Source: Streptomyces sp. 11x1
GTDB taxonomy: Bacteria > Actinomycetota > Actinomycetes > Streptomycetales > Streptomycetaceae
NCBI RefSeq assembly: GCF_032598905.1
Contig: NZ_CP122458.1
Coordinates: forward strand, 806,001-870,000
Length of the DNA: 64,000 bases
Direction: 5' to 3'
The notes beneath the pieces are model-generated. The model searched no databases. It saw only the letters and a list, made by a program, of their open reading frames with translations, and was not told the origin of the DNA. A program made the position numbers and the translations under genes. Shown here in pieces: positions 1-64,000 of the stretch (positions within the stretch are counted from its first letter, which is position 1; each line of letters opens with the position of its first letter).

Positions 1-1055
1 TGCCCGAGCAGAGCGCCCTGGAGGTCGCCTACCGCTATCTGCCCGCCCAGGCCGGGGTGGGCGGCGACTGGTTCGACGTACTGCCGCTGTCCGGTACCCG
101 GGTCGCCGTCGTCGTGGGCGACGTGGTCGGTCATGGTCTGCACGCGGCGGCCACGATGGGACGGCTGCGCACGGCGGTCCACAACTTCACCGCGCTGGAC
201 CTGCCGCCCGACGAGATCCTGGGGCTGCTGGACGAGATGGTCAGCCGGATCGACCAGGACGAGGCGGTGCTCGACGGCAACGCCCCGATCACCGGGGCCA
301 CCTGCCTGTACGCGATCTACGACCCGGTCTCACGGCATTGCACCGTCGCCCGCGCCGGTCATCCGCCGCTCGCGGTGGCCCGGCCCGACGGCACGGTCGA
401 CTTCCCCGACGTGCCGGCCGGCCCGCCGCTCGGTCTGGGCGGGCTGCCCTTCGAGACGGCCGAGCTGGACCTCGCCGAGGGCAGCCGCATCGTGCTGTAC
501 ACCGACGGTCTCGTCGAGGACCGGGAGCGGGACATCGACGACGGGCTCGAACTGCTGCGCGCCGCCCTGGCGGGGGCCGACGGCTCGCCTCAGGGCACCT
601 GTGAGGCCGTTCTCGACGCGCTGCCGCCGAGCCGGGCGAGCGACGACATCGCGCTGATCGTCGCCCGCACCCGGGCGCTGGACTCGGGCCGTGTCGTCGA
701 GTGGGAGGTGCCGGGCGACCCCGCCGCGGTCCGCCGGGCGCGCTCGGAGGCCACCCGGCAGCTGGCCGTCTGGGGCCTGGAGGAGCTGGAGTTCACCACC
801 GAGCTGATCCTCAGCGAGCTGGTCACCAACGCCATCCGGTACGGCGGCGGGCCGATCCGGGTCCGGCTCATCCACGACCGGCAGCTGATCTGCGAGGTCA
901 CCGACAGCAGTCACACCTCGCCCCATCTGCGGTACGCCGCCACGACCGACGAGGGCGGCCGGGGCCTGTACCTCATCGCCCAGCTCACCCAGCGCTGGGG
1001 CACGCGCTACTCCCCCACCGGCAAGACGATCTGGACCGAACAGGCGCTGCCCTGA
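1..1055 (+). CDS. SpoIIE-family PP2C phosphatase with C-terminal ATPase domain (5' truncated)
   Basis: The reading frame is already open at base 3, so the N-terminus lies outside the window. About 350 residues are visible. The first ~215 are a SpoIIE/RsbU PP2C phosphatase: GGDWFDV, GDVVGHG and DDIALI carry the metal-binding Asp/Gly residues. The last ~120 are an RsbW/SpoIIAB-like GHKL ATPase, with N-box ELVTNAIRYG and glycine box GRGLYLIAQL. Proteins of this design dephosphorylate anti-anti-sigma factors and may also act as their kinases in Streptomyces stress and sigma-factor networks; they usually carry PAS or GAF sensor domains upstream, here not visible. The protein closely resembles the gene at 58316-60706. 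The specific partner cannot be read from the sequence. Confidence 0.9.
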   Translation, partial: PEQSALEVAYRYLPAQAGVGGDWFDVLPLSGTRVAVVVGDVVGHGLHAAATMGRLRTAVHNFTALDLPPDEILGLLDEMVSRIDQDEAVLDGNAPITGATCLYAIYDPVSRHCTVARAGHPPLAVARPDGTVDFPDVPAGPPLGLGGLPFETAELDLAEGSRIVLYTDGLVEDRERDIDDGLELLRAALAGADGSPQGTCEAVLDALPPSRASDDIALIVARTRALDSGRVVEWEVPGDPAAVRRARSEATRQLAVWGLEELEFTTELILSELVTNAIRYGGGPIRVRLIHDRQLICEVTDSSHTSPHLRYAATTDEGGRGLYLIAQLTQRWGTRYSPTGKTIWTEQALP

Positions 1056-1117
1056 CGGCCGTCGGACAGCCGCGTCCGGAAGGACCCGGCACCCAACGCA
1101 CAAGGAGAGACCGGAGC

Positions 1118-2005
1118 ATGCGCATAGGACTGCTCGGAACCGGACCGTGGGCCGAGATGGCCTACGCCCCCGCGCTGAGCGCCCACCAGGAGCTGGAGTT
1201 CGCGGGGGTGTGGGGCAGGCGCCCGGAGGCGGCCAAGGAACTGGCCGACCGGCACGGCGGGCTGCCGGTGTACGAGGACGTCGACGCCCTGTTCGCGGAC
1301 GTGGACGCGGTCGCCGTGGCCCTGCCGCCCTCCGTGCAGGCACCGCTCGCGGTGCGCGCTGCGCGGGCGGGCTGTCATCTGCTGCTCGACAAGCCGCTGT
1401 CGATCGACGTCGAGCAGGGGCGGGCCGTCGTCGCGGCGGTCGAGGAGAGCGGGGTCGCCTCGGTCGTCTTCTTCACCGCCCGGTTCCAGACCGCGATCGA
1501 CGCGTGGATCACCGAACAGGCCGCCCGGGAGGGCTGGTTCACGGGTCGCGCGGAGTGGTTCGGGTCGCTGTTCGACGGGGAGAGCGACAGTCCGTTCGCC
1601 AACTCGCCGTGGCGGCGGGAGAAAGGCGGACTGTGGGACGTGGGCCCGCACGCCCTGTCCGTGCTGCTGCCGGTCCTCGGGGACGTGGTGAACGTGGCCG
1701 CCGCCGTGCGGGGGCCCCGGGACACGGTCCATCTGGTGCTCCTGCACACCGGCGGGGCGTCCAGCACGCTCACCCTCAGCCTCACCGCCCCGCCCGCGGC
1801 CGCCGGTGCCACGGTCGAGCTGCGCGGCCGGGCCGGGACGGCCGTACTGCCCACGACCGACGAAGAGGTCGTACCGGCTCTGGTGCGGGCGGGGGACGCG
1901 CTGCTGGCGGCGGTCCGTAGTGGTCGTCCGCATCCGTGCGACGCCGCGTTCGCGCTGCGCGTGACGGAGCTACTGGCTGCCGCGGAAGGGCAGTTGACCG
2001 GCTGA
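1118..2005 (+). CDS. Gfo/Idh/MocA-family NAD(P)-dependent oxidoreductase
   Basis: Predicted 295 aa. Residues 1-120 form a Rossmann fold starting MRIGLLGTGPWAE, with the dinucleotide-binding glycine pattern. The DKPLS motif near residue 92 corresponds to the family's EKP loop, whose lysine contacts cofactor and substrate. The remaining part is the alpha/beta C-terminal substrate domain. Members oxidise or reduce sugars, inositols and related polyols; the substrate here is not evident. I chose ATG 1118 because AGGAGAG lies 9-15 bases upstream and the protein then begins directly with the Rossmann strand. It follows the phosphatase by 62 bases and may be cotranscribed, but no functional link is obvious. 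Confidence 0.88.
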   Translation: MRIGLLGTGPWAEMAYAPALSAHQELEFAGVWGRRPEAAKELADRHGGLPVYEDVDALFADVDAVAVALPPSVQAPLAVRAARAGCHLLLDKPLSIDVEQGRAVVAAVEESGVASVVFFTARFQTAIDAWITEQAAREGWFTGRAEWFGSLFDGESDSPFANSPWRREKGGLWDVGPHALSVLLPVLGDVVNVAAAVRGPRDTVHLVLLHTGGASSTLTLSLTAPPAAAGATVELRGRAGTAVLPTTDEEVVPALVRAGDALLAAVRSGRPHPCDAAFALRVTELLAAAEGQLTG

Positions 2006-2111
2006 CGAGCCCGACTCGGGGCCCCGCGTTCGAGTTTGCGTTCGACGTGTACCGGACATCGTCCGGTGGCGGGCACGCCTTCGCCTCGCGCGTTTCGGTG
2101 AGGAGGCGCCC

Positions 2112-2905
2112 GTGAGTGTGACGGACGGGGACGGCGCCGAGCCCCCGCGGCGCGGGGCGGCGGCCCGGAAGAAGGACCAGGACGCGCGGACGGTCATGCG
2201 GCTGCGCCTGGGGGTCGGGGTCATCGGTGTCCTGCTCCCCCTGGCGCTGCCGGCCGGCAACTGGATCGCGGCGCGGATCGACGGGCGGACCGGTGAGGAC
2301 TCCTGGCCCGGTTCCATGAGCGGGGCGTACTACACGAGCACCCGTGACGTCTTCGTCGGCGCCCTGTGCGCGCTCGGGATCTTCCTGATCGTCTACCGGT
2401 TCGACCGTTCAACGACATCCTGGGCACCGTCGCCGGCGCCTGTGCCCTGGGCGTCGCCCTCTTTCCCACCGCGCCGGGGTCCGGGGGCGACACGGGACAG
2501 CGGACGGTCTCGGTGTTCCACCAGGTCTTCGCGGTCGCCCTGTTGACGGCGATGGCGGCCTTCTGCATCTCCATGTACCGGGCGCGCGGCTTCAAGGACC
2601 GGCCGTACGCGCGGCGTCCCTATCTGGTGGCCGGTGTACTGATCCTCGTCTTCATGGCGCTGGCCGCCGTGGCGGCGGCCACCGAGGTGGGCGACGACTG
2701 GACGGTCACACCTCTGTACCTGTGCGAGTGGCTGTCGGTGTGGTCCTTCGGCTTCGCGTGGACGGGGGCGGCGCTGTCCCTCGCCGCGGACATCGACCGG
2801 CTGTCGCGGACCCGGGCGGTGGTCGACGCGGTGGCCGGGTGGCTCCGCTCCCTCGGTGGCCTCGGCTCCTCGGTCGGCGGCGGGCTCAGACCCGGGAGCC
2901 GGTGA
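2112..2905 (+). pseudogene. Six-TM membrane protein (DUF998-like), frameshifted near 2405
   Basis: GTG 2112 has an AGGAGG Shine-Dalgarno site and opens a frame encoding two membrane segments (about residues 32-53 and 77-95) up to IFLIVYRFDR. The homologous continuation FNDILGTVAGACALG lies in the next frame and runs through four more hydrophobic segments to the stop at 2905. Loss of one base at about 2405-2409 explains the break; restoring one base gives a continuous ~264-aa protein with six TM helices, resembling DUF998-type proteins. It is either a recent inactivation or a sequencing error. The conserved downstream frame argues that decay, if real, is very young. The 3' end overlaps the convergent hydrolase gene by 20 bases. 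Confidence 0.72.
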
Positions 2906-3668
2906 GGAAGCGGTCCAGGGTGGCGGTCAGCTCCGCCGGCTTCTCCACGGGCAGTTCGTGGCCGGCGTCCAGGATCCGCACCTCGGCGTCCTGGCAGGCC
3001 TTGGCCATGCGGAGCATCTGGGCGACGGGCAGTTGGATGTCGTGGTAGCCGTGGACGAGGAGGACGGGGGTGCTGATCTCGCCGAGGCGGTCGAGGACGT
3101 CGAAGGCGCGCATGGCGCCGTACAGGGTCCGCACGACCTCGCGCGGAGTGGCGGCGGAGGCGCGGATGTACTCCCGGATCTCCTCGCGGGGGTAGCCGGG
3201 CGCGAAGGCGCGCTGGATGTTGGCGGCGACGAACAGCTTGAACGGGACGCGGGTGGAGACCGCCATCAGCAGGCCGCGGCCACGGCTGTAGGTCATGCGG
3301 GCGATGGAGTTGACCAGCACCAGGCGCTCCACCCGCTCCGGGTGGGCGAGGGTGATGGTCTGGGAGATCATGCCGCCCATGGAGTGGCCGATCAGGACGA
3401 AGCGCTCGACCTCCAGGTGATCGAGGAGGGCGAGCACGTCTCTGGCCAGCTCCTCGATCGTGCGCACCCCGGCGCCGCCGCTCTCGCCGTGCCCGCGCAG
3501 GTCGAGGCGGATCACGCGCCGCTTCGCGGCGAAGTGCGCGACCTGGTGGTCCCAGCGGTGCCGGTCCGCGGTCCAGCCGTGGACGAACACCAGGGGCACG
3601 CCGTCGCCTTCGCGGGGGCCCTCGTCGTCGTACGTCAGCACGGCGCCGTCGACTTCGAGCTGCGGCAT
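2886..3668 (-). CDS. Alpha/beta-fold hydrolase
   Basis: Predicted 260 aa. The classic fold is visible: oxyanion-hole segment VHGWTADRHRW (residues 29-39), nucleophile elbow GHSMGG with Ser96, an acid near HGYHDIQ (about residue 210), and the catalytic His in DAGHELPVEKP (about 238). Family members are esterases, epoxide hydrolases, haloperoxidase-like or C-C hydrolases, and the sequence does not discriminate. No signal peptide is seen, so it is cytoplasmic. ATG 3668 follows an AGGAGGCCC-type Shine-Dalgarno sequence. The promoter region contains an inverted repeat at 3710-3734 and a run of CGGTC repeats. It is convergent with the frameshifted membrane protein gene. Confidence 0.9.
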   Translation of the reverse strand: MPQLEVDGAVLTYDDEGPREGDGVPLVFVHGWTADRHRWDHQVAHFAAKRRVIRLDLRGHGESGGAGVRTIEELARDVLALLDHLEVERFVLIGHSMGGMISQTITLAHPERVERLVLVNSIARMTYSRGRGLLMAVSTRVPFKLFVAANIQRAFAPGYPREEIREYIRASAATPREVVRTLYGAMRAFDVLDRLGEISTPVLLVHGYHDIQLPVAQMLRMAKACQDAEVRILDAGHELPVEKPAELTATLDRFLTGSRV

Positions 3669-3709
3669 GGGGGCCTCCTGCGATGCGGTCCGGTCCGGTC
3701 CGGTCGATC

Positions 3710-3734
3710 CGGTTACTGGCCGGTACGGTAACCG
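3710..3734. promoter_or_regulatory. Inverted repeat, possible operator of the hydrolase gene
   Basis: CGGTTAC (3710-3716) and GTAACCG (3728-3734) are perfect 7-base complements separated by 11 bases. The repeat lies 42 bases upstream of the ATG at 3668, a sensible position for a promoter operator. No regulator gene adjoins it, so binding is inferred only. Confidence 0.4.
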
Positions 3735-3860
3735 TTGGCCCGGCCCGCGTAAATCCTGAGCGCCTGCCGACCACCTCAAGGCGTGCCCGGCAGCGTCCGC
3801 CGCGCGTTCTCCCGCACTGACCACACACTGACCACGGGAAACAGGTGACAGACTGGCGCC

Positions 3861-4844
3861 ATGGAAGAACGCGCATTCGGTAGGTCGGGTCAGCACGCGT
3901 CCGTGGTCGGTCTCGGCACGTGGCAGCTGGGCGCCGACTGGGGAGACGTCGACGACAAGGAAGCCCTCGCGGTGCTGGAGGCCGCGGCCGAGTCGGGGGT
4001 GACCTTCTTCGACACGGCCGACGTCTACGGTGACGGACGCAGCGAGCAGACCATCGCCACGTTCCTGCGGAGCAGGCCCGACCTGCATGTCTTCGTCGCG
4101 ACGAAGATGGGCCGCCGTGTGGAGCAGATCCCCGAGAACTACGTCCTCGACAACTTCCGGGCCTGGAACGACCGCTCCCGCCGCAACCTCGGCGTGGACC
4201 GCCTCGACCTGGTCCAGCTGCACTGCCCGCCCACGCCGGTCTACTCCTCCGACGAGGTGTTCGACGCGCTCGACACCCTGGTCGCGGAGGAACGCATCGC
4301 CGCGTACGGGGTCAGCGTGGAGACCTGCGCGGAGGCGCTGACGGCCATCGCCCGGCCCGGCGTGGCGAGCGTGCAGATCATCCTCAACCCGTTCCGGATG
4401 AAGCCGCTCCTCGACGTCCTCCCGGCGGCCGAGGAGGCGGGGGTCGCGATCATCGCGCGCGTTCCGCTGGCCTCGGGGCTGCTGTCCGGCAAGTACACCA
4501 AGGACACGGTCTTCGCGGAGAACGACCACCGCACCTACAACCGGCACGGCGAGTCCTTCGACCAGGGCGAGACCTTCTCCGGCGTGGACTACGGCACGGG
4601 CGTGGAGGCGGCCGTCGAGTTCGCCGCGCTCGCTCCCGAGGGCTTCACCCCGGCCCAGCTGGCGCTGCGCTGGATCATCCAGCTGCCGGGCGTCACGACG
4701 GTCATCCCGGGCGCCCGCACGCCCGAGCAGGCCCGCGCCAACGCGTCGGCCGCCGCACTGCCTGAGCTGTCCGGCGAGACGCTCACGGCGATCCGGGAAC
4801 TGTACGACCGCCGGATCAAGGAGCAGGTGGAAAGCCGCTGGTAG
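3861..4844 (+). CDS. Aldo/keto reductase
   Basis: Predicted 327 aa TIM-barrel NADPH oxidoreductase. The catalytic tetrad is visible: Asp51 and Tyr56 in DTADVYGDG, Lys near 82 in VATKMG, and His near 119 in LVQLHCPP. The C-terminal cofactor loop reads VIPGARTPEQARAN, typical of the YajO/Tas-like AKR subgroup acting on small aldehydes and ketones. ATG 3861 has no clear Shine-Dalgarno sequence; a leaderless or short-leader transcript is plausible. The gene is divergent from the hydrolase (192-base gap) and is followed by a strong hairpin at 4855-4889. Confidence 0.92.
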   Translation: MEERAFGRSGQHASVVGLGTWQLGADWGDVDDKEALAVLEAAAESGVTFFDTADVYGDGRSEQTIATFLRSRPDLHVFVATKMGRRVEQIPENYVLDNFRAWNDRSRRNLGVDRLDLVQLHCPPTPVYSSDEVFDALDTLVAEERIAAYGVSVETCAEALTAIARPGVASVQIILNPFRMKPLLDVLPAAEEAGVAIIARVPLASGLLSGKYTKDTVFAENDHRTYNRHGESFDQGETFSGVDYGTGVEAAVEFAALAPEGFTPAQLALRWIIQLPGVTTVIPGARTPEQARANASAAALPELSGETLTAIRELYDRRIKEQVESRW

Positions 4845-4854
4845 GACGGCGTGC

Positions 4855-4889
4855 GGGGGTTGTCCGGCGCGGCACGCCGGACGACCCCC
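4855..4889. terminator. Bidirectional hairpin terminator between convergent genes
   Basis: Near-perfect 15-base arms (GGGGGTTGTCCGGCG and CGCCGGACGACCCCC) with a 5-base loop lie between the aldo/keto reductase and the convergent gene ending at 4899. It lacks a T-run, as is usual for Streptomyces terminators. Confidence 0.7.
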
Positions 4890-4898
4890 GCGGGCACG

Positions 4899-5348
4899 TC
4901 AGATACGGCCGCCGGTGAGCCGGGTGATCGGGCCGTGGACGTGGCGGCCGGAGCGGCGGCCCGCCGCGTAGGAGGCGGCGGTCAGGACGGTGAGGCCCGC
5001 GCCCACGCCGGCGGCGACGAGCTTGCGGTGGGCGATCACCGTCGTGGCGGTCTTCGCGGTGGCGGCCACCTGGCCGGAGGCCTGCACCACCGCCTGGCGC
5101 CCCGCCTCGACCCCCTTCACGGCGCTGTGCACGGCACCGTTCGTGCTGTCGGCTGCGCGCTTGGCCGCGTCGGCCGCGCGTCCCGCCCCGGCCTTGGTGG
5201 ACGACGTCGCGTCGTCCACCTTGATCGCGGCCGCCTTCGCGGACGCGGTGGCGGGTGCGGTCGCCTTGCCGGTGGTGCGACGGGCCTTGGCCGCGGCCGT
5301 CTCGGCGGACGCGGAGTTCTCGTTCGGGTCTTTGTTCGGTCGAGTCAT
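4899..5348 (-). CDS. Alanine-rich protein with C-terminal membrane segment, unknown function
   Basis: Predicted 149 aa from ATG 5348; a GTG at 5384 would add 12 residues. Residues ~15-100 are low-complexity and rich in Ala, Thr, Lys and Gln (AETAAAKARRTTGKATAP and similar), suggesting an extended or histone-H1-like/helical segment. Residues ~112-130 (LVAAGVGAGLTVLTAASYA) form one hydrophobic helix followed by the basic AAGRRSGR. The likely topology is a tail-anchored or single-pass membrane protein with a basic, disordered cytoplasmic part. I do not recognise a family. It is divergent from the ferredoxin reductase gene and convergent with the aldo/keto reductase. Confidence 0.65.
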   Translation of the reverse strand: MTRPNKDPNENSASAETAAAKARRTTGKATAPATASAKAAAIKVDDATSSTKAGAGRAADAAKRAADSTNGAVHSAVKGVEAGRQAVVQASGQVAATAKTATTVIAHRKLVAAGVGAGLTVLTAASYAAGRRSGRHVHGPITRLTGGRI

Positions 5349-5552
5349 GGAAACCGCGTTGCCGTTCACCGCCGCGGCAAACACGTCATGTCAGGCAGAG
5401 AGGCCGGGGAGCGGCCACAGAGGGGCCACAGAAGGGCCGCGAAGGTCTCCACCGGCCCTTTGCCGGCCCTTTGCCGGGGCCTTCCCCGCCGTCCGGCCAT
5501 TCCCCCGCATGGCATAAGATCGCTTTATGAGGTCATAGACCCGACCCGCGTA

Positions 5553-5571
5553 CCTGGTTAGGGTCACCTTA
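5553..5571. promoter_or_regulatory. Putative iron box (DmdR/IdeR-type operator) upstream of ferredoxin reductase
   Basis: The 19-mer CCTGGTTAGGGTCACCTTA agrees at about 14 of 19 positions with the actinobacterial iron-box consensus TTAGGTTAGGCTCACCTAA, as I remember it. It ends 51 bases before the ATG at 5623, in the promoter region. DtxR-family regulators bind such sites with Fe(II) and repress. An additional CATAA-N7-TTATG inverted repeat lies at 5513-5529. Confidence 0.6.
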
Positions 5572-5622
5572 GTTTAGGGTTCCCGACGAGACGCTTTTCT
5601 TCCGCTCGAAGGGAACCTGAAC

Positions 5623-6987
5623 ATGCCCCGCCCTCTGCGGGTAGCCATTGTCGGAGCCGGACCCGCCGGGATCTACGCCGCCGACGCGCTGCTGAAGTCC
5701 GACGTCGCCACCGAGCCCGGTGTGTCCATCGACCTCTACGAGCGGATGCCCGCCCCGTTCGGACTGATCCGTTACGGCGTGGCCCCCGACCACCCCCGCA
5801 TCAAGGGCATCATCACCGCCCTGCACCAGGTGCTCGACAAGCCGCAGATCCGTCTCTTCGGCAACGTCGACTACCCGTCGGACATCAACCTGGACGATCT
5901 GCGCGCGTTCTACGACGCCGTGATCTTCTCCACGGGCGCGACGGCCGACCGGGCGCTGGACATCCCCGGTATCGGCCTCGACGGCTCCTACGGCGCGGCC
6001 GACTTCGTCTCCTGGTACGACGGCCACCCCGACGTCCCGCGCACCTGGCCCCTGGAGGCCGAGAAGGTCGCCGTCCTCGGTGTCGGCAACGTGGCGCTCG
6101 ACGTGGCCCGGGTCCTCGCCAAGACGGCGGACGAGCTGCTCCCGACCGAGATCCCCACGAACGTCTACGAGGGTCTCAAGGCCAACAAGGCCCTGGAGAT
6201 CCACGTCTTCGGCCGCCGCGGCCCGGCGCAGGCGAAGTTCTCCCCGATGGAGCTGCGGGAGCTGGACCACTCCCCCACCATCGAGGTCATCGTCGACCCC
6301 GAGGACATCGACTACGACGAGGGCTCCATCGCGACCCGGCGCGGCAACAAGCAGGCCGACATGGTCGCCAAGACCCTGGAGAACTGGGCGATCCGCGACA
6401 CCGGCGACCGCCCGCACAAGCTGTACCTGCACTTCTTCGAGTCGCCCACCGAGATCCTCGGCGAGGACGGCAAGGTCGTCGGCCTGCGCACCGAGCGCAC
6501 CGCCCTGGACGGCACCGGCAACGTCAAGGGCACCGGCGAGTTCAAGGACTGGGACGTCACCGGCGTCTACCGCGCGGTCGGCTACCTCTCGGACAAGCTG
6601 CCCAAGCTGCCCTGGGACGTCGACTCGGGCACCGTCCCCGACGAGGGCGGCCGGGTCATCGAGGAGACCGGCGCGCACCTGCAGTCGACGTACGTCACCG
6701 GCTGGATCCGACGCGGTCCGGTGGGCCTCATCGGGCACACCAAGGGCGACGCCAACGAGACCGTCGCCAACCTCCTGGACGACTTCGCGAACGGCCGGCT
6801 GCACGAGCCGTCGGCGCCCGCGCCGGAGGCCGTCGACGCGTTCCTCGCGGAGCGGAACGTGCGCTTCACCACGTGGGAGGGCTGGTACAAGCTCGACGCG
6901 GCGGAGAAGGCGCTCGGTGAGCCGCAGGGCCGTGAGCGAGTGAAGATCGTCGAGCGGGAGGACATGCTGCGCGCGAGTGGCGCGTAG
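5623..6987 (+). CDS. FAD-dependent ferredoxin-NADP+ reductase (FprA/adrenodoxin-reductase type)
   Basis: Predicted 454 aa, the usual length for mycobacterial FprA and adrenodoxin reductase. An FAD-binding Rossmann motif VAIVGAGPAGIYAADALL starts at residue 7, and the NADP-binding motif VLGVGNVALDVARVL lies near residue 150. The C-terminal GWIRRGPVGLIGHTKGDANE is diagnostic of this family and contacts FAD. The enzyme transfers electrons from NADPH to ferredoxins that serve cytochromes P450 and other redox partners, in the cytoplasm. ATG 5623 is preceded by GAAGGGAA. An iron-box-like operator at 5553-5571 suggests iron-dependent expression. A hairpin (7006-7080) ends the unit. Confidence 0.93.
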   Translation: MPRPLRVAIVGAGPAGIYAADALLKSDVATEPGVSIDLYERMPAPFGLIRYGVAPDHPRIKGIITALHQVLDKPQIRLFGNVDYPSDINLDDLRAFYDAVIFSTGATADRALDIPGIGLDGSYGAADFVSWYDGHPDVPRTWPLEAEKVAVLGVGNVALDVARVLAKTADELLPTEIPTNVYEGLKANKALEIHVFGRRGPAQAKFSPMELRELDHSPTIEVIVDPEDIDYDEGSIATRRGNKQADMVAKTLENWAIRDTGDRPHKLYLHFFESPTEILGEDGKVVGLRTERTALDGTGNVKGTGEFKDWDVTGVYRAVGYLSDKLPKLPWDVDSGTVPDEGGRVIEETGAHLQSTYVTGWIRRGPVGLIGHTKGDANETVANLLDDFANGRLHEPSAPAPEAVDAFLAERNVRFTTWEGWYKLDAAEKALGEPQGRERVKIVEREDMLRASGA

Positions 6988-7005
6988 TGCTCCGCCGACG
7001 GGCTG

Positions 7006-7080
7006 GGGGAACTGCGGGCCGTGATCGAGCTGCGGGTCGTTCGTGGCTGGTCGCGCAGTTCCCCGCGCCCCTTTCAGGGG
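7006..7080. repeat. Dispersed GCGCAGTTCCCC repeat forming terminator-like hairpins
   Basis: GGGGAACTGCG (7006-7016) pairs perfectly with CGCAGTTCCCC (7054-7064). It is followed by a small CCCCT-TTC-AGGGG hairpin (7068-7080). The 20-mer GCGCAGTTCCCCGCGCCCCT at 7053-7072 recurs exactly at 30558-30577 and, inverted, at 42761-42780. The position, just after the ferredoxin reductase gene, suits a terminator role. Confidence 0.7.
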
Positions 7081-7131
7081 CCTGCGGCCCCATCGACGGG
7101 TGCGCGGGCCCCTGAGGCATAAGCTCGGACA

Positions 7132-7752
7132 ATGGCCAAGTACTACGACGTCCACCCCGACAATCCTCAGCCGCGTGCCATCGGGCAGGTGGCCGACAGC
7201 ATTCGTCAGGGTGGGCTGATCGCGTATCCGACGGACTCCTGCTTCGCGCTGGGGTGCCAACTGGGCAGTCGTGACGGCATCGAGCGGATCCGTACGATCC
7301 GGCAGCTCGACGACCGTCACCACTTCACCCTGGTGTGCGAGAACTTCGCGCAGCTGGGCCAGTTCGTGCACGTCGACAACGACGTGTTCCGTGCCGTGAA
7401 GGCGTCGACGCCCGGCAGTTACACCTTCATCCTCCCCGCCACGAGGGAGGTGCCCCGCAAGCTTCTGCACCCCAAGAAGAAGACCGTCGGGGTGCGCATC
7501 CCCGACCACCGGGTTGCCCAGGCTCTGCTCGCGGAGCTCGGCGAGCCGCTCGTCTCCAGCACGCTGCTGCTGCCCGACGAGGAGGAGCCGCTGACGCAGG
7601 GCTGGGAGATCAAGGAGCGCCTGGACTACCTGGTCGACGCGGTGGTGGACTCCGGCGACTGCGGCACGGAACCGACGACCGTCATCGACTTCTCCAGCGG
7701 CGAGGCCGAGATCATCCGCAAGGGCGCGGGCGACACCTCACGGTTCGAGTGA
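7132..7752 (+). CDS. YciO/Sua5-family protein (L-threonylcarbamoyladenylate synthase-like)
   Basis: Predicted 206 aa, one YrdC/Sua5 domain without the extra Sua5 C-terminal domain. Visible landmarks are GGLIAYPTDSCFALGC (residues 27-42, the KxT-like/nucleotide-pocket segment), RTIRQLDDRHHFTLVC, PGSYTFILPAT and KKKTVGVRIPDH. These fit YciO rather than the canonical TsaC. TsaC/Sua5 enzymes make threonylcarbamoyl-AMP from Thr, bicarbonate and ATP for tRNA t6A; YciO paralogues have weak activity and their role is less clear. CATAAG at 7118-7123, 8 bases before the ATG, suggests a leaderless transcript. Confidence 0.85.
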   Translation: MAKYYDVHPDNPQPRAIGQVADSIRQGGLIAYPTDSCFALGCQLGSRDGIERIRTIRQLDDRHHFTLVCENFAQLGQFVHVDNDVFRAVKASTPGSYTFILPATREVPRKLLHPKKKTVGVRIPDHRVAQALLAELGEPLVSSTLLLPDEEEPLTQGWEIKERLDYLVDAVVDSGDCGTEPTTVIDFSSGEAEIIRKGAGDTSRFE

Positions 7753-7773
7753 GGTCCGGGCCCCAGTCGGGGC

Positions 7774-8799
7774 TCAGGTCTGCCGCAGCGGCTCGTACAC
7801 CTCGGGTCGCAGGCCGAACGTCCAGGCCACGCCCTCCCGGGCCGTGGTCGTGGTGGGCGGCACCCGCAGCCAGTAGGTGCGGCTGGTGCCGTCCGGCTCC
7901 GGTGTGGAGTTGACGACCTCCACCATCACCACGTCCTCGTCGCCCGGCAGGGCTATCCGCCAGAGCACGCCCGTCTCGTCGCGGTGCACCGGCTTCGCCC
8001 CGGACTCCTCCAGGTAGCGGTCGTAGCCGTAGTACTCCAGCATCACGCGGCGCAGCTCGGCGTTCTCCTCCGCCCGGATCTCCTGCGGGGTCAACCCGCC
8101 CAACCGGTCGAGGAATTCAGCCGGCACGGGCAGTCCGCGCCAGGCGTGCAGGGCGAACCCGTCGGAGAAGGCGAGCGCGGGCCCGTCCCCGCGGTCCAGG
8201 CGGCCCGCCTCGTCCCGGTGCAGTTCCACAGGCCGTTCGGCGACGACGGCGACATGCTCGTACGGCCACCACCATCCGGCCGTGCGGGCCACCTCGGCGA
8301 GTCCGTCCAGCTCGGGAGCGGCGTCGAAGGCGGCCAGCCAGGCCGCGTCGTGCTGGCCCAGGACCGCGTCCAGGAGCAGCAGCCGGACACCCGTTTCCTG
8401 CTTGCGGTCGGCGGAGGCCAGGGCCTCGACGATTCCGGTGCGGACGCGGTCGACGAGGGGCCGGGTGGTCTCCCAGAGGTCGGCGCCGGACGCCCGCCAG
8501 TGGTCGCCCCAGCCGGTGGGGCCCAGCCGGGTGTGCAGCCGGGCGCGGGCGGCGGCGACCGGTCGGTCGCGGACGGCGTCACGGACGCTCGCCCCGGTCG
8601 CCGGGAGCGCCTCGCCGTCCTCCGCGGCCGCTCCCGAGAGCAGGCGCAGCGCCGCCAGGGGCGAGCGGGCCCACACGATCCGCTCGGGCTCCGCCAGCCC
8701 CGCCCGCCGGTACGCCAGACGCACGCCCGCCTCGGTGCGCGTCCGGTCGCCCGCCCCGGTGGCCGCCGCGACCGCCCGCCAACTCGCCTGTTCCGTCAC
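7774..8799 (-). CDS. DUF6745-type protein, unknown function
   Basis: Predicted 341 aa from GTG 8799, which has a strong AGGAGG site; extending the frame upstream would run into poorly conserved sequence. The C-terminal third (YYGYDRYLEESGAK, then EVVNSTPEPDGTSRTYWLRV and a TAREGVAWTFGL-type ending) matches what I recall as DUF6745. The N-terminal two thirds are an alpha-rich region with many Trp and Arg residues. There is no signal peptide and no recognisable catalytic motif. It lies 73 bases downstream of a small partner gene (8873-9199) on the same strand, and the pair is probably an operon. Function unknown; a role in recognition or toxin-like processes would be speculation. Confidence 0.75.
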   Translation of the reverse strand: MTEQASWRAVAAATGAGDRTRTEAGVRLAYRRAGLAEPERIVWARSPLAALRLLSGAAAEDGEALPATGASVRDAVRDRPVAAARARLHTRLGPTGWGDHWRASGADLWETTRPLVDRVRTGIVEALASADRKQETGVRLLLLDAVLGQHDAAWLAAFDAAPELDGLAEVARTAGWWWPYEHVAVVAERPVELHRDEAGRLDRGDGPALAFSDGFALHAWRGLPVPAEFLDRLGGLTPQEIRAEENAELRRVMLEYYGYDRYLEESGAKPVHRDETGVLWRIALPGDEDVVMVEVVNSTPEPDGTSRTYWLRVPPTTTTAREGVAWTFGLRPEVYEPLRQT

Positions 8800-8872
8800 G
8801 CCGTTCCTCCTGGATGTCGATGCCTGTACACACGGCCGCCGCACATCACGGCCGCCCTCTCTTCCCACGGAT

Positions 8873-9199
8873 TCAGTCGGCGACGATCCGCACCGACCCC
8901 GGTACGTACTCGCGTTGGCGGATCACGCGGTACCAGCCCTTGGGCAGGGAGATCGCCGCGTGCTCCTCGTGGACGACGCGGGCGCCCTCCGGCACATGCA
9001 GCAGCATCGGCCCGAAGACGCTCGCCTCGCGGATCAGACGGCCGGGACCGACCACGGCGTGCGCGTGACCGGTGACCTCGCCGAGGGCGAGGACGAGCCG
9101 GCCGCGCCCGTCGCGCGGCTCCGACGTGGCATCGAGCGCACTTCCGGGCACCGCGCTCTCCGCCAACGGCACGATGAGGACGTCTCCTTGCCGGTACAT
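8873..9199 (-). CDS. Small conserved protein paired with DUF6745, unknown function
   Basis: Predicted 108 aa, starting MYRQGDVLIVPL at ATG 9199 with a GGGAGG site. The predicted fold is mostly beta strand: GEVTGHAHAVVGPG, a strand with MLLHVPEGARVVHEEHAAI, and PKGWYRVIRQREYVPGSVRIV. HAHAVV and HEEH put several His and Glu residues near each other, as in a small metal-binding beta barrel, but this is only inference. It precedes the DUF6745 gene and is divergent from the STM4015-type operon (259-base gap). Confidence 0.75.
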   Translation of the reverse strand: MYRQGDVLIVPLAESAVPGSALDATSEPRDGRGRLVLALGEVTGHAHAVVGPGRLIREASVFGPMLLHVPEGARVVHEEHAAISLPKGWYRVIRQREYVPGSVRIVAD

Positions 9200-9458
9200 G
9201 GGTCTCCCTCCCGTCGGGCACTTCCCGTGCCACGAGACGACCGTAGGGGCGGCCACTGACAATCGGCCCCCGCACGGCCGTTCGCCGGGGCGAGCGCGGG
9301 TGTTCGTCCACAGGACAGGGGTCCGCCGCACGCGGTGTCAGTGGGACTTGGTAGAACTCCCCTACCCGGCGGCGCTGTGTGCCCCGGGTGCGCGACGGGC
9401 GGACCGGGCGGGGACCCGGCCTCCGCCCATGGACATGGAACGAAGGGGCGGGGCGCAC

Positions 9459-10427
9459 ATGACCATCGGGAGCCATCTTGAGGAGTTCCACGACCTGCCG
9501 GTCCACCGCTTCCCCAAGTCGGTGAAGGACCGGCCGGGCGCCGCCGGTCTACCCGCGCCCGAGTCGGTGGCCTGGAACATCACCGTGGACTCGTACGACA
9601 CCGAGGAGGGCTGGGAGGAGGCGTTCGGCCGGTTCCTGGCCTCGGTCGACACCGAGAAGGTGCGGGCGCTGGTGGTGGGCGCCTGGAACGAGGTCTACGA
9701 CAACGGCCCCGAGAAGATCGTCCAGGCCCTGGTGGCGGCGAAGGACCGGCTGCCCTCGCTGCGCGCGCTGTTCCTCGGGGACATCGTGATGGAGGAGTGC
9801 GAGATCTCCTGGATCAACCAGGGGAACGTGGGCCCGCTTCTGGAAGCCTTCCCGGAACTGGAGGAGTTCGGGGTGCGCGGCGGCCAGGGACTCGTCTTCC
9901 CGCCGTTGCGGCACGAGCGGCTGCGCTCGCTGACGGTGGAGACCGGCGGCATGCCCGCCGAGGCCGTCCGGGGTGTCGCGGGCAGCGACCTGCCGGCCCT
10001 CGTCGAGCTGGACCTGTGGCTCGGCACCTCCGAGTACGGCGGCGACAGCGAGGTGGCCGACCTGGCGCCGATCCTCGCGGGCACCCGGCTCCCCGCCCTC
10101 AAGTATCTGGGGCTGCGCAACAGCGAGATGCAGGACGACATCTGCGCGGCCCTGGCCGCCGCCCCGGTGGTGGCCCGCCTCGACGTGCTGGACCTGTCGA
10201 TGGGCGTCCTCACCGACGACGGCGCGACCGCGCTCCTGACCGGTCAGCCGCTCACCCACCTCAAGACGCTGGACCTGCACCACAACTACCTCAGCGCGGA
10301 GATACGCGACCGCCTGCGGGACTCCCTGGAGGCCGAGGGGGTCCAGGTCGACGTCGACGCCGACGACGCCGAGTCGGACGAGGAGGAGGACGGCACGGTG
10401 TGGCGGTTCGTCGCGGTGGGCGAGTGA
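9459..10427 (+). CDS. STM4015-family leucine-rich-repeat protein
   Basis: Predicted 322 aa. The start MTIGSHLEEFHDLPVHRFP is characteristic of the STM4015 family and favours ATG 9459 over the in-frame ATG 9429. From about residue 100 on, ribonuclease-inhibitor-like leucine-rich repeats are visible (LPALVELDLWLG, LPALKYLGLRNSEMQDD, LTHLKTLDLHHNYLS). The C-terminus is very acidic (DADDAESDEEEDG). No enzymatic motif or export signal is present, so it is likely a cytoplasmic protein-interaction scaffold. It is the first gene of a six-gene operon (STM4015-4014-4013-4012-4011 plus thioesterase), 33 bases before the next gene. Biochemical role unknown. Confidence 0.88.
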   Translation: MTIGSHLEEFHDLPVHRFPKSVKDRPGAAGLPAPESVAWNITVDSYDTEEGWEEAFGRFLASVDTEKVRALVVGAWNEVYDNGPEKIVQALVAAKDRLPSLRALFLGDIVMEECEISWINQGNVGPLLEAFPELEEFGVRGGQGLVFPPLRHERLRSLTVETGGMPAEAVRGVAGSDLPALVELDLWLGTSEYGGDSEVADLAPILAGTRLPALKYLGLRNSEMQDDICAALAAAPVVARLDVLDLSMGVLTDDGATALLTGQPLTHLKTLDLHHNYLSAEIRDRLRDSLEAEGVQVDVDADDAESDEEEDGTVWRFVAVGE

Positions 10428-10460
10428 GCGCGTAGGGATCCGCGGACGAAGGGGGGCCAA

Positions 10461-11636
10461 GTGTCCGGTTGGAGCGGTGCGGCGGGGGTGGGACCCGGCC
10501 CGTACAGGTGGGTGGTCGTCGGGAACGGGGAGAACCGGCGGGTCGGGCTGTTCGTCGCGGCGGCCGAGACGGCCGGCGCCGGGAGACCCCGCGTCGTCGA
10601 GTGGCGGGACGTGCTGCGCGACGGCGGCCACGAGTTCGCCGACGACGAGATCGTCCGGCTGGAGTCGCCGGGTGAGAACGCCGAGGTGGACCGGCTGTTG
10701 CGCGATGTCGGGGACCCGACACGGGTGGAGGGCTCAGCCACCTGGTACGCCCGTTTCCTGGCCGCCGTGGGCTCACTGCGGGGCGGGCTGCGGCTGGACG
10801 GTCCGGCGGATCTGGCGGTGCTGTTCGACAAGCGGCTGTGCCACGCCCGGCTCGACGCGGCCGGGGTCCCGGTGCCGCCGTCGCCGACCTCGGGCCGCAC
10901 GCTCGCGGTGGGCGGCTGGGACGACGTGCGGGCGGTGATGCGGGAGCACGGCATGCCGCGCGTCTTCGTGAAACCGGCCCACGGCTCCTCCGCGTCCGGT
11001 GTGCTGGCCGTCGAGTCGTCGGCGAGCGGACGGCTGCGGGCCACCACCTCGGTGGAGGTGTCCGCGGACGGCGGGCCGCACACCCCGCCGCGGCTGCACA
11101 ACTCCCTGCGGGTGCGGCGCTACGCGGACGAGCGGGAGATCGCCGGCATCGTCGACGCCCTCGCGGCCGACGGGCTGCACATCGAGCGGTGGCTGCCAAA
11201 GGCATCCGCGCAGGGGCGGTCCGCCGATCTGCGGGTGCTGGTCGTGGCGGGCCGGGCCACGCACGCGGTCGTCCGCACCAGCCGATTCCCGATGACGAAC
11301 CTCCATCTCGGCGGGGCACGGGGCGATCTGACCTCGGTCGTGGACGCGGCCGGCGACCGCTGGCGGCAGGCGCTGGACATCTGCGAGCAGGCCGCCGCCT
11401 GCTTCCCGGACACGCTGTGCGTCGGCGTGGACCTGCTCCCGGCGATCGGCTGGCGCCGGTTCACGGTGGGCGAGGTCAACGCGTTCGGCGATCTGCTGCC
11501 CCGGCTGACCGGACTCCCGGGCGGCCCGGCGGAGGGCCTCGACACGTACACGGCACAACTCGCGGCGGTGCGGAACGCGATGCTCCCGGCGCCCGCGCAC
11601 CTCCCCCAGGCAAGGAAAGACCATGCACGCTTCTGA
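10461..11636 (+). CDS. STM4014-family protein, ATP-grasp-like
   Basis: Predicted 391 aa from GTG 10461. The middle and C-terminal part carries ATP-grasp features: FDKRLCHARLDAAGVPVP, then VFVKPAHGSSASGV (ATP-binding Lys and glycine-rich loop), ADLRVLVVAGRATHAVVRTS and GVDLLP...FTVGEVNAFGD with the acidic Mg-binding and Asn residues. This resembles RimK/glutathione-synthetase ligases that join a carboxylate to an amine or thiol with ATP. The substrate is unknown. The gene overlaps the following hydrolase gene by 14 bases, which indicates translational coupling. The ATP-grasp assignment is my reading of motifs; the family itself is uncharacterised. Confidence 0.85.
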   Translation: MSGWSGAAGVGPGPYRWVVVGNGENRRVGLFVAAAETAGAGRPRVVEWRDVLRDGGHEFADDEIVRLESPGENAEVDRLLRDVGDPTRVEGSATWYARFLAAVGSLRGGLRLDGPADLAVLFDKRLCHARLDAAGVPVPPSPTSGRTLAVGGWDDVRAVMREHGMPRVFVKPAHGSSASGVLAVESSASGRLRATTSVEVSADGGPHTPPRLHNSLRVRRYADEREIAGIVDALAADGLHIERWLPKASAQGRSADLRVLVVAGRATHAVVRTSRFPMTNLHLGGARGDLTSVVDAAGDRWRQALDICEQAAACFPDTLCVGVDLLPAIGWRRFTVGEVNAFGDLLPRLTGLPGGPAEGLDTYTAQLAAVRNAMLPAPAHLPQARKDHARF

Positions 11637-12474
11637 CCCGGCCGGCACCACCACGGCCGAGCCGGACATGAACGAGGTGGTGGGCCGCGACGACCTGCTG
11701 CTGCTCACTCTCGACACCCTGCGCCACGACGTGGCCGTGAAGCTCGCGGCGGAGGGCCGGCTACCGAATCTGGCCGCCCGTCTGCCGGGCGGCACCTGGG
11801 AGAAACGGCACGCGCCCGGCAGTTTCACGTACGCCTCGCACCAGGCGATGTTCGCGGGGTTCCTGCCCACCCCGGCGAGGCCCGGACCGCATCCGCGGCT
11901 CTTCGCGGGCCGGTTCGCCGGCAGCGAGACCACCGAGGAGCGCACCTTCGTGTTCGACGGTCCCGACCTGGTCTCGGGGCTCGCCGAGCGCGGCTACCGC
12001 ACGGTGTGTGTGGGCGGTGTCGGCTTCTTCAACAAGCAGGGGGCGCTCGGCAGTGTCCTGCCGGACCTGTTCCAGGAGAGCCACTGGGAGCCGGAGTTCT
12101 CCGTGGCCTCACCCACGTCGTTCGAGTCCCAGGTGGCCCGCGCCGAACAGGTCGTGGCCGAACTCCCCGCCGACCGGCGGCTGTTCCTCTTCCTCAACGT
12201 CTCCGCGCTGCACCAGCCCAACTGGTTCCATCTGCCGGGCGCCACCCGCGAGGCGGGCGACAGCCTCGCCACGCACGCGGCGGCCCTGGAGTACGTCGAC
12301 CGGCACATCGGCCGGCTCTTCGCCGCGATGAGTTCACGGCGCCGCTGCTTCGCCATCGTCTGCTCCGACCACGGGACCACCTACGGCGAGGACGGGTACA
12401 CCGGACACCGCCTCGGCCACGAGGCCGTGTGGACCGTCCCCTACAGCCACTTCTTCCTGGAGCCGTCCGCATGA
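11623..12474 (+). CDS. STM4013/SEN3800-family hydrolase (alkaline phosphatase superfamily)
   Basis: Predicted 283 aa. Metal-binding landmarks of the alkaline-phosphatase/sulfatase superfamily are present: LLLLTLDTLRHD (first Asp), SFTYASHQAMFAGFLP (candidate Ser/Thr nucleophile region), ALHQPNWFHLPG, and VCSDHGTTYGEDGYTGHRLG with the second-site Asp-His plus another His. There is no sulfatase C/S-x-P-x-R formylglycine motif, so a phosphatase, phosphodiesterase or phosphotransferase is more likely than a sulfatase. It is short for the superfamily and has no signal peptide, hence cytoplasmic. ATG 11623 overlaps the preceding gene and its stop overlaps the next start (ATGA). Confidence 0.88.
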   Translation: MHASDPAGTTTAEPDMNEVVGRDDLLLLTLDTLRHDVAVKLAAEGRLPNLAARLPGGTWEKRHAPGSFTYASHQAMFAGFLPTPARPGPHPRLFAGRFAGSETTEERTFVFDGPDLVSGLAERGYRTVCVGGVGFFNKQGALGSVLPDLFQESHWEPEFSVASPTSFESQVARAEQVVAELPADRRLFLFLNVSALHQPNWFHLPGATREAGDSLATHAAALEYVDRHIGRLFAAMSSRRRCFAIVCSDHGTTYGEDGYTGHRLGHEAVWTVPYSHFFLEPSA

Positions 12475-13811
12475 CCGTGACCGCGCCGCTGGTCCGTCCT
12501 TACCAGCACTACGTCTACGCCTACCCGCACAAGACGGCATACCGGAAACTGCCCGACGATCCGCTGCTCGCGGACCTGTGGGCCGGCGAGTCCCGGCAGG
12601 CACTGTCGCTGTACGCGCACATACCGTTCTGCGAGGTGCGCTGCGGCTTCTGCAACCTCTTCACGCGGATCGGCGCTCCCGACGGGCTGACCGGCCGCTA
12701 TCTCGACGCCCTCGAACGGCAGGCGATCGCGGTGCGGGAGGCGCTCGGGGACGCGGAGCCGGTGCGGTTCGCGAACGCCGCGTTCGGCGGTGGCACCCCG
12801 ACCTATCTGGAGGCCGCGGAGTTGGAGCGGCTGTGCGACATCGCCGAGCAGCACATGGGCGCGGACCTGCGGGCGATCCCGCTGTCGGTGGAGGCCTCCC
12901 CGGCCACGGCGACCGCCGACCGGCTCTCGGTGCTCGCCGAGCGGGGCACCACACGGCTGAGCCTCGGCGTGCAGAGCTTCGTACCGGAGGAGGCGCGTGC
13001 GGCCGTACGACCGCAGCGGCGGTCCGACGTGGAGGCGGCCCTGTCCCGGATCCGGGACGCCGCGATACCGATCCTCAACATCGACCTGATCTACGGCATC
13101 GACGGGCAGACGGCGGCCAGTTGGCGGCTGTCGCTGGACGCGGCCCTCGCCTGGCGGCCGGAGGAGATCTACCTCTATCCGCTGTACGTCCGGCCGCTCA
13201 CCGGGCTCGGCCGGAACGCGGACCCGGTGCTCGCGGACCGCGACTGGGACGAGGCCCGGCTGCGGCGCTACCGCGAGGGCCGCGACCATCTGCTCGCCCA
13301 CGGCTACGAGCAGGTCTCCATGCGGATGTTCCGTCGCGCGGACGCTCCGCCGCAGGGCCCGGACGACCACGCCTGCCAGACGGACGGCATGATCGGCCTG
13401 GGCTGCGGAGCCCGTTCGTACACGTCGCAGGTGCACTACTCCTTCGACTACGCGGTGCACATGAGCGAGATCCGCACGATCATCGACGACTACACCGCCA
13501 CCGAGGACTTCGGCCGGGCCGTGCACGGTCGGGTGGTCGACGAGGACGAGGCCCGGCGTCGCCATCTGCTGCAGTCCCTGCTCCAGGCGCGAGGACTGCC
13601 GGTGGCGGACTACCGGCGGCGGTTCGGGTCGGAGCCGTACGCGGACTTCCCCGTGGAGCTGGACCTGCTGGCCGCGCGCGGCTGGCTCGCGGAGACGGGC
13701 CCCGGTCTGCTGAAGCTCTCCGCCGAGGGGCTGGCGCACTCGGACGCCATCGGCCCCGAGTTCTTCTCCCCCGCCGTCCGGGCGGCGATGGCCGCGTACG
13801 AGCCGAAGTGA
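12471..13811 (+). CDS. STM4012-family radical SAM protein (HemN/HemW-like)
   Basis: Predicted 446 aa. The [4Fe-4S]-binding CxxxCxxC is in YAHIPFCEVRCGFCN (about residues 45-59). FGGGTPTYL and VEASPATAT are SAM-contacting motifs of the coproporphyrinogen-oxidase-like radical SAM group; GVQSFVPEEARAAV and LNIDLIYGIDGQT also fit, and a HemN C-terminal domain follows. The family resembles heme chaperone HemW and coproporphyrinogen dehydrogenase, but members in this operon type form a distinct clade (STM4012). The start ATG overlaps the preceding stop by 4 bases; its own stop overlaps the next GTG by 4. Confidence 0.92.
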   Translation: MTVTAPLVRPYQHYVYAYPHKTAYRKLPDDPLLADLWAGESRQALSLYAHIPFCEVRCGFCNLFTRIGAPDGLTGRYLDALERQAIAVREALGDAEPVRFANAAFGGGTPTYLEAAELERLCDIAEQHMGADLRAIPLSVEASPATATADRLSVLAERGTTRLSLGVQSFVPEEARAAVRPQRRSDVEAALSRIRDAAIPILNIDLIYGIDGQTAASWRLSLDAALAWRPEEIYLYPLYVRPLTGLGRNADPVLADRDWDEARLRRYREGRDHLLAHGYEQVSMRMFRRADAPPQGPDDHACQTDGMIGLGCGARSYTSQVHYSFDYAVHMSEIRTIIDDYTATEDFGRAVHGRVVDEDEARRRHLLQSLLQARGLPVADYRRRFGSEPYADFPVELDLLAARGWLAETGPGLLKLSAEGLAHSDAIGPEFFSPAVRAAMAAYEPK

Positions 13812-14698
13812 CGACACCCGTGGACCTGACGATCCTCTACCGGGGCCCGCTCGCCTCCTGCGACTACGACTGCCCCTACTGCCCGTTCGCCAAGCGGCGT
13901 GACTCGACGGACCGGCTGCGGGCCGACCGCGCGGCCCTGGAGCGTTTCACCGCCTGGGCCCGGGAACAGACCGGCGACCGGCTCTCGGTGCTGTTCACAC
14001 CGTGGGGCGAGGGGCTGGTGCGGTCCTGGTACCGCAGGGCCCTGGTCGAGCTCTCCCACGAGCCGCACATCGACCGGGTGGCGATCCAGACGAACCTGAG
14101 CTGCCGCACGGAATGGCTGACGGAGGCCGACCCGGACACGGTGGCCCTGTGGTGCACCTACCACCCCGGACAGACACCGTACGAGAGGTTCCTCGGCAAG
14201 GCCCTCCGGCTGGCCGGGGCGGGGATCCGCTTCAGCGTGGGGATCGTCGGCCTGCCGGAGCATCTGGAGCACGCCAGGCGGTTGCGCGGGGAGCTGCCGG
14301 AGCAGGTGTATCTGTGGGTGAACGCCGCCGAGGGACACACCTACACCGACGAGGAGGCGGCGCTCTGGACCGAGTTGGACCCCCTGTTCCCGTTCAGCCG
14401 CCACCCGCACCGCTCGGCGGGCCGCGCCTGCCGCACCGGTTCCACGGTGGTGTCGGTGGACGGGGAGGGGACGGTCCGGCGCTGCCACTTCGTGAAGACC
14501 GAGCTGGGCAATCTCTACGACGGCTCCTTCCGCGCCGCGTTGGCGCCCCGCCCCTGCCCGTTGTCCGTCTGCGACTGCCACATCGGCTACGTCCACCTCG
14601 AAACGCTCCCCCTGTACGACGTGTTCGCGGGCGGCGTCCTGGAGCGCGTACCGACGCCGGCGGCGCGGCCCGGAGTCCGAAAGCGAGTGAGCCCATGA
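13808..14698 (+). CDS. STM4011-family radical SAM protein
   Basis: Predicted 296 aa from GTG 13808, which overlaps the previous TGA (GTGA). The radical SAM cluster motif is in SCDYDCPYCPF (CxxxCxxC, residues 17-24). The C-terminal region has additional cysteines (RACRTG, VRRCHF, PLSVCDCHIGY) arranged like a twitch/SPASM-type auxiliary cluster domain, as in enzymes that modify peptides or proteins. The two radical SAM enzymes are encoded side by side and translationally coupled, suggesting they act on the same substrate. The substrate and reaction are unknown. Confidence 0.9.
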   Translation: MTTPVDLTILYRGPLASCDYDCPYCPFAKRRDSTDRLRADRAALERFTAWAREQTGDRLSVLFTPWGEGLVRSWYRRALVELSHEPHIDRVAIQTNLSCRTEWLTEADPDTVALWCTYHPGQTPYERFLGKALRLAGAGIRFSVGIVGLPEHLEHARRLRGELPEQVYLWVNAAEGHTYTDEEAALWTELDPLFPFSRHPHRSAGRACRTGSTVVSVDGEGTVRRCHFVKTELGNLYDGSFRAALAPRPCPLSVCDCHIGYVHLETLPLYDVFAGGVLERVPTPAARPGVRKRVSP

Positions 14699-15444
14699 CC
14701 TCAGCGGTCAACAGTGGTCCGTGGCTGCGGCGTTACCGGCCCGCGCCCGAGGCGGCCGTACGGCTGCTGTGTCTGCCGCACGCGGGTGGCTCGGCGAGCG
14801 CCTACCACCCCATGGCGCTGGCGCTCGCCCCGGCGGCCGATGTGCTGGCCGCGCAGTACCCGGGGCGTCAGGACCGCTACGCCGAGCCGCCGTCGGAGAG
14901 TGTCCGGGAGCTGGCCGAGCGGATCGTCGAGGCCGTCACCGGCGACGACGACCGGCCGCTCGCCCTCTTCGGGCACAGCATGGGTGCGGTGGTCGCCCAC
15001 GAGGCGGCGCTGGCCCTGGAGGCGGCCGGCCGGGTCCCGGTGCGACTGTTCGTCTCTGGGCGGCGCGCACCCTCCGTACGTCGGCCGGGTCGCGCGCTGC
15101 ACCTCGGCAGCGACGCCGAACTGCTCCGGGCGGTGCGCCGGTTGGGCGGCACCGACGGGCAGGTCTTCGAGGACGAGGAGCTGGTGCGGCTGGTGCTGCC
15201 CGCGCTGCGCGGCGACCACAAGGCGCTGGAGACGTACGAGCCGCGCCCCGGCGACCGGCTGTCCTGCCCGGTCACCGTCCTCACCGGCGACGCCGACCCG
15301 GTGACTCCGGTGGCGGACGCGCGGGCCTGGAGCGGCCACACCGACGGACCGACCGAGCTGTGTGTGTTCCCCGGCGGCCACTTCTACCTCAACGACCGGC
15401 CGCGGGAGGTCGTCGACGTCGTACGCCGCCATCTGGGGCTGTAG
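14695..15444 (+). CDS. Type II thioesterase (alpha/beta hydrolase)
   Basis: Predicted 249 aa. It starts at ATG 14695, overlapping the STM4011 stop by 4 bases. The type II thioesterase signature LCLPHAGGSASAYHP is at residues 25-39. The nucleophile elbow FGHSMGAVV has Ser95, the acid is near TGDADPVTP (about 200), and the catalytic His is in FPGGHFYLND (about 227). QYPGRQDRYAEPP is the lid-region motif. Such enzymes normally remove aberrant acyl groups from carrier proteins of polyketide or nonribosomal peptide synthases, or release products. No PKS, NRPS or carrier protein is encoded in the window, so its coupling to the STM4011-4015 set is notable. Confidence 0.92.
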   Translation: MTSAVNSGPWLRRYRPAPEAAVRLLCLPHAGGSASAYHPMALALAPAADVLAAQYPGRQDRYAEPPSESVRELAERIVEAVTGDDDRPLALFGHSMGAVVAHEAALALEAAGRVPVRLFVSGRRAPSVRRPGRALHLGSDAELLRAVRRLGGTDGQVFEDEELVRLVLPALRGDHKALETYEPRPGDRLSCPVTVLTGDADPVTPVADARAWSGHTDGPTELCVFPGGHFYLNDRPREVVDVVRRHLGL

Positions 15445-15467
15445 GCCGGGGGTGGCGGGGCGAGCCC

Positions 15468-16190
15468 TCACACCCGCCAGCTGTAGCGCCGTTCCGGGCG
15501 TCCGGCCACGCCGTAGCGCAGGGAGACGTCCGCGCTGCCGGTGCCGTGGAAGTACTCCAGGTAGCGGCGGGCGCTGACCCGGGAGATGCCGGTGAGGGTG
15601 GCGCACTCGGTGGCGGAGAGGGTGCCGTCGGCGGCGCGCAGGGTGGCCTCGATCAGCTCGGCGGTCTCCACGCTCATGCCCTTGGGCAGGGCACCGGCCG
15701 TCGACGCCGGCACGGTGGCTCCGGCGAGGACCCGGTCGACGTCGGCCTGGCCCCGGACGACGGTGGTGAGCAGCCGGCCGCGCTGGGCGGCGTACCGCTG
15801 GAGCCGGGAGCGCAGCTCTTCGAACTCGAAGGGCTTGAGGAGGTAGTCGACGACGCCGTGGCGGACCGCGCCGCGCACGCTGTCGGCCTCCCGGGCGGCG
15901 CTGATGACCATGACGTCGCAGTCGTGTCCGGCGGTGCGCAGCCGGGGTATGACGTCGAGGCCGAAGCCGTCGGGGAGGTAGAGGTCGAGGAGGACCAGGT
16001 CGGGGCGGAGTTCGTCGACGGCGGCGACGGCCTGTTCGCCGGTGCTGGCGACGCCGACCACGTGGAACGGCTCGACGCGTTCGACGAAGGTGCGGTGGAC
16101 CCGGGCCACCATGAAGTCGTCGTCGACCACGAGCACGTCGATGGTGCCGGGCGGGCTGCTCGTACCGGACGGTCTGCTCGTGCCGGTCAT
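15468..16190 (-). CDS. CitB/DcuR-type response regulator
   Basis: Predicted 240 aa. The receiver domain (residues 17-135) has the acidic pocket VVDDDF, phospho-acceptor Asp69 in LVLLDLYLPDG, and Lys in LLKPFEF. The C-terminus is a winged or HTH region of the CitB type, including ATLTGISRVSARRYLEYF. It is translationally coupled (ATGA) to the upstream sensor kinase gene and is convergent with the thioesterase gene. Regulators of this group activate uptake or metabolism of citrate, C4-dicarboxylates or tricarboxylates; the divergent Tct transporter at 18305-21337 is the obvious target. Confidence 0.9.
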   Translation of the reverse strand: MTGTSRPSGTSSPPGTIDVLVVDDDFMVARVHRTFVERVEPFHVVGVASTGEQAVAAVDELRPDLVLLDLYLPDGFGLDVIPRLRTAGHDCDVMVISAAREADSVRGAVRHGVVDYLLKPFEFEELRSRLQRYAAQRGRLLTTVVRGQADVDRVLAGATVPASTAGALPKGMSVETAELIEATLRAADGTLSATECATLTGISRVSARRYLEYFHGTGSADVSLRYGVAGRPERRYSWRV

Positions 16191-17863
16191 GGTGTCGCTC
16201 CTTCCGCCACCGCGTCGGCGAGGTGGCTGACGGTCATGCGGGCGGTGAACATGGCCCCGTCGGGGGTGTTGGTCACCGAGACCTCACCGCCGTGTCGTTC
16301 GCAGACCAGGCGGGTGAGGGCCAGGCCGATACCGCGTTCGCCTTCCCGCGCGGCCTTGGTGGTGAAACCGTGGGAGAAGACCTCACGGGCGAGTTCGGGG
16401 GCCACCCCGGGGCCCGAGTCGCGGACGACGATCTCCACGCTGGAGGCGTCCTGGCGCAGTTCCACCTCGACCCAGGCCTCGCGCGCGTGGGCGCCGGCCC
16501 AGCGGTCGGGGTCGTCGGGCGCGGTAGGAGTGGCGGCCGCGTCCACGGCGTTGTCGACGAGGTTGCCGACGACGGTCGCCACGTCGGCGGCGTCCTCGGG
16601 GGCCAGCCGGTCGAGGTTGGTGGCGTCCGAGATCCGCAGGGTGACCCGGCGTTCGGCGGCCAGCGAGGTCTTCGCCGTGAGCAGGGCGGCGACGGCGGTG
16701 TCGCGGACGCGGCGGCTGAGGGTGACGTCGAGGGAGTGGCGGTGCCGGCTCAGCGCCCGGATGTAGTGCACGACCTCGTCCTGCTCGCCGATCTGGATGA
16801 GCCCGGAGATGGTGTGCAGTTGGTTGGCGAACTCGTGGGCCTGGGCGCGCAGCAGCTCGGAGGAGCTGCGGAAGGAGCCGATCTCGCGTTCGAGGCGGGC
16901 CAGCTCGGTGCGGTCCCGGAGCGTGGTGACGGAGCCGAGGTGGCGGCCGTCCTTGGTGACGGTCATCCGGTTCATCACCAGGACCCGGCCCCGGCGGATC
17001 ACGACCTCGTCGCGCTGGTGGGGTGCCTCCGCCTGGGCCCCGGCCAGGACGTCCCGCAGCCGTCCCTCCACCCCGAGGTCGGCGAGGCTCTTGCCGACGC
17101 AGTCCTCCGGCAGGTCCAGCAGGCGCCGGCCCATCTCGTTGACGAGGGTGAGCCGGTGGTGGGGGTCGAGGGCGATCACGCCCTCGGCGATGCCGTAGAG
17201 CATGGCCTCGCGGTGTTCGGCGAGGCCGGCGATCTCCTGCGGCTCCAGGCCGAGGGTCTGCCGTTTGACGCGGCGGGCGAGCAGCCAGGAGCCGACGAGG
17301 CCGAGGCCGCTGGCGATGCCGAGGTAGGCGAGGAGGTAGGAGGAGGCGCCGCTGAGACGCTGCCACACGGTCGGGGAAGCCTCGCCGATCATGACCGTGC
17401 CCAGCAGCAGGCCGAGGTTGTCGTTGGTCGTCGCGCCGAGCACGGGGACCTGGGCCACGAGCTCGCGGCTGCCGTCCAGGGTCAGTGAGCCGGACCAGCC
17501 GCGGCCCGCGAGGGCGCCCTCGCCCACCGGCAGCGGGTCGCCGATCGCGGTGGGGTCGGTGGAGCTGACGATCCGGCCGTCGGCGTCGGCGACGGTGACC
17601 GAGGTGACCCCGGACTGGGTCTGGGTGGAGTTCACCAGGGGCGCCAGCGCCTCGTGCGCGACGGGCCGTGCGAGGCGGTCGCGGACCAGCGGGTTGGCGG
17701 CGAGCTGCTCGGCGAGCGCGGTGACCCGGCGGCCCTCGACCCGGTTGAAGGTCGCCGCCGACTGCGTGAGCGAGACCGCCGCGACCGCCAGCAGCACCAC
17801 CACGACGATGGCGAGCTGGAGGACCAGCATCTCGCCTGCGAGGGTATGGCGACGGAACACCAC
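16187..17863 (-). CDS. CitA/DcuS-type sensor histidine kinase
   Basis: Predicted 558 aa from GTG 17863. TM1 (about residues 12-34) and TM2 (about 173-197) flank a ~140-residue extracytoplasmic PAS-like sensor domain. A cytoplasmic PAS follows (AMLYGIAEGVIALDPHHRL), then the CitA/DcuS-type H-box RAQAHEFANQLHTI (His near 345), N-box NLVDNAVDAA and G-boxes DSGPGV and GIGLALTRLV. Such kinases sense citrate or C4-dicarboxylates outside the cell. It forms an operon with the response regulator and is divergent from the TctCBA transporter. The intergenic region contains the tandem repeat at 17902-18046. Confidence 0.92.
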   Translation of the reverse strand: MVFRRHTLAGEMLVLQLAIVVVVLLAVAAVSLTQSAATFNRVEGRRVTALAEQLAANPLVRDRLARPVAHEALAPLVNSTQTQSGVTSVTVADADGRIVSSTDPTAIGDPLPVGEGALAGRGWSGSLTLDGSRELVAQVPVLGATTNDNLGLLLGTVMIGEASPTVWQRLSGASSYLLAYLGIASGLGLVGSWLLARRVKRQTLGLEPQEIAGLAEHREAMLYGIAEGVIALDPHHRLTLVNEMGRRLLDLPEDCVGKSLADLGVEGRLRDVLAGAQAEAPHQRDEVVIRRGRVLVMNRMTVTKDGRHLGSVTTLRDRTELARLEREIGSFRSSSELLRAQAHEFANQLHTISGLIQIGEQDEVVHYIRALSRHRHSLDVTLSRRVRDTAVAALLTAKTSLAAERRVTLRISDATNLDRLAPEDAADVATVVGNLVDNAVDAAATPTAPDDPDRWAGAHAREAWVEVELRQDASSVEIVVRDSGPGVAPELAREVFSHGFTTKAAREGERGIGLALTRLVCERHGGEVSVTNTPDGAMFTARMTVSHLADAVAEGATP

Positions 17864-17901
17864 GACGGACTCTTCTCTCTGCCGACGCCGTCCCGGGCGC
17901 C

Positions 17902-18046
17902 GCTCCTGATCTGTACCGGACGCCGCGCGGGGCGTCTGACTCCTGTTCGTGCCGGACGCCGAGTCGGGCGTCCAGCTCCTGTCTGTACCGGAAGCCGAGT
18001 CGGGCGTCCCGCTCCTGTCTGCGTCGACGCCACGTCCGGCGTTTCA
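17902..18046. repeat. Tandem ~36-bp repeat array in divergent promoter region
   Basis: Four degenerate head-to-tail units of about 35-38 bases start near 17902, 17940, 17975 and 18011. Each has the order CTCCTGTCTGTACCGG, GACGCC, GAGTC, GGGCGTC. GACGCC and GGCGTC form a short palindrome inside each unit. A weaker fifth copy may occupy 18047-18079. The 441-base gap between kinase and TctC genes contains nothing else recognisable as a gene. Confidence 0.7.
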
Positions 18047-18304
18047 CTCTTCCCGGTCCGGCACCACGCCGGGCGGTCCGCGGCTCGGGTGCCGCCCTGT
18101 GCGGTGGGTCGCACAATCATGGCGCCCGGGTGCGATCCGGGAAAGGGAGGTGCGGGGGACGTGCCCATAAGGTGACAGGGGCCGTGACCACTACGACCAC
18201 AACCTTCGTTGCTTCCGCAAGGGCGTCAGGGCCCTCCCACGCGGGCACGATGTGGCCCAGGTCACCTCCCCCCTCATCGACCCGACCGACAGGTGGTGGC
18301 ATTC

Positions 18305-19294
18305 GTGCAACTGCGCACCCCGCTCGCCCTGCTCGGGGCGGCCGTGCTCGTGCTCGTGGGACCGCCGCTGCTGTCCACCGGCGACGACACCGGCACCGGC
18401 TCCGGCACCCAGATCCCCGGCCTGCGCTTCATGGTGCCGAACACACCGGGCGGCGGCTACGACATCACGGCACGGACGGCCGCGAAGAACGCGGAGGACG
18501 CCGGGCTCACCCACAACATCGAGGTGTTCAACCTGCCGGGTGCCGGTGGCACGGTCGGCCTGAGCCGGCTGGTGAGCGAGCACGGCAACGGCCGGCTCGC
18601 GATGTCGATGGGGCTCGGTGTCGTCGGCGCCGTCCGCTCCAACGACGCGCCGAAGACCCTCGCCGACACCACCCCGATCGCCCGCCTCACCGAGGAACAG
18701 GACGTCGTGGTGGTGGCCAAGGACTCCCCGTACAAGACGATCGACGACCTCGTCGGGGCCTGGAAGGACGACCCGGGCAAACTGCCGGTGGGCGGCGGTT
18801 CGGCACCGGGCGGCCCCGACCACCTGGCGCCGATGCTGATGGCACAGGCCGCCGGGATCGCGCCGAAGGACGTCAACTACATCCCCTTCGACGGCGGCGG
18901 TGAGCTGCTCGCCTCGATCCTGGGCGACAAGGTCGCCTTCGGCGTGTCCGGAGTCGGTGAGTACCTGGACCAGATCAAGGCGGGCGAGCTGCGGCTGCTC
19001 GCGGTGACCGGCCCCGAACGCGTGCGCGGGCTGGACGCGCCGACCCTCCAGGAGGCCGGCTACGACGTGAACTTCACCAACTGGCGCGGCATCGTCGCCC
19101 CGCCCGGCCTCACCGACGCCGAGCGCGACAAGCTCACCCGGCTGATCGAGGAGTTGCACGATTCGCCGGAGTGGCGGCAGTCCCTGAAACAGAACGGCTG
19201 GGACGACGCGTTCCTCACCGGCGACGCGTTCGGCGACTTCCTGGACGCCCAGGACAGGCGCGTGGTGTCGGTGCTGAAGGAGCTGGGACTGTGA
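18305..19294 (+). CDS. Tripartite tricarboxylate transporter substrate-binding protein (TctC family)
   Basis: Predicted 329 aa from GTG 18305, chosen because AGGTGG is 8 bases upstream; GTG 18293 and 18296 are in-frame alternatives. An N-terminal hydrophobic segment (TPLALLGAAVLVLVGPPLL) is an export signal or anchor; no lipobox Cys follows. The family fold is clear: FMVPNTPGGGYDITART, NLPGAGGTVGLSRL, MSMGLGVVGAV, and KLPVGGGSAPGGPDHLAP, with GVSGVGEYLDQI near residue 215. It binds a carboxylate outside the membrane and delivers it to TctA/TctB. The stop overlaps the TctB start (GTGA). Confidence 0.92.
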   Translation: MQLRTPLALLGAAVLVLVGPPLLSTGDDTGTGSGTQIPGLRFMVPNTPGGGYDITARTAAKNAEDAGLTHNIEVFNLPGAGGTVGLSRLVSEHGNGRLAMSMGLGVVGAVRSNDAPKTLADTTPIARLTEEQDVVVVAKDSPYKTIDDLVGAWKDDPGKLPVGGGSAPGGPDHLAPMLMAQAAGIAPKDVNYIPFDGGGELLASILGDKVAFGVSGVGEYLDQIKAGELRLLAVTGPERVRGLDAPTLQEAGYDVNFTNWRGIVAPPGLTDAERDKLTRLIEELHDSPEWRQSLKQNGWDDAFLTGDAFGDFLDAQDRRVVSVLKELGL

Positions 19295-19836
19295 CGACGC
19301 GGACGGACTCCACCGGCACTCCCCCGACACCCGCCGACGAGCGACGCTCCTGGCTGCGCGACCACTCCGAGCTCGGCGTCTGCGTCCTGCTGCTGGCGCT
19401 CGGCGTCCTCGTCCTGACCGACGCGCTCACCATGGACGTCGACATCGCCCAGCGCGGTCCCGTCGGGCCGCGGACCGTGCCGATCGTGGTCGGCGCCGGT
19501 CTGCTGCTGATCGCCGCGCTGCTCGCGGTGGACGTGCTGCGCGGCGGCCGGGGCCAGGCCGAGGCCGGCGAGGACATCGATCTGTCCGAGCCGGCCGACT
19601 GGCGCACGGTGCTGCTGCTGGCCGGGGTGTTCCTCGGCACGGCGGTCCTGATCGAGCCGCTGGGCTTCCCCATATCCGGCGCCCTGCTGTTCTGGGGCGC
19701 GGCGTACGCCCTCGGCAGTCGCCGCCTGGACCGTGACCCGCTCATCGCGGCCGTCATCTCCCTGGTCACGTACGCCGTGTTCGACAAGCTGCTCGGAGTG
19801 CCGCTGCCCGGTGGCCCGCTGATGGGAGTGCTGTGA
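19291..19836 (+). CDS. Tripartite tricarboxylate transporter small subunit (TctB family)
   Basis: Predicted 181 aa with about four TM helices: [59 protein letters not shown] and [17 protein letters not shown]. The motif [13 protein letters not shown] and the C-terminal [14 protein letters not shown] are typical of TctB (DUF1468). It is the small membrane subunit of a sodium- or proton-driven tripartite carboxylate transporter. GTG 19291 overlaps the TctC stop, and TctA begins 1 base after its stop. Confidence 0.92.
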
Positions 19837-19837
19837 C

Positions 19838-21337
19838 ATGGACGCCTTCAGCTCCCTCCTCGACGGCTTCGGTACGGCCCTGACACCGGTCAACCTGCTG
19901 TGGGCCGCGATCGGCGTCCTGCTGGGCACCGCGATCGGGGTGCTGCCGGGGATCGGGCCCGCCATGGCGGTGGCGCTGCTGCTGCCGGTGACGTACGGGC
20001 TGAACCCGGTCGGCGCGTTCATCATGTTCGCGGGCATCTACTACGGGGCGATGTTCGGCGGTTCCACCACGTCGATCCTCCTCAACACGCCCGGGGAGAG
20101 CGCGGCCGTGGTCGCCGCCATGGAAGGCAACCCCATGGCCAAGTCCGGGCGCGGCGCGCAGGCGCTGGCGGCGGCCGCCATCGGGCACTTCGCGGGCGGC
20201 ATGGTCGGCACGGTCCTGCTGGTGGCCCTGGCGCCGAAGGTCGCCGAGCTGGCCGTGGACATCGGCGCCCCGGACTACTTCGCGATCATGGTGCTGGCGT
20301 TCATCGCGGTGACGTCCGTGCTGGGCTCGTCCCGCATCCGGGGCCTCGCCTCCCTGCTGATCGGCCTCACGATCGGTCTGGTGGGCCTGGACCAGATGAC
20401 CGGCCAGCAACGTCTGACCTTCGGCTCGCTCCAGCTCGCCGACGGTGTGGACGTGGTGATCGTCGCGGTGGGTCTGTTCGCCATCGGGGAGGCCCTGTGG
20501 GTGGCGGCGCATCTGCGGCGCAGTCCGCCGCAGCCCATCCCGGTGGGCCGGCCGTGGCTCGGCCGCTCCGATGTGCGGCGGACCTGGAAGTCCTGGGTGC
20601 GGGGCCCGTTCATCGGCTTCCCGTTCGGCGCGATCCCTGCGGGCGGCGCGGAGATCCCCCCCTTCCTGTCGTACGTCACCGAGAAACGGCTGTCGAAGCA
20701 CCAGGACGAGTGGGGCAAGGGCGCCATCGAGGGCGTCGCCGGCCCGGAGTCGGCGGCGTCGGCCTCGGCGGCGGGCACCCTCGTCTCCATGCTGACCCTC
20801 GGCCTGCCGACCACGGCGGTCGCGGCGGTCATGCTGGCGGCGTTCCAGCAGTACGGCATCCAGCCGGGCCCGCTGCTGTTCGAACGGGAGCCGGACCTGG
20901 TGTGGGGCCTGATCGCCTCGCTCTTCGTCGGCATGGTCCTGCTGCTGGCGCTCAACCTGCCGCTGGCCCCGCTGTGGGCGAAGCTGCTGCGCATCCCGCG
21001 GCCCTACCTCTACGCGGGGATCCTGTTCTTCGCGGCGGTCGGCGCGTACGCGGTCGGCGGTGAGGTGATCGACCTGGTGATCCTGCTGGTCATCGGTCTG
21101 ATCGGATTCGGCATGCGCCGTTACGGTCTGCCGGTGCTGCCCGCCGTCATCGGCGTGATCCTCGGCCCGGGCGCCGAGCAGCAGCTGCGCCGGGCCCTGC
21201 AGATCAGCGACGGCAGCGTCACCGGCCTGGTGAACACGCCGTTCTCGGTGACCGTGTACGTGATCATCGCGCTCCTGCTGGCCTGGCCGCTGCTGAAGCG
21301 GCTGGTCACGCGGAGGCGCGATGCCGAGGCCGGGTGA
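19838..21337 (+). CDS. Tripartite tricarboxylate transporter large permease (TctA family)
   Basis: Predicted 499 aa, the standard TctA length, with 10-12 hydrophobic segments. Signature motifs: [20 protein letters not shown] (residues 28-47), [40 protein letters not shown] and the repeated [18 protein letters not shown] with [14 protein letters not shown]. TctA forms the translocation path for citrate or a related carboxylate. It is the last gene of the TctCBA operon. Regulation probably comes from the divergent CitA/CitB-like pair. The convergent gene begins its stop 16 bases beyond. Confidence 0.94.
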
Positions 21338-21352
21338 CCGGCGGCCGGGCGC

Positions 21353-21877
21353 TCAGCTCGCGCCCCGCTCCGCCTCCTCGTGCAGGAAGGCGCTGATCTG
21401 GCCCGCGAGGTCCGCCCGGCCCGGGCCGCCCGCCGGGTCGAGGAGGTCCTCGTCGACGCCGATGCCACCGGACCACAGGTACCGCTCGGTCCACTCCTCG
21501 TCCGCGCGCAGCTGGACCTGGATGTCGAACTGGGAGAGGTGGGCCTCCGGGGCGGCCGCGTACAGGACGGAGGTGGCGCGGCGCAGCGGGTACAGGTCGA
21601 AGCCCTCGATGAACCGGGAGTTGCGCCAGTCGAGGAAGGCGCTCTCGCCGTCGGGGCCGGTCCGGATGTCGAGCTGGCCGTCCTCCAGGTGCAGGCCGAC
21701 GTGGTCACCGCCCCGGTTCTCCACGGTCACGCGGAACCGGAAGTACGTGAGGCCCTCGGCGGCGTCGTCGCGCCCCCGCGGGGGCTCCGCGCACTCCACT
21801 CCGTGGACGCGCACACGCAGGCCGGCCAGATCGCCGTCGTACTCCTGCCAGTCCCCGATCACGTTGGGCTCGCGCAC
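21353..21877 (-). CDS. Conserved protein of unknown function
   Basis: Predicted 174 aa. GTG 21877 is preferred because GGAGAGGTGG lies just upstream; the frame is open 20 codons further. The sequence looks like an immunoglobulin-like or beta-sandwich domain: LAGLRVRVHGVECA, LTYFRFRVTVENRGG, VGLHLEDGQLDIRTG, AHLSQFDIQVQLR. The pattern (VENRGGD and paired strands) recalls DUF4352-like extracellular beta-sandwiches, but no signal peptide or lipobox is visible, so that is only a resemblance. It sits convergent to tctA and divergent from the acyl-CoA ligase gene. Confidence 0.7.
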   Translation of the reverse strand: MREPNVIGDWQEYDGDLAGLRVRVHGVECAEPPRGRDDAAEGLTYFRFRVTVENRGGDHVGLHLEDGQLDIRTGPDGESAFLDWRNSRFIEGFDLYPLRRATSVLYAAAPEAHLSQFDIQVQLRADEEWTERYLWSGGIGVDEDLLDPAGGPGRADLAGQISAFLHEEAERGAS

Positions 21878-22191
21878 CGTCCACCTCTCCACATCGGCGG
21901 GACACCTCCCGCGTTCGCGCGCACCACAGTGCCACACCCGTCGGACGTCCGGATCCGGGGCATCATCGCCGGTCAGAGGTGATCAAGGCGTGGGCAGCGA
22001 CGATTCCCGGGAGGGCGCCACGAAGGAGGTCCGCCACGTGCCGCACATCACGTTCACGGCTCACTGTGCGGATACGCGGGGGCCGACTTGCCGATTCCCC
22101 GAGCGGGCTCCGGCACAGTGCGCTACGTTCGATCACCGCCGGTTGGCGCACCGTCGGCGAGGTCGCGTGCAGGGAAGGTTCTGAGCGTCGC

Positions 22192-24114
22192 ATGGGCAAC
22201 TTCGGCATCGCTCCGTCGACGGGCCCGGTCATGACCGGAGGGCTGGCCGATTCGCTGTTCGAGACGGCGCACCGCGATCCCGCGCTGCCTCAGCTCGCGC
22301 GCCGTGACAGCGCCTCACCCGACACCTGGACACGGGTGAGTGCGGCCGAGGCACGGGACGAAGTGGCCGATCTGGCCAAGGGGTTGATCGCGTCCGGGAT
22401 CCGGCCGGGCAACCGGGTGGCCGTGATGGCGCGGACCCGGTACGAGTGGACGGTGCTCGCCGTCGCGCTGTGGGCCGTGGGCGCCGAGATCGTGCCGGTC
22501 TGTCCGACGTCGTCGCGCGACCAGATCGAGTGGATCCTGCGGGACGCGGCCTGTGTGGGCGTGGTCGTCGAGGACGAGTTGGGCGTGATGACCGTCGGTT
22601 CGGTGTGCGCCAAGCTGCCGCTGCTGCGGTACGTCTGGCAGCTGGACGCCGAGTCCCTGCCGCAGTTGGTCGAGGCGGGCCGGGACGTACCGGACGCGAC
22701 GGTGGACTCGCTGCGCCGTATCGTCATGCCGGACTCCACCGCCGTCATCGCGTACACCTCCGGCACGACCGGCCGGCCCCGGGGCTGCGCGCTCTCCCAC
22801 CGCAGTCTCGCCAGTCCCTGCGACGCGCTGCTCGCCGGCTGGCGGCACACGGCGGCGGCGCCCGGTGAACAGCCCGCGATCCTGGCCTTCCTGCCGTTCT
22901 CGCACGTCTACGGCCTGATGATCCAGGGGATGTGTCTGCGCGGCGGGCTGCTCCTCGGGCACGAGCCGGAGTTCGACGAGGAGGCGCTGTCCGCCGCGCT
23001 GCGCTCGTTCCGGCCGACGTTCCTCTACGGTGTCCCGTACCTCTTCGAGCGGATCCACAAGAACTTCCTGCGCAAGGCCCAACAGGCGGGCCGGGGGCCG
23101 CTGTTCGAACGCGCGGTGCGTACGGCGCAGGACTACGCCTTCGCCGTCGAGCGGCAGCGGCTGGGCACCGGTCCCGGGCCCGCGATGGATCTCAAGCTGC
23201 AACACGCCTTCTACGAGAAGACCGTGTACCGCAAACTGCGCGCGACGCTGGGCGGCCGGGTGCGCGGCGGCTGTTCGGGCGGCTCCCCCCTCAACCGCGA
23301 CCTGACGCTGTTCTACGCGGGTATCGGCATCCTCGTGCACGACGGGTACGGCCTGACCGAGACCGCCGGGGGCATCACCGCCCAGCCGGTGGGCCGGGAG
23401 AAGTTCGGCACCGTGGGCCGTCCGCTGCCGGGCACGGAGATCCGGGTCGCGCGAGACGGGGAGATCCTGGTCAACGGGCCCTCGGTGTTCCAGGGGTACG
23501 TCAACGACGAGGCGGGCACCCGGGCCGCGCTCCAGGACGGCTGGCTGGCCACGGGGGACATCGGGCGGCTGGACTCCGAGGGCTATCTGTCGATCACCGG
23601 TCGCAAGAAGGAGATCATCATCACCAGCGGGGGCAAGGGGGTGGCCCCCGCGCCGCTGGAGGAGCAGCTGCGGACGCATCCGCTGATCCACCAGGCGGTC
23701 GTCGTCGGGGACAACCGGCCCTGCGTGGGTGCCCTGCTGACGCTGGACCCGGAGTTCCTCGCGCACTGGCGGGGATCGTTGTCCGCGCCGGGCGAGTTGC
23801 TGGGCCGGGAGGCGCGGGAGGAGAACGCGCTGCGGCAGGAGGTGCTGCGGGCGATCGCCGCGGCCAACAGCACGGTGTCGCGCTCGGAGTCGATCCGTGT
23901 CTACCGCATCCTGCCCGAGCCGTTCGACCTCGCCAACGGGATGCTGACGCCGTCGATGAAGCTGCGCCGGGACACCATCGTGCAGCGGTACGAGGCCGAG
24001 ATCGAGGCGATGTACGCGACCTCGGCGCGCACCGCCCGCCGTACCCTCTCGGACGAGTTCGCGGGCTGGGACGACTCGGACCCCGACGACGTGTTCCGCC
24101 GCGCCCGGCACTGA
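22192..24114 (+). CDS. AMP-forming long-chain acyl-CoA synthetase (FadD15-like)
   Basis: Predicted 640 aa ANL-superfamily ligase. ATP-binding P-loop AYTSGTTGRPRGCALSH lies near residues 184-200, the YGLTETAG motif near 385, and ATGDIGRLDSEGYLSITGRKK near 450-470 with the hinge region. The C-terminal lysine region (NGMLTPSMKLRRDTI) is typical of long-chain acyl-CoA synthetases. It activates a fatty acid to acyl-AMP and then acyl-CoA. No TM helices. ATG 22192 gives the family-typical N-terminus MGNFGIAP; GGAAGG precedes it by 13 bases. It is followed after 157 bases by the DUF4032 gene. Confidence 0.92.
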   Translation: MGNFGIAPSTGPVMTGGLADSLFETAHRDPALPQLARRDSASPDTWTRVSAAEARDEVADLAKGLIASGIRPGNRVAVMARTRYEWTVLAVALWAVGAEIVPVCPTSSRDQIEWILRDAACVGVVVEDELGVMTVGSVCAKLPLLRYVWQLDAESLPQLVEAGRDVPDATVDSLRRIVMPDSTAVIAYTSGTTGRPRGCALSHRSLASPCDALLAGWRHTAAAPGEQPAILAFLPFSHVYGLMIQGMCLRGGLLLGHEPEFDEEALSAALRSFRPTFLYGVPYLFERIHKNFLRKAQQAGRGPLFERAVRTAQDYAFAVERQRLGTGPGPAMDLKLQHAFYEKTVYRKLRATLGGRVRGGCSGGSPLNRDLTLFYAGIGILVHDGYGLTETAGGITAQPVGREKFGTVGRPLPGTEIRVARDGEILVNGPSVFQGYVNDEAGTRAALQDGWLATGDIGRLDSEGYLSITGRKKEIIITSGGKGVAPAPLEEQLRTHPLIHQAVVVGDNRPCVGALLTLDPEFLAHWRGSLSAPGELLGREAREENALRQEVLRAIAAANSTVSRSESIRVYRILPEPFDLANGMLTPSMKLRRDTIVQRYEAEIEAMYATSARTARRTLSDEFAGWDDSDPDDVFRRARH

Positions 24115-24271
24115 CCGCGGCCGGGCACCACCCGAACGTCCGACCACGGGTCGGGCCGCTGTTGACGAAACGGTGTCTCGGATGCGGAGATGCTCCAGGC
24201 GGCAGGCGGGAGACCGCCCCGCCCGGCCGCACTCCGCACCACCGTGACACGAAGGCAGAGGACCGAGACCC

Positions 24272-25519
24272 ATGGCACTGCAGATCAGCGCCACCAACCC
24301 CGAACACCCCGCGCTGTTGCTCGAACTGCCGTGGCACCTGCCGCTGGAGGAGTGGCCCGAACACCATCTCGTGCCGCTCCCCCGCGGTATCTCCCGCCAC
24401 GTGGTGCGCTACGCCCGCGCGGGCGACGAGGTCGTCGCCGTCAAGGAACTGGCCGAGCGACCCGCGCTGCGCGAGTACGAACTGCTGCGCGACCTCGACC
24501 GGATCGGCATCCCCGCGGTGGACGCGCTCGGCGTCGTCACCGGCCGTCTCGACGAGGCGGGCGACCCGTTGGAGCCGGTGCTGATCACCCGGCACCTGGG
24601 CGGTTCGATGCCGTACCGCTCGATGTTCGAGACGACCATGCGCCCGGCCACCATGCACCGGCTGATGGACGCCCTCGCCGTCCTGCTGGTGCGGCTGCAC
24701 CTGGCCGGGTTCGCGTGGGGCGACTGCTCACTGTCCAACACGCTGTTCCGGCGGGACGCGGGCGCGTACGCGGCGTACCTGGTGGACGCCGAGACGGGCG
24801 ATCTGCACGCGCGGCTGAGCACCGGGCAGCGGGAGTACGACCTCGATCTGGCCCGGGTCAACATCAGCGGCGAGCTGCTGGACCTGGAGGCGTCCGGGGC
24901 ACTGCACCCGTCGGTGGACCCGATCGACTTCGGCAACGAGATCTGTTCCCGCTACCACCGGCTCTGGAAGGAGCTGACCCGCAGGTCGGTGTACCCGGCC
25001 GGGAAGTACCACTACATCGAGCGCCGGATCCGCCGTCTCAACGACCTCGGTTTCGACGTCGCCGAGATGCAGATCGAGCACGCCGACAACGGCGACACGG
25101 TGACCTTCGTGCCCAAGGTCGTCGACGCGGGCCACCACCAGCGGCAGCTGCTGCGGCTGACCGGTCTGGACACGGAGGAGAACCAGGCCCGGCGGCTGCT
25201 CACCGACCTGGAGAGCTGGATGGCCACCCAGGACGACTACGCCCCGGACGACCCCCTCGGCGCCCGTCCCGAGGTGCTGGCCCACCGCTGGGTGCGGGAG
25301 GTGTTCCGGCCGACCGTGCGGGCCGTCCCGCTCGAACTGCGCGGCTCGATGGACCCCGCGGAGATCTACCACCAGCTCCTCGAACACCGCTGGTACCTGT
25401 CCGAGCGGGCCCAGCACGACATCGGTCTGGACACGGCGGTGAAGGACTACATCGACAACGTCCTGCCGAAGACCCTGGCGCTGCTGCCGCCGAAGGCCGA
25501 CGACGTCATCGCCGACTGA
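24272..25519 (+). CDS. DUF4032 protein with kinase-like fold
   Basis: Predicted 415 aa. The N-terminal ~230 residues look like a protein/lipopolysaccharide-kinase-like domain: VVAVKELAERPALREYELL (Lys and Glu pair), LLVRLHLAGFAWGDCSLSN (catalytic-loop-like, with Asp and Asn), and YLVDAETGDLH (DFG-like Asp). The C-terminal part (from about residue 230) is the DUF4032 domain, with YHYIERRIRRLNDLGFDVAE and LLEHRWYLSERAQHDIGL. Such proteins are common in actinobacteria and uncharacterised. The kinase comparison is my inference. It is followed by a hairpin (25523-25558) and a convergent universal stress protein gene. Confidence 0.88.
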   Translation: MALQISATNPEHPALLLELPWHLPLEEWPEHHLVPLPRGISRHVVRYARAGDEVVAVKELAERPALREYELLRDLDRIGIPAVDALGVVTGRLDEAGDPLEPVLITRHLGGSMPYRSMFETTMRPATMHRLMDALAVLLVRLHLAGFAWGDCSLSNTLFRRDAGAYAAYLVDAETGDLHARLSTGQREYDLDLARVNISGELLDLEASGALHPSVDPIDFGNEICSRYHRLWKELTRRSVYPAGKYHYIERRIRRLNDLGFDVAEMQIEHADNGDTVTFVPKVVDAGHHQRQLLRLTGLDTEENQARRLLTDLESWMATQDDYAPDDPLGARPEVLAHRWVREVFRPTVRAVPLELRGSMDPAEIYHQLLEHRWYLSERAQHDIGLDTAVKDYIDNVLPKTLALLPPKADDVIAD

Positions 25520-25522
25520 GCC

Positions 25523-25558
25523 GCCGGGCGCCCGGGGCCGGTGGCACCGGGCGCCGGC
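25523..25558. terminator. GC-rich hairpin between convergent genes
   Basis: GCCGGGCGCCCGG pairs with CCGGGCGCCGGC around a short loop, with one bulge, directly after the DUF4032 stop and before the convergent universal stress protein gene. It is likely a bidirectional terminator. Confidence 0.55.
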
Positions 25559-25577
25559 CGTGGGTCGCCGGGGCGGG

Positions 25578-26450
25578 TCACCTGTGGGGGACGACCGCCA
25601 CCGGGCAGTGCGCGTGGTGCAGGACGCCGTGGGCGACCGACCCGATGCGGGCGCCGACGGCCGTACGGCGGGCGCGGCGCCCGACGACCACCAGTTGGGC
25701 CCGCTGGGCCACGGACAGCAGCACCTGCCCGGCGCTGCCCATCTCGACGTGCTGGGTGACCCGCACCCCGGGGAACCGCTCCTGCCACGGCTCCAGTGCG
25801 GCGGCCAGCGCCTTCTTCTCGTAGGGCTCAAGCCCGCCGGCCTCGTCGAGGAGCTTCAGCGAGCCGGGGCTGTACGCGTACAGCGGGGGCAGCGTCCACG
25901 CCCGCACCGCGCGCAGGGACGCCCCGCGCGCGGCGGCCGTCTCGAAGGCGAACCGGAGCGTGTCGGCGCTGTCCTCCGGCGTGCCCTGCTGGCCGACGAC
26001 GACCTCGCGTCCGGCGGCCTCGGTGCTCGGGGTGTCCTCGGCGCGCACCAGCACAACGGGACGCGGTGACTCGACGATCACCTGCTGTCCGACCGAGCCC
26101 AGCAGGAAGCCGACCACCGTGCCGTGCCCGCGCGAGCCCAGCACCAGGGTCTCGGCGTGCTCGGCGGCGCCGACCAGCGTCTCGACCGGCGGGCCCTCCA
26201 CGAGGTCCGCGGTCACCTCCAGCTCCGGGTGCCGTTCGGCGACCCCCCGCGCGGTCTCGGCGAGGGCCTCGCCGGCCCACCGCGCCTGTCCGTCCCGGTC
26301 CACGGTGATCGCCTCGTGCGGCTCCCACCGCCACGCGTGCACCACCCGCAGCGCCAGGCCCCGGCGTACGGCCTCCCGGCCGGCCCACGCCAGTGCGGCG
26401 AGGCTCTCGGGGGTACCGTCCACTGCGGCGGTGATCGGGCGCGTCGTCAT
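25578..26450 (-). CDS. Universal stress protein, tandem UspA domains
   Basis: Predicted 290 aa with two UspA domains (about residues 3-142 and 150-289), the usual actinobacterial architecture. Domain 1 opens ITAAVDGTPESLAALAWA and has the ATP-binding loop VLGSRGHGTVVGFLLGSVG. Domain 2 has REVVVGQQGTPEDSADTLRF and VVVGRRARRTAVGARIGSV, where the glycine spacing is less canonical. Such proteins bind ATP and are induced under hypoxia, starvation and redox stress. ATG 26450 has GAGGTGG upstream. It is divergent from the small VOC gene. Confidence 0.93.
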   Translation of the reverse strand: MTTRPITAAVDGTPESLAALAWAGREAVRRGLALRVVHAWRWEPHEAITVDRDGQARWAGEALAETARGVAERHPELEVTADLVEGPPVETLVGAAEHAETLVLGSRGHGTVVGFLLGSVGQQVIVESPRPVVLVRAEDTPSTEAAGREVVVGQQGTPEDSADTLRFAFETAAARGASLRAVRAWTLPPLYAYSPGSLKLLDEAGGLEPYEKKALAAALEPWQERFPGVRVTQHVEMGSAGQVLLSVAQRAQLVVVGRRARRTAVGARIGSVAHGVLHHAHCPVAVVPHR

Positions 26451-26507
26451 CGGCCACCTCTCGGTTGTCACATGGCTGACGGCTCCAGTCTTCACTACGC
26501 TCGCCGC

Positions 26508-26864
26508 ATGACCTTGCAGTGGGAGCAGGTGCTGGTGGACGCGGCCGATCCGGCGGCGCTGGGCCGCTGGTGGGCACAGGCGCTCGGGTGGGTGGCGGTC
26601 GACGAGTCCCCCGACGAGTACGAGATCCGTACGGCCCCGGACCGTCTGCCCGGCCTCCTGTTCGGGCGCGCCCCCGACCCGAAGAACGGCAAGAACCGCC
26701 TCCACCTGGATTTCCGCCCGGACGACCAGGAGGCGGAGGTCACCCGCCTCCTCGCCCTCGGGGCCCGGCACGCGGACATCGGGCAGACCGGTGACGAGCC
26801 CTGGGTCGTGCTCCAGGACCCGGAGGGCAACGAGTTCTGCGTGCTGGCCCCGCGCCGGACCTGA
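26508..26864 (+). CDS. VOC-family (glyoxalase-like) protein
   Basis: Predicted 118 aa with a single vicinal-oxygen-chelate domain of the Glyoxalase_6 type: QVLVDAADPAALGRWWAQAL at the N-terminus, then KNRLHLDFRPDD with a potential metal-ligand His, and the C-terminal VVLQDPEGNEFCVLAP typical of the family (Glu ligand in GNEFC). Such single-domain members dimerise to form active sites; some bind antibiotics or act as dioxygenase-like enzymes. The substrate is unknown. Its start lies 57 bases from the divergent universal stress protein gene. Confidence 0.88.
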   Translation: MTLQWEQVLVDAADPAALGRWWAQALGWVAVDESPDEYEIRTAPDRLPGLLFGRAPDPKNGKNRLHLDFRPDDQEAEVTRLLALGARHADIGQTGDEPWVVLQDPEGNEFCVLAPRRT

Positions 26865-26882
26865 CGGCGCCCTCGGGCCCCG

Positions 26883-26921
26883 GACCGTGGCTGCGCGGAA
26901 GCCGCGCGCAGCGGCACGGTC
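26883..26921 (+). terminator. Imperfect hairpin after the VOC gene
   Basis: GACCGTGGCTGCGCG and a matching 3' arm ending CACGGTC fold into a long GC-rich stem with small bulges 19 bases beyond the VOC stop. It separates that gene from the redox-signalling operon. Confidence 0.5.
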
Positions 26922-26960
26922 GAACATACGATGGGCCCATTGGTCTCGGGGTGGAGGAGT

Positions 26961-28637
26961 ATGACTCAGGCTGTCGGTCCCGCGCGGAACGTGATCCTCA
27001 CGGTGGATGACGATCCCGGGGTCTCCCGTGCGGTGGCGAGGGATCTGCGCCGCAGGTACGGCGAGTCGTACCGGATCGTGCGGGCGGAGACCGGGCAGGC
27101 CGCGCTGGAGGCCCTGCGGGAGCTGAAGCTGCGCGGCGACCAGGTGGCGGTGATCCTGGCCGACTACCGCATGCCGGAGATGAACGGCATCGAGTTCCTG
27201 GAACAGGCCCTGGACGTCCATCCGGGCGCGCGGCGGGTCCTGCTCACCGCGTACGCCGACACCGGCGCGGCGATCGACGCGATCAACGTCATCGACCTCG
27301 ACCACTATCTGCTCAAGCCCTGGGACCCGCCGGAGGAGAAGCTCTATCCGGTCCTGGACGACCTGCTCCAGGCCTGGCGGGCCACCGACCGTACCCGCGC
27401 GGGCACGACGAAGGTGGTCGGGCACCGCTGGTCGGCGCGGTCGTCGGGCGTACGGGAGTTCCTGGCGCGCAACCAGGTGCCGTACCGCTGGTTCTCGTCG
27501 GACGAGCCGGAGGGACGGCGGCTGCTCGCGGCGGCCGGGGCGGACGGCACACGGCTGCCGCTGGTCGTCACCCCGGACGGTACGCCGCTGGTGGCGCCGG
27601 AGGACCCGGAGCTGGCGGAGAAGGTGGGGCTGGCGACCACACCGGCCCAGGAGTTCTACGACCTGGTCGTCATCGGCGGCGGACCCGCAGGGCTCGGCGC
27701 CGCCGTGTACGGCGCCTCGGAGGGACTGCGGACGCTGCTGGTCGAGCGGTCGGCCACGGGCGGCCAGGCGGGCCAGAGCTCACGGATCGAGAACTACCTC
27801 GGGTTCCCCGACGGGGTGTCCGGCGGTCAGCTCACCGGCCGGGCGCGCCGTCAGGCCACCAAGTTCGGCGCGGAGATCCTCACCGCCCGTGAGGCGAGCG
27901 GGCTGGAGGTGAACGGGGCGGCGCGGACCGTCCGGTTCTCCGACGGCTCGACGGTCGCCGCGCACAGCGTGATCCTCGCGACCGGCGTGTCGTACCGGCA
28001 GCTCGCCGCGCCGGGCTGCGCGGACCTCACCGGCTGCGGGGTGTTCTACGGTTCCGCCCTGACCGAGGCGGCCGGCTGCCAGGGGCACGACGTGTACATC
28101 GTGGGCGGCGCCAACTCGGCCGGGCAGGCGGCGATGTACCTGTCCCGGGGCGCCAAGTCGGTCACCCTCCTCGTGCGCGGCGAGTCGCTGACCGCGTCCA
28201 TGTCGCACTATCTGATCCAGCAGCTCGCCGAGGCCCCCAACATCTTCGTGCGCCCCGGCACGGTCGTGGAGGCCGCGCACGGCACGAACCAGCTGGAGCA
28301 GCTGACGCTGAAGGACGTGGCGAGCGGGCGTGAGGAACTCGTCGACGCGCAGTGGCTGTTCGTGTTCATCGGCGCCGAGCCCCACACCGACTGGCTGGAG
28401 GGGACCGTGCTGCGCGACGAGCGCGGGTTCATCGTGGCCGGGCCGGACATGACCCCGGACGGGGGCCCGCCGGCGGGCTGGGAGCTGGACCGGCCGCCGT
28501 ACCACCTGGAGACCAATGTCCCCGGGGTGTTCGTCGCCGGGGACGCGCGGTCAGAGTCCGCGAAGCGGGTCGCGTCGGCCGTAGGAGAGGGAGCGATGGC
28601 CGTGATGCTGGTGCACAGGTATCTGGAGCAGTCATGA
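26961..28637 (+). CDS. Response regulator fused to thioredoxin-reductase-like flavoprotein
   Basis: Predicted 558 aa. Residues 8-130 form a receiver domain (VDDDPG, Asp68 in ILADYRMPEMNG, LLKPWDPP). Residues ~140-215 look like a glutaredoxin-type domain in which the CxxC position reads HRWSARSSG and lacks cysteines. From ~225 it is a thioredoxin-reductase-like flavoprotein: VVIGGGPAGLGAAVYGASEG, GGQAGQSSRIENYLGFP, VGGANSAGQAAMYL and GVFVAGDARSESAKRVASA. The classic TrxR CxxC is replaced by CADLTGCGVFYGS, without a proper CATC pair. Electron transfer would therefore need an alternative route. ATG 26961 follows GGAGGAG; ATG 26931 is an alternative. First of three operon genes. Confidence 0.9.
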   Translation: MTQAVGPARNVILTVDDDPGVSRAVARDLRRRYGESYRIVRAETGQAALEALRELKLRGDQVAVILADYRMPEMNGIEFLEQALDVHPGARRVLLTAYADTGAAIDAINVIDLDHYLLKPWDPPEEKLYPVLDDLLQAWRATDRTRAGTTKVVGHRWSARSSGVREFLARNQVPYRWFSSDEPEGRRLLAAAGADGTRLPLVVTPDGTPLVAPEDPELAEKVGLATTPAQEFYDLVVIGGGPAGLGAAVYGASEGLRTLLVERSATGGQAGQSSRIENYLGFPDGVSGGQLTGRARRQATKFGAEILTAREASGLEVNGAARTVRFSDGSTVAAHSVILATGVSYRQLAAPGCADLTGCGVFYGSALTEAAGCQGHDVYIVGGANSAGQAAMYLSRGAKSVTLLVRGESLTASMSHYLIQQLAEAPNIFVRPGTVVEAAHGTNQLEQLTLKDVASGREELVDAQWLFVFIGAEPHTDWLEGTVLRDERGFIVAGPDMTPDGGPPAGWELDRPPYHLETNVPGVFVAGDARSESAKRVASAVGEGAMAVMLVHRYLEQS

Positions 28638-28656
28638 CATTCGCCGGGGTGTCGTC

Positions 28657-30137
<1,481 letters not shown>

Positions 30138-30141
<4 letters not shown>

Positions 30142-30488
30142 CCCTGCCCGCCGGAATCGACCCCACCGTTCCGCCGAGCGGCGACGGGTGCGTGGAGTGC
30201 GAGGAGGCCGGCGGCTGGTGGTTCCACCTGCGGCGCTGCGCCCAGTGCGGCCATGTCGGCTGCTGCGACTCCTCCCCGGCCCAGCACGCCACGGCCCACG
30301 CGGGAGCCACCGGGCATCCCTTCGTCCAGAGTTACGAGCCGGGCGAGTCGTGGTTCTGGAACTACGAGACGGACGAGATGTACGAGTCGGGGCCGGACCT
30401 CGCGCCGCCCCTCAGCCATCCGGAGGGACAGCCGTCGCCGGGCCCCGCGGGGCGCGTCCCGCGGGACTGGACGTCGGCGCTACGGTGA
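30138..30488 (+). CDS. UBP-type zinc finger protein
   Basis: Predicted 116 aa. Zinc ligands are visible: Cys18 and Cys21 (GCVECEE), Cys34 and Cys37 (RRCAQCGHVGCCD), Cys42/43, His50, His54 and His60 (AQHATAHAGATGHPF). This spacing matches zf-UBP, the domain that binds the free C-terminal diglycine of ubiquitin in eukaryotes; actinobacteria have it without canonical ubiquitin. WFWNYETDEMYE follows. ATG 30138 overlaps the kinase stop by 4 bases. Its role in the redox operon is unknown; binding of Pup or another small protein would be speculative. Confidence 0.9.
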
Positions 30489-30545
30489 GCCCAGCGGGGG
30501 AGCGCGGGGATTCGGGTGCGGGGTGCGTTGTCGACTGCGGGCCCG

Positions 30546-30709
30546 GTGGGGCTTCTCGCGCAGTTCCCCGCGCCCCTGAAACCAACGGCCCTACGGGCCT
30601 GCAGGACCAGGCCCTGCGGGCCTGAAATGCAACGGTCCGGCGGGGATGAAAGGCACGGGGCGCAGCCCCTGCTTTTCAGGGGCGCCGGGAACTGCGCGAG
30701 AAGCCCCAC
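30546..30709. repeat. Long inverted repeat built from the GCGCAGTTCCCC repeat family
   Basis: Arms 30546-30581 and 30674-30709 are inverted complements over 36 bases with one mismatch or so. They enclose a ~92-base loop that holds further short GCCCTRCGGGCCTG-like repeats. The same 20-mer core occurs at 7053-7072 and 42761-42780. The 291-base gap between the zinc finger and dehydratase genes contains nothing else apart from the GTG start region. Confidence 0.75.
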
Positions 30710-30779
30710 TCACCCGCACCCGACGACGCACCCGCACCCACACCCCAGGCACCCCCACCCCACCGAACGGAGTGACATC

Positions 30780-31778
30780 GTGTTGATCGGGATCGGCGAG
30801 ATCCAGGACGCCGCCCAGCGGATCGCCGCCCATGTCGTGCGGACGCCCACCGTGCCGAGCCCGGGGCTGTCCGCGCTCCTCGGCGCCCCGGTGACCACGA
30901 AGCTGGAACTGCTGCAGCGCACCGGCTCGTTCAAGGCGCGCGGCGCGACGGCGAAGCTGCTGACGCTCTCGGAGGCGGAGCAGGCCGCCGGGGTCGTGGC
31001 GGTCAGCGGTGGCAACCACGGCATCGCGCTGGCGCACATGGCCGCCGCCCTGCACATCAAGGCGACCGTGGTGATGTCCAGGTCCGCGCCCCGGCGGGCC
31101 GCCGACCTCGTCGAGGCCGCCGGCGCCTCGCTGCGGCTCACCGACGGGATGGCGGAGGCGTTCGCGCTCACCGAGCGGCTCCGGTCGGAGGGCCTCACCC
31201 TCGTCCACCCGTTCGACGACCCGTTGGTGATCGCCGGGCAGGGCACCGTGGGCCTGGAGTTCGCCGAGGACCTCGGGAACTCCGGGGCGACGGCGGCCAC
31301 CGGGGACGCCGGCGCGCCCACGGACGTGCTCGTCAGCATCGGTGGCGGCGGTCTCGTCGCCGGTGTCGCCGCCGCCTTCAGGGCGCTGCTGCCGGGCGTC
31401 CGGGTCTGGGGCGTGGAAACCGTCGGGGCCACGGCGATGGCCGACGCGATCGCGGCGGGCGGGCCCGTGACCGTCCCTCTCTCCTCGGTCGTCACCACGC
31501 TCAGCGCCCCGTCCGTCTCCCGGCTCACCTACGACCATGTGACCGCCCTCGTCGAGGACGTCCTCGTGGTCTCCGACGCCGAGGCGGTGCAAGGGGTCCT
31601 GGACTTCGCCGAACACGGCAAGGTGTGGACGGAGCCGGCCGCCGGCTGTCTGCTGCCCGCCGCCCGGCAGGTCCTCGACCGCGTCGGCGACGGCGCCCGG
31701 CTGGGCCTCGTGGTCTGCGGTGGGAACGCGACGACGGCCGACGTCGCGGAGTGGGCCCGCCGGTTCGAACTGAGGTGA
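30780..31778 (+). CDS. PLP-dependent threonine/serine dehydratase (fold type II)
   Basis: Predicted 332 aa from GTG 30780 with ACGGAGTGA upstream. Lys52 in RTGSFKARGA is the PLP Schiff-base lysine; SGGNHGIALAH binds the phosphate-proximal region; the glycine loop ISIGGGGLVAGVAA binds PLP phosphate; and the terminal VVCGGNATTADVAEW resembles the serine-containing PLP-N1 site. Such enzymes deaminate Thr or Ser to 2-oxobutanoate or pyruvate. No ACT regulatory domain is present, so it is the catabolic type and not the feedback-inhibited IlvA. No clear operon partner. Confidence 0.88.
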   Translation: MLIGIGEIQDAAQRIAAHVVRTPTVPSPGLSALLGAPVTTKLELLQRTGSFKARGATAKLLTLSEAEQAAGVVAVSGGNHGIALAHMAAALHIKATVVMSRSAPRRAADLVEAAGASLRLTDGMAEAFALTERLRSEGLTLVHPFDDPLVIAGQGTVGLEFAEDLGNSGATAATGDAGAPTDVLVSIGGGGLVAGVAAAFRALLPGVRVWGVETVGATAMADAIAAGGPVTVPLSSVVTTLSAPSVSRLTYDHVTALVEDVLVVSDAEAVQGVLDFAEHGKVWTEPAAGCLLPAARQVLDRVGDGARLGLVVCGGNATTADVAEWARRFELR

Positions 31779-31862
31779 CGGGGAACCCCGCCCCCGACTC
31801 CCATACCTCGCGCCGCACTTGAGGACAGCCCCCGGTCTCCGGTCACCCGGCATAATGCTCGG

Positions 31863-33086
31863 GTGACCACCCCCACTCCCCTCCCGGGTCCGCACCCGCC
31901 CGAGCGCACCCCCGTCGTCATCGTCGGCGCCGGACCGGCCGGGCTCACCGTCGGCAACATCCTGCGCGCCGCCTCCGTGGACTGCGTGGTACTGGAGACC
32001 GAGAGCCGCGAGTACATCGAGGGGCGGCCCCGGGCCGGGTTCCTGGAGGAGTGGGCGGTGCGCGCGCTGGAGCGGCGCGGACTGGCCGGACGGCTCCTGG
32101 AACGGGCCCCGGTGCACACGGAGTTCGAGTTCCGTTTCGCGGGCGGGCGGCAGCGCTTCCCGTACACGGAGATCACCGGTCATCACCACTTTGTCTACCC
32201 GCAGCCGCTGCTCGTGACGGATCTGGTCAGGGAGTACGCGGACGTCCGGGGCGGTGACATCCGGTTCGGCGTGCACGAGGTCGCGCTGCACGACATCGAC
32301 GGCGAGCGCCCGTCCGTGTCGTACCTGGACCCGGCGACCGGTGAACGGCACGTCCTCGCCTGCGAGTTCGTCGTCGGCTGTGACGGCGCCCGAGGTGTCA
32401 CGCGGACCGCCCTGCCGGCCGAGCACGCCACGGTCGCCCGGCACGACCACGGGGTCGGCTGGCTGGCGCTGCTCGCGGAGGCACCCCCGTCGTCCGACTG
32501 CGTCGTCCTCGGTGTGCATCCCCGGGGCTTCGCCGGGCACATGGCGCGCGGCCCCGAGGTCACCCGCTACTACCTGGAGGTCCCGGCCGGCGACGACCCG
32601 GCGAACTGGCCGGACGACCGGGTCTGGTCGGAGCTGCACACCCGCCTCGCTGCGCCCGGCGCCCGGCCACTCACCGAGGGCCCGCTGGTCGAGAAGCGGG
32701 TGCTCGAGATGCACAACTACGTCACCGAGCCGATGACGTACGGCCGGCTGTACCTCGCCGGTGACGCCGCGCACCTCGTCGCACCCATCGCCGCGAAAGG
32801 CATGAACCTGGCCCTGTACGACGCCCTGCTGCTGGCGGACGCCCTGAGCGCCCGCCTCCGCACGGGCGACGACCGTGGGCTGCGCGGCTATTCGGACGCC
32901 TGCCTGCGCCGGGTCTGGCACTACCAGGAGTTCTCGCAGTGGCTGGCGGAGCTGCTGCACGGGCCGTCGTCCGGCGACCCGTTCCGGGCCGGTGCCGCCA
33001 CCGCGAGGCTCCGCCGGGTGCTCGGCTCTCCCGCCGCCGCGTCCACCTTCGCGGAGCTGTTCATCGGCAAGGGAACCGATCACTGA
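31863..33086 (+). CDS. FAD-dependent aromatic hydroxylase, PobA-like (4-hydroxybenzoate 3-monooxygenase family)
   Basis: Predicted 407 aa from GTG 31863. CATAAT at 31851-31856 lies 6 bases before it, typical of leaderless transcripts. FAD motifs: VVIVGAGPAGLTVGNIL (residues 19-35), the DG region VVGCDGARGVTRTAL, and GDAAHLVAPIAAKGMNLAL. RPRAGFLEEWAVRAL near residue 58 matches the substrate-binding segment of p-hydroxybenzoate hydroxylase; GHHHFVYPQP also fits. The enzyme would hydroxylate 4-hydroxybenzoate to protocatechuate with NAD(P)H. No other protocatechuate-pathway gene is adjacent, so it is a stand-alone gene. Substrate confidence is moderate. Confidence 0.85.
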   Translation: MTTPTPLPGPHPPERTPVVIVGAGPAGLTVGNILRAASVDCVVLETESREYIEGRPRAGFLEEWAVRALERRGLAGRLLERAPVHTEFEFRFAGGRQRFPYTEITGHHHFVYPQPLLVTDLVREYADVRGGDIRFGVHEVALHDIDGERPSVSYLDPATGERHVLACEFVVGCDGARGVTRTALPAEHATVARHDHGVGWLALLAEAPPSSDCVVLGVHPRGFAGHMARGPEVTRYYLEVPAGDDPANWPDDRVWSELHTRLAAPGARPLTEGPLVEKRVLEMHNYVTEPMTYGRLYLAGDAAHLVAPIAAKGMNLALYDALLLADALSARLRTGDDRGLRGYSDACLRRVWHYQEFSQWLAELLHGPSSGDPFRAGAATARLRRVLGSPAAASTFAELFIGKGTDH

Positions 33087-33108
33087 TCCCGAGCGGTCGT
33101 CGGGACGT

Positions 33109-36100
33109 TCAGTGACCGTCGTGGCAGCAGCCGTCCCGGCGCATCAGCCGGCCGACCTCCAGCCAGTCCTCCTCCGTCCCGGCGGCCTTCACCCGTCGGG
33201 CGGAGGGCCGGTAGGCGGCCACCAACTCCTCGGTGGTGTACGGCGTTCCGCCCCGCAGCACCGTCACCGTGCGGACGAGGTCGGCGAAGTCCGTGAAGGG
33301 GTCTCCGTCGACGATCGTCAGGTCGGCGAGCTTGCCCGTCTCGACCGTGCCGAGGTCGTCGTCGAGACCGAAGAGCCGGGCCGGAAGGACGGTCGCGGTG
33401 CGCAGGGTCTCGGCGGGGCTGAGGCCCCCGGCGTGCAGGGCGCGCAGGGCGAGGTGGAGGAAGAGGCCGACGGGGCCGAGCGGCTGGTCGGTACCGAGGG
33501 CGACGACGCCGCCCGCCGCGAGGATCCGCCGGTAGATGTCGGTCTCCGTCCGCAGGGCGGCGAGTTGGGCGGGGGTGGGCGGGGCCCCCGCGCCCTGCCG
33601 GACGACGGCGGCGTCCCACGGCGGCATGACGACCGTGACCCGGGGGTCGTCGGCCAGCGCCGGGTCGGCGCCCATGAGGGGTGAGGCCGTGAAGGGGGTG
33701 GCGATCAGGGAGAAGTCCACGCCCTGCCGGGTGTAGATCTCGGCCACGTCCTGGTGGGCCCGCCCGGTCGTGGTGATGGCGTGGCCGAACTCCGCGCGCT
33801 GGGTGGCCTGGAGATGGGTCGTCAGGTCCTGACCGAGTTGGACGCCCGGGGAGAGCAGATGGCCGCCGGTGCGCACGCCGAGGCGTTCGTGGGCGAAGCG
33901 CGCCGCCTCACCCATCACCCAACCGGGCGCCCGCACATAGGTCTTGACGAAGTCCCAGTCGAGGGCCTCGGCGCGTTCGAGGGAGCGGCGCAGTCCGGCC
34001 CTCGTGCGGTGGGCGCGTCCCATGCTGTAGGCGACCCGGGCGCCGTCGAGGAGTTCGCCGGTGGTGAGGAGCCGGGGTCCGGCGAGCCGGCCGGCGTTCA
34101 CCTCCTCGCGGATGCGTGCCTGTTCGTGGGCGAAGCCGCCGAGGGAGACGGCGGTGGTGACACCGTAGGTGAGCTGTCCGGTGGCCTGGCGGCTGCCGTA
34201 GGTGCTCTGCCAGGGGTGGGTGTGGCTGTCCCAGAGGCCGGGGATCACGGTGTGCGCGGAGGCGTCGATCCGGCGGAGCGCGGCGCGGCGGTTGCCCCGG
34301 TGCGCTTCGACGGCGGTGATCCGGCCGCGGCGTACGACGATGTCGACGTCGTCGCGGACCGTCTCGCCGGTGCCGTCCCACACCTGCCCCGCGTGGACGA
34401 CGATGTCGGCGGGGGTGGGCCGGGTGTGGTCGAGCGGCACGCGGACGGTGCGGGCGTGGTCGCCGGAGACGTCGATCAGGCGGAGCCGGGTGCCGGACTG
34501 GTAGAGCAGGGTTTTGGAGTCGCCGGACCAGGTGGGGTGGTCGGCGGGTTCGGTGGTGAGGGTGCGGAGTCTGCCGCGCGGGGTGCCGTCGGGGGTGACG
34601 GGCAGCAGGCAGAGCGCGGACTCGACGATCACGGCCATCCAGCGTCCGTCGGGTGACCACACGGGCCCGGAGTCGTAGCGGTCGGCGATGGAGGTGTGGG
34701 GCGCGACCGTGTGCAGCCGGTCGGCGCCGGTCGTGGCGTCGACGAGCCGGATCAGGTTGTAACCCTCCCGGAAGCGGGCGCCCAGACGGTTGCGATCGCA
34801 CAGCGCGAGGTGGCGGCCGTCGGGCGACCAGCTCGGTCTGCCGGGGATGCCGCCCCCGCCGAGCGGCGCCGCGAGGACGCGTTCCGCGCCGCTCGCCAGG
34901 TCCCGTACGACGAGCCGCCCGACCATGTCGAGGCAGGCGAGCCGCTCGCCGTCGGGCGAGAGGGCGGGCATGACCCGGCCGCCGGTCGCGAGGGCGGTCT
35001 CCTCGCCGGTGGCCGGATCGTGTCGGTAGACACCGAGCAGTCCGTCGCGGTCGTCGGCGTAGACGAGCGAGCGTCCGTCGGGTGCCCAGGAGGGCGCGAG
35101 CAGGGTGCGGGTGGCCGGCGACTCGCGCAACCGCTTCGGTCGGCGACCGCCCGAAGTACCAGCCAGCCAGAGCGAGTTGAGGGCGGCGAAGGCGATGCTG
35201 CGGCCGTCCGGCGACAGCGCGGGCAGGTGGATGCCGCGCACGGGGCGAACCCGCTCCTGGCCGAGGTCGTACTCCTTGACGCGGTAGCGCGGCCGTTCCA
35301 CCGGGAGGACGCCCTCGAAGGGGATCTCCTCCGGCTTCGCGGGTTCCTCGGGGCGTACGAGGGTGAAGGCGCCGTCGAGCGTGACCAGCAGTCGGCCGTC
35401 CGGCGTCCAGCGGGGTGGCACGGGCGCGAGGTCGCCGTCGACCGGGACGGCTCGCCCGTCGACGACGAGGGTGCAGTAGCCGTTCGGGGAGGCCGTGGTC
35501 CGCAGGTGGGCGAGACGGCCGTCGGCGGCGAGAGCGGGGGTCATGACCTGCGCGGCGGCGGTCTCGGTGTGTTCGACGGTCACCGCGCCGCTGCCGTCGG
35601 CGGCCACTGCGGCGATCGTGCGGGACTCGACGGTGGGGGTGGTGCCGGTGGTGACGACCTTGGCCCGCACGAACAGCAGCCGGGTGCCGTCCGGTGACCA
35701 GGTGGGGTCGAAGTCCTCCCACGGACCGTCCTGGAGGGGGCCGTCCTGGTCGGGCAGACCGGTGACGGGGGTGACGGCGCCGGTGCCGAGGTGCAGGACG
35801 TGGATGCGGTAGGGGCTTCCGCCCAAGGGGGCGTCGGGGTCGCCGCCGCGCTCGGAGCCGAAGGCGAGCCGGGTGCCGTCGGGCGACCAGGCCGGTGCCC
35901 GGTCGTCCCAGGGGCCGTCGGTGCGCTGCCTCAGGTCGGAGCCGTCGGGGCGCATGGTCCACAGGTGGAAGCCGCCGCCCTGGTAGGCGCAGAACGCGAC
36001 GAGAGCGCCGTCCGGGGAGTGGGTGGGCCGGTTGGGTTCGAGGCCGGCCGGGGTGAGGGGGACCGCCTGGCCGCCGCCGCGCGGAAGCGACCACAGGCCG

Positions 36101-36330
36101 CTCTGGGCCTCGGCGATCAGTGTGTCGCCGGCGGGTGCGAGGGTCGCCGAGCCGTTGGTGGCCCGGGTGAAGGTGAGGGAGAGGGCCGCGTCGGCGGTAC
36201 GGGGCCGGGCGGCCGCGTGGGCGGCCGGGCCGACGGTGCCGATGACCGCGGCGGCCCCCGTGGCACCGGTGGCGGCGAGGAGTTGACGGCGGGTCAGGGG
36301 TGGGGTGGGGCGACTCTGGTCACGGTCCAT
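33109..36330 (-). CDS. Tat-exported propeller-amidohydrolase
   Basis: Predicted 1073 aa. A twin-arginine signal (TRRQLLAATGATGAAAVIG) occupies residues 12-38. Residues ~45-600 contain many TolB/WD40-like propeller blades, seen as repeated SPDG/WSPDG units such as PTHSPDGALVAF and TWSPDGTRLLFV. Residues ~640-1050 are an amidohydrolase: WDSHTHPWQ (HxH), FVKTYVR (candidate carboxylated Lys), GGHLLSPG, EFGHAITTTG (His) and GTDQPLGP (Asp). This is the amidohydrolase/propeller fusion group often annotated as imidazolonepropionase-like or prolidase-like. It would act outside the cell. Start ATG 36330 gives a standard Tat peptide. Confidence 0.9.
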   Translation of the reverse strand: MDRDQSRPTPPLTRRQLLAATGATGAAAVIGTVGPAAHAAARPRTADAALSLTFTRATNGSATLAPAGDTLIAEAQSGLWSLPRGGGQAVPLTPAGLEPNRPTHSPDGALVAFCAYQGGGFHLWTMRPDGSDLRQRTDGPWDDRAPAWSPDGTRLAFGSERGGDPDAPLGGSPYRIHVLHLGTGAVTPVTGLPDQDGPLQDGPWEDFDPTWSPDGTRLLFVRAKVVTTGTTPTVESRTIAAVAADGSGAVTVEHTETAAAQVMTPALAADGRLAHLRTTASPNGYCTLVVDGRAVPVDGDLAPVPPRWTPDGRLLVTLDGAFTLVRPEEPAKPEEIPFEGVLPVERPRYRVKEYDLGQERVRPVRGIHLPALSPDGRSIAFAALNSLWLAGTSGGRRPKRLRESPATRTLLAPSWAPDGRSLVYADDRDGLLGVYRHDPATGEETALATGGRVMPALSPDGERLACLDMVGRLVVRDLASGAERVLAAPLGGGGIPGRPSWSPDGRHLALCDRNRLGARFREGYNLIRLVDATTGADRLHTVAPHTSIADRYDSGPVWSPDGRWMAVIVESALCLLPVTPDGTPRGRLRTLTTEPADHPTWSGDSKTLLYQSGTRLRLIDVSGDHARTVRVPLDHTRPTPADIVVHAGQVWDGTGETVRDDVDIVVRRGRITAVEAHRGNRRAALRRIDASAHTVIPGLWDSHTHPWQSTYGSRQATGQLTYGVTTAVSLGGFAHEQARIREEVNAGRLAGPRLLTTGELLDGARVAYSMGRAHRTRAGLRRSLERAEALDWDFVKTYVRAPGWVMGEAARFAHERLGVRTGGHLLSPGVQLGQDLTTHLQATQRAEFGHAITTTGRAHQDVAEIYTRQGVDFSLIATPFTASPLMGADPALADDPRVTVVMPPWDAAVVRQGAGAPPTPAQLAALRTETDIYRRILAAGGVVALGTDQPLGPVGLFLHLALRALHAGGLSPAETLRTATVLPARLFGLDDDLGTVETGKLADLTIVDGDPFTDFADLVRTVTVLRGGTPYTTEELVAAYRPSARRVKAAGTEEDWLEVGRLMRRDGCCHDGH

Positions 36331-36394
36331 GACACGGCACGCTCGCGCACCACGCGGCCCATGGGCAACACCGCCAATCACGCCACCGGGGACT

Positions 36395-36913
36395 TCACTC
36401 GCGGGTGTGACGACGCCCCGGCTCGTCGCCGGCGTAGCGGCGGCGGATCCAGGCCGGGAGGGCGACCCAGCACAGCAGGTACCAGAGGACCACGCAGCCG
36501 ACGAGCCACGGCACGTACTCGTCGTGGGTGGCCACGCGCAGGACCAGCAGCAGCGCCGCCGTCATCGTGACAAGGAGCAGGACCAGACCGACGACGGTCA
36601 GTCTGCTCGCCCACTCGACGGCGGCGGGCTTGATACGGCGTCCGGCGACCATCCGGTGGAAGGATACGGGGCCGACCAGGGCGCCGGTGGTGGCGGCGCC
36701 GAGGACGACGGTGACGATGTAGATGGTCTTATCGGTCTGCGGCAGGTCCTCGTAACGCGAGGTGAAGACGACGGTGAGCAGGAAGCCGAACAGGATCTGC
36801 ACGCCGGTCTGGGCGACCCGTACCTCCTGGATGAGGTCGGTCCAGCGGCGGTCGGCCCGCTCGTCCTCGGTCTCGTCGCGGCCTCGGCCCTGGCTGCCGT
36901 GCACCTCGGTCAC
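36395..36913 (-). CDS. DUF6328 family membrane protein
   Basis: Predicted 172 aa. The GTG 36913 start has GGGAGGACCT immediately upstream. After a charged N-terminus (ETEDERADRRWTDLIQEVRV) come four TM helices: VQILFGFLLTVVFTSRY, IYIVTVVLGAATTGALVGP, LTVVGLVLLLVTMTAALLLV and PWLVGCVVLWYLLCWVALPA. This matches my memory of DUF6328 (short four-TM actinobacterial proteins). Function unknown. It is separated from the FAD oxidase by a divergent region that holds a perfect palindrome (36991-37008). Confidence 0.8.
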   Translation of the reverse strand: MTEVHGSQGRGRDETEDERADRRWTDLIQEVRVAQTGVQILFGFLLTVVFTSRYEDLPQTDKTIYIVTVVLGAATTGALVGPVSFHRMVAGRRIKPAAVEWASRLTVVGLVLLLVTMTAALLLVLRVATHDEYVPWLVGCVVLWYLLCWVALPAWIRRRYAGDEPGRRHTRE

Positions 36914-36990
36914 AGGTCCTCCCGGTCGGTCGATGTCACCTTCCCTGAATGGTGCCGTGACCTCGCCGCCCTGGCCCACCCCACCGAGGC

Positions 36991-37008
36991 TTCACTCGCA
37001 CGAGTGAA
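36991..37008. promoter_or_regulatory. Perfect 18-bp palindrome, candidate operator
   Basis: TTCACTCGCACGAGTGAA is a perfect inverted repeat (8-base arms, 2-base spacer). It lies between the divergent DUF6328 gene (start 36913) and the FAD oxidase gene (start 37061), where a TetR/MarR-type dimer would sit. There is no adjacent regulator gene. Confidence 0.5.
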
Positions 37009-37060
37009 TCCAGATGGCGGATCGGTCACTTGTGCCCATGTCCGGCCTAGCGTGATCACC

Positions 37061-38773
37061 GTGACCGACTCCTCAGCAACCTCCCGCCGGGGTTTCCTCC
37101 TCGGCACCGCAGCCCTCGCCCTCACCCCGCAGCTCGTCCGCCAGGACCCGGCCGCCGCCGCGGCCGAACTGCCCGGCTTCCCCGCGGACGTCGAGCTGTA
37201 CAGGTCGGTGTACCGCAACTGGGACGGGGAGATCACCGCGTCCGGCCTGTGGGCGTGCGCGCCGGCCGACGCGGAGCAGGTGGTGGCGGTCGTCAACTGG
37301 GCACGGCGGCAGGGCTGGACGGTCCGCGCACGCGGCCACTCCCACGGCTGGTCGCCCCTGACGATCACCCCTGGCACCGACGCGGACGCCCCGGTGCTGC
37401 TCGTCGACACGACCACGCACCTCACCGCCATGACCCTGGAGTCCACCGAGCCGGCCGCCGTCCGGGTGGGCTCCGGCGCCTCGCTGGAAGCGCTGCTGAC
37501 CTTCCTGGAGGGCCACGGCCTCGGAGTGACCGCCTGCCCCGCGCCCGGGGACCTCTCCCTCGGCGGCGCCCTCGCGGTCGACGCGCACGGCACGGCCGTA
37601 CCCGCGGCCGGGGAGACACGACCGGCCGGTCACACGTACGGCTCGCTCAGCAATCTCGTGCTGTCGCTGACGGCGGTGGTGTGGGACGCCGGCAGTGACG
37701 CCTACGTCCTGCGGACCTTCCGGCGGGACGACGCGGACGGGGCCGCGCTGCTCACCCATGTCGGCCGCGCGCTGGTCACCGAGGTCGTGCTGCGGGTGGG
37801 GGCGAACAGCAATCTGCGGTGCCTGAGCCGGACCGACATCCCGGCCGGGGAGCTGTTCGCCGCGCCCGGCACCGGAGGGCGGACGTTCGCGAGCTTCCTG
37901 GACGAGGCGGGGCGCCTGGAGGCGATCTGGTTCGCGTTCACCGAGTTCCCCTGGTTCAAGGTGTGGAGCGTCGAGCCGACCCGCCCGCTCACCTCCCGGC
38001 GTGTGACCTCGCCCTACAACTACCCCTTCTCGGACAACGTGCCGACCGTCGTCGCCGACCTCGTCGGGCGGATGGTGTCCGATGCCGCCTGGTATCTGGC
38101 GCCGGTGCTGGGCAACGCGCAGCTGGCCACGGCCACGTCGGGTCTGGCGGCCACGTTCTCGGCGGACATCTGGGGGCCGTCGAAGAACACGCTCCTCTAT
38201 CTGAAGCCGACCACGCTGCGGGTGACGGCCAACGGGTACGCGGTGCTCACCGCACGGGACCAGGTGCAGCGCGTGGTCTCCGAGTTCGCGGCGTTCTACC
38301 GGGAGCGGCTCGCCGCGTACGCGGCCCGGGGGCGGTACCCGGTCAACGGGTCCGTGGAGATCCGGGTGACCGGCCTCGACGACCCGGCGGACGTCGGGGT
38401 GGCGGGCGCCCGAGCCCCGCTGCTGTCGGCGCTGCGGCCGCGCGCCGACCGGCCCGAGTGGGACACCGCCGTGTGGCTGGACGTGCTGACGCTGCCGGGG
38501 ACGCCGGACGCGGAGGCGTTCTTCCGGGAGCTGGAGCGGTTCCTGCTCACCACGTACGACGGTGACCACGCCCTCACCCGGGTCGAGTGGTCCAAGGGCT
38601 GGGGCTACACGGACGAGGCCGCCTGGAGCGACGAGGAGGTGCTCGGCACGGTCGTACCGGCCTCCTTCGACGACGGCGCGGGGCCGGACTGGGCCGGTGC
38701 GCGGGAGGTCCTGGACCGGCACGACCCGCACCAGGTCTACGGGAACGCCTTCCTCGACCGACTGTTCCCGTGA
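37061..38773 (+). CDS. Tat-exported FAD-binding oxidase (VAO family, cholesterol-oxidase-like)
   Basis: Predicted 570 aa from GTG 37061; GTG 37052 in frame adds three residues. A Tat signal (SRRGFLLGTAALALTP) occupies the N-terminus. The PCMH-type FAD domain has VRARGHSHGWSPL, whose His is a candidate covalent flavin attachment site, GSGASLEALLTFLEG and PGDLSLGGALAVDAHG. The second half resembles the substrate-binding domain of class II (VAO-type) cholesterol oxidase: WGPSKNTLLYLKP and the ending HQVYGNAFLDRLFP. It would oxidise a sterol or similar alcohol outside the cell. A TAGCGT -10-like element just upstream suggests a leaderless transcript. Confidence 0.85.
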   Translation: MTDSSATSRRGFLLGTAALALTPQLVRQDPAAAAAELPGFPADVELYRSVYRNWDGEITASGLWACAPADAEQVVAVVNWARRQGWTVRARGHSHGWSPLTITPGTDADAPVLLVDTTTHLTAMTLESTEPAAVRVGSGASLEALLTFLEGHGLGVTACPAPGDLSLGGALAVDAHGTAVPAAGETRPAGHTYGSLSNLVLSLTAVVWDAGSDAYVLRTFRRDDADGAALLTHVGRALVTEVVLRVGANSNLRCLSRTDIPAGELFAAPGTGGRTFASFLDEAGRLEAIWFAFTEFPWFKVWSVEPTRPLTSRRVTSPYNYPFSDNVPTVVADLVGRMVSDAAWYLAPVLGNAQLATATSGLAATFSADIWGPSKNTLLYLKPTTLRVTANGYAVLTARDQVQRVVSEFAAFYRERLAAYAARGRYPVNGSVEIRVTGLDDPADVGVAGARAPLLSALRPRADRPEWDTAVWLDVLTLPGTPDAEAFFRELERFLLTTYDGDHALTRVEWSKGWGYTDEAAWSDEEVLGTVVPASFDDGAGPDWAGAREVLDRHDPHQVYGNAFLDRLFP

Positions 38774-38840
38774 GCGAATCGGGCACCCGGCCGGAGACGG
38801 TACGCCCCGCCCTCCGGCCGGCTCGCTCTCCTGACGTGCC

Positions 38841-39668
38841 TCACACCTTGCGCCAGCGCGCCATGGCGAACGAGAACAGCCCGAACAGGACCAGCCCGAC
38901 CGCGACACAGGCCAGCAGCGTCGGCCCCGCGGGGGAGTCGGCGAAGGAGCGCAGGGTGTCGTCGAGCCCCTTGGCCTTGTCGGGTTCGTACTCGACAGCG
39001 GCACGCACGGCGAAGACACCGGCCGTGGCGAAGACCAGGCCGCGGGCGACCCCGCCGGCCACGCCCGTGACGTCGACGAGGCGGCGCGTGCGCCGTGACA
39101 TCTCGCCGAGCCGGAGGTGCTTGTGGTACGAGCGCATCGCGGCCCGTACGCCGATCCAGCCGCCCGCGGCGATCACGCCGAGACCCGCCGCGCCCACGAG
39201 CCACTGGCCGCCGGGGAGTTCGAGCGCGCGGGCCGTCACGTCCCGGGACTGCTCGTCGCTCGAACCGCCGCCTCCTCCGCCGCTGCCACCGCCTGCCGCG
39301 AAGGTCAGCACCGAGTAGGCGACGAAGGTGTAGAAGACGAAGCGCGCGGCGGACGCGAGCCGCTTGGTCCACTTGCAGCCGTCGGGGCCCGCCGCCCCGA
39401 ACACGGCCTCCGACAGCCGCCACAGCGCCATGCCCACCAGGCCGATGCCCAGGGCCCACAGCATCACGGAGCCCAGCGGCTTCTCGGAGATCGCCTCCAG
39501 GGCGCCCTGCCGGTCCGCCTGCTCCGAACTCCCGCCGAACGCGATCTGCAGAGCCAGCGCCCCGACCAGCAGATAGATGACACCGCGTGCCGTCAGTCCC
39601 GCGCGGGCCGCGCCCTCGGTCACCGAACCCCGTGCCGCGCGCCCGCCGCCCACCCCCAGAGTCGTCAT
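38841..39668 (-). CDS. DUF1206 family six-TM membrane protein
   Basis: Predicted 275 aa. Three repeated DUF1206 units of two TM helices each are visible: TARGVIYLLVGALALQIA, LWALGIGLVGMALWRLSEAV, ARFVFYTFVAYSVLTFA, WLVGAAGLGVIAAGGWIG, VARGLVFATAGVFAVRAAVE and TLLACVAVGLVLFGLFSFA. Between the units is a glycine/serine-rich linker (GGGSGGGGGGSSDEQ). Function unknown. Start ATG 39668 shares one base with the stop of the upstream gene, so the two are translationally coupled. Confidence 0.9.
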   Translation of the reverse strand: MTTLGVGGGRAARGSVTEGAARAGLTARGVIYLLVGALALQIAFGGSSEQADRQGALEAISEKPLGSVMLWALGIGLVGMALWRLSEAVFGAAGPDGCKWTKRLASAARFVFYTFVAYSVLTFAAGGGSGGGGGGSSDEQSRDVTARALELPGGQWLVGAAGLGVIAAGGWIGVRAAMRSYHKHLRLGEMSRRTRRLVDVTGVAGGVARGLVFATAGVFAVRAAVEYEPDKAKGLDDTLRSFADSPAGPTLLACVAVGLVLFGLFSFAMARWRKV

Positions 39669-40054
39669 CAGCCCCGCCCCTCCCGCCCCTCGACCCGCAG
39701 CTGGAGCTGGACCTCCTGGTCACCGGCCTCGACGCCGACCTGACGCACGGCGTACTCCTCCTCCAGCGCGGACCGCAGCAGCCGTACGGCCGGCGGGCTG
39801 CCCTGGACCTCGACCGTGACGGGCGCGGACGGCGGCTCGGGGTGCCGGCCGCCGGTGGTGACAGCGGCGGCCGTGTCGTACATGCCGGTCCACATCGTGG
39901 GCCGGTCGGTGCCGGTCTCGTGCGGCGGGTCGTCGGGGCGCCGGTCGGACTCGAAGTGGGCGCGCAGACAGGCGAAGACGCGTTCGGCGTCCTGGGCGGA
40001 GCAGTCGCAGAGCACGACCTCCACCTGGGACACGGGCAGGCTGGGCAAGGTCAC
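39668..40054 (-). CDS. Conserved protein of unknown function, coupled to DUF1206
   Basis: Predicted 128 aa from GTG 40054, with GGGAGAAGG upstream. It begins VTLPSLPVSQVEVVLCDCSAQDAERVFACLR, an alpha/beta pattern with Cys-x-Cys near residue 16. A variable central region is followed by PVTVEVQGSPPAVRLLRSAL and a C-terminal helix. The terminal beta-alpha unit may be an ACT-like or ferredoxin-like fold, but no family is recognised. Its stop overlaps the DUF1206 start (TGATG), and the two genes form an operon that is divergent from the RpiR regulator. Confidence 0.68.
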   Translation of the reverse strand: MTLPSLPVSQVEVVLCDCSAQDAERVFACLRAHFESDRRPDDPPHETGTDRPTMWTGMYDTAAAVTTGGRHPEPPSAPVTVEVQGSPPAVRLLRSALEEEYAVRQVGVEAGDQEVQLQLRVEGREGRG

Positions 40055-40209
40055 GAGCCTTCTCCCTCGTGTGGACGACAGGGTGCGGGTACCCCGGGTA
40101 CCCCCATGGTGTGCCCGAAACGGGGTTCTCGCAGGTCGCGGGATCCACCCGGCATCGCGCGGGCCGTGGGCTATGTTGAGTGCTCGTGGGAGACGAAGGA
40201 GGCGCGCGG

Positions 40210-41133
40210 GTGCCATCGCCGCAACAGGCACGTGCGCAGGCATCAGCGATCACGTCGGGGCGGACGGCCGCGGACACCGAGCAGTCGCCCACGTCCCGGC
40301 TCAGAGAGCTGTTCGACGGCCCCCGCCTCTCCCCGGGGCAGCGGCGGATCGCCCAGTACCTGATCGAGCACATCACCGAGGCCGCGTTCCTGTCGATCAC
40401 CGATCTCGCGGAACGGGTCGGCGTCAGCCAGCCCTCGGTGACCCGGTTCGCGGCCGCCGTCGGCTTCAGCGGCTACCCCGCGCTGCGGGAGCGGCTCCAG
40501 GCCATCGCGCTCGCCACCCTCGGCAGTGCCCCGACGCTCTCCGCGGCGGACCGCAGCAACGAACTGCAGGCCGCCGTGGACGCCGAGATCGAGAACCTGG
40601 AGAACCTGCGGCGCGACTTCGCCGACCCCGACCAGGTGATCGAGATCGGCCGTGCCCTGTCCCGCTCGGCCCCGCTGACCGTCCTCGGCCTCCGGATCTC
40701 CGGCGCGCTCGCCGAGTATTTCGCGTACGCCGCCCGCCGTATCCACCCCGACGTCCGGCTGGTGACGAAGGGCGGCACGGTCGCGTACGACGCGCTGCTG
40801 CAGTCCCGCGAGGCGGGGGGCACCTGGGTCCTGGCGTTCTCCATGCCCCGGCACGCGCAGGAGACCCTGACCGCGCTGCGGGTCGCCCACGGCGCCGGCC
40901 TCAGGGTGGCCCTGGTGACCGATCTGGCGCTCGGGCCGCTCGCGGACGAGGCGGACGCCGTCTTCGCCACGGGCACCGGCTCACGCCTGGTCTTCGACTC
41001 CTACGCGGCGCCCGTGATGATGTCCTCCGCCCTGCTCCAGGCCATGACCGACGCCGACCCGGAGCGCACCCAGGCCCGCCTGGAGGCGTACGAGCAGGTC
41101 TCGGAGCAGCACCAGTTCTTCCTGCGGGACTGA
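40210..41133 (+). CDS. MurR/RpiR-family transcriptional regulator with SIS domain
   Basis: Predicted 307 aa from GTG 40210, which has a perfect AAGGAGG site 7 bases upstream; the frame is open further upstream without a ribosome-binding site. Residues ~38-105 form an RpiR-type HTH (LSPGQRRIAQYLIEH, LAERVGVSQPSVTRFAAAVG). Residues ~130-265 are a sugar-isomerase SIS domain (LTVLGLRISGALAEYFAYA, FSMPRHAQETLTALRVA). Such regulators sense phosphorylated sugars or MurNAc-6-P. No sugar gene lies directly next to it. A palindrome at 41189-41204 may be its operator. Confidence 0.92.
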   Translation: MPSPQQARAQASAITSGRTAADTEQSPTSRLRELFDGPRLSPGQRRIAQYLIEHITEAAFLSITDLAERVGVSQPSVTRFAAAVGFSGYPALRERLQAIALATLGSAPTLSAADRSNELQAAVDAEIENLENLRRDFADPDQVIEIGRALSRSAPLTVLGLRISGALAEYFAYAARRIHPDVRLVTKGGTVAYDALLQSREAGGTWVLAFSMPRHAQETLTALRVAHGAGLRVALVTDLALGPLADEADAVFATGTGSRLVFDSYAAPVMMSSALLQAMTDADPERTQARLEAYEQVSEQHQFFLRD

Positions 41134-41188
41134 TCCCGTTCGCCCCGGTCTGGTCCGGACAGCAGGGGGTTATTCACCGCTTTCCCGA

Positions 41189-41204
41189 CATGAATTTTTT
41201 CATG
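41189..41204. promoter_or_regulatory. Palindrome in AT-rich intergenic stretch, candidate operator
   Basis: CATGAATTTTTTCATG has perfect 6-base arms and a 4-base spacer. TGAA-N4-TTCA resembles RpiR-family operators with TGAAA/TTTCA half-sites. It lies 56 bases after the RpiR gene, followed by TATATATAAATACT at about 41222-41235, the most AT-rich stretch of the window. The 276-base gap has no gene. Confidence 0.45.
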
Positions 41205-41409
41205 CCCTTGCAAACTCATCGGTATATATAAATACTGCTCGCGGATCGTGACCCGGGGGACTCCGGGGCACGCCGTCCACCCGGGTCCGTCCGCTCCTAC
41301 CCGCACGGCGCCCCGGGTGAGGCGGCCCCGGCCATCCCCTATGCCGGGGCCGCCCAGACTCCACACCCGTTGCACACAATGGCGTCGATGCAAGACCGGA
41401 GCGTTGAAC

Positions 41410-41793
41410 ATGGCCCTCACCTCCTCGCCCCTCCGCACGGACTGGCCGTGTCAGGTCAAGACACCGGGCAGTTACGACTGGGAGAGGTCCGCGGCCAGGT
41501 GGCTGCGCGAGCTGGTACCGGCCCGTTACGGCTCCTACCCGGCGATGATGCGCCACCCCGTGCTGCTCGCCCGCCACGCGCAGATCCAGGTCCAGCACGA
41601 GATCCGGGTCGCCCGCACCGCCCTGCAGACCGCCCGTTCCGAGCTGCCCAGCCTCGGCATGTCCGAGTCGGTCATCGAGCACACCATCAAGATGTACGCC
41701 GCCGAGGTCATGCAGCTGAACCACATGGCCCGCTCCATCCGGGCCGTCAGCCAGGCCCTCGTCGACCACAACCTGGCCCGCGCCTCGCACTGA
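41410..41793 (+). CDS. Conserved Streptomyces protein, unknown function
   Basis: Predicted 127 aa from ATG 41410. The N-terminal half has SPLRTDWPCQVKTPGSYDWE and aromatic residues; the C-terminal half is predicted alpha-helical with heptad-like hydrophobics (HPVLLARHAQIQVQHEIRVA, IEHTIKMYAAEVMQLNHMAR). No TM, signal or catalytic motif is visible. A helical bundle or dimerisation function is only an inference. I recall similar proteins across Streptomyces, without known function. A DUF1232-like membrane protein gene follows after 104 bases. Confidence 0.72.
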   Translation: MALTSSPLRTDWPCQVKTPGSYDWERSAARWLRELVPARYGSYPAMMRHPVLLARHAQIQVQHEIRVARTALQTARSELPSLGMSESVIEHTIKMYAAEVMQLNHMARSIRAVSQALVDHNLARASH

Positions 41794-41897
41794 CCCGCCC
41801 CTCCCCCGCGCGTCGCGGTACACCGCGTCCCAGGGGGGAAGACGATGGACAGGCACCGGCCGGGCGGACCGCCCGGCCCGACAGAGGGGCGGGACCG

Positions 41898-42215
41898 ATG
41901 GATTCCTGGACGTGGGTGATCGTCGCGGTCGCGGTGGTCGCGGCCGCTCTTCTCGGAGCGGCCGTCTGGCTGCTCCTCCGGCTCGTCCGCACCCGGCGCG
42001 AACTGCGCCGTGCCGGACTCCCCACCGGCCCCAAGTGGGTCTTCTGGGGCGCCGTGCTCTATCTCGTCCTGCCGACCGACCTGGTCCCCGACCCGGTCTA
42101 CCTGGACGACATCGGGGTCCTGCTCCTGGCGATCAGGTCCATGCGTTCCGGCCGCCAGGACGCCCTGGCCGCCATGGGGCGACAGGAGGGCACGGGAACC
42201 GCCCTGCGGGGATGA
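41898..42215 (+). CDS. DUF1232/YkvA-family membrane protein
   Basis: Predicted 105 aa. TM1 is WVIVAVAVVAAALLGAAVWL, followed by an Arg-rich linker and the DUF1232 core VFWGAVLYLVLPTDLVPD and YLDDIGVLLLAIRSM. The YLxxPxDLxPD motif is diagnostic of the domain. Function unknown. GGGGCGGGACCG upstream of ATG 41898 gives a weak ribosome-binding site. It lies 40 bases before the TerD-CAP gene and may be cotranscribed with it. Confidence 0.87.
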   Translation: MDSWTWVIVAVAVVAAALLGAAVWLLLRLVRTRRELRRAGLPTGPKWVFWGAVLYLVLPTDLVPDPVYLDDIGVLLLAIRSMRSGRQDALAAMGRQEGTGTALRG

Positions 42216-42255
42216 GACGTTGTCGGGCTGACGGTCACTGCGACGGACGGCACCG

Positions 42256-43611
42256 ATGAACGAGCTGGTACCCGGGGGCAACACCCCTCTGCCGACCGGC
42301 CCCCTGACGATCAGGGTGCCGGGCCCCTTCGACGTCTCCGCCCTCGTCACGGACGACACCGGCAAGGTCCGCGGGGACGCGGACTTCGTCTTCTACAACC
42401 AGCCGACGGCCCCCGGCGCCCGACTGTCCGGAGACACGCTGACGGTGAACCGACCGGGCCTGCGTCCCGGCGCCACTCGTCTCACCCTCGCGATCAGCCC
42501 GTCCGTTCCCGACACGCCGTTGGGCCACCTGCCCGCCCCGACCCTGCTCGTCACCGCCCCCGACGGCCGCCCGCTCGCCCGCTTCACCCCACCGAGACCC
42601 ACCCGCGAGACGGTACTTCTGTTGGCGGAGCTGTACCGCAAGGGGCCGGTCTGGAAGCTGCGGGCCCTGGGCCAGGGCTACGCGGACGGACTGGCGGGGG
42701 TGGCGAGGGACTTCGGGGTGGAGGTGCTGGAAGAGGAGGCGCCCGCACAAGCGCCCCTCCAGGGGCGCGGGGAACTGCGCGACGAGCCCCCACCGACGTG
42801 GACGCGCCCCACAAGCGCACGGCCTCCCACCGACCCCCTCACCCACTACCTCGACCTGGTCAACTCCACCCGAGCCACGGCTGGTTCTCGCCCCGTCTCT
42901 CTCGACGCCCGCCTCTCGGCCGCCGCCCGGGCCCACGCCACCGCGATGGCCGCCCAGCGCCGCCTCGCGGCCGAAGGCAAGGACGGCGTCTCCGTCCACC
43001 AGCGCGTCACCACCACCGGCTACGCCTACCTCACCATCGGCGAACACCTGGTCTCCGGCCCCCGCACCCCCGCCGAGTTCGTGGACTACTGCCGCTCCGA
43101 CCCCGAAGCCGGACGCACCCTGCGCGAACCCTCCTGGAGCGAGACGGGCCTCGGCCAGGCCACGGACCCCCGCTCGGGCACCGTCTTCTGGACGGCCCTC
43201 TGGGCCCACCCCTTCTCCTCCGACGGCCTCCACCGGACCGCGACCGACGTCATCACCCTCACCAACTCCGAACGGGCCGGGGCCGGCCTGCCCCCACTCT
43301 CCCCCGACCCCCTTCTCACCACCGCCGCCCAGGCGCACAGCGCCGACATGGTGGCCAGGGCCTTCTACTCCCACACCTCCCCCGACGGCCGCGAACCCTG
43401 GCACCGCGCGGCGGCGGCCGGTTCCACCCGCCGCTCCATCGGCGAGAACATCGCCTGCGGTCAGCGATCCGCCGCTGAGGTGGTGCGCGGCTGGATGAAC
43501 AGCCCCGGCCACCGGGCGAACATCCTCAAACCCGGCTTCACCCATGTAGGTATCGGCTTCGCCGGAGGCGGCGCGGCCGGAACCTACTGGACCCAGCTCT
43601 TCGGCGGATGA
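42256..43611 (+). CDS. TerD-like domain fused to two CAP (SCP/PR-1) domains
   Basis: Predicted 451 aa. Residues 1-165 form a TerD/tellurium-resistance-type beta-sandwich (MNELVPGGNTPLP, FDVSALVTDDTGKVRGDADF, YRKGPVWKLRALGQGYADGL). A linker (166-195) contains the dispersed DNA repeat. Residues ~196-320 and ~335-450 are two CAP domains: LTHYLDLVNSTRATAGSRPV with HQRVTTTG, then VITLTNSERAGAGLPPL, FYSHTSPDGREPWHRA, IGENIACG and WMNSPGHRANIL. The second retains the canonical His-Glu-His type residues; the first is degenerate. TerD acts inside the cell while CAP domains are usually secreted, and no signal peptide is visible. Confidence 0.87.
   Translation: MNELVPGGNTPLPTGPLTIRVPGPFDVSALVTDDTGKVRGDADFVFYNQPTAPGARLSGDTLTVNRPGLRPGATRLTLAISPSVPDTPLGHLPAPTLLVTAPDGRPLARFTPPRPTRETVLLLAELYRKGPVWKLRALGQGYADGLAGVARDFGVEVLEEEAPAQAPLQGRGELRDEPPPTWTRPTSARPPTDPLTHYLDLVNSTRATAGSRPVSLDARLSAAARAHATAMAAQRRLAAEGKDGVSVHQRVTTTGYAYLTIGEHLVSGPRTPAEFVDYCRSDPEAGRTLREPSWSETGLGQATDPRSGTVFWTALWAHPFSSDGLHRTATDVITLTNSERAGAGLPPLSPDPLLTTAAQAHSADMVARAFYSHTSPDGREPWHRAAAAGSTRRSIGENIACGQRSAAEVVRGWMNSPGHRANILKPGFTHVGIGFAGGGAAGTYWTQLFGG
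42751..42795. repeat. Copy of the dispersed GCGCAGTTCCCC repeat inside a coding sequence
   Basis: The core AGGGGCGCGGGGAACTGCGC (42761-42780) is the exact complement of the copies at 7053-7072 and 30558-30577. Here it is in frame within the linker of the TerD-CAP gene and encodes PLQGRGELRDEPPPT. The flanking GCGCCCCT adds a short hairpin. It keeps the reading frame. Confidence 0.7.
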
Positions 43612-43671
43612 AACCGACCCGTCGAACTGTCCCTCTTTCGAGTCGGGCAACTCACCCCCGCACTGCGCTAC

Positions 43672-43700
43672 TTGACTCTCCGTTACCGCTCGACTCCAAT
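43672..43700 (+). promoter_or_regulatory. Sigma70-like promoter of the serine hydrolase gene
   Basis: TTGACT (43672-43677) and TCCAAT (43695-43700) are separated by 17 bases. They lie 40 bases before the ATG at 43741, which also has an ACAGGAGA ribosome-binding site. The -35 is near consensus, the -10 weak. Confidence 0.45.
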
Positions 43701-43725
43701 GCACCCTGTCGATGACAGCGGGTGA

Positions 43726-44856
<1,131 letters not shown>

Positions 44857-45092
44857 CTCAGCCCGCTCGGCCCCGGTGGCGGCCCGGGCGCCGGTGCGGG
44901 GGCTGGTCCGGCGCCGAGCCGGGTCGTTTCGGGGACGGGATGTCCAGGCGCCGGGGCTTGTCCCCCGTCGAGGGTGACCCGCTCGCCGTGGTCGGTCGCT
45001 CCGGTCGACGTGGTCGGGCGGGCCGTGTCTGTCATGGGGTGGGGGTTCCCCGCGGGGCGGGAGTCAGTGGGCCGCACGGGTGAGAACCCCTC

Positions 45093-45971
45093 TCACCGGC
45101 GACTGATGCTGCCGCCGCCGTGGGCACGGCCGAGGGCGTGGAGGTGTTCGAGGGCGTCCAGGACGACGGTCCGGTCGTACCAGGCCAGCCACTCGCCCAC
45201 CTCGGCGCCGGCGACGGCCAACGCCTTGAGCTGAGCTCGCGTCAGCCCCTTCAGCGGGCGCTCGAAATGAGCGGAGACCATGCCCACGCAGAGCCCGGAG
45301 GCGGTGATGAGCGGCACGCTGTGGCACGCCCGGCTGCCCGCGTGGAGGATGGCGGAGCGGGCGTCCTCGCTGAACACCGCGTCCGTCGCCACGTCCTCGA
45401 CGGTCACCTGGGCGACCTCCCGCGCGGCCTTGGCGCAGGAGGTGCCCTCGTCCCCGACGTACGCGAAGAAGTCGACGAAGTCCGGTGTGTGTCCCGTGTG
45501 CCGCTCGATGCGCAGTCCGCCCTCGGTGCGGTCGGCGATCTGCACGTTGCCCATGTCGGTGTCGACGATCGCGAGGGTCTGGCTGAGGACGGCGGTCAGG
45601 ACGCGACTCCGGTTGCCGCGTCCGGCACGGCGGTCCTGTTCCTCATCGAAGCTCAGGGCCGGCTCGGCGTGCCGGGCCCGGCCGGGGAACCACAGCGCGC
45701 CGCGGTCATCGGGACGTGGCGCGCCCACAGCCGCCTCGGCGAGGGTGCGCAGCTTGACGTTGTACTGCTGTGAGGCCCACTGGAGCAGCGCGAACGCGGT
45801 CTCGGCGTCCGGCAGGGCGTAGCGCTCCCGCAGCATGCCCTGGGCCTGGGCGACCAGCGGGCGGCCCTCCATCCGGGTGCGCAGCTGCCGTACCTCGGCG
45901 CGCAGTCGCGCCAGTTCCTGCCGCACCGCCTCGTCGTCGCCGTCCGGCTCCGACCAGGGTCTCGCACGCAT
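45093..45971 (-). CDS. ANTAR and GAF domain regulatory protein
   Basis: Predicted 292 aa. ATG 45971 has GGAAGG upstream; a GTG at 45977 would add two residues. Residues ~15-80 form an ANTAR RNA-binding domain (EVRQLRTRMEGRPLVAQAQ, GMLRERYALPDAETAFALLQ), and ~110-270 a GAF sensor domain (LSQTLAIVDTDMGNVQIADR, GEWLAWYDRT). The order ANTAR-GAF is the reverse of the common GAF-ANTAR. ANTAR proteins act as antiterminators that bind paired hairpins in leader RNA. No candidate target is evident. It is convergent with the serine hydrolase and divergent from the P-loop kinase gene. Confidence 0.9.
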   Translation of the reverse strand: MRARPWSEPDGDDEAVRQELARLRAEVRQLRTRMEGRPLVAQAQGMLRERYALPDAETAFALLQWASQQYNVKLRTLAEAAVGAPRPDDRGALWFPGRARHAEPALSFDEEQDRRAGRGNRSRVLTAVLSQTLAIVDTDMGNVQIADRTEGGLRIERHTGHTPDFVDFFAYVGDEGTSCAKAAREVAQVTVEDVATDAVFSEDARSAILHAGSRACHSVPLITASGLCVGMVSAHFERPLKGLTRAQLKALAVAGAEVGEWLAWYDRTVVLDALEHLHALGRAHGGGSISRR

Positions 45972-46064
45972 GGGCACCTTCCGCTTCGCTCACTTTCCGA
46001 TGACAGCAGAGGTCGTCTGCCCGGTCCGGGCGCGACTACGCCGGGCGGGTCTACCGTCTTCCCC

Positions 46065-46724
46065 ATGCCTGTCACCTTCGACGACCTGCTGCGTCGTGCC
46101 GCCGCCCTGGTCCGCCCCGACCGTCGTGCCCTCCTCGGTGTCGCCGGCGGCCCCGGCGCGGGGAAGACCACTCTGGCCGAGCGGCTGACCCAGGAGCTCA
46201 ACGGCGGCGGCGAGCCCTGGGTCGCCCATGTCCCCATGGACGGTTTCCATCTGGCCGACGTGGAGCTGGACCGCCTGGGCCGCCGGGACCGCAAGGGCGC
46301 GCCGGACACGTTCGACGCGGCGGGGTACGCGGCCCTGCTGGAGCGGTTGCGGGGTGACGAGGACGACGTCGTGTACGCGCCGGGGTTCGAACGGACCCTG
46401 GAGCAGCCGATCGCGGGGTCGATCCCGGTCCCGCCGTCCGCGCGTCTGGTCGTCACCGAGGGGAACTACCTGCTGGTGAACGGGGAGCCCTGGTCGCGGG
46501 TCCGCTCCCACCTGGACGAGGTGTGGTTCTGCGACCTCGACGAGGCCGAACGCGTCCGTCGTCTGGTGGCCCGGCACGAGGAGTTCGGCAAGGGGCACGA
46601 CGAGGCGGTCGACTGGGTGCTGCGTACGGACGAGCGCAATGCGGAGCTGGTGGCGTCGACCAGGCCGTACGCGGACCTGATCGTGCCGGGGTCGGCGATG
46701 CCCGCGGTGGACGCGGGAGCGTAG
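46065..46724 (+). CDS. P-loop nucleoside/nucleotide kinase-like protein
   Basis: Predicted 219 aa. Walker A GGPGAGKTTLAERL lies at residues 28-41; MDGFHLADVELDRLGRRDRK and the VTEGNYLLV motif near residue 128 are typical of the phosphoribulokinase/uridine-kinase-like family (fructose/nucleoside kinase, YfdH-type groups). A lid segment RRLVARHEEFGKGHDEAVDW follows. The substrate is a small sugar or nucleoside. TACCGT is placed 6 bases before ATG 46065, consistent with a leaderless transcript. A hairpin follows (46745-46774). Confidence 0.87.
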   Translation: MPVTFDDLLRRAAALVRPDRRALLGVAGGPGAGKTTLAERLTQELNGGGEPWVAHVPMDGFHLADVELDRLGRRDRKGAPDTFDAAGYAALLERLRGDEDDVVYAPGFERTLEQPIAGSIPVPPSARLVVTEGNYLLVNGEPWSRVRSHLDEVWFCDLDEAERVRRLVARHEEFGKGHDEAVDWVLRTDERNAELVASTRPYADLIVPGSAMPAVDAGA

Positions 46725-46744
46725 GGGCGGCCCGGGGAACGAGA

Positions 46745-46774
46745 CAGCCCGACGTCGTCAGGAACGTCGGGCTG
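46745..46774. terminator. Perfect hairpin terminator between convergent genes
   Basis: CAGCCCGACGT (46745-46755) pairs perfectly with ACGTCGGGCTG (46764-46774) around an 8-base loop, 20 bases past the kinase stop and 34 bases before the end of the convergent hydrolase gene. Confidence 0.75.
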
Positions 46775-46808
46775 CCGGCTCGTGGGGCCCGTGGTGGGGC
46801 CGCGGAGG

Positions 46809-48662
46809 TCAGACTCGCAGGGTCAGTGTCGGTTCGCCCCGGTGGTCGCCCGCCGGATCGCCGATCACGGCGGTGAACGCCTCCGTGCGGACCCTCAGCC
46901 CCTCCGCGACACGGTCGAAGGCGGGGTCGAAGACCTCGCCGGAGCCGCCGTGGCGGACGGCGAAGACGGTGAGGTCGTCCGGCGCGTCCGGCGCGGGGGT
47001 GGCCTCGACGGCCGTGGAGGCGACCAGGTGGGACCAGCCCTCGTCGGGGTTGCCGTAGCCGCGGGGATCGGCGGCGAGGGCGAAGGCGGCGCGCTCCTGG
47101 GTGGTGTCGGCGCGGGCGTCGAAGAACTCCGGGCCCTCGGCGGCCGGATGGGTCAGCCACAGGTCCCCGGCGGAGGCGACGTCGGCGTCCGCGATCCGGC
47201 ACAGGCCCTCGGCGCTGTCCGCCACGTACGGCAGTCCGGCGAGGAGGTACGGCTCCCCGGGCAGGCGCTCGACGGCGACCGTGGTCCACAGCCGGGTGCC
47301 GTCGGTGACGTACAGGGACCGGACGTGCCGCAGGACGTGGTCGCGGGTGACGACGGGCTTGGTGACGAGCTTGGCCGTCAGGCCGTGGGCGCGGACGTCC
47401 CGGACCCGGGTCTCGCCCATGGGGCGGCAGAGCAGGAAGCCGTCGACGACCGGTCCGAAGCCGTGCTGGCGGTTGACGGCGGCGGGGAGGAAGTACGTTC
47501 CGTCGGCCTCGACCAGGGCGGGTGTCATCCTCGAGTCGAAGGCGACCGAGACCCGGCCGGCGCGCAGTTGGTGCCTGACCGGATCGGTGGACGGGGTGCG
47601 GTGCCAGGGCGTGGTGTCCTGGATCTGCCAGATGAGCATCCACGCGAAGTGGCCGTCGACCCCGCCGTCCGGCTTGACCGCGTGCCGGCCCCATCGGGTG
47701 TCGCCCCGGTAGCGGCCCAGGTCGGCGCCGACGCGGTGGCCGAAGTAGCGCAGGCCGAGCACGGACTCGAAGCCGGAGTGCTGCTCGCTGTAGCGGGGGC
47801 CGCCGTTGTCGAAGCCGCCGACCGTGAGGCGCGCGTCGATGTAGCGGGCGACCGCCTCCCCGTCCTCGGCGAAGATCTGCTCGCCGCTCACCAGGTGGGC
47901 CTGAGCGAGGAAGGACAGGGAGATCGGGCCGTAGTTGTTGTCGTAGGCGCCGCCGTGCTCGGGCGGGAGGAGGGCGCCCCGGTCGCGTACCCGGTGGGCA
48001 CGGATCTCCTCGACGTACAGGGCGATGGCCTGCTCGCGGATCCGCCTGCCGTCCTCGGGGGGAAGGTGGTGGGCCAGCATCAGGCCGCCGACGACGCAGC
48101 CGATGGCCTGGTTGCCGGCCTCCTGCGGGTTGAAGAAGGTCGCCTCGGTGAGCCAGCGCCAGTAGCCGAGGCTGGTCTCCCGCAGGGCGTGGATCTGTTC
48201 GTCGGTGAGGAGGCCGTCGGCGAGGTCGAGCAGGTTGACTGCCTGGAGCAGCGCCCAGACGGTGCTCGGCCAGTCGCCGATGGGGTGGGCGCCGGGCGCC
48301 AGGGTGTAACGGGCGTACGGGAAGCCCGAGTCGCGGACCTTGAGGTTCGGGTAGCCGGGGTTGTCGTCGGTGAAGACGCGCTCCCGGAGGTGGAAGTCCG
48401 TGCTGCGGCCGACCGCCTCCGGCAGCCGCGGATCCTTCGTGCGCTGCCAGGCGAGGGCCAGCAGGGAGGTGATGCCGAGGGATGTGTCGCCGATGTCGTC
48501 GACGCAGTCGGGGTGTTCGAGGTTGCCCTCGGGCGTGATCCGCTCCAGGGCCTGCTCGACGACGTCGGCGAGGACCGCGTCGTACGCCTCGGGGCTGTCC
48601 GGCAGGTCGTGCAGCGGGTAGAGCTGGCGCGGGAGATGCACGGGAGGGGACGTGGGGTGCAC
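46809..48662 (-). CDS. Cytoplasmic carbohydrate-active-like protein (alpha-toroid plus beta-sandwich), unknown specificity
   Basis: Predicted 617 aa from GTG 48662, preceded by GAAGGACTGA. The N-terminal half (residues ~30-320) is alpha-helical with GITSLLALAWQRTKDPRLPE, WRWLTEATFFNPQEAGNQAIG, PEHGGAYDNNYGPISLSFLA and PRYSEQHSGFESVLGLRYFG, as in (alpha/alpha) toroid lyases and hydrolases. The C-terminal half looks like a beta-sandwich with HGFGPVVDGFLLCRP. There is no signal peptide. No named family is recognised with confidence. It is the last gene of the sugar ABC operon, so it likely cleaves an imported oligosaccharide. No catalytic residues can be assigned from sequence alone. Confidence 0.75.
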   Translation of the reverse strand: MHPTSPPVHLPRQLYPLHDLPDSPEAYDAVLADVVEQALERITPEGNLEHPDCVDDIGDTSLGITSLLALAWQRTKDPRLPEAVGRSTDFHLRERVFTDDNPGYPNLKVRDSGFPYARYTLAPGAHPIGDWPSTVWALLQAVNLLDLADGLLTDEQIHALRETSLGYWRWLTEATFFNPQEAGNQAIGCVVGGLMLAHHLPPEDGRRIREQAIALYVEEIRAHRVRDRGALLPPEHGGAYDNNYGPISLSFLAQAHLVSGEQIFAEDGEAVARYIDARLTVGGFDNGGPRYSEQHSGFESVLGLRYFGHRVGADLGRYRGDTRWGRHAVKPDGGVDGHFAWMLIWQIQDTTPWHRTPSTDPVRHQLRAGRVSVAFDSRMTPALVEADGTYFLPAAVNRQHGFGPVVDGFLLCRPMGETRVRDVRAHGLTAKLVTKPVVTRDHVLRHVRSLYVTDGTRLWTTVAVERLPGEPYLLAGLPYVADSAEGLCRIADADVASAGDLWLTHPAAEGPEFFDARADTTQERAAFALAADPRGYGNPDEGWSHLVASTAVEATPAPDAPDDLTVFAVRHGGSGEVFDPAFDRVAEGLRVRTEAFTAVIGDPAGDHRGEPTLTLRV

Positions 48663-48710
48663 GGGGATCAGTCCTTCATGCCTGTGGTGGCCATGGTGTG
48701 GTTCATCGGG

Positions 48711-50405
48711 TCACCCGGCGGGGGCGGCCCGGCGGGCACGCAGAGCGAGGGTCAGGGTGTGCGGGCCGAGTCCGCCGAGACAGACGCGGTTGCCGGTCGT
48801 CGCGTCGGTGCCGCCGACCACGGTGTAGTCCTGCCCGGGGTCGTAGCGCAATACGTCGCTCCGGTCCGGTCCGGCGAGCGGTTCGCCCGTCTCGACGGCG
48901 ACCTCGACCCTGATCTCGTCGTCTCCGACGCGGTAGGTCATCGGTCCGGTCGTCAGGCACCAGCGTCCGTCGCCGATCGGTTCGGCGCCCTCAGCCACGC
49001 CGCCCGGCCGGAAGGTCAGTTCGAGGGCCCAGGGCACCCGGGGTCCGCTGATGTCGATCCGCAGGTCTGCGCCGTCGTCCCGCAGGTCCACCTCGACGCG
49101 GGTCGTGTGAGAGACCTCGTCGCGGGGCCGGTCCGGGAAGGCCATGGAGGCCGAGAAACGTCCGTCGTCGACCAGCCGGTACGCGCCGTCGTCCCGTCGC
49201 CGGTCCGCCGGGAGCGGCTGGTAGTAGGCGGCCGTGAGGGTTTGGGTGAGCTCGTACCGGCCGTCGGTGAGCTGTCGCATGTCGGCGGCGCGGAAGGGGC
49301 CCAGGTCGAAGAACCCGCGTGAGAGACGGACCGCGTCGAGGACGGCGTCGCCGGCGAACAGGCGCAGGAAGGTGGGGTTGCAGGCGAGGCCCGAGCGGAC
49401 GCGGCGGTGCTCGGGCACGTCCGAGCCGCCGTACACCACCGTGTGCGCGGTGGGCGAGGCGTGTGCGGCGAGGCGTGCAGTGGCGAGGTACCGGTGGCGC
49501 GGGAGTGTCTCCGGGTCCGGAGCCGGCAGGGCGCGGCACAGGTCCGGGGTGAGGAGGGTCTGGGCGAGCAGGTCGGGGTCGTGGATACCGTCGGCCGCCG
49601 CCAGGCGGGCCGCGCGGGCGAAGTCGCCCCGGCCGGAGCGGATCGCGAGCAGCCGGTAGTGCGGCAGGTAGGGCCACAGCGCGAACGACAGCCTCTGGTC
49701 CTGGCGGCGCGAGTGGACCGTCTCCACCGTGCCGTCCGGCCTGATCAGGTCCAGGGTCGCGGTGAGGTTGCGTTCGACGACGTCCACCAGGTCGGTACGC
49801 CCGAGCACCTCGGCCAGCAACAGCAGCGCCGGGTTGGTCACTATGGACGCGTAGACGGCGCTCCGCTCCGAGTACAGGCCGTCCGCGTCGATGTCGACGC
49901 CCTCGGCGAGCCACTCCTCGGCGCGGGCGAGCAGCCGGTCGTCGGGGAACGACCGGTGCAGACGGGCGAGCGCCGCGCTCAGCTCCCAGCGGTGGTTCGG
50001 GGTGTGCACCCCGCCCGTCAGGAGAGCGCCGGTGGCGGCGTCGGCGATCTCGGCGAGCGCCGCCGTGACGTCGGCCAGTTCGGGCCCCGCGCCCGCGGCG
50101 AGGACGTGCGCGTCGCACACGTCGTTGACGGTGAACGCGGAGTCCGGTGGTGACTGGACGTTGTCGCCGCCCGCGAAGAGGCCGGAGGCCGTCTGCACGG
50201 ACCGCAGGGCACGGAGGTGGGTCAGCGCGGCAGCGACGGCCCGCTCGCTGCCGTGCAGGGCCGACTCCGGCGAGCGGTACGCCGCGACCAGGGTCTTCAC
50301 CCGCCGGGCCAGGGCGCGGTGCGGCTCGATGAAGTCCGCCGACGGGTCGGCCGACCCGTCGGCGGCGCGGGCCGCCGCGCGCACGAATTCGTGGTCGAGC
50401 GGCAC
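48711..50405 (-). CDS. Cytoplasmic heparinase/alginate-lyase-like protein, unknown specificity
   Basis: Predicted 564 aa from GTG 50405; a TTG at 50411 is closer to the GAAGGACTGA ribosome-binding site and is a real alternative. The alpha-helical N-terminal region has TGGVHTPNHRWELSAALARL, EGVDIDADGLYSERSAVYAS and HSRRQDQRLSFALWPYLPHY. The C-terminal part is a beta-sandwich (YELTQTLTAAYYQPLPADRR). The conserved Asn-His-Arg-Trp and Tyr-Ser-Glu-Arg patterns recall heparinase II/III- and alginate-lyase-like polysaccharide lyases, though I cannot place it in a family. It lies 8 bases after the permease gene and 48 before the other hydrolase; no export signal is visible. Confidence 0.72.
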   Translation of the reverse strand: MPLDHEFVRAAARAADGSADPSADFIEPHRALARRVKTLVAAYRSPESALHGSERAVAAALTHLRALRSVQTASGLFAGGDNVQSPPDSAFTVNDVCDAHVLAAGAGPELADVTAALAEIADAATGALLTGGVHTPNHRWELSAALARLHRSFPDDRLLARAEEWLAEGVDIDADGLYSERSAVYASIVTNPALLLLAEVLGRTDLVDVVERNLTATLDLIRPDGTVETVHSRRQDQRLSFALWPYLPHYRLLAIRSGRGDFARAARLAAADGIHDPDLLAQTLLTPDLCRALPAPDPETLPRHRYLATARLAAHASPTAHTVVYGGSDVPEHRRVRSGLACNPTFLRLFAGDAVLDAVRLSRGFFDLGPFRAADMRQLTDGRYELTQTLTAAYYQPLPADRRRDDGAYRLVDDGRFSASMAFPDRPRDEVSHTTRVEVDLRDDGADLRIDISGPRVPWALELTFRPGGVAEGAEPIGDGRWCLTTGPMTYRVGDDEIRVEVAVETGEPLAGPDRSDVLRYDPGQDYTVVGGTDATTGNRVCLGGLGPHTLTLALRARRAAPAG

Positions 50406-50413
50406 GGGCAAGG

Positions 50414-51316
50414 TCAGTCCTTCAGTCCGGCGTTGATGTCGGCGTTCATGACGTAGCGCTGGAAGACCAGGAAGACGGCGATCAGCGGGATCATCGAGAT
50501 CACCGAGGCGCCCAGCAGGACCGACCAGTTGATGTTCTGCGCGCCGACGATGCTCTGGATGCCGATCTGCACGGTGAACTTGTTGGGGTCGTTCAGCATC
50601 AGCAGCGGCCAGATGTAGTCGTTCCACCGCCACTGGAAGGACAGGATGGCGAGGGTGAGCATGATGGGCCGGGAGATCGGCACCATGATCCGCAGGAAGA
50701 TCGACAGCTCACGTGCGCCGTCGATGCGCGCGGCCTCCACGAGTTCGTCGGGAACCGTCAGGAAGAACTGGCGGAACATGAAGCATCCGGTCGCGGTGAG
50801 CACGGCCGGGAGGATGATGCCGGCGAACGAGTTGTAGAGGCCGAGGTCGCGGACCACCAGGAACGACGGGGCGAGCATGACCTCGCCCGGCAGCATCGTG
50901 GTGGCCAGGATGCAGAGGAAGAAGGCCTTGAGCCATCTGTTGTCGTACTTGGCCAACGCGTACCCGGTGCAGCAGCTCACCCCCACCGTGAGGATCGTCG
51001 TGATCACGCACACGATGGTGGTGTTGATGAAGTACTGGGAGAAGTTGGCGCTGTCCCACGCCGCCCTGAATCCCGACAGCGTGGGGTTCTGCGGGATCAG
51101 CGTCAGCGGAACGGAGAACAGGTCGCCGGCCGGCTTGAGGGAGCTGAGGACGAACCACAGCACCGGCAGCCCGTACAGGCACGCCAGGATCCACAGCAGG
51201 GTCGTCGCGGACACCGCCTGCCGGAGACCGCCGCGGCCCCCGCGGCGGGGCGGCTTCTTGGAGACGGTCCGACCGGAACCGGCGTCGACCGGGCGTGGGA
51301 TGTCTGTGGTTGTCAT
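50414..51316 (-). CDS. Carbohydrate ABC transporter permease (MalG-type)
   Basis: Predicted 300 aa with six TM helices. The EAA loop EAARIDGARELSIFLRIMVP (around residue 210) docks the ATPase. The topology and the C-terminal YVMNADINAGLKD, typical of MalG-like proteins, fit. It overlaps the upstream permease gene by four bases (ATGA). It forms the translocation channel with the other permease for the sugar delivered by the 52348-53673 lipoprotein. No ATPase gene is nearby; the housekeeping MsiK-type ATPase probably serves it, as in other Streptomyces sugar systems. Confidence 0.93.
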   Translation of the reverse strand: MTTTDIPRPVDAGSGRTVSKKPPRRGGRGGLRQAVSATTLLWILACLYGLPVLWFVLSSLKPAGDLFSVPLTLIPQNPTLSGFRAAWDSANFSQYFINTTIVCVITTILTVGVSCCTGYALAKYDNRWLKAFFLCILATTMLPGEVMLAPSFLVVRDLGLYNSFAGIILPAVLTATGCFMFRQFFLTVPDELVEAARIDGARELSIFLRIMVPISRPIMLTLAILSFQWRWNDYIWPLLMLNDPNKFTVQIGIQSIVGAQNINWSVLLGASVISMIPLIAVFLVFQRYVMNADINAGLKD

Positions 51317-52224
51317 CGGTTCTCCACCCGCCGGTTGACGATCAGCTGGATGATCGCGACGGCCATCAGGATGAGCATGAGCACGAACGACGCGGCGCTC
51401 GCGTAGCCGATCTGGCCCCGCTTGAAGCCGGTCTCGTAGATGTACTGCACCAGCAGGTTGTTCGACGTGCCGGGTCCGCCGTTGTTGAGGGCGACGAACA
51501 CCGGGTACTCCTTCATCGCGTTGATCGTGTTGAGCAGGATGACGATGAACGAGGTGGGCGCGATGCTCGGCAGGGTGATGCTGAAGAACTGGCGCCAGGG
51601 GCCGGCGCCGTCGAGCGAGGCGGCCTCGTAGTACGACACCGGCACGTTCTTGATCGCCGCGATGAACAGCAGCATGGTGAAGCCCGTCCAGGCCCAGGCC
51701 GACGCCATCACCACCACGAGCAGCGAGAGGTCCGCGTTCGACTGCCACGGAACGGCGTCTCCGCCGAACTTCTCGATGACGTAGTTGACCAGTCCGAAGT
51801 TCTCACCGAACATCCACCGCCACAGGACACCCACGACGATGGGCGACAGCAGCCACGGGATGAAGAAGAGGACACGGGCGACCGACCCGCCCTTGGCGTG
51901 CTTGCTCACCACCAGGTTGGCGGCGAGCAGCGAGACCACGAAGTTCAGCGGGACGAAGAGGACGGTGTACAGCAGCGTCCGGGTCAGCGCGTCGTAGAAG
52001 GTGGAGTCCCCGAGCAGGTTGTCGTAGTTGTCCAGTCCGATGAACTGGAACGCCCCCACGCCTGTGTAGTTGGTGAAGGAGTAGACGAGCCCGATCACCG
52101 CCGGCCAGACGAAGAACAGCGAGAAGAGCACGACATTGGCCGCGATGAGCACGAGCGGCGCAAGGGTGTACTTGCTGCGTCTCCTGGGCGGGCTCGCGGA
52201 CACGGCCGAGGCGCGTTTGGTCAT
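51313..52224 (-). CDS. Carbohydrate ABC transporter permease (MalF-type)
   Basis: Predicted 303 aa with six TM segments (for example KYTLAPLVLIAANVVLFSLF near the N-terminus and IGYASAASFVLMLILMAVAI near the C-terminus). The EAA-type loop YYEAASLDGAGPWRQFFSIT lies around residue 200, and LGDSTFYDALTRTLLYTVLF is the usual internal helix. It partners with the downstream MalG-like permease, with which it overlaps by 4 bases. The start ATG 52224 is separated from the solute-binding protein gene stop by 123 bases containing a GC-rich hairpin-like stretch. Confidence 0.93.
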   Translation of the reverse strand: MTKRASAVSASPPRRRSKYTLAPLVLIAANVVLFSLFFVWPAVIGLVYSFTNYTGVGAFQFIGLDNYDNLLGDSTFYDALTRTLLYTVLFVPLNFVVSLLAANLVVSKHAKGGSVARVLFFIPWLLSPIVVGVLWRWMFGENFGLVNYVIEKFGGDAVPWQSNADLSLLVVVMASAWAWTGFTMLLFIAAIKNVPVSYYEAASLDGAGPWRQFFSITLPSIAPTSFIVILLNTINAMKEYPVFVALNNGGPGTSNNLLVQYIYETGFKRGQIGYASAASFVLMLILMAVAIIQLIVNRRVENR

Positions 52225-52347
52225 CTTCCTGACTCCGTGCTGGTGGATTGAGTTCCGGTGGGCTCAGGACCTGAGCCCGGCATCACGCGGGCCCGGGGCC
52301 CGGGCGGCGGCGTCTCGAACCCGCCGCCCGGGACTGTCGGCCTACGC

Positions 52348-53673
52348 TCAGCCGCCGACCTGCTGGTTGTAGCCCGCCACGATGTTCTCCAGGGCCTTGT
52401 CCGACGACTGCTGGCCGTTGATCGCCTTGCCGAGCTCCGTCTTGGTCGGGTCCTCGGCGAGGCTCTTGCCCTTCAGCACCCAGTTCGTCTGCGCGCTGTT
52501 GAAGTAGCCGGAGATCGGGTCGTAGAGCGGGATGGACTCGTTGTAGAGCTTGAACGCCGCCTGTGCCGCCTCGGACTTGAAGGGGTACTTCGGGTTCAGA
52601 CCGCTCTCGACCGGCAGGAAGCCGGAGGTCTCGCACAGCGTCCTGTAGTGGTCGGGCTCGTACAGCCAGGACAGGAACTTCTTCGCGGCGCCGGCCGCGT
52701 CGGCGTTGTTGTTGAAGCCGACCGTCATGCCGCCGCTGTTGACGTCACTGGCCTGCACCGGCTGGGCGGGGGTCGGGACGCTCGCCCACTCGAACTTGGT
52801 GATGCTCTCCGAGTAGGCGGCGACCTGCCACACGCCGGACCAGTAGGCGACGACGTCACCGCTCTGGAACATGGCCGACGGGTCGGCGCCGCTGGTCCAC
52901 ACCGACTTCGGCATGGTCTTGTCGTCGTTCCAGCCGACGAAGGTCTTCACGGCCTTCTTGGTCGCGTCGTCCACCGAGAACTTGCCGGAGTCGTCGGCGT
53001 GGACGTACTTGCCGCCCATCTCGTAGACCATGGCGCGCAGCCGGGACGGCGACGGGTCGAAGGTCAGGGAGTACTTGGCCTTGGTCTTCTCCTGGACCTC
53101 GTTCGCCGCCTTGATGAACTCGTCCCAGGTCCAGGTCTTGTCGGGGGAGGTCGGGTAGTCGACGCCGGCCTTCTCGAAGAGCGACTTGTTGATGAACATG
53201 CCGGACGCGGTGACGTCCGAGGGGATGGACAGCACCTTCCCGGACGAGTCCTTGGCCAGGAAGTTGGCGTTGATCTTGTTCGCCTTGTTGTCGGCGATGT
53301 CGCTGAGGTCGATCAGCTTGTTCGACCAGATCGGGTCGAGCGCCGGCACGGCCGCCACGTCGGGGAGCGAGTTGGCCTGCGCGGAGTTGCGCAGCTTCGT
53401 CGTGTAGCCCTCGTAGGGGATGTTGACGAGCTTGACCTTGACGCCGGTCTCCTTCTCGTACTGCGCCACCATCTTCTTCCAGCCCGCGTCCTGCCCCGGA
53501 ACCGTGGAGATCCAGAACGTCAGCGACTTGGAGGTACCGCCCGAGTCGGACTCCCCTCCTCCACAGGCGGAGAGCAACAGTGCGGCCGCCGAGACTCCGG
53601 CAGCGAGGGGAACCAGGCGGCGCGTACCGCCGCGGCCGAGTCGGCTGGAGCGCCGCACACCCACAGTGGTCAT
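52348..53673 (-). CDS. Sugar ABC transporter lipoprotein (extracellular solute-binding, family 1)
   Basis: Predicted 441 aa from ATG 53673. A lipoprotein signal peptide ends in the lipobox LLLSAC, with the lipidated Cys near residue 37, followed by GGGESDSGGTS. The mature protein has family 1 hallmarks: LTFWISTVPGQDAGWKKMV, YEGYTTKLRNSA, PDVAAVPALDPIWSNKLID, and KTWTWDEFIKAANEVQEKTK. It should capture an oligosaccharide at the cell surface for the two permeases. The 275-base upstream region has hairpins (53823-53866) and a LacI/CcpA-type palindrome (53906-53919). Confidence 0.93.
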   Translation of the reverse strand: MTTVGVRRSSRLGRGGTRRLVPLAAGVSAAALLLSACGGGESDSGGTSKSLTFWISTVPGQDAGWKKMVAQYEKETGVKVKLVNIPYEGYTTKLRNSAQANSLPDVAAVPALDPIWSNKLIDLSDIADNKANKINANFLAKDSSGKVLSIPSDVTASGMFINKSLFEKAGVDYPTSPDKTWTWDEFIKAANEVQEKTKAKYSLTFDPSPSRLRAMVYEMGGKYVHADDSGKFSVDDATKKAVKTFVGWNDDKTMPKSVWTSGADPSAMFQSGDVVAYWSGVWQVAAYSESITKFEWASVPTPAQPVQASDVNSGGMTVGFNNNADAAGAAKKFLSWLYEPDHYRTLCETSGFLPVESGLNPKYPFKSEAAQAAFKLYNESIPLYDPISGYFNSAQTNWVLKGKSLAEDPTKTELGKAINGQQSSDKALENIVAGYNQQVGG

Positions 53674-53822
53674 CTTCGATCCCTTGTTTCGTCGTATGGG
53701 GACAGAGCACGGCGCCGACCGAGGCGGCACGGGTGCAGTTTGCAGAAAACGTCGCTCTCCGGGCGCGGCCTCGCCCGGCCGCGTCTCACGCGGGGCGGGC
53801 TCCCCAGCCGTTCTGGCTGTCA

Positions 53823-53866
53823 CCGCACGGGCACGCCCTCGTGCGGTTGCCGTACGTCGCGTACGG
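53823..53866 (-). other. Two adjacent hairpins in the leader of the sugar ABC operon
   Basis: CCGCAC (53823-53828) pairs with GTGCGG (53841-53846), with extra internal pairing, and CCGTAC (53850-53855) pairs with GTACGG (53861-53866) around a 5-base loop. They lie 150-190 bases upstream of the lipoprotein start. They could be leader RNA structure or just GC-rich palindromes. Confidence 0.35.
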
Positions 53867-53905
53867 GCGGGATGGCTCGCCCCAAGTCGGCGTCCCGGCC
53901 GACTT

Positions 53906-53919
53906 AGAAAGCGCTTGTC
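53906..53919. promoter_or_regulatory. LacI/CcpA-like palindrome upstream of sugar ABC operon
   Basis: AGAAAGCGCTTGTC contains the perfect palindrome AAGCGCTT at 53909-53916. This resembles LacI-family operator cores (TGAAAGCGCTTTCA). It is located between the ROK gene and the solute-binding protein gene, 233-246 bases upstream of the latter's start. Confidence 0.45.
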
Positions 53920-53948
53920 CGGACATTGGCAGATGCCGGTGGAGTCCG

Positions 53949-55070
53949 TCAATGCTTCACCCCCGAGCCTCCGGTCACGGTTTGGATTCCCCGGGCCACG
54001 GCCAGGCGGCTGGCCCCCACCACGGTGCCGCTGTCGCCGAGCGCACTGCTCACGACCTCGGTGGGCCAGCTCAGGCGGGCGAGCTCCGCCCGTACGCCGG
54101 GCAGCAGGCGGGCCTTGGAGCCGACGGCGCCGCCCAGCACGATCAGGCCGGGGTCCAGCACGGCGGTCGCCGCGGCGGCCAGTCGGCCCACGTCGGCGGC
54201 GTGCCGGCCGACGACGGCGCGGGCCGTGGTGTGTCCCGCGTCGGCCAGCGCGAACAGCCCGTCGACGGTGTCGGGGCACACGCCGTCCACGCCCCGCCAG
54301 GCGTCCGCCGCCCGCCGCAGCAGGGAACCCGCTCCTATGTGCGCCTCCAGGCCCTCGTGGCGGGGCTCCCGGTCCGCGTCCCACGGGTAGGGCAGCCGGG
54401 CCACCTCGCCCGCGGCGCCGTTCGCGCCGCGCAGCACCTGGCCGCCGATGACGACACCGAGACCGATGCCGACGCCGATCCGCAGATAGCCGAAGGTGTC
54501 CCGACCCCGGGCCGCGCCTTCGTGCAGCTCGGCGAGGGCGGCGCAGTTCACGTTGTTCTCGACGTGCACGGGCACGCCGGGCGGGAGGGCCACCGTCAGG
54601 GCATCGAAGATGGGGCCCGCCTTGGCGGTCGCGGGCCGCACGGCCGTGCCCTCCCGGCCCTGGGTGGTGACGTCGCCGACGGCGACCACGATGGCCCGCA
54701 GCGGCGCCCCGGCCGACAGCCGCCCCAGGGCCTTGGCGACGACGTCGACGGTGTCCGCCCGCGGTCCGGTGCCCTCGGCGAGCAGGGCACCGTCCAGGGC
54801 GCAGACCCGCACCCTGGTGACGCTCGGGCCGAGGTCGACGGCGAGGACCGCGCCGGCGGCGATCCCCAGGTCATAAACGGCCGCTGACCTGCCCGTTCCG
54901 CCCGTGAGGGTGCCGGAGCGCGCGGCGAGCCCGGCGGCCTCCAGCTCGGCCACGGCGGTGGAGACGGTCGGCTTGGAAAGGCGCGCCCCGGTGGCCAGTT
55001 GGGGTCGGGTGGCGGTGCTCGACGCGGCCAGTACGGCGAAGACGGCGCGCGCGCTCTCGCTCAGTTGCAT
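53949..55070 (-). CDS. ROK-family transcriptional regulator
   Basis: Predicted 373 aa. ATG 55070 has GGGGAGACC upstream. Residues ~1-70 hold the winged HTH (RPQLATGARLSKPTVSTAVAEL), followed by a ROK sugar-kinase-like domain: AVDLGPSVTRVRVC, VHVENNVNCAALAELHEG and GYLRIGVGIGLGVVIGGQVLRGANGAAGE. A canonical ROK zinc site CxCGxxGC is not obvious; the equivalent region reads GEVARLPYPWDADREPR. It probably represses the adjacent sugar operon and the divergent kinase, with an inducer sugar relieving repression. Operator candidate: 55149-55172. Confidence 0.92.
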   Translation of the reverse strand: MQLSESARAVFAVLAASSTATRPQLATGARLSKPTVSTAVAELEAAGLAARSGTLTGGTGRSAAVYDLGIAAGAVLAVDLGPSVTRVRVCALDGALLAEGTGPRADTVDVVAKALGRLSAGAPLRAIVVAVGDVTTQGREGTAVRPATAKAGPIFDALTVALPPGVPVHVENNVNCAALAELHEGAARGRDTFGYLRIGVGIGLGVVIGGQVLRGANGAAGEVARLPYPWDADREPRHEGLEAHIGAGSLLRRAADAWRGVDGVCPDTVDGLFALADAGHTTARAVVGRHAADVGRLAAAATAVLDPGLIVLGGAVGSKARLLPGVRAELARLSWPTEVVSSALGDSGTVVGASRLAVARGIQTVTGGSGVKH

Positions 55071-55148
55071 GGTCTCCCCAGTCGTGCCGCGATCATCCGG
55101 CCGCACGGTTGTGCGGTATCCGTCGTCCTCACCCTTGACGCACCCTTA

Positions 55149-55172
55149 TTCGTTAGTTAATTTCCTAACGAA
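55149..55172. promoter_or_regulatory. Candidate ROK operator, perfect inverted repeat
   Basis: TTCGTTAG (55149-55156) and CTAACGAA (55165-55172) form a perfect 8-base inverted repeat with an 8-base AT-rich spacer (TTAATTTC). GTTAG/CTAAC half-sites are typical of actinobacterial ROK operators. It lies 79 bases upstream of the ROK start and 143 before the divergent kinase, so it may control both. Confidence 0.65.
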
Positions 55173-55314
55173 GTCAAGCGGTACTCGCCTACCGCACCGT
55201 CAGAGGCCCGTCCCGGGGCTTCCCGAGCACCCCCCACAGACCCTGTGTGTCCAGGCACGGTTTCGCCCAGCCGTCGCTGCGCCCATCGCAACGCAACGAC
55301 GAAAGAGGCCTCAC

Positions 55315-56229
55315 GTGCCGGACTCAAGGCCCGTCGCGGTCGGTATCGACGTGGGCGGCACCAAGACCCATCTCCGTGCTGTCACGGGGACGGACCCGGT
55401 CGCCGACCACATCCGCACCAGCCGTGGCTGGCGGCCGCACGACCGGGCGGCCGCGGCCGCATGGCTGGCCACGCTGGTCGGGGAGGTGCTGCCCGCGCAC
55501 ACTCCTCCGTCCGCCGTGGCCGTCGGCGCCCATGCCTGCGAGACGCCCCGGCAGTGCGAGGAGATACGTCTCGCCCTCCAGGAACGGCTTCAGGTGCCGT
55601 GCCTGGTGGTGGGCGACGCCGAGCTGCTGGCTCCGGCCGCCGGTTTCGACAAAGGGGTGGGACTGGTCGCGGGCACCGGTTCGGTGGCCGTCGGCCGGTC
55701 CGCCGACGGTACGGCGGTGCAGGTCGGCGGCTGGGGCGCGGTTCTCGGTGACGAGGGCGGCGCCGCCGGTCTGGTCCGGGAGGCATGCCGTGCCGTCTGG
55801 GCCGCGCACGACCGGGGCGAGGCACCCGACGCGCTCGCCGACCGGCTCGTCGCCTCCTTCGGGGTGAGCGAGGTGCCGGCGCTCGGCGGGGCCCTGGAGG
55901 CCGCCACAGCGATGTCCGCCGACTGGGGCCGGCACGCTCCCGAGGTGTTCGAGGCCGACGAGGAGGGCTCGGAACTCGCCCGCCGGGTGATCTTGGACGG
56001 GGGCCGCGCGCTCGCCTCGCTCGTGGCGCGGCTCGACACCCGCCGGGTCCCCGTCGACGACGTGGTGGTGGCCGGCGGGACGATCCTGTCCCGGCCCGCC
56101 CTGTACGCGGCATTCGCCGAAGCCCTCGCCGAGGCTGTACCGTCCGCGCGACCGCATGTGCTCCAAGTGCCCCCGGTCGAAGGGGCGTTGGCGCTTGCAC
56201 GTACTCTCCTCCGACCGGCCACCGGCTGA
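55315..56229 (+). CDS. N-acetylglucosamine kinase-like (BadF/BadG ATPase family)
   Basis: Predicted 304 aa from GTG 55315, with AAGAGG upstream. The ASKHA-fold phosphate motif is VAVGIDVGGTKTHLRAV (residues 6-22). Other motifs are GDAELLAPAAGFDKGVGLVA with the catalytic Asp, GTGSVAVG, GGWGAVLGDEGGAAG and VVVAGGTIL (adenosine motif). This matches the BadF/BadG/BcrA/BcrD subgroup annotated as N-acetylglucosamine kinase. It would phosphorylate an imported amino sugar or related hexose. It is divergent from the ROK repressor. Confidence 0.88.
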   Translation: MPDSRPVAVGIDVGGTKTHLRAVTGTDPVADHIRTSRGWRPHDRAAAAAWLATLVGEVLPAHTPPSAVAVGAHACETPRQCEEIRLALQERLQVPCLVVGDAELLAPAAGFDKGVGLVAGTGSVAVGRSADGTAVQVGGWGAVLGDEGGAAGLVREACRAVWAAHDRGEAPDALADRLVASFGVSEVPALGGALEAATAMSADWGRHAPEVFEADEEGSELARRVILDGGRALASLVARLDTRRVPVDDVVVAGGTILSRPALYAAFAEALAEAVPSARPHVLQVPPVEGALALARTLLRPATG

Positions 56230-56325
56230 TCACCGCCCGGTCGTCGACCGGGCATGGACCGGTCATCCGTCAGTTCCACGCTCAGCCCGCACCCGACCAA
56301 CCCACCGCGAAAGGAGCGGCGCTCC

Positions 56326-58236
56326 ATGCCGTCATCTGCCGGGCACCACACCCTCAACCGCCGTGTCTTCCTCCGGAACTCCCTCGGCGTCTCGGCCGGC
56401 CTGATCGCCGCTCCGACCGTCGCGAACCTCTGGCAGGCGCCCGAGGCCAAGGCCGCCACCGCGTTCGCGGCGTTCGTCGACGACTACACCACCAACGTCA
56501 CGGCGAACCGGACCCCCGAGACCAACGCCGTGGTCCGGGCGCTCGGCGGCTTCGCCTTGATCTGGAAGACCGGCGACGCCTGGAACACCGGCACCCCGCT
56601 GCTGCCGGAGATCCTGCGTGCCAACATGCGCTACTGCGCGCGCCTGACCGGCCGCCGCACCCAGGCGCAGGCCCGCGAGGCGTTCATCACCGACCGGCAG
56701 CACCAGAGCTACTCGGTGATCAGCGGTCTCGGCCCGCTGGCCGACCTGTACAAGGCCGGGGCCATGGCGGTCACCTCGATCACCTCCGCCCCCGACGGCA
56801 CCCCGTCCGGCAAGATCAGCGACTCCGTCCCCGCCGACGCGCCCGCCGGATCCGCGAACGGCGCGGGCTCGACCACTTCGCGGCTCGGCAAGGTGGCCGA
56901 ACTCGTCAACACCGTGCGCGGGCCGTTCGCGTCCAGCAACCCCGCGAAGTTCTCCTACCAGTACCCGCGCCCCTGGCGGATGAACGAGAACAGCGAGGTC
57001 GTCGACACCGGCGCGATCGACGAGTTCGGGTACCCGGTGTACGACTCCGCCGTGATCGTCGCCCCGCAACTGCTGCGGCAGCGCGGCGAGAACCCGGCCG
57101 AGGACGGCGGCTTCCCCAGCGGCCACACCAACGCGCTGCACCTGGCGGCCCTGGCCTACGCGTACGCCGTCCCCGAGCGCTTCCAGGAGATGGTGACCCG
57201 CGCCTTCGAGGCGAGCCACGACCGGATCATCTCCGGCATGCACTCCGCGGTCGACGTCCTCGGCGGTCGCGTCATGGCCACGGCCCTGGCCGCCGCGGCG
57301 CTCGCCGACCCGAAGAACGCCGAGCTCAAGGCCGCCGCGCGACGGCAGGCCGCCGAGTACTTCCAGGCCGAGACCGGCACGACGGCCGACACGCTGTACG
57401 CGTACGCGCACTCCGCGGGCAGCGACACGGACCCGTACTCCGACCGCTGTGCCAACGCGCGGCTGGTCGAGCCGAAGCTGACGTACGTGCTGACCCGGCG
57501 CGGGCGTTCCGAGGACCTGACCGTGCCCAAGGGCGCCGAGGTCCTGCTGGAGACACGGCTGCCGTACCTCGACGCGGCGCAGCGGCGCGAGGTGCTGCGC
57601 ACGACCGCGCTGCCGTCGGGCTATGTGCTGCTGGACGGCTGGGAGCAGTGGGGCCGGCTCAACCTGTTCGCGGCGGCGGACGGCTACGGCGCCTTCGACT
57701 CGGAGGTCACCGTCACGCTGGACGCCGCGCTCGGCGGTTTCGCCGCGGCGGACACCTGGCGCAACGACATCGACGGTGCGGGCGGGCTCGTCAAGAAGGG
57801 CAGCGGCACGCTCACCCTGTCCGGGGCCAACCGGTACACGGGCGGCACGGTCGTGGAGGCCGGTGTCCTCGCGGCGGGCTCGAAGGAGGCGTTCGGGCGC
57901 GGTGACGTCCGGGTGAAGGGCGGCACGCTGGCCACCGGCGACCGCACCGTGCGGGTGCGCGGCGGCTACGCGCAGGCCGGTGTCCTCGACGTGACGCTGG
58001 ACCGGGGCACCGGCGCCGCCCTCGTGGTCGACGGGCGCGCGGTCCTGGAGCGGGGCAGCAAGCTGGTGGTCCGCTTCGACGCGCAGCAGGCGCCGCGTTC
58101 CGGCAGCACGGTCGCGGTCGTCGCGGCGCGGTCCCTGCAGGGCCGGTTCGCAGAGGTCTCCGTGGCCGTCGAGGGCTGGACGGCTGAGCAGGTCTTCACC
58201 GCGCACGGGGTGTCGGTGCGTCTGCGGAAGAAGTAA
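56326..58236 (+). CDS. Tat-exported PAP2/vanadium-haloperoxidase-like phosphatase with autotransporter-type repeat
   Basis: Predicted 636 aa. ATG 56326 has AAAGGAG upstream, and NRRVFLRNSLGVSAG is the Tat motif. The PAP2 domain (residues ~50-360) has KFSYQYPRP (K-x6-R-P), FPSGHTNAL (PSGH) and DRIISGMHSAVD, where the usual S-R is replaced by D-R but His and Asp remain. Beyond ~480, GAGGLVKKGSGTLTLSG with NRYTGGTVVEAGVLAAGSKE is an autotransporter-associated beta-strand repeat (PATR), rare outside Gram-negatives. The C-terminus continues as a beta-rich region. Predicted extracellular acid phosphatase or haloperoxidase. It follows the kinase by 96 bases. Confidence 0.88.
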   Translation: MPSSAGHHTLNRRVFLRNSLGVSAGLIAAPTVANLWQAPEAKAATAFAAFVDDYTTNVTANRTPETNAVVRALGGFALIWKTGDAWNTGTPLLPEILRANMRYCARLTGRRTQAQAREAFITDRQHQSYSVISGLGPLADLYKAGAMAVTSITSAPDGTPSGKISDSVPADAPAGSANGAGSTTSRLGKVAELVNTVRGPFASSNPAKFSYQYPRPWRMNENSEVVDTGAIDEFGYPVYDSAVIVAPQLLRQRGENPAEDGGFPSGHTNALHLAALAYAYAVPERFQEMVTRAFEASHDRIISGMHSAVDVLGGRVMATALAAAALADPKNAELKAAARRQAAEYFQAETGTTADTLYAYAHSAGSDTDPYSDRCANARLVEPKLTYVLTRRGRSEDLTVPKGAEVLLETRLPYLDAAQRREVLRTTALPSGYVLLDGWEQWGRLNLFAAADGYGAFDSEVTVTLDAALGGFAAADTWRNDIDGAGGLVKKGSGTLTLSGANRYTGGTVVEAGVLAAGSKEAFGRGDVRVKGGTLATGDRTVRVRGGYAQAGVLDVTLDRGTGAALVVDGRAVLERGSKLVVRFDAQQAPRSGSTVAVVAARSLQGRFAEVSVAVEGWTAEQVFTAHGVSVRLRKK

Positions 58237-58254
58237 CTCCCGGAGGGAGCAGAG

Positions 58255-58285
58255 CTGTCGGGGGTGGCGTGCGCCGCCCTGACAG
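58255..58285. terminator. Hairpin between convergent genes
   Basis: CTGTCGGGGGTGGCG pairs with CCGCCCTGACAG, with a short bulge, around a small loop (58255-58285). It lies 18 bases after the phosphatase stop and 30 before the convergent gene's end. Confidence 0.5.
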
Positions 58286-58315
58286 CCGTTTCCGGCCCTC
58301 CGACCTTCCGGCCCT

Positions 58316-60706
58316 CTACAGGCTCGGCGGCAGCGCCTGCTCGGCCCAGATGGTCTTGCCCGCCCCGCTCGGGCGGCTGCCCCAGCGGTCGGTGAGCTGG
58401 GCGACCAGGAGCAGACCGCGGCCTCCCTCGTCGAGGCTGCGGGCCCGGCGCAGATGGGGCGAGGTGCTGCTGGCGTCGGAGACCTCACAGATGAGGGTGC
58501 GGTCGCGGATCAGGCGCAGCTGGATGGGGGCGCCGCCGTAGCGGATGGCGTTGGTGACGAGTTCGCTGACCACGAGTTCGGTGACGAACGCGGCCTCCTC
58601 CAGGCCCCAGCCCTTCAGCTGGTCGGTGGCGAGCTTGCGCGCGCCCGCGACCAGCGCCGGGTCGTCGGTGAGGTTCCAGACGGCGACCTGTTCCGCGTCG
58701 AGGGCGCGGGTGCGGGCGAGCAGCAGCGCCACGTCGTCGGCCGGGACCTCGGGCAGCAGTGCCTTCAGCACGGTGTCGCAGGCGCGCTCCAGGCCGTCGA
58801 CCGGCCCTTCGAGCGCGGCGCACAGGGCGGCGGTGCCCGTGTCGACGTCACGGTCCCGGGCCTCGACCAGACCGTCGGTGTACAGGGCGAGGACCGAGCC
58901 CTCGGGCAGTTGGAGCTCCGTGGTCTCGAACGGGAGGCCGCCGACGCCGAGCATCGGCCCGGCCGCCACCTCGACGACCTGGACGCTGCCGTCGGGCCGC
59001 ACCACGACGGGCGGGAGGTGTCCGGCCGAGGCGATCGAACAGCTGCGGTCCACCGGGTCGTAGACCGCGTACAGACAGGTCGCGCCGATCTCCCTCTCCC
59101 CTGTGCCGTCGCCGGCCGCGAGGTGTTCGACCAGGTCGTCCAGGTGGGTGAGGAGTTCGTCGGGCGGCAGGTCGACGTCGGCGAGCGTCCACACGGCGGT
59201 GCGCAGTCGGCCCATGGTGACGGAGGCGTGGATGCCGTGGCCGACCACGTCGCCGACGACCAGTGCCACCCGGGTCCCGGACAGCGGGATCACGTCGAAC
59301 CAGTCACCGCCCACCCCGGCCTGCGACAGCGCCGGCAGATAGCGGGAGGCGAACTCGACGGCCGCCTGCCCGGCGACCGTCTTCGGCAGCAGGCTGCGCT
59401 GGAGCGCCAGTGCCGTACTGCGTTCCCGGGTGTAGCGGCGGGCGTTGTCGACGCAGACGGCCGCACGGCTGGAGAGCTCCTCGGCCAGGGACACGTCGTC
59501 CTGGTCGAAGGCGTCGGGGCGCTCGGGGGTGAGGGTCCGTACGAGGACGGCGACACCGAGGGTCATGCCGCGCGCGACCAGCGGTACGGCCATCAGGGAG
59601 AGGTCCGGGGCCTCGGCCTCCTGGAGTTTGGCGGTGCGGGCGCCGTGCCGGGCGAACCAGGAGTCGAGGTCCGCCTCGCCGGTGCGGGTGAGCACGGGCT
59701 CACCGCTGAGCAGAGCCCGGGCGGGTGGGGAGAAGGGCGGGTAGACGTCGGCGGCGCCGAGTTCGATGGCCGCCTCCGGCACACCGGGCGTACCGGAGTG
59801 GTGTGCGGCCCTGCGCAGCCGCACACCGTCGTCGACGGGGCCCATCTCGGGTTCCTCGCCCTGGAGGACGGACTCCAGGAGGTCGACGCTGGCGAAGTCG
59901 GCGAGCCGGGGGACGATCAGCTCGGCGAGTTCACGCGCGGTCTGGACGACGTCCAGCTTGGTGCCGATGGAGGCGCCGGCCTCGTTGAGCAGGGCCAGGC
60001 GCCGGCGGGCAGCGAACTGCTCGCTGCTGTCGAAGGCGGCGAGCGCGGTGCCGATCAGCTCCCCGGAGGCGGCGCGCACCGGCCACATCTGGGAGGTCCA
60101 CGCGTGCATCCGGCGACCGGAGGGCGAACGGGTCCAGCTCTCGTAACGGACCGGCTGCCCGGTCTCCACGACGATCTCCAGATGGCGCAGAAAGCCCTGG
60201 TGGGGCTCGACGTCCTCGACGGTGTCGGGGAAGTACTGGTGCCGGAACTCCTCCTCGGGCCGGCCCATGACCTTGCACGCCCAGTCGTTCATCCGCAGAT
60301 AGCGCTGCCCGGTGTCGAAGACGGACATGGACATCGAGGCCTGGGTGAAGGCCAGCTCGCCGAGGCCCCGCTCGGTCGGGTCGGGCGCGGCCTGGAGGAC
60401 GAACCGCCGCCGCTCCCCCTTCGCGCCCCGCACCGGGCAGATCCGCACCGCGACCTTCTGCCGACGTCCGTCCCGGTAGCGCAGGTCCACCACCGCGTCG
60501 CCGTGCGTCAGCAGCGTCCGCCAGACCGCGGCCGGGTCCCCGTCCACCAGGTCGGCCGCCGGCCTGCCGGTCACCTCCTCGGCGCTGTACCCGGTGAGCC
60601 GTCGGGCGCCTTCGCTCCACCCCGCGACGAGGCCGCGCGCGTCGACCACCGCCATCGCCTCACCGGCCGTGGCAGCCCGCGACGCGCCGGACGCCTTCGT
60701 CACCAT
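58316..60706 (-). CDS. PAS-GAF SpoIIE phosphatase with C-terminal ATPase domain
   Basis: Predicted 796 aa from ATG 60706; the frame is open 67 codons more but that part covers a repeat element and lacks conservation. Domains in order: PAS (AMAVVDARGLVAGWSEGARRL, TGYSAEEVTGRPAADL), a second PAS (LRMNDWACKVMGRPEEEF, YESWTRSPSGRRM), GAF (ELIVPRLADFASVDLL), SpoIIE PP2C (GGDWFDV, GDVVGHG, DDVALLLA) and GHKL ATPase (ELVTNAIRYG, GRGLLLVAQL). It probably sets the phosphorylation state of an anti-anti-sigma factor. It is closely similar over the last 350 residues to the truncated gene at the left edge. Confidence 0.93.
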   Translation of the reverse strand: MVTKASGASRAATAGEAMAVVDARGLVAGWSEGARRLTGYSAEEVTGRPAADLVDGDPAAVWRTLLTHGDAVVDLRYRDGRRQKVAVRICPVRGAKGERRRFVLQAAPDPTERGLGELAFTQASMSMSVFDTGQRYLRMNDWACKVMGRPEEEFRHQYFPDTVEDVEPHQGFLRHLEIVVETGQPVRYESWTRSPSGRRMHAWTSQMWPVRAASGELIGTALAAFDSSEQFAARRRLALLNEAGASIGTKLDVVQTARELAELIVPRLADFASVDLLESVLQGEEPEMGPVDDGVRLRRAAHHSGTPGVPEAAIELGAADVYPPFSPPARALLSGEPVLTRTGEADLDSWFARHGARTAKLQEAEAPDLSLMAVPLVARGMTLGVAVLVRTLTPERPDAFDQDDVSLAEELSSRAAVCVDNARRYTRERSTALALQRSLLPKTVAGQAAVEFASRYLPALSQAGVGGDWFDVIPLSGTRVALVVGDVVGHGIHASVTMGRLRTAVWTLADVDLPPDELLTHLDDLVEHLAAGDGTGEREIGATCLYAVYDPVDRSCSIASAGHLPPVVVRPDGSVQVVEVAAGPMLGVGGLPFETTELQLPEGSVLALYTDGLVEARDRDVDTGTAALCAALEGPVDGLERACDTVLKALLPEVPADDVALLLARTRALDAEQVAVWNLTDDPALVAGARKLATDQLKGWGLEEAAFVTELVVSELVTNAIRYGGAPIQLRLIRDRTLICEVSDASSTSPHLRRARSLDEGGRGLLLVAQLTDRWGSRPSGAGKTIWAEQALPPSL

Positions 60707-60788
60707 ATGGCCAGGATGGTCCGTCCAGGGCGGGGCAACAACCCGGGTGCGCCCGTGACGCACCGGTGTCGCGGCCCCGCCCGGGCGG

Positions 60789-61004
60789 CTAGGCCCTGGC
60801 GTCACATTCCCGTCTGCCCCGCGGCGCCCTGCACGTGCTCTCGACGCACCGGGCACCGACCCGAGTACGTCCGGTACGCGAGTCAGTGCCCGGCACGCCG
60901 AGAGCACGCTCCCCCGGTCTCGGCTGCGCTCGACCGGGAGGTGCCCCCACGACGCCGCGGGGCCGCCCTTCGGGCGACGACGGGAATGCGACGACAGGGC
61001 CTAG
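60789..61004. mobile_element. 216-bp compound palindromic element, MITE-like, bounded by CTAG
   Basis: The ends (60789-60814 and 60979-61004) are inverted 26-base repeats, each beginning or ending with CTAGGCCCTG, with about 3 mismatches. An inner pair (60834-60868 and 60874-60908) is a near-perfect 35-base inverted repeat with a 5-base loop, and a third hairpin occupies 60909-60940 (CTCCCCCGG...CCGGGAG). No ORF of its own. CTAG is rare in Streptomyces. Similar sequences are, from memory, common in Streptomyces intergenic DNA. The 411-base gap between genes 58316-60706 and 61118-61912 is otherwise filled only by this and the next repeat. Confidence 0.7.
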
Positions 61005-61011
61005 AAGCGTC

Positions 61012-61110
61012 CTGAAGATCTTGAAAATGCGCCCGGCTTGCCCTACTTGATGGCGATTGACATTTACCGGCAATCCAGGGCGAGTCGGGCGGCCAGAGCA
61101 AGATCTTCAG
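61012..61110. repeat. Perfect 12-bp inverted repeat enclosing 75 bases
   Basis: CTGAAGATCTTG (61012-61023) and CAAGATCTTCAG (61099-61110) are perfect complements around a 75-base, unusually AT-rich loop that includes GATTGACATTTACC. It is adjacent to the CTAG-bounded element and 7 bases before the stop of the peptidoglycan-binding gene. Confidence 0.6.
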
Positions 61111-61117
61111 CGGTCTC

Positions 61118-61912
61118 CTAGAGCACGGTGCGGGATTCGAGGTCCTTGCGGGTGTCGTTGCCGTAGACGCCGGTCTCGTCGCCCCGGATGCCGTACCAGA
61201 GCTGGAAACGCGCCACCGCTTCCTTCAGGACGACGTCGTACCGGCCCGAGGTGGAGCCGTTGTCGTACACGTTCGGGATACGGAGCAGCCGTTGCTGGAG
61301 TTCGGAGACCTCGGGGCCGCTGTCGCCCTCGCGGAGGGTGCCGGGGCCGTCCGGGTCGGCGCCGTCGTCCGGGGCGGGCGCCGAGGTCGCGGGGGCCGAC
61401 GGGGTCGGGGTCGGGGTGACGACGCGTGCCTCCTTCTCCGTGCCGCCGCCGGGCAGGAGCAGTGCGGCGCCGAAGCCCAGCAGGGCGGCCGCGCCGACGC
61501 CGACGACCACGGCGGCGCGCTTGAGGCCCGGCCCGTCGCCGGGGGCCGGCCGACGCCGCTGCCGTCGCCGGTGTCCCTCGTCGCGCGGAACCGCGTCCGA
61601 GCCGAAGTCCTCGCCGACCATGACCGGGGGGAGTTCCTCGGTCTCGTACTCCGTCCGGGGCAGGATGCGCTCGGGGGCGGGCTCCGTCGCGGCCGCGGGG
61701 GTCGGTGCCGACGGCGGCGGTGTCGGCACCGATGCCGGGGTGGGGGGTACGACGACGGACTCGTACTCGTCGTCGGGCGCGGGTGTCCCCTTGTACTGTT
61801 CGAACTCACGCAGCAGCTCGGCCAGGGCCTCGGTCCTGCGCCGGCGCATGACGTAGGTCGGCTCGATCGTGGGACGCTTCGCCGTCCGGCCCGGTTCGGG
61901 CGGTTTCGACAC
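61118..61912 (-). CDS. Single-pass membrane protein with C-terminal peptidoglycan-binding domain
   Basis: Predicted 264 aa from GTG 61912, which has AAGGAGAAG upstream. The N-terminal cytoplasmic part (residues 1-125) is charged and Pro/Thr-rich (PPTPASVPTPPPSAPTP). One TM segment AAVVVGVGAAALLGFGAALL (about 133-152) follows, then an extracellular Pro/Thr linker. The C-terminal domain (about 190-262), LREGDSGPEVSELQQRLL, with WYGIRGDETGVYGNDTRKDL, is the PG_binding_1 type. It probably anchors the protein to the cell wall. The cytoplasmic segment RRTEALAELLREFEQYK might bind a partner. It is close to the LuxR remnant in divergent orientation. Confidence 0.85.
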   Translation of the reverse strand: MSKPPEPGRTAKRPTIEPTYVMRRRRTEALAELLREFEQYKGTPAPDDEYESVVVPPTPASVPTPPPSAPTPAAATEPAPERILPRTEYETEELPPVMVGEDFGSDAVPRDEGHRRRQRRRPAPGDGPGLKRAAVVVGVGAAALLGFGAALLLPGGGTEKEARVVTPTPTPSAPATSAPAPDDGADPDGPGTLREGDSGPEVSELQQRLLRIPNVYDNGSTSGRYDVVLKEAVARFQLWYGIRGDETGVYGNDTRKDLESRTVL

Positions 61913-61926
61913 GCTCTTCTCCTTCC

Positions 61927-62274
61927 GTGCACGCGGTCTCCCGCCATCCCCGAGAGGAGATACGGGCAGCCGGGCCGGGAGGTTCAGCGCAGGGGGCGGC
62001 TGCGGGGGGCGATCGGGAGCACGGCGACGACGTCCCAGCCGGGGCCGTGCTCCCGCGCCCGCAGGAGGCGTTGACGGACCGCGAGCTCGACGTCGTCCGT
62101 CTGGTCGCGCTGGGGCACACCAACGCGGAGATCGCCGCCTCGATGTTCGTGTCCCTCTCCACGGTCAAGACCCACCTCGGCAGCATCCAGCTCAAGCTCG
62201 CGGCCCGGAACCGGGTCGAGATCGCGGCGTGGGCGTGGGCGTGGCGGACGGGGCACGCGGGCGACGGCGCGTGA
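61927..62274 (+). pseudogene. LuxR/NarL-type HTH remnant lacking a receiver domain
   Basis: The frame has a clear LuxR C-terminal HTH in its last ~65 residues: LTDRELDVVRLVALGHTNAE, IAASMFVSLSTVKTHLGSIQ and LKLAARNRVEIAAWAWAWR. No receiver or sensor domain precedes it; the first ~45 residues are non-conserved Gly/Arg-rich sequence. The possible GTG start at 61927 is 15 bases from the divergent gene's start codon and lacks a ribosome-binding site. GCGTGG repeated three times creates AWAWAW near the end, suggesting slippage. Best read as a truncated response regulator gene; it could alternatively be a short regulator with an unusual N-terminus. Confidence 0.6.
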
Positions 62275-62291
62275 GGGTCACCGCGTGAGGA

Positions 62292-62681
62292 TCACGTCGT
62301 GAGGGTGATACGGATGCCGATCGTGCCGTCGGCGCCGCGGCGCAGTCGGCTGCCTAGGAGGGTGAGCCGGCCGAGGACCCCGTACTTGCGGGCGATCAGC
62401 CGCCGGTAGGCGGCGGAGCCGGCCGCGTCCAGGATGTCGGCGCGGGCGGGGACGGAGTCGCCGGTGGGGTTGCCGCGCACGTCGCAGGGGCCGACGAGGA
62501 CGTCGGCGCGGTTGCGGATGCGTTTGACCTTCCAGGAGTCGGCGACGGTCCAGACTCCGAGGGCGTCGCCGTCCCGTACCACCCACACCGGAGTCGGCAC
62601 GGTGGAGCCGTTCTTGCGGTAGGTGGTGACCAGCAGGTACTTGCCCGCGCCGAGCGCGTCGAGCGTGGTGTCGTCCGCCAT
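62292..62681 (-). CDS. PPOX-class F420/FMN-dependent oxidoreductase
   Basis: Predicted 129 aa split-barrel flavoprotein-type protein. LGAGKYLLVTTYRKNGSTVP (residues 10-29) and PVWVVRDGDALGVWTVADSWKV are typical of the PPOX class/TIGR03666-type F420-dependent oxidoreductases. SWKVKRIRNRADVLVGPCDV continues the barrel. Such enzymes use F420 or FMN to reduce or oxidise small aromatics, and some are biliverdin-reductase-like. ATG 62681 is used. It is convergent with the LuxR remnant and lies downstream of the HAD phosphatase gene on the same strand (94-base gap). Confidence 0.87.
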   Translation of the reverse strand: MADDTTLDALGAGKYLLVTTYRKNGSTVPTPVWVVRDGDALGVWTVADSWKVKRIRNRADVLVGPCDVRGNPTGDSVPARADILDAAGSAAYRRLIARKYGVLGRLTLLGSRLRRGADGTIGIRITLTT

Positions 62682-62775
62682 GACAGGAGTCTAGGGCCCC
62701 TGCGCGGGGCCCGGGCGCACGACCGCCGGCGGAACCGTGGCGGCCGTACTCCCAGCAACGGACGGTGCGACGGCG

Positions 62776-63411
62776 TCAGTCCAGCAGGCCGTCGTAGTCG
62801 GGGAGCTTGTACGTGCGCTCGGCGTGGCCGCCGACGAGGTCGGTGGTGTTGTTGCCGACGTTGGCGATGATCGTGTACCCGTCGGACTCGATGTCCGCGC
62901 GCGAGGCGGTCTTGTAGGCGGAGACCTCGGAGAAGAGATCGGGCAGGTCGCGCACATAGAGCCCGTCGACGGGGTAGCCGACGTTCTTCAGGTTCCACTC
63001 GGTGAGGGACTCGATGATGCCGGGGCGGGCGGTGACGAAGAAGACGTCCACCCCACGGGACTTGGCGTACTTGGCCAGCGCCAGGGAGGGCTTCAGCGCC
63101 GGGGTCGGCAGCTGGTACCAGGGCGTGTAGTGCGTCTCCAGCGTCGTGTTGTCGATGTCGAAGACGATGGCGAGCCTCTGCCCCGAGGAGTTCGCGGTGC
63201 GCTGCTGGATGTAGGGCGTGGCCGTGTCGATGACGGTCTTCACGTCCTTCTGCCAGGTCGCGTAGTCCACTTCGGCGGCCGCGGCCGCGGTGATCGCGGC
63301 CGTGCCGGCCGCCGCGGCGGCCGGCACGGCGGCGGTCATCGAGGCGCCCAGGCCCAGGACGGCCACCGTGGCGACCGTGGTGATGCGGCGTCCCACACCG
63401 CTTGCTGTCAT
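62776..63411 (-). CDS. Secreted HAD-family acid phosphatase (class B-like)
   Basis: Predicted 211 aa from ATG 63411. A signal peptide spans about residues 8-35 (ITTVATVAVLGLGASMTAAV), with cleavage near AAAAAG. The HAD motifs are IVFDIDNTTLETHYTPW (motif I with the nucleophile Asp), FFVTARPGIIESLTEW (motif II) and GYTIIANVGNNTTDLVGG (motif IV with the acidic pair position partly changed to N-N-x-x-D). This is the HAD acid phosphatase group seen as class B-like secreted phosphatases in Streptomyces. It would scavenge phosphate from organic esters. The leader contains a strong hairpin (63438-63465). Confidence 0.9.
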   Translation of the reverse strand: MTASGVGRRITTVATVAVLGLGASMTAAVPAAAAAGTAAITAAAAAEVDYATWQKDVKTVIDTATPYIQQRTANSSGQRLAIVFDIDNTTLETHYTPWYQLPTPALKPSLALAKYAKSRGVDVFFVTARPGIIESLTEWNLKNVGYPVDGLYVRDLPDLFSEVSAYKTASRADIESDGYTIIANVGNNTTDLVGGHAERTYKLPDYDGLLD

Positions 63412-63437
63412 GTTCGTCCCCTTCTAGTCATGTCAAA

Positions 63438-63465
63438 GCGGCGAGGTGGTCGGACCCCTCGCCGC
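63438..63465 (-). other. Strong hairpin in the leader of the HAD phosphatase gene
   Basis: GCGGCGAGG (63438-63446) pairs perfectly with CCTCGCCGC (63457-63465) around a 10-base loop. It lies 27 bases upstream of the start codon at 63411, so it would be inside the 5' untranslated RNA if transcription starts upstream. Confidence 0.5.
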
Positions 63466-63677
63466 AGTCGTCATGGTCATGTCCATCAGTGGCCGGGAGA
63501 CTACCCAAGAGTTACTGATTAGTAGAGAGGTCGCGACGAACGTTCTTCGACGGGACGAGGCCTGTGGGCCCGGCCGCGGGCCGTGAAGATCGCAGAACGC
63601 TCGGCAAACACCAACCGGCGGGTCTACATTGCCCGTTGGACGAGCGCACTTTCACAGAAGATCCAGGAGTTGATGCC

Positions 63678-64000
63678 GTGACGGACAACCCGGCCACCTC
63701 GGACTTCCCCTCCTCGTCGCTGAACCGTCGCATCGTCACCACGCGGCCGAGCGCCGCGCGGATCTGGAACTACTGGCTCGGCGGCAGGGACTACTACGAG
63801 GTCGACCGCAAGGCCGGGGACGAGATCCGCCGACTGCATCCGAGCATCCACGACTACGCGCGGGCGGACCGGCGGTTCCTGCGCCGGGCGGTGCGCCATC
63901 TCGCCGCCGACCTGGGGATCCGGCAGTTCCTGGACATCGGCGCCGGGCTACCGACCGCGGAGAACACCCACGAGGTCGCCCAGCGCGTCCTCCCGGACGC
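63678..64000 (+). CDS. DUF574-type SAM-dependent methyltransferase (3' truncated by window)
   Basis: The frame opens at GTG 63678, with a GGAG site 11 bases upstream, and runs beyond the window end; 107 residues are visible. RIVTTRPSAARIWNYWLGGRD and HPSIHDYARADRRFLRRAVR match the N-terminal part of DUF574 (SAM-dependent methyltransferase family common in Streptomyces), and QFLDIGAGLPTAENTHEVAQ is motif I that binds SAM. The substrate is unknown. It is divergent from the HAD phosphatase gene (267-base gap, with TACATT as a possible -10 region). Confidence 0.9.
   Translation, partial: MTDNPATSDFPSSSLNRRIVTTRPSAARIWNYWLGGRDYYEVDRKAGDEIRRLHPSIHDYARADRRFLRRAVRHLAADLGIRQFLDIGAGLPTAENTHEVAQRVLPD

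Follow-up and report, generated by a model that had tools for sequence, protein, structure and literature searches.

A conserved STM4015-STM4014-STM4013-STM4012-STM4011 gene unit in which a leucine-rich-repeat protein may be a carrier loaded on its C-terminal glutamate

RimK is an ATP-grasp ligase acting on the C-terminal Glu of ribosomal protein S6, and the usual partners in AmCP pathways are a kinase, a reductase, an aminotransferase and a peptidase. According to the accessible part of one report, LysX links its substrate, through the amino group, to the gamma-carboxyl of the LysW C-terminal Glu (PMC10433800); in the available excerpt of another, AmCPs are likened to pearlin scaffolds (PMC9303977). 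The families STM4011 to STM4015 bear only Salmonella locus-tag names, and no function for these names was found in the accessible portions of the open full-text literature. No paper on a carrier or RiPP system with leucine-rich-repeat (LRR), radical SAM and ATP-grasp proteins of this kind was among those listed in literature searches, and nothing on DUF6745, 2RA8 or Q64V53 was found in the open full-text literature. Here we analyzed a 64,000-nucleotide stretch of Streptomyces DNA (the window) that carries one gene of each of the five families. We propose, at slightly less than even confidence, that STM4015 is an LRR carrier loaded on its last Glu by STM4014, and that the radical SAM enzymes and the hydrolase encoded downstream modify the cargo.

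The six ORFs that the initial annotation had placed at 9459..15444 are all present on the + strand at their expected coordinates. These encode the STM4015 family LRR protein, the proposed carrier (322 aa; 9459..10427; NF038076, 406 bits), the STM4014 ATP-grasp ligase, the proposed loading enzyme (391 aa, GTG start; 10461..11636; NF038074, 443 bits), the STM4013/SEN3800 family alkaline-phosphatase-superfamily hydrolase (11623..12474; NF038075, 427 bits; PF00884), the STM4012 HemN-like radical SAM enzyme (12471..13811; NF006067, 640 bits), the STM4011 radical SAM enzyme (GTG start; 13808..14698; NF038073, 417 bits) and a type II thioesterase-like alpha/beta hydrolase (14695..15444; PF00975, 169 bits). 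The reported 14- and 4-base overlaps were measured as 14 nt at STM4014/STM4013 and 4 nt at each of the next three junctions; STM4015 and STM4014 are instead spaced by 33 nt. The assignment of five genes to the STM4011-4015 families was borne out, as all 5 of the 5 proteins exceeded the curated NCBIfam cut-offs (NF038076, 275 bits; NF038074, 175; NF038075, 250; NF006067, 380; NF038073, 200). The genome containing the window (10.67 Mb in two contigs) contains a single match to each of STM4011 and STM4015.

STM4015-4014-4013-4012-4011 is a conserved unit with a fixed order in several phyla. Employing HMMs made from five seeds, we found the unit complete, with five genes on one strand, in 82 collected loci, a number that takes in the window and four plasmid records. 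A scan of genome contigs with an STM4011 alignment gave at least 458 confirmed loci, of which 80 were kept, mostly from Paenibacillus and Streptomyces. The complete loci include those of Undibacterium, Acaryochloris and a Blastocatellia genome, and the plasmid records with all five genes in the same order come from Salmonella, Paenibacillus, Methylobacterium and three Deinococcus. Locus L094 is rearranged, with a DUF6745 gene pair inside the operon and 4014-4015 inverted; two loci (L068 and L072) lie on short contigs; Bacteroides finegoldii has 4015, 4014 and 4011, with 4013 and 4012 present as pieces only. We also considered STM4012-like genes of Rhizobium as possible operons and rejected them: the one locus read (L013) is without the other four genes, and the hits were not counted.

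Of 91 genomes from the genus of the window, 40 have STM4015 or STM4011 above cut-off, and 37 of these have the two together (Fisher p = 6e-22, not corrected for relatedness). STM4015 occurs alone in two genomes and STM4011 alone in one; 51 have neither, counting G310, which carries fragments of both. In a larger set of 392 genomes, 199 had an STM4015 match, and 190 of these also had STM4014 at E <= 2.4e-40, the pairing being made by eye from match lists; five strong STM4015 matches were accompanied by a best STM4014 match no better than 4.6e-6, and the remaining four of the 199 were weak and without STM4014. The initial annotation had proposed one pathway and a check of whether STM4011-4015 neighborhoods co-occur. 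The genes were found together, in the same order, in several phyla, and this conservation of order together with co-occurrence within the genus supports one pathway for the five genes.

The support does not extend to the sixth gene. Thioesterase matches at E <= 1e-60 were found in 63 of the 91 genomes, and the sole one adjoining the operon is that of the window itself; a distant thioesterase could be missed in this count because at most 30 candidates were scored per genome. Among the collected loci, a thioesterase HMM match (>40 bits) downstream of STM4011 was seen only in the window and in L001, its own-genome copy, and L087 has a thioesterase upstream of the operon on the other strand. The thioesterase is a lineage-specific rider outside the conserved unit, and the proposed six-gene operon ending in a thioesterase found no support as a conserved grouping.

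A linked divergent pair at 7774-9199 had been left out of the initial annotation. It consists of a DUF6745 protein (7774..8868, - strand; PF20530, 390 bits) and a 108-aa protein (8873..9199, - strand; YRQGDV..GEVTGHAH..HEEH) that matches phrog_27831, a family of unknown function. Strong DUF6745 matches occur in 30 of the 91 genomes, every one of them among the 37 operon-bearing genomes; four other genomes give weak matches (3e-30 to 6e-23), and the genome of the window has one additional weak match. In Deinococcus, Methylobacterium and L094, too, the pair is found next to the operon, and it was not found in the loci of Paenibacillus, Salmonella and Bacteroides. The 108-aa gene adjoins the operon in actinomycetes, Deinococcus, Methylobacterium and L094, and Asp is the last residue of its product in all 32 distinct copies. 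The pair is an accessory linked to the five-gene unit and shares the support for one pathway.

STM4015 consists of an LRR body, a variable acidic linker and a short tail stopping exactly at Glu. The LRR name given initially is weak in Pfam (E 1.8e-4, below cut-off) and clear in the AF2 model (pLDDT 93.7; best PDB match 2ra8). The linker (residues 299-314, 10353..10400, + strand) is indel-rich, with gaps in up to 37 of 53 alignment rows, and the tail W-R-F-V-A-V-G-E (residues 315-322, 10401..10424, + strand) places the proposed attachment site at Glu322. Among 98 distinct STM4015 ends, obtained from 107 ORFs (loci L002-L110 and the window; L001, L003, L008 and L009 omitted as duplicates; at least one member, L010, off-operon), all 98 have Glu at -1, 97 have one of Gly, Ser, Thr and Ala at -2, 97 have Arg at -7, and 95 have Tyr or Phe at -6. 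The terminal Glu is also present in 120 of the 120 best database homologues, and the four sister proteins (STM4014, 4013, 4012 and 4011) vary in the residue at which they end. In 2ra8, the last Glu of the profile aligns to residue 354 of the 362-residue chain, the last eight residues of which are presumably a purification tag.

Most of the 120 Bacteroides-type homologues listed carry a WGR domain. With 15 omitted (C-terminal region not recovered), 99 of the remaining 105 end in Glu; five of the six exceptions stop short inside the LRR, and the sixth (P0190) has the end ..YPYIN. Positions -7 and -6 vary in these tails (for example ..WYSPMITE, ..GGFPLITE, ..MCPCITE), with the terminal T-E kept, and Salmonella STM4015 is without both conserved residues. 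The terminal Glu is therefore the sole tail residue common to all groups.

These patterns bear on a RiPP-like alternative, in which the last 7-8 residues of STM4015 are the core peptide, STM4014 makes an amide or ester in the tail in the manner of graspetides, and the task of the radical SAM enzymes is to rearrange or crosslink tail residues, Arg(-7)/Tyr(-6) for instance. The conservation of these two residues in most distinct ends would fit such a core, as would the presence of the ligase PsnB among the fold matches of STM4014 and a weak match of the C-terminal region of STM4011 to the maturation protein SkfB (E 0.012). An Arg-Tyr crosslink as the core function is weakened, however, because -7 and -6 vary in Bacteroides-type homologues. 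Salmonella is also without the two residues, the last Glu alone is common to every group, and we consider a RiPP-like tail rather unlikely.

The initial annotation had also advised a search for a conserved small precursor ORF. Among 1641 small ORFs (18-110 aa) within 700 nt of the 82 complete loci, a search that very short or divergent peptides could escape, no small-ORF family was common to the locus groups, bar one chance-like pair; the 108-aa protein is the only widely recurring small gene. The C-terminus of STM4015 is the better candidate for a peptide substrate or carrier than a separate small ORF. PADLOC models for anti-phage defence gave two weak, partial matches among eight proteins, neither of them convincing.

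The STM4014 AF2 model (pLDDT 90.3, pTM 0.89) has as its closest solved folds ArgX:LysW (3vpb), LysX/ArgX with LysW-gamma-AAA (5k2m) and LysX (3vpd), which bears out the name ATP-grasp; DcsG, PsnB and RimK rank behind LysX/ArgX. Since RimK trails ArgX by 1.6 Z units in the VIA comparison, we claim from the predicted structure that STM4014 belongs to the LysX/ArgX/RimK group of ATP-grasp ligases, the exact reaction not being fixed by fold alone. At the sequence level the resemblance is weak. Scores against LysX TIGR02144 (18.4 bits; cut-off 275.6) and RimK TIGR00768 (23.1 bits; cut-off 143.4) are below cut-off, and in a single-sequence profile search rimK_fam came slightly ahead of LysX_arch. 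LysX was a weak match in two further searches, being outranked by biotin carboxylase in one (3.7e-4 vs 8.5e-5) and by inositol-phosphate kinase in the other (0.055 vs 0.015), both being ATP-grasp enzymes unrelated to it.

In a HMMER alignment to 1uc8/1uc9, the segment D256-G285 of STM4014 (11226..11315, + strand), with R272 and TNLHL, aligns with the LysX stretch D-R..R-x-S-x-x-x-I-T-N. D256, R258, R272, P277, T279 and N280 are invariant in this segment; also invariant are K124, K171, D324 and N340, which we take to be ATP-grasp active-site positions. The GSWGR motif of LysX, which reads EDWGE, is absent from STM4014, and in most rows the nearby aligned stretch is GSSAS or GSGAS.

Two alternatives give the tail another role. 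The tail could be permanently modified, with a RimK-like STM4014 adding one or more amino acids to the Glu of STM4015 and the radical SAM enzymes altering them; the modified LRR protein would then itself do the work, as a protein-bound cofactor or sensor, and nothing would be released. The best structural matches of STM4014 are carrier ligases, and a mere tail tag would seem to call for less than two radical SAM enzymes and an enzyme of the phosphatase superfamily. Both points argue against permanent modification, which we regard as unlikely.

The second alternative takes the C-terminal Glu as a recognition tag that docks an STM4015 scaffold onto STM4014 or another enzyme, with STM4014 ligating free small molecules. 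LRR domains commonly bind proteins, and the fold of STM4014 is also that of D-Ala-D-Ala ligases and DcsG, enzymes that couple free small molecules to each other. Furthermore, AF2 predicts that the STM4015 tail is fairly ordered (block pLDDT 80, 89 and 82; short strands at 306-308 and 314-316) and not a free arm. On the other hand, an exact terminal carboxylate at a fixed register probably exceeds the usual needs of docking, and again the nearest folds of STM4014 are carrier ligases. A mere docking role is accordingly the most doubtful of the readings considered here.

If STM4015 is a carrier loaded by STM4014, the fate of its Glu in genomes with and without the ligase is of interest. A tree was built from 76 STM4015 bodies without the tail; it covers a chosen subset of the collected loci, with L122 omitted (premature stop) and L151-L154 likewise outside. 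The terminal Glu is present in 58 of 58 operon-linked copies, two of which sit in damaged operons (L125 and L150), in 9 of 12 off-operon copies from operon-bearing genomes or records, and in 0 of 5 copies from genomes without STM4014 (G270, G311, G335, G540 and G595). In Embleya and S. cadmiisoli the operon is probably present, to judge from the STM4012 found on the records concerned; one Calothrix copy, outside these three classes, also ends in Glu. The eight copies without Glu fall in three clades (five, two and one), and their positions in the tree point to losses. The five operon-free copies span three tree clades, so they do not represent five independent events. The clearest case is L112, from the operon-free genome G311: it is without Glu, and its four closest relatives (L116-L119), with the operon elsewhere in the genome, keep it. 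In G553, STM4014 is broken and STM4015 still ends in Glu.

The remaining enzymes of the unit agree with the names first given to them. STM4013 matches PF00884, of the sulfatase/phosphodiesterase superfamily, and its PDB relatives are arylsulfatase and nucleotide pyrophosphatase/phosphodiesterase. STM4012, identified by NF006067, has CX3CX2C at 12630-12653 and counts HemN (1olt) and the methyltransferase NocN (9p2u) among its PDB relatives. The CX3CX2C of STM4011 is at 13859-13882, and its C-terminal region has five conserved Cys, within 14429-14578 (invariant Cys: C18, C22, C25, C208, C226, C250, C255 and C257); the Pfam radical SAM model gives 23.5 bits, below cut-off. The C-terminal Cys probably form an auxiliary cysteine cluster. 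A HAD hydrolase recurs at the end of the Salmonella operon, inside the Undibacterium operon (L083) and near the operon in Deinococcus taeanensis; in the searched set, HAD queries from Salmonella and Deinococcus matched the Salmonella locus only and missed that of L083. That the hydrolase is part of the operon in Salmonella and Undibacterium hints that an intermediate is phosphorylated.

In the proposed carrier mechanism, a small substrate with an amine would be attached to folded STM4015 at its C-terminal Glu. STM4014 would activate the C-terminal carboxylate with ATP and couple the substrate, as LysX does on LysW; STM4012, STM4011 and STM4013 would next modify the tethered cargo, a role suggested by this enzyme set, and a further hydrolase would release it. 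We infer the loading, the carboxylate used, the cargo and the order of steps. A carrier is favored by the conservation of the five genes as a unit, by a terminal Glu that is nearly universal yet missing from the five homologues of ligase-free genomes, and by LysX/ArgX as the nearest solved folds of STM4014. Against it, the conserved gene set includes no releasing peptidase; the tail is predicted by AF2 to be fairly ordered; three off-operon copies without Glu occur in operon-bearing genomes, the operon-free sample is small (five copies), and G553 keeps Glu despite its broken ligase; R and Y/F at -7/-6 are strongly conserved outside the Bacteroides-type and Salmonella proteins, and a bare hook needs neither; STM4015 is not alone in having an invariant last residue, as the 108-aa accessory has its Asp; and the LysX sequence signal is weak, with GSWGR and EDWGE missing.

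More broadly, and more tentatively, the unit could represent a widespread, undescribed type of protein-tethered biosynthesis, in which an AmCP-type ligase loads the C-terminal Glu of LRR carriers and radical SAM enzymes act on the cargo; among Bacteroides-type relatives, such carriers would often be WGR-LRR fusions. We know of no earlier link between LysX-type loading and radical SAM chemistry, and a carrier system of this kind would be the first. If STM4014 does load the last Glu of STM4015, about half of the sampled species in the genus of the window (190 of 392 with both genes) would have a new carrier-based pathway with an undiscovered product, and so would many paenibacilli. The operon is now narrowed to one residue and one enzyme, which are directly testable.

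Compared with known systems, the unit resembles radical SAM RiPPs and graspetides in having radical SAM or ATP-grasp enzymes that would act on a peptide region, but STM4015 homologues share a terminal Glu and no internal core, and no separate precursor was found. RimK is a near-equal fold match to STM4014. NCBIfam nevertheless keeps STM4014 in a family of its own (NF038074), and the protein it is paired with is of the LRR type and encoded alongside radical SAM enzymes in one operon. Pearlin pathways (PEARL with TglA/TmoA), as described in the accessible part of PMC9303977, likewise build on an amide tether at a protein C-terminus and in one case (TmoD) employ radical SAM chemistry, whereas a tRNA-dependent PEARL loads onto a peptide there; no PEARL family was among the profile matches of the six window genes in NCBIfam and Pfam scans. 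The likeness to AmCPs (LysW with LysX/ArgX; Vzb22 of vazabitide) lies in a folded protein with a C-terminal extension to an invariant Glu, here preceded by a gapped acidic linker and found in all 98 distinct ends, and in a partner ATP-grasp ligase from the same structural group. Unlike the small zinc-binding LysW, STM4015 is an LRR protein of about 280-360 aa in whose tails the EDWGE motif of LysW was not found, and the enzymes that accompany it are a phosphatase-superfamily hydrolase and two of the radical SAM type. Although not a member of the LysW family, the STM4015 system would, on the proposed reading, function in the manner of AmCP pathways.

Two STM4015 genes, encoding the leucine-rich-repeat protein proposed as carrier, lie in tandem upstream of the ATP-grasp ligase gene STM4014 in nine of the collected loci (L006, L007, L082, L089, L092, L124, L127, L128 and L132), and both copies retain the C-terminal Glu proposed as the attachment site. 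The Glu tail is also retained in STM4015 copies located away from the operon (L115-L119, L121 and L129-L131), with the operon present in the same genomes or records; these copies look as if multiple carriers were served in trans.

Divergent from the operon in the window is a pair on the reverse strand (7774-9199), consisting of a DUF6745 gene and a gene for a 108-aa protein. Asp is the last residue of the latter in all 32 distinct copies. Downstream of the operon (15468-19294), a response regulator gene closest to DcuR is followed by what we take, judging by eye, to be sensor kinase-like and tricarboxylate-type binding protein-like genes. The genes of this region probably have no relation to the operon.

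In the Bacteroides finegoldii locus L125 (7785-11802), the hydrolase gene STM4013 and the radical SAM gene STM4012 are found only as pieces; most relatives of its STM4015 contain a WGR domain (PF05406). Split frames mark the operons L122 and L150 (genomes G310 and G553) as decaying.

On a Rhizobium tropici plasmid (L013, 9477-12261), an STM4012-like radical SAM gene is paired with a class I methyltransferase gene, adjoined by genes for pseudoazurin and cbb3 oxidase; the remaining STM4011-STM4015 family genes are absent from this locus. Comparable STM4012-like/methyltransferase pairs are seen by annotation in other Rhizobium and in Cupriavidus.
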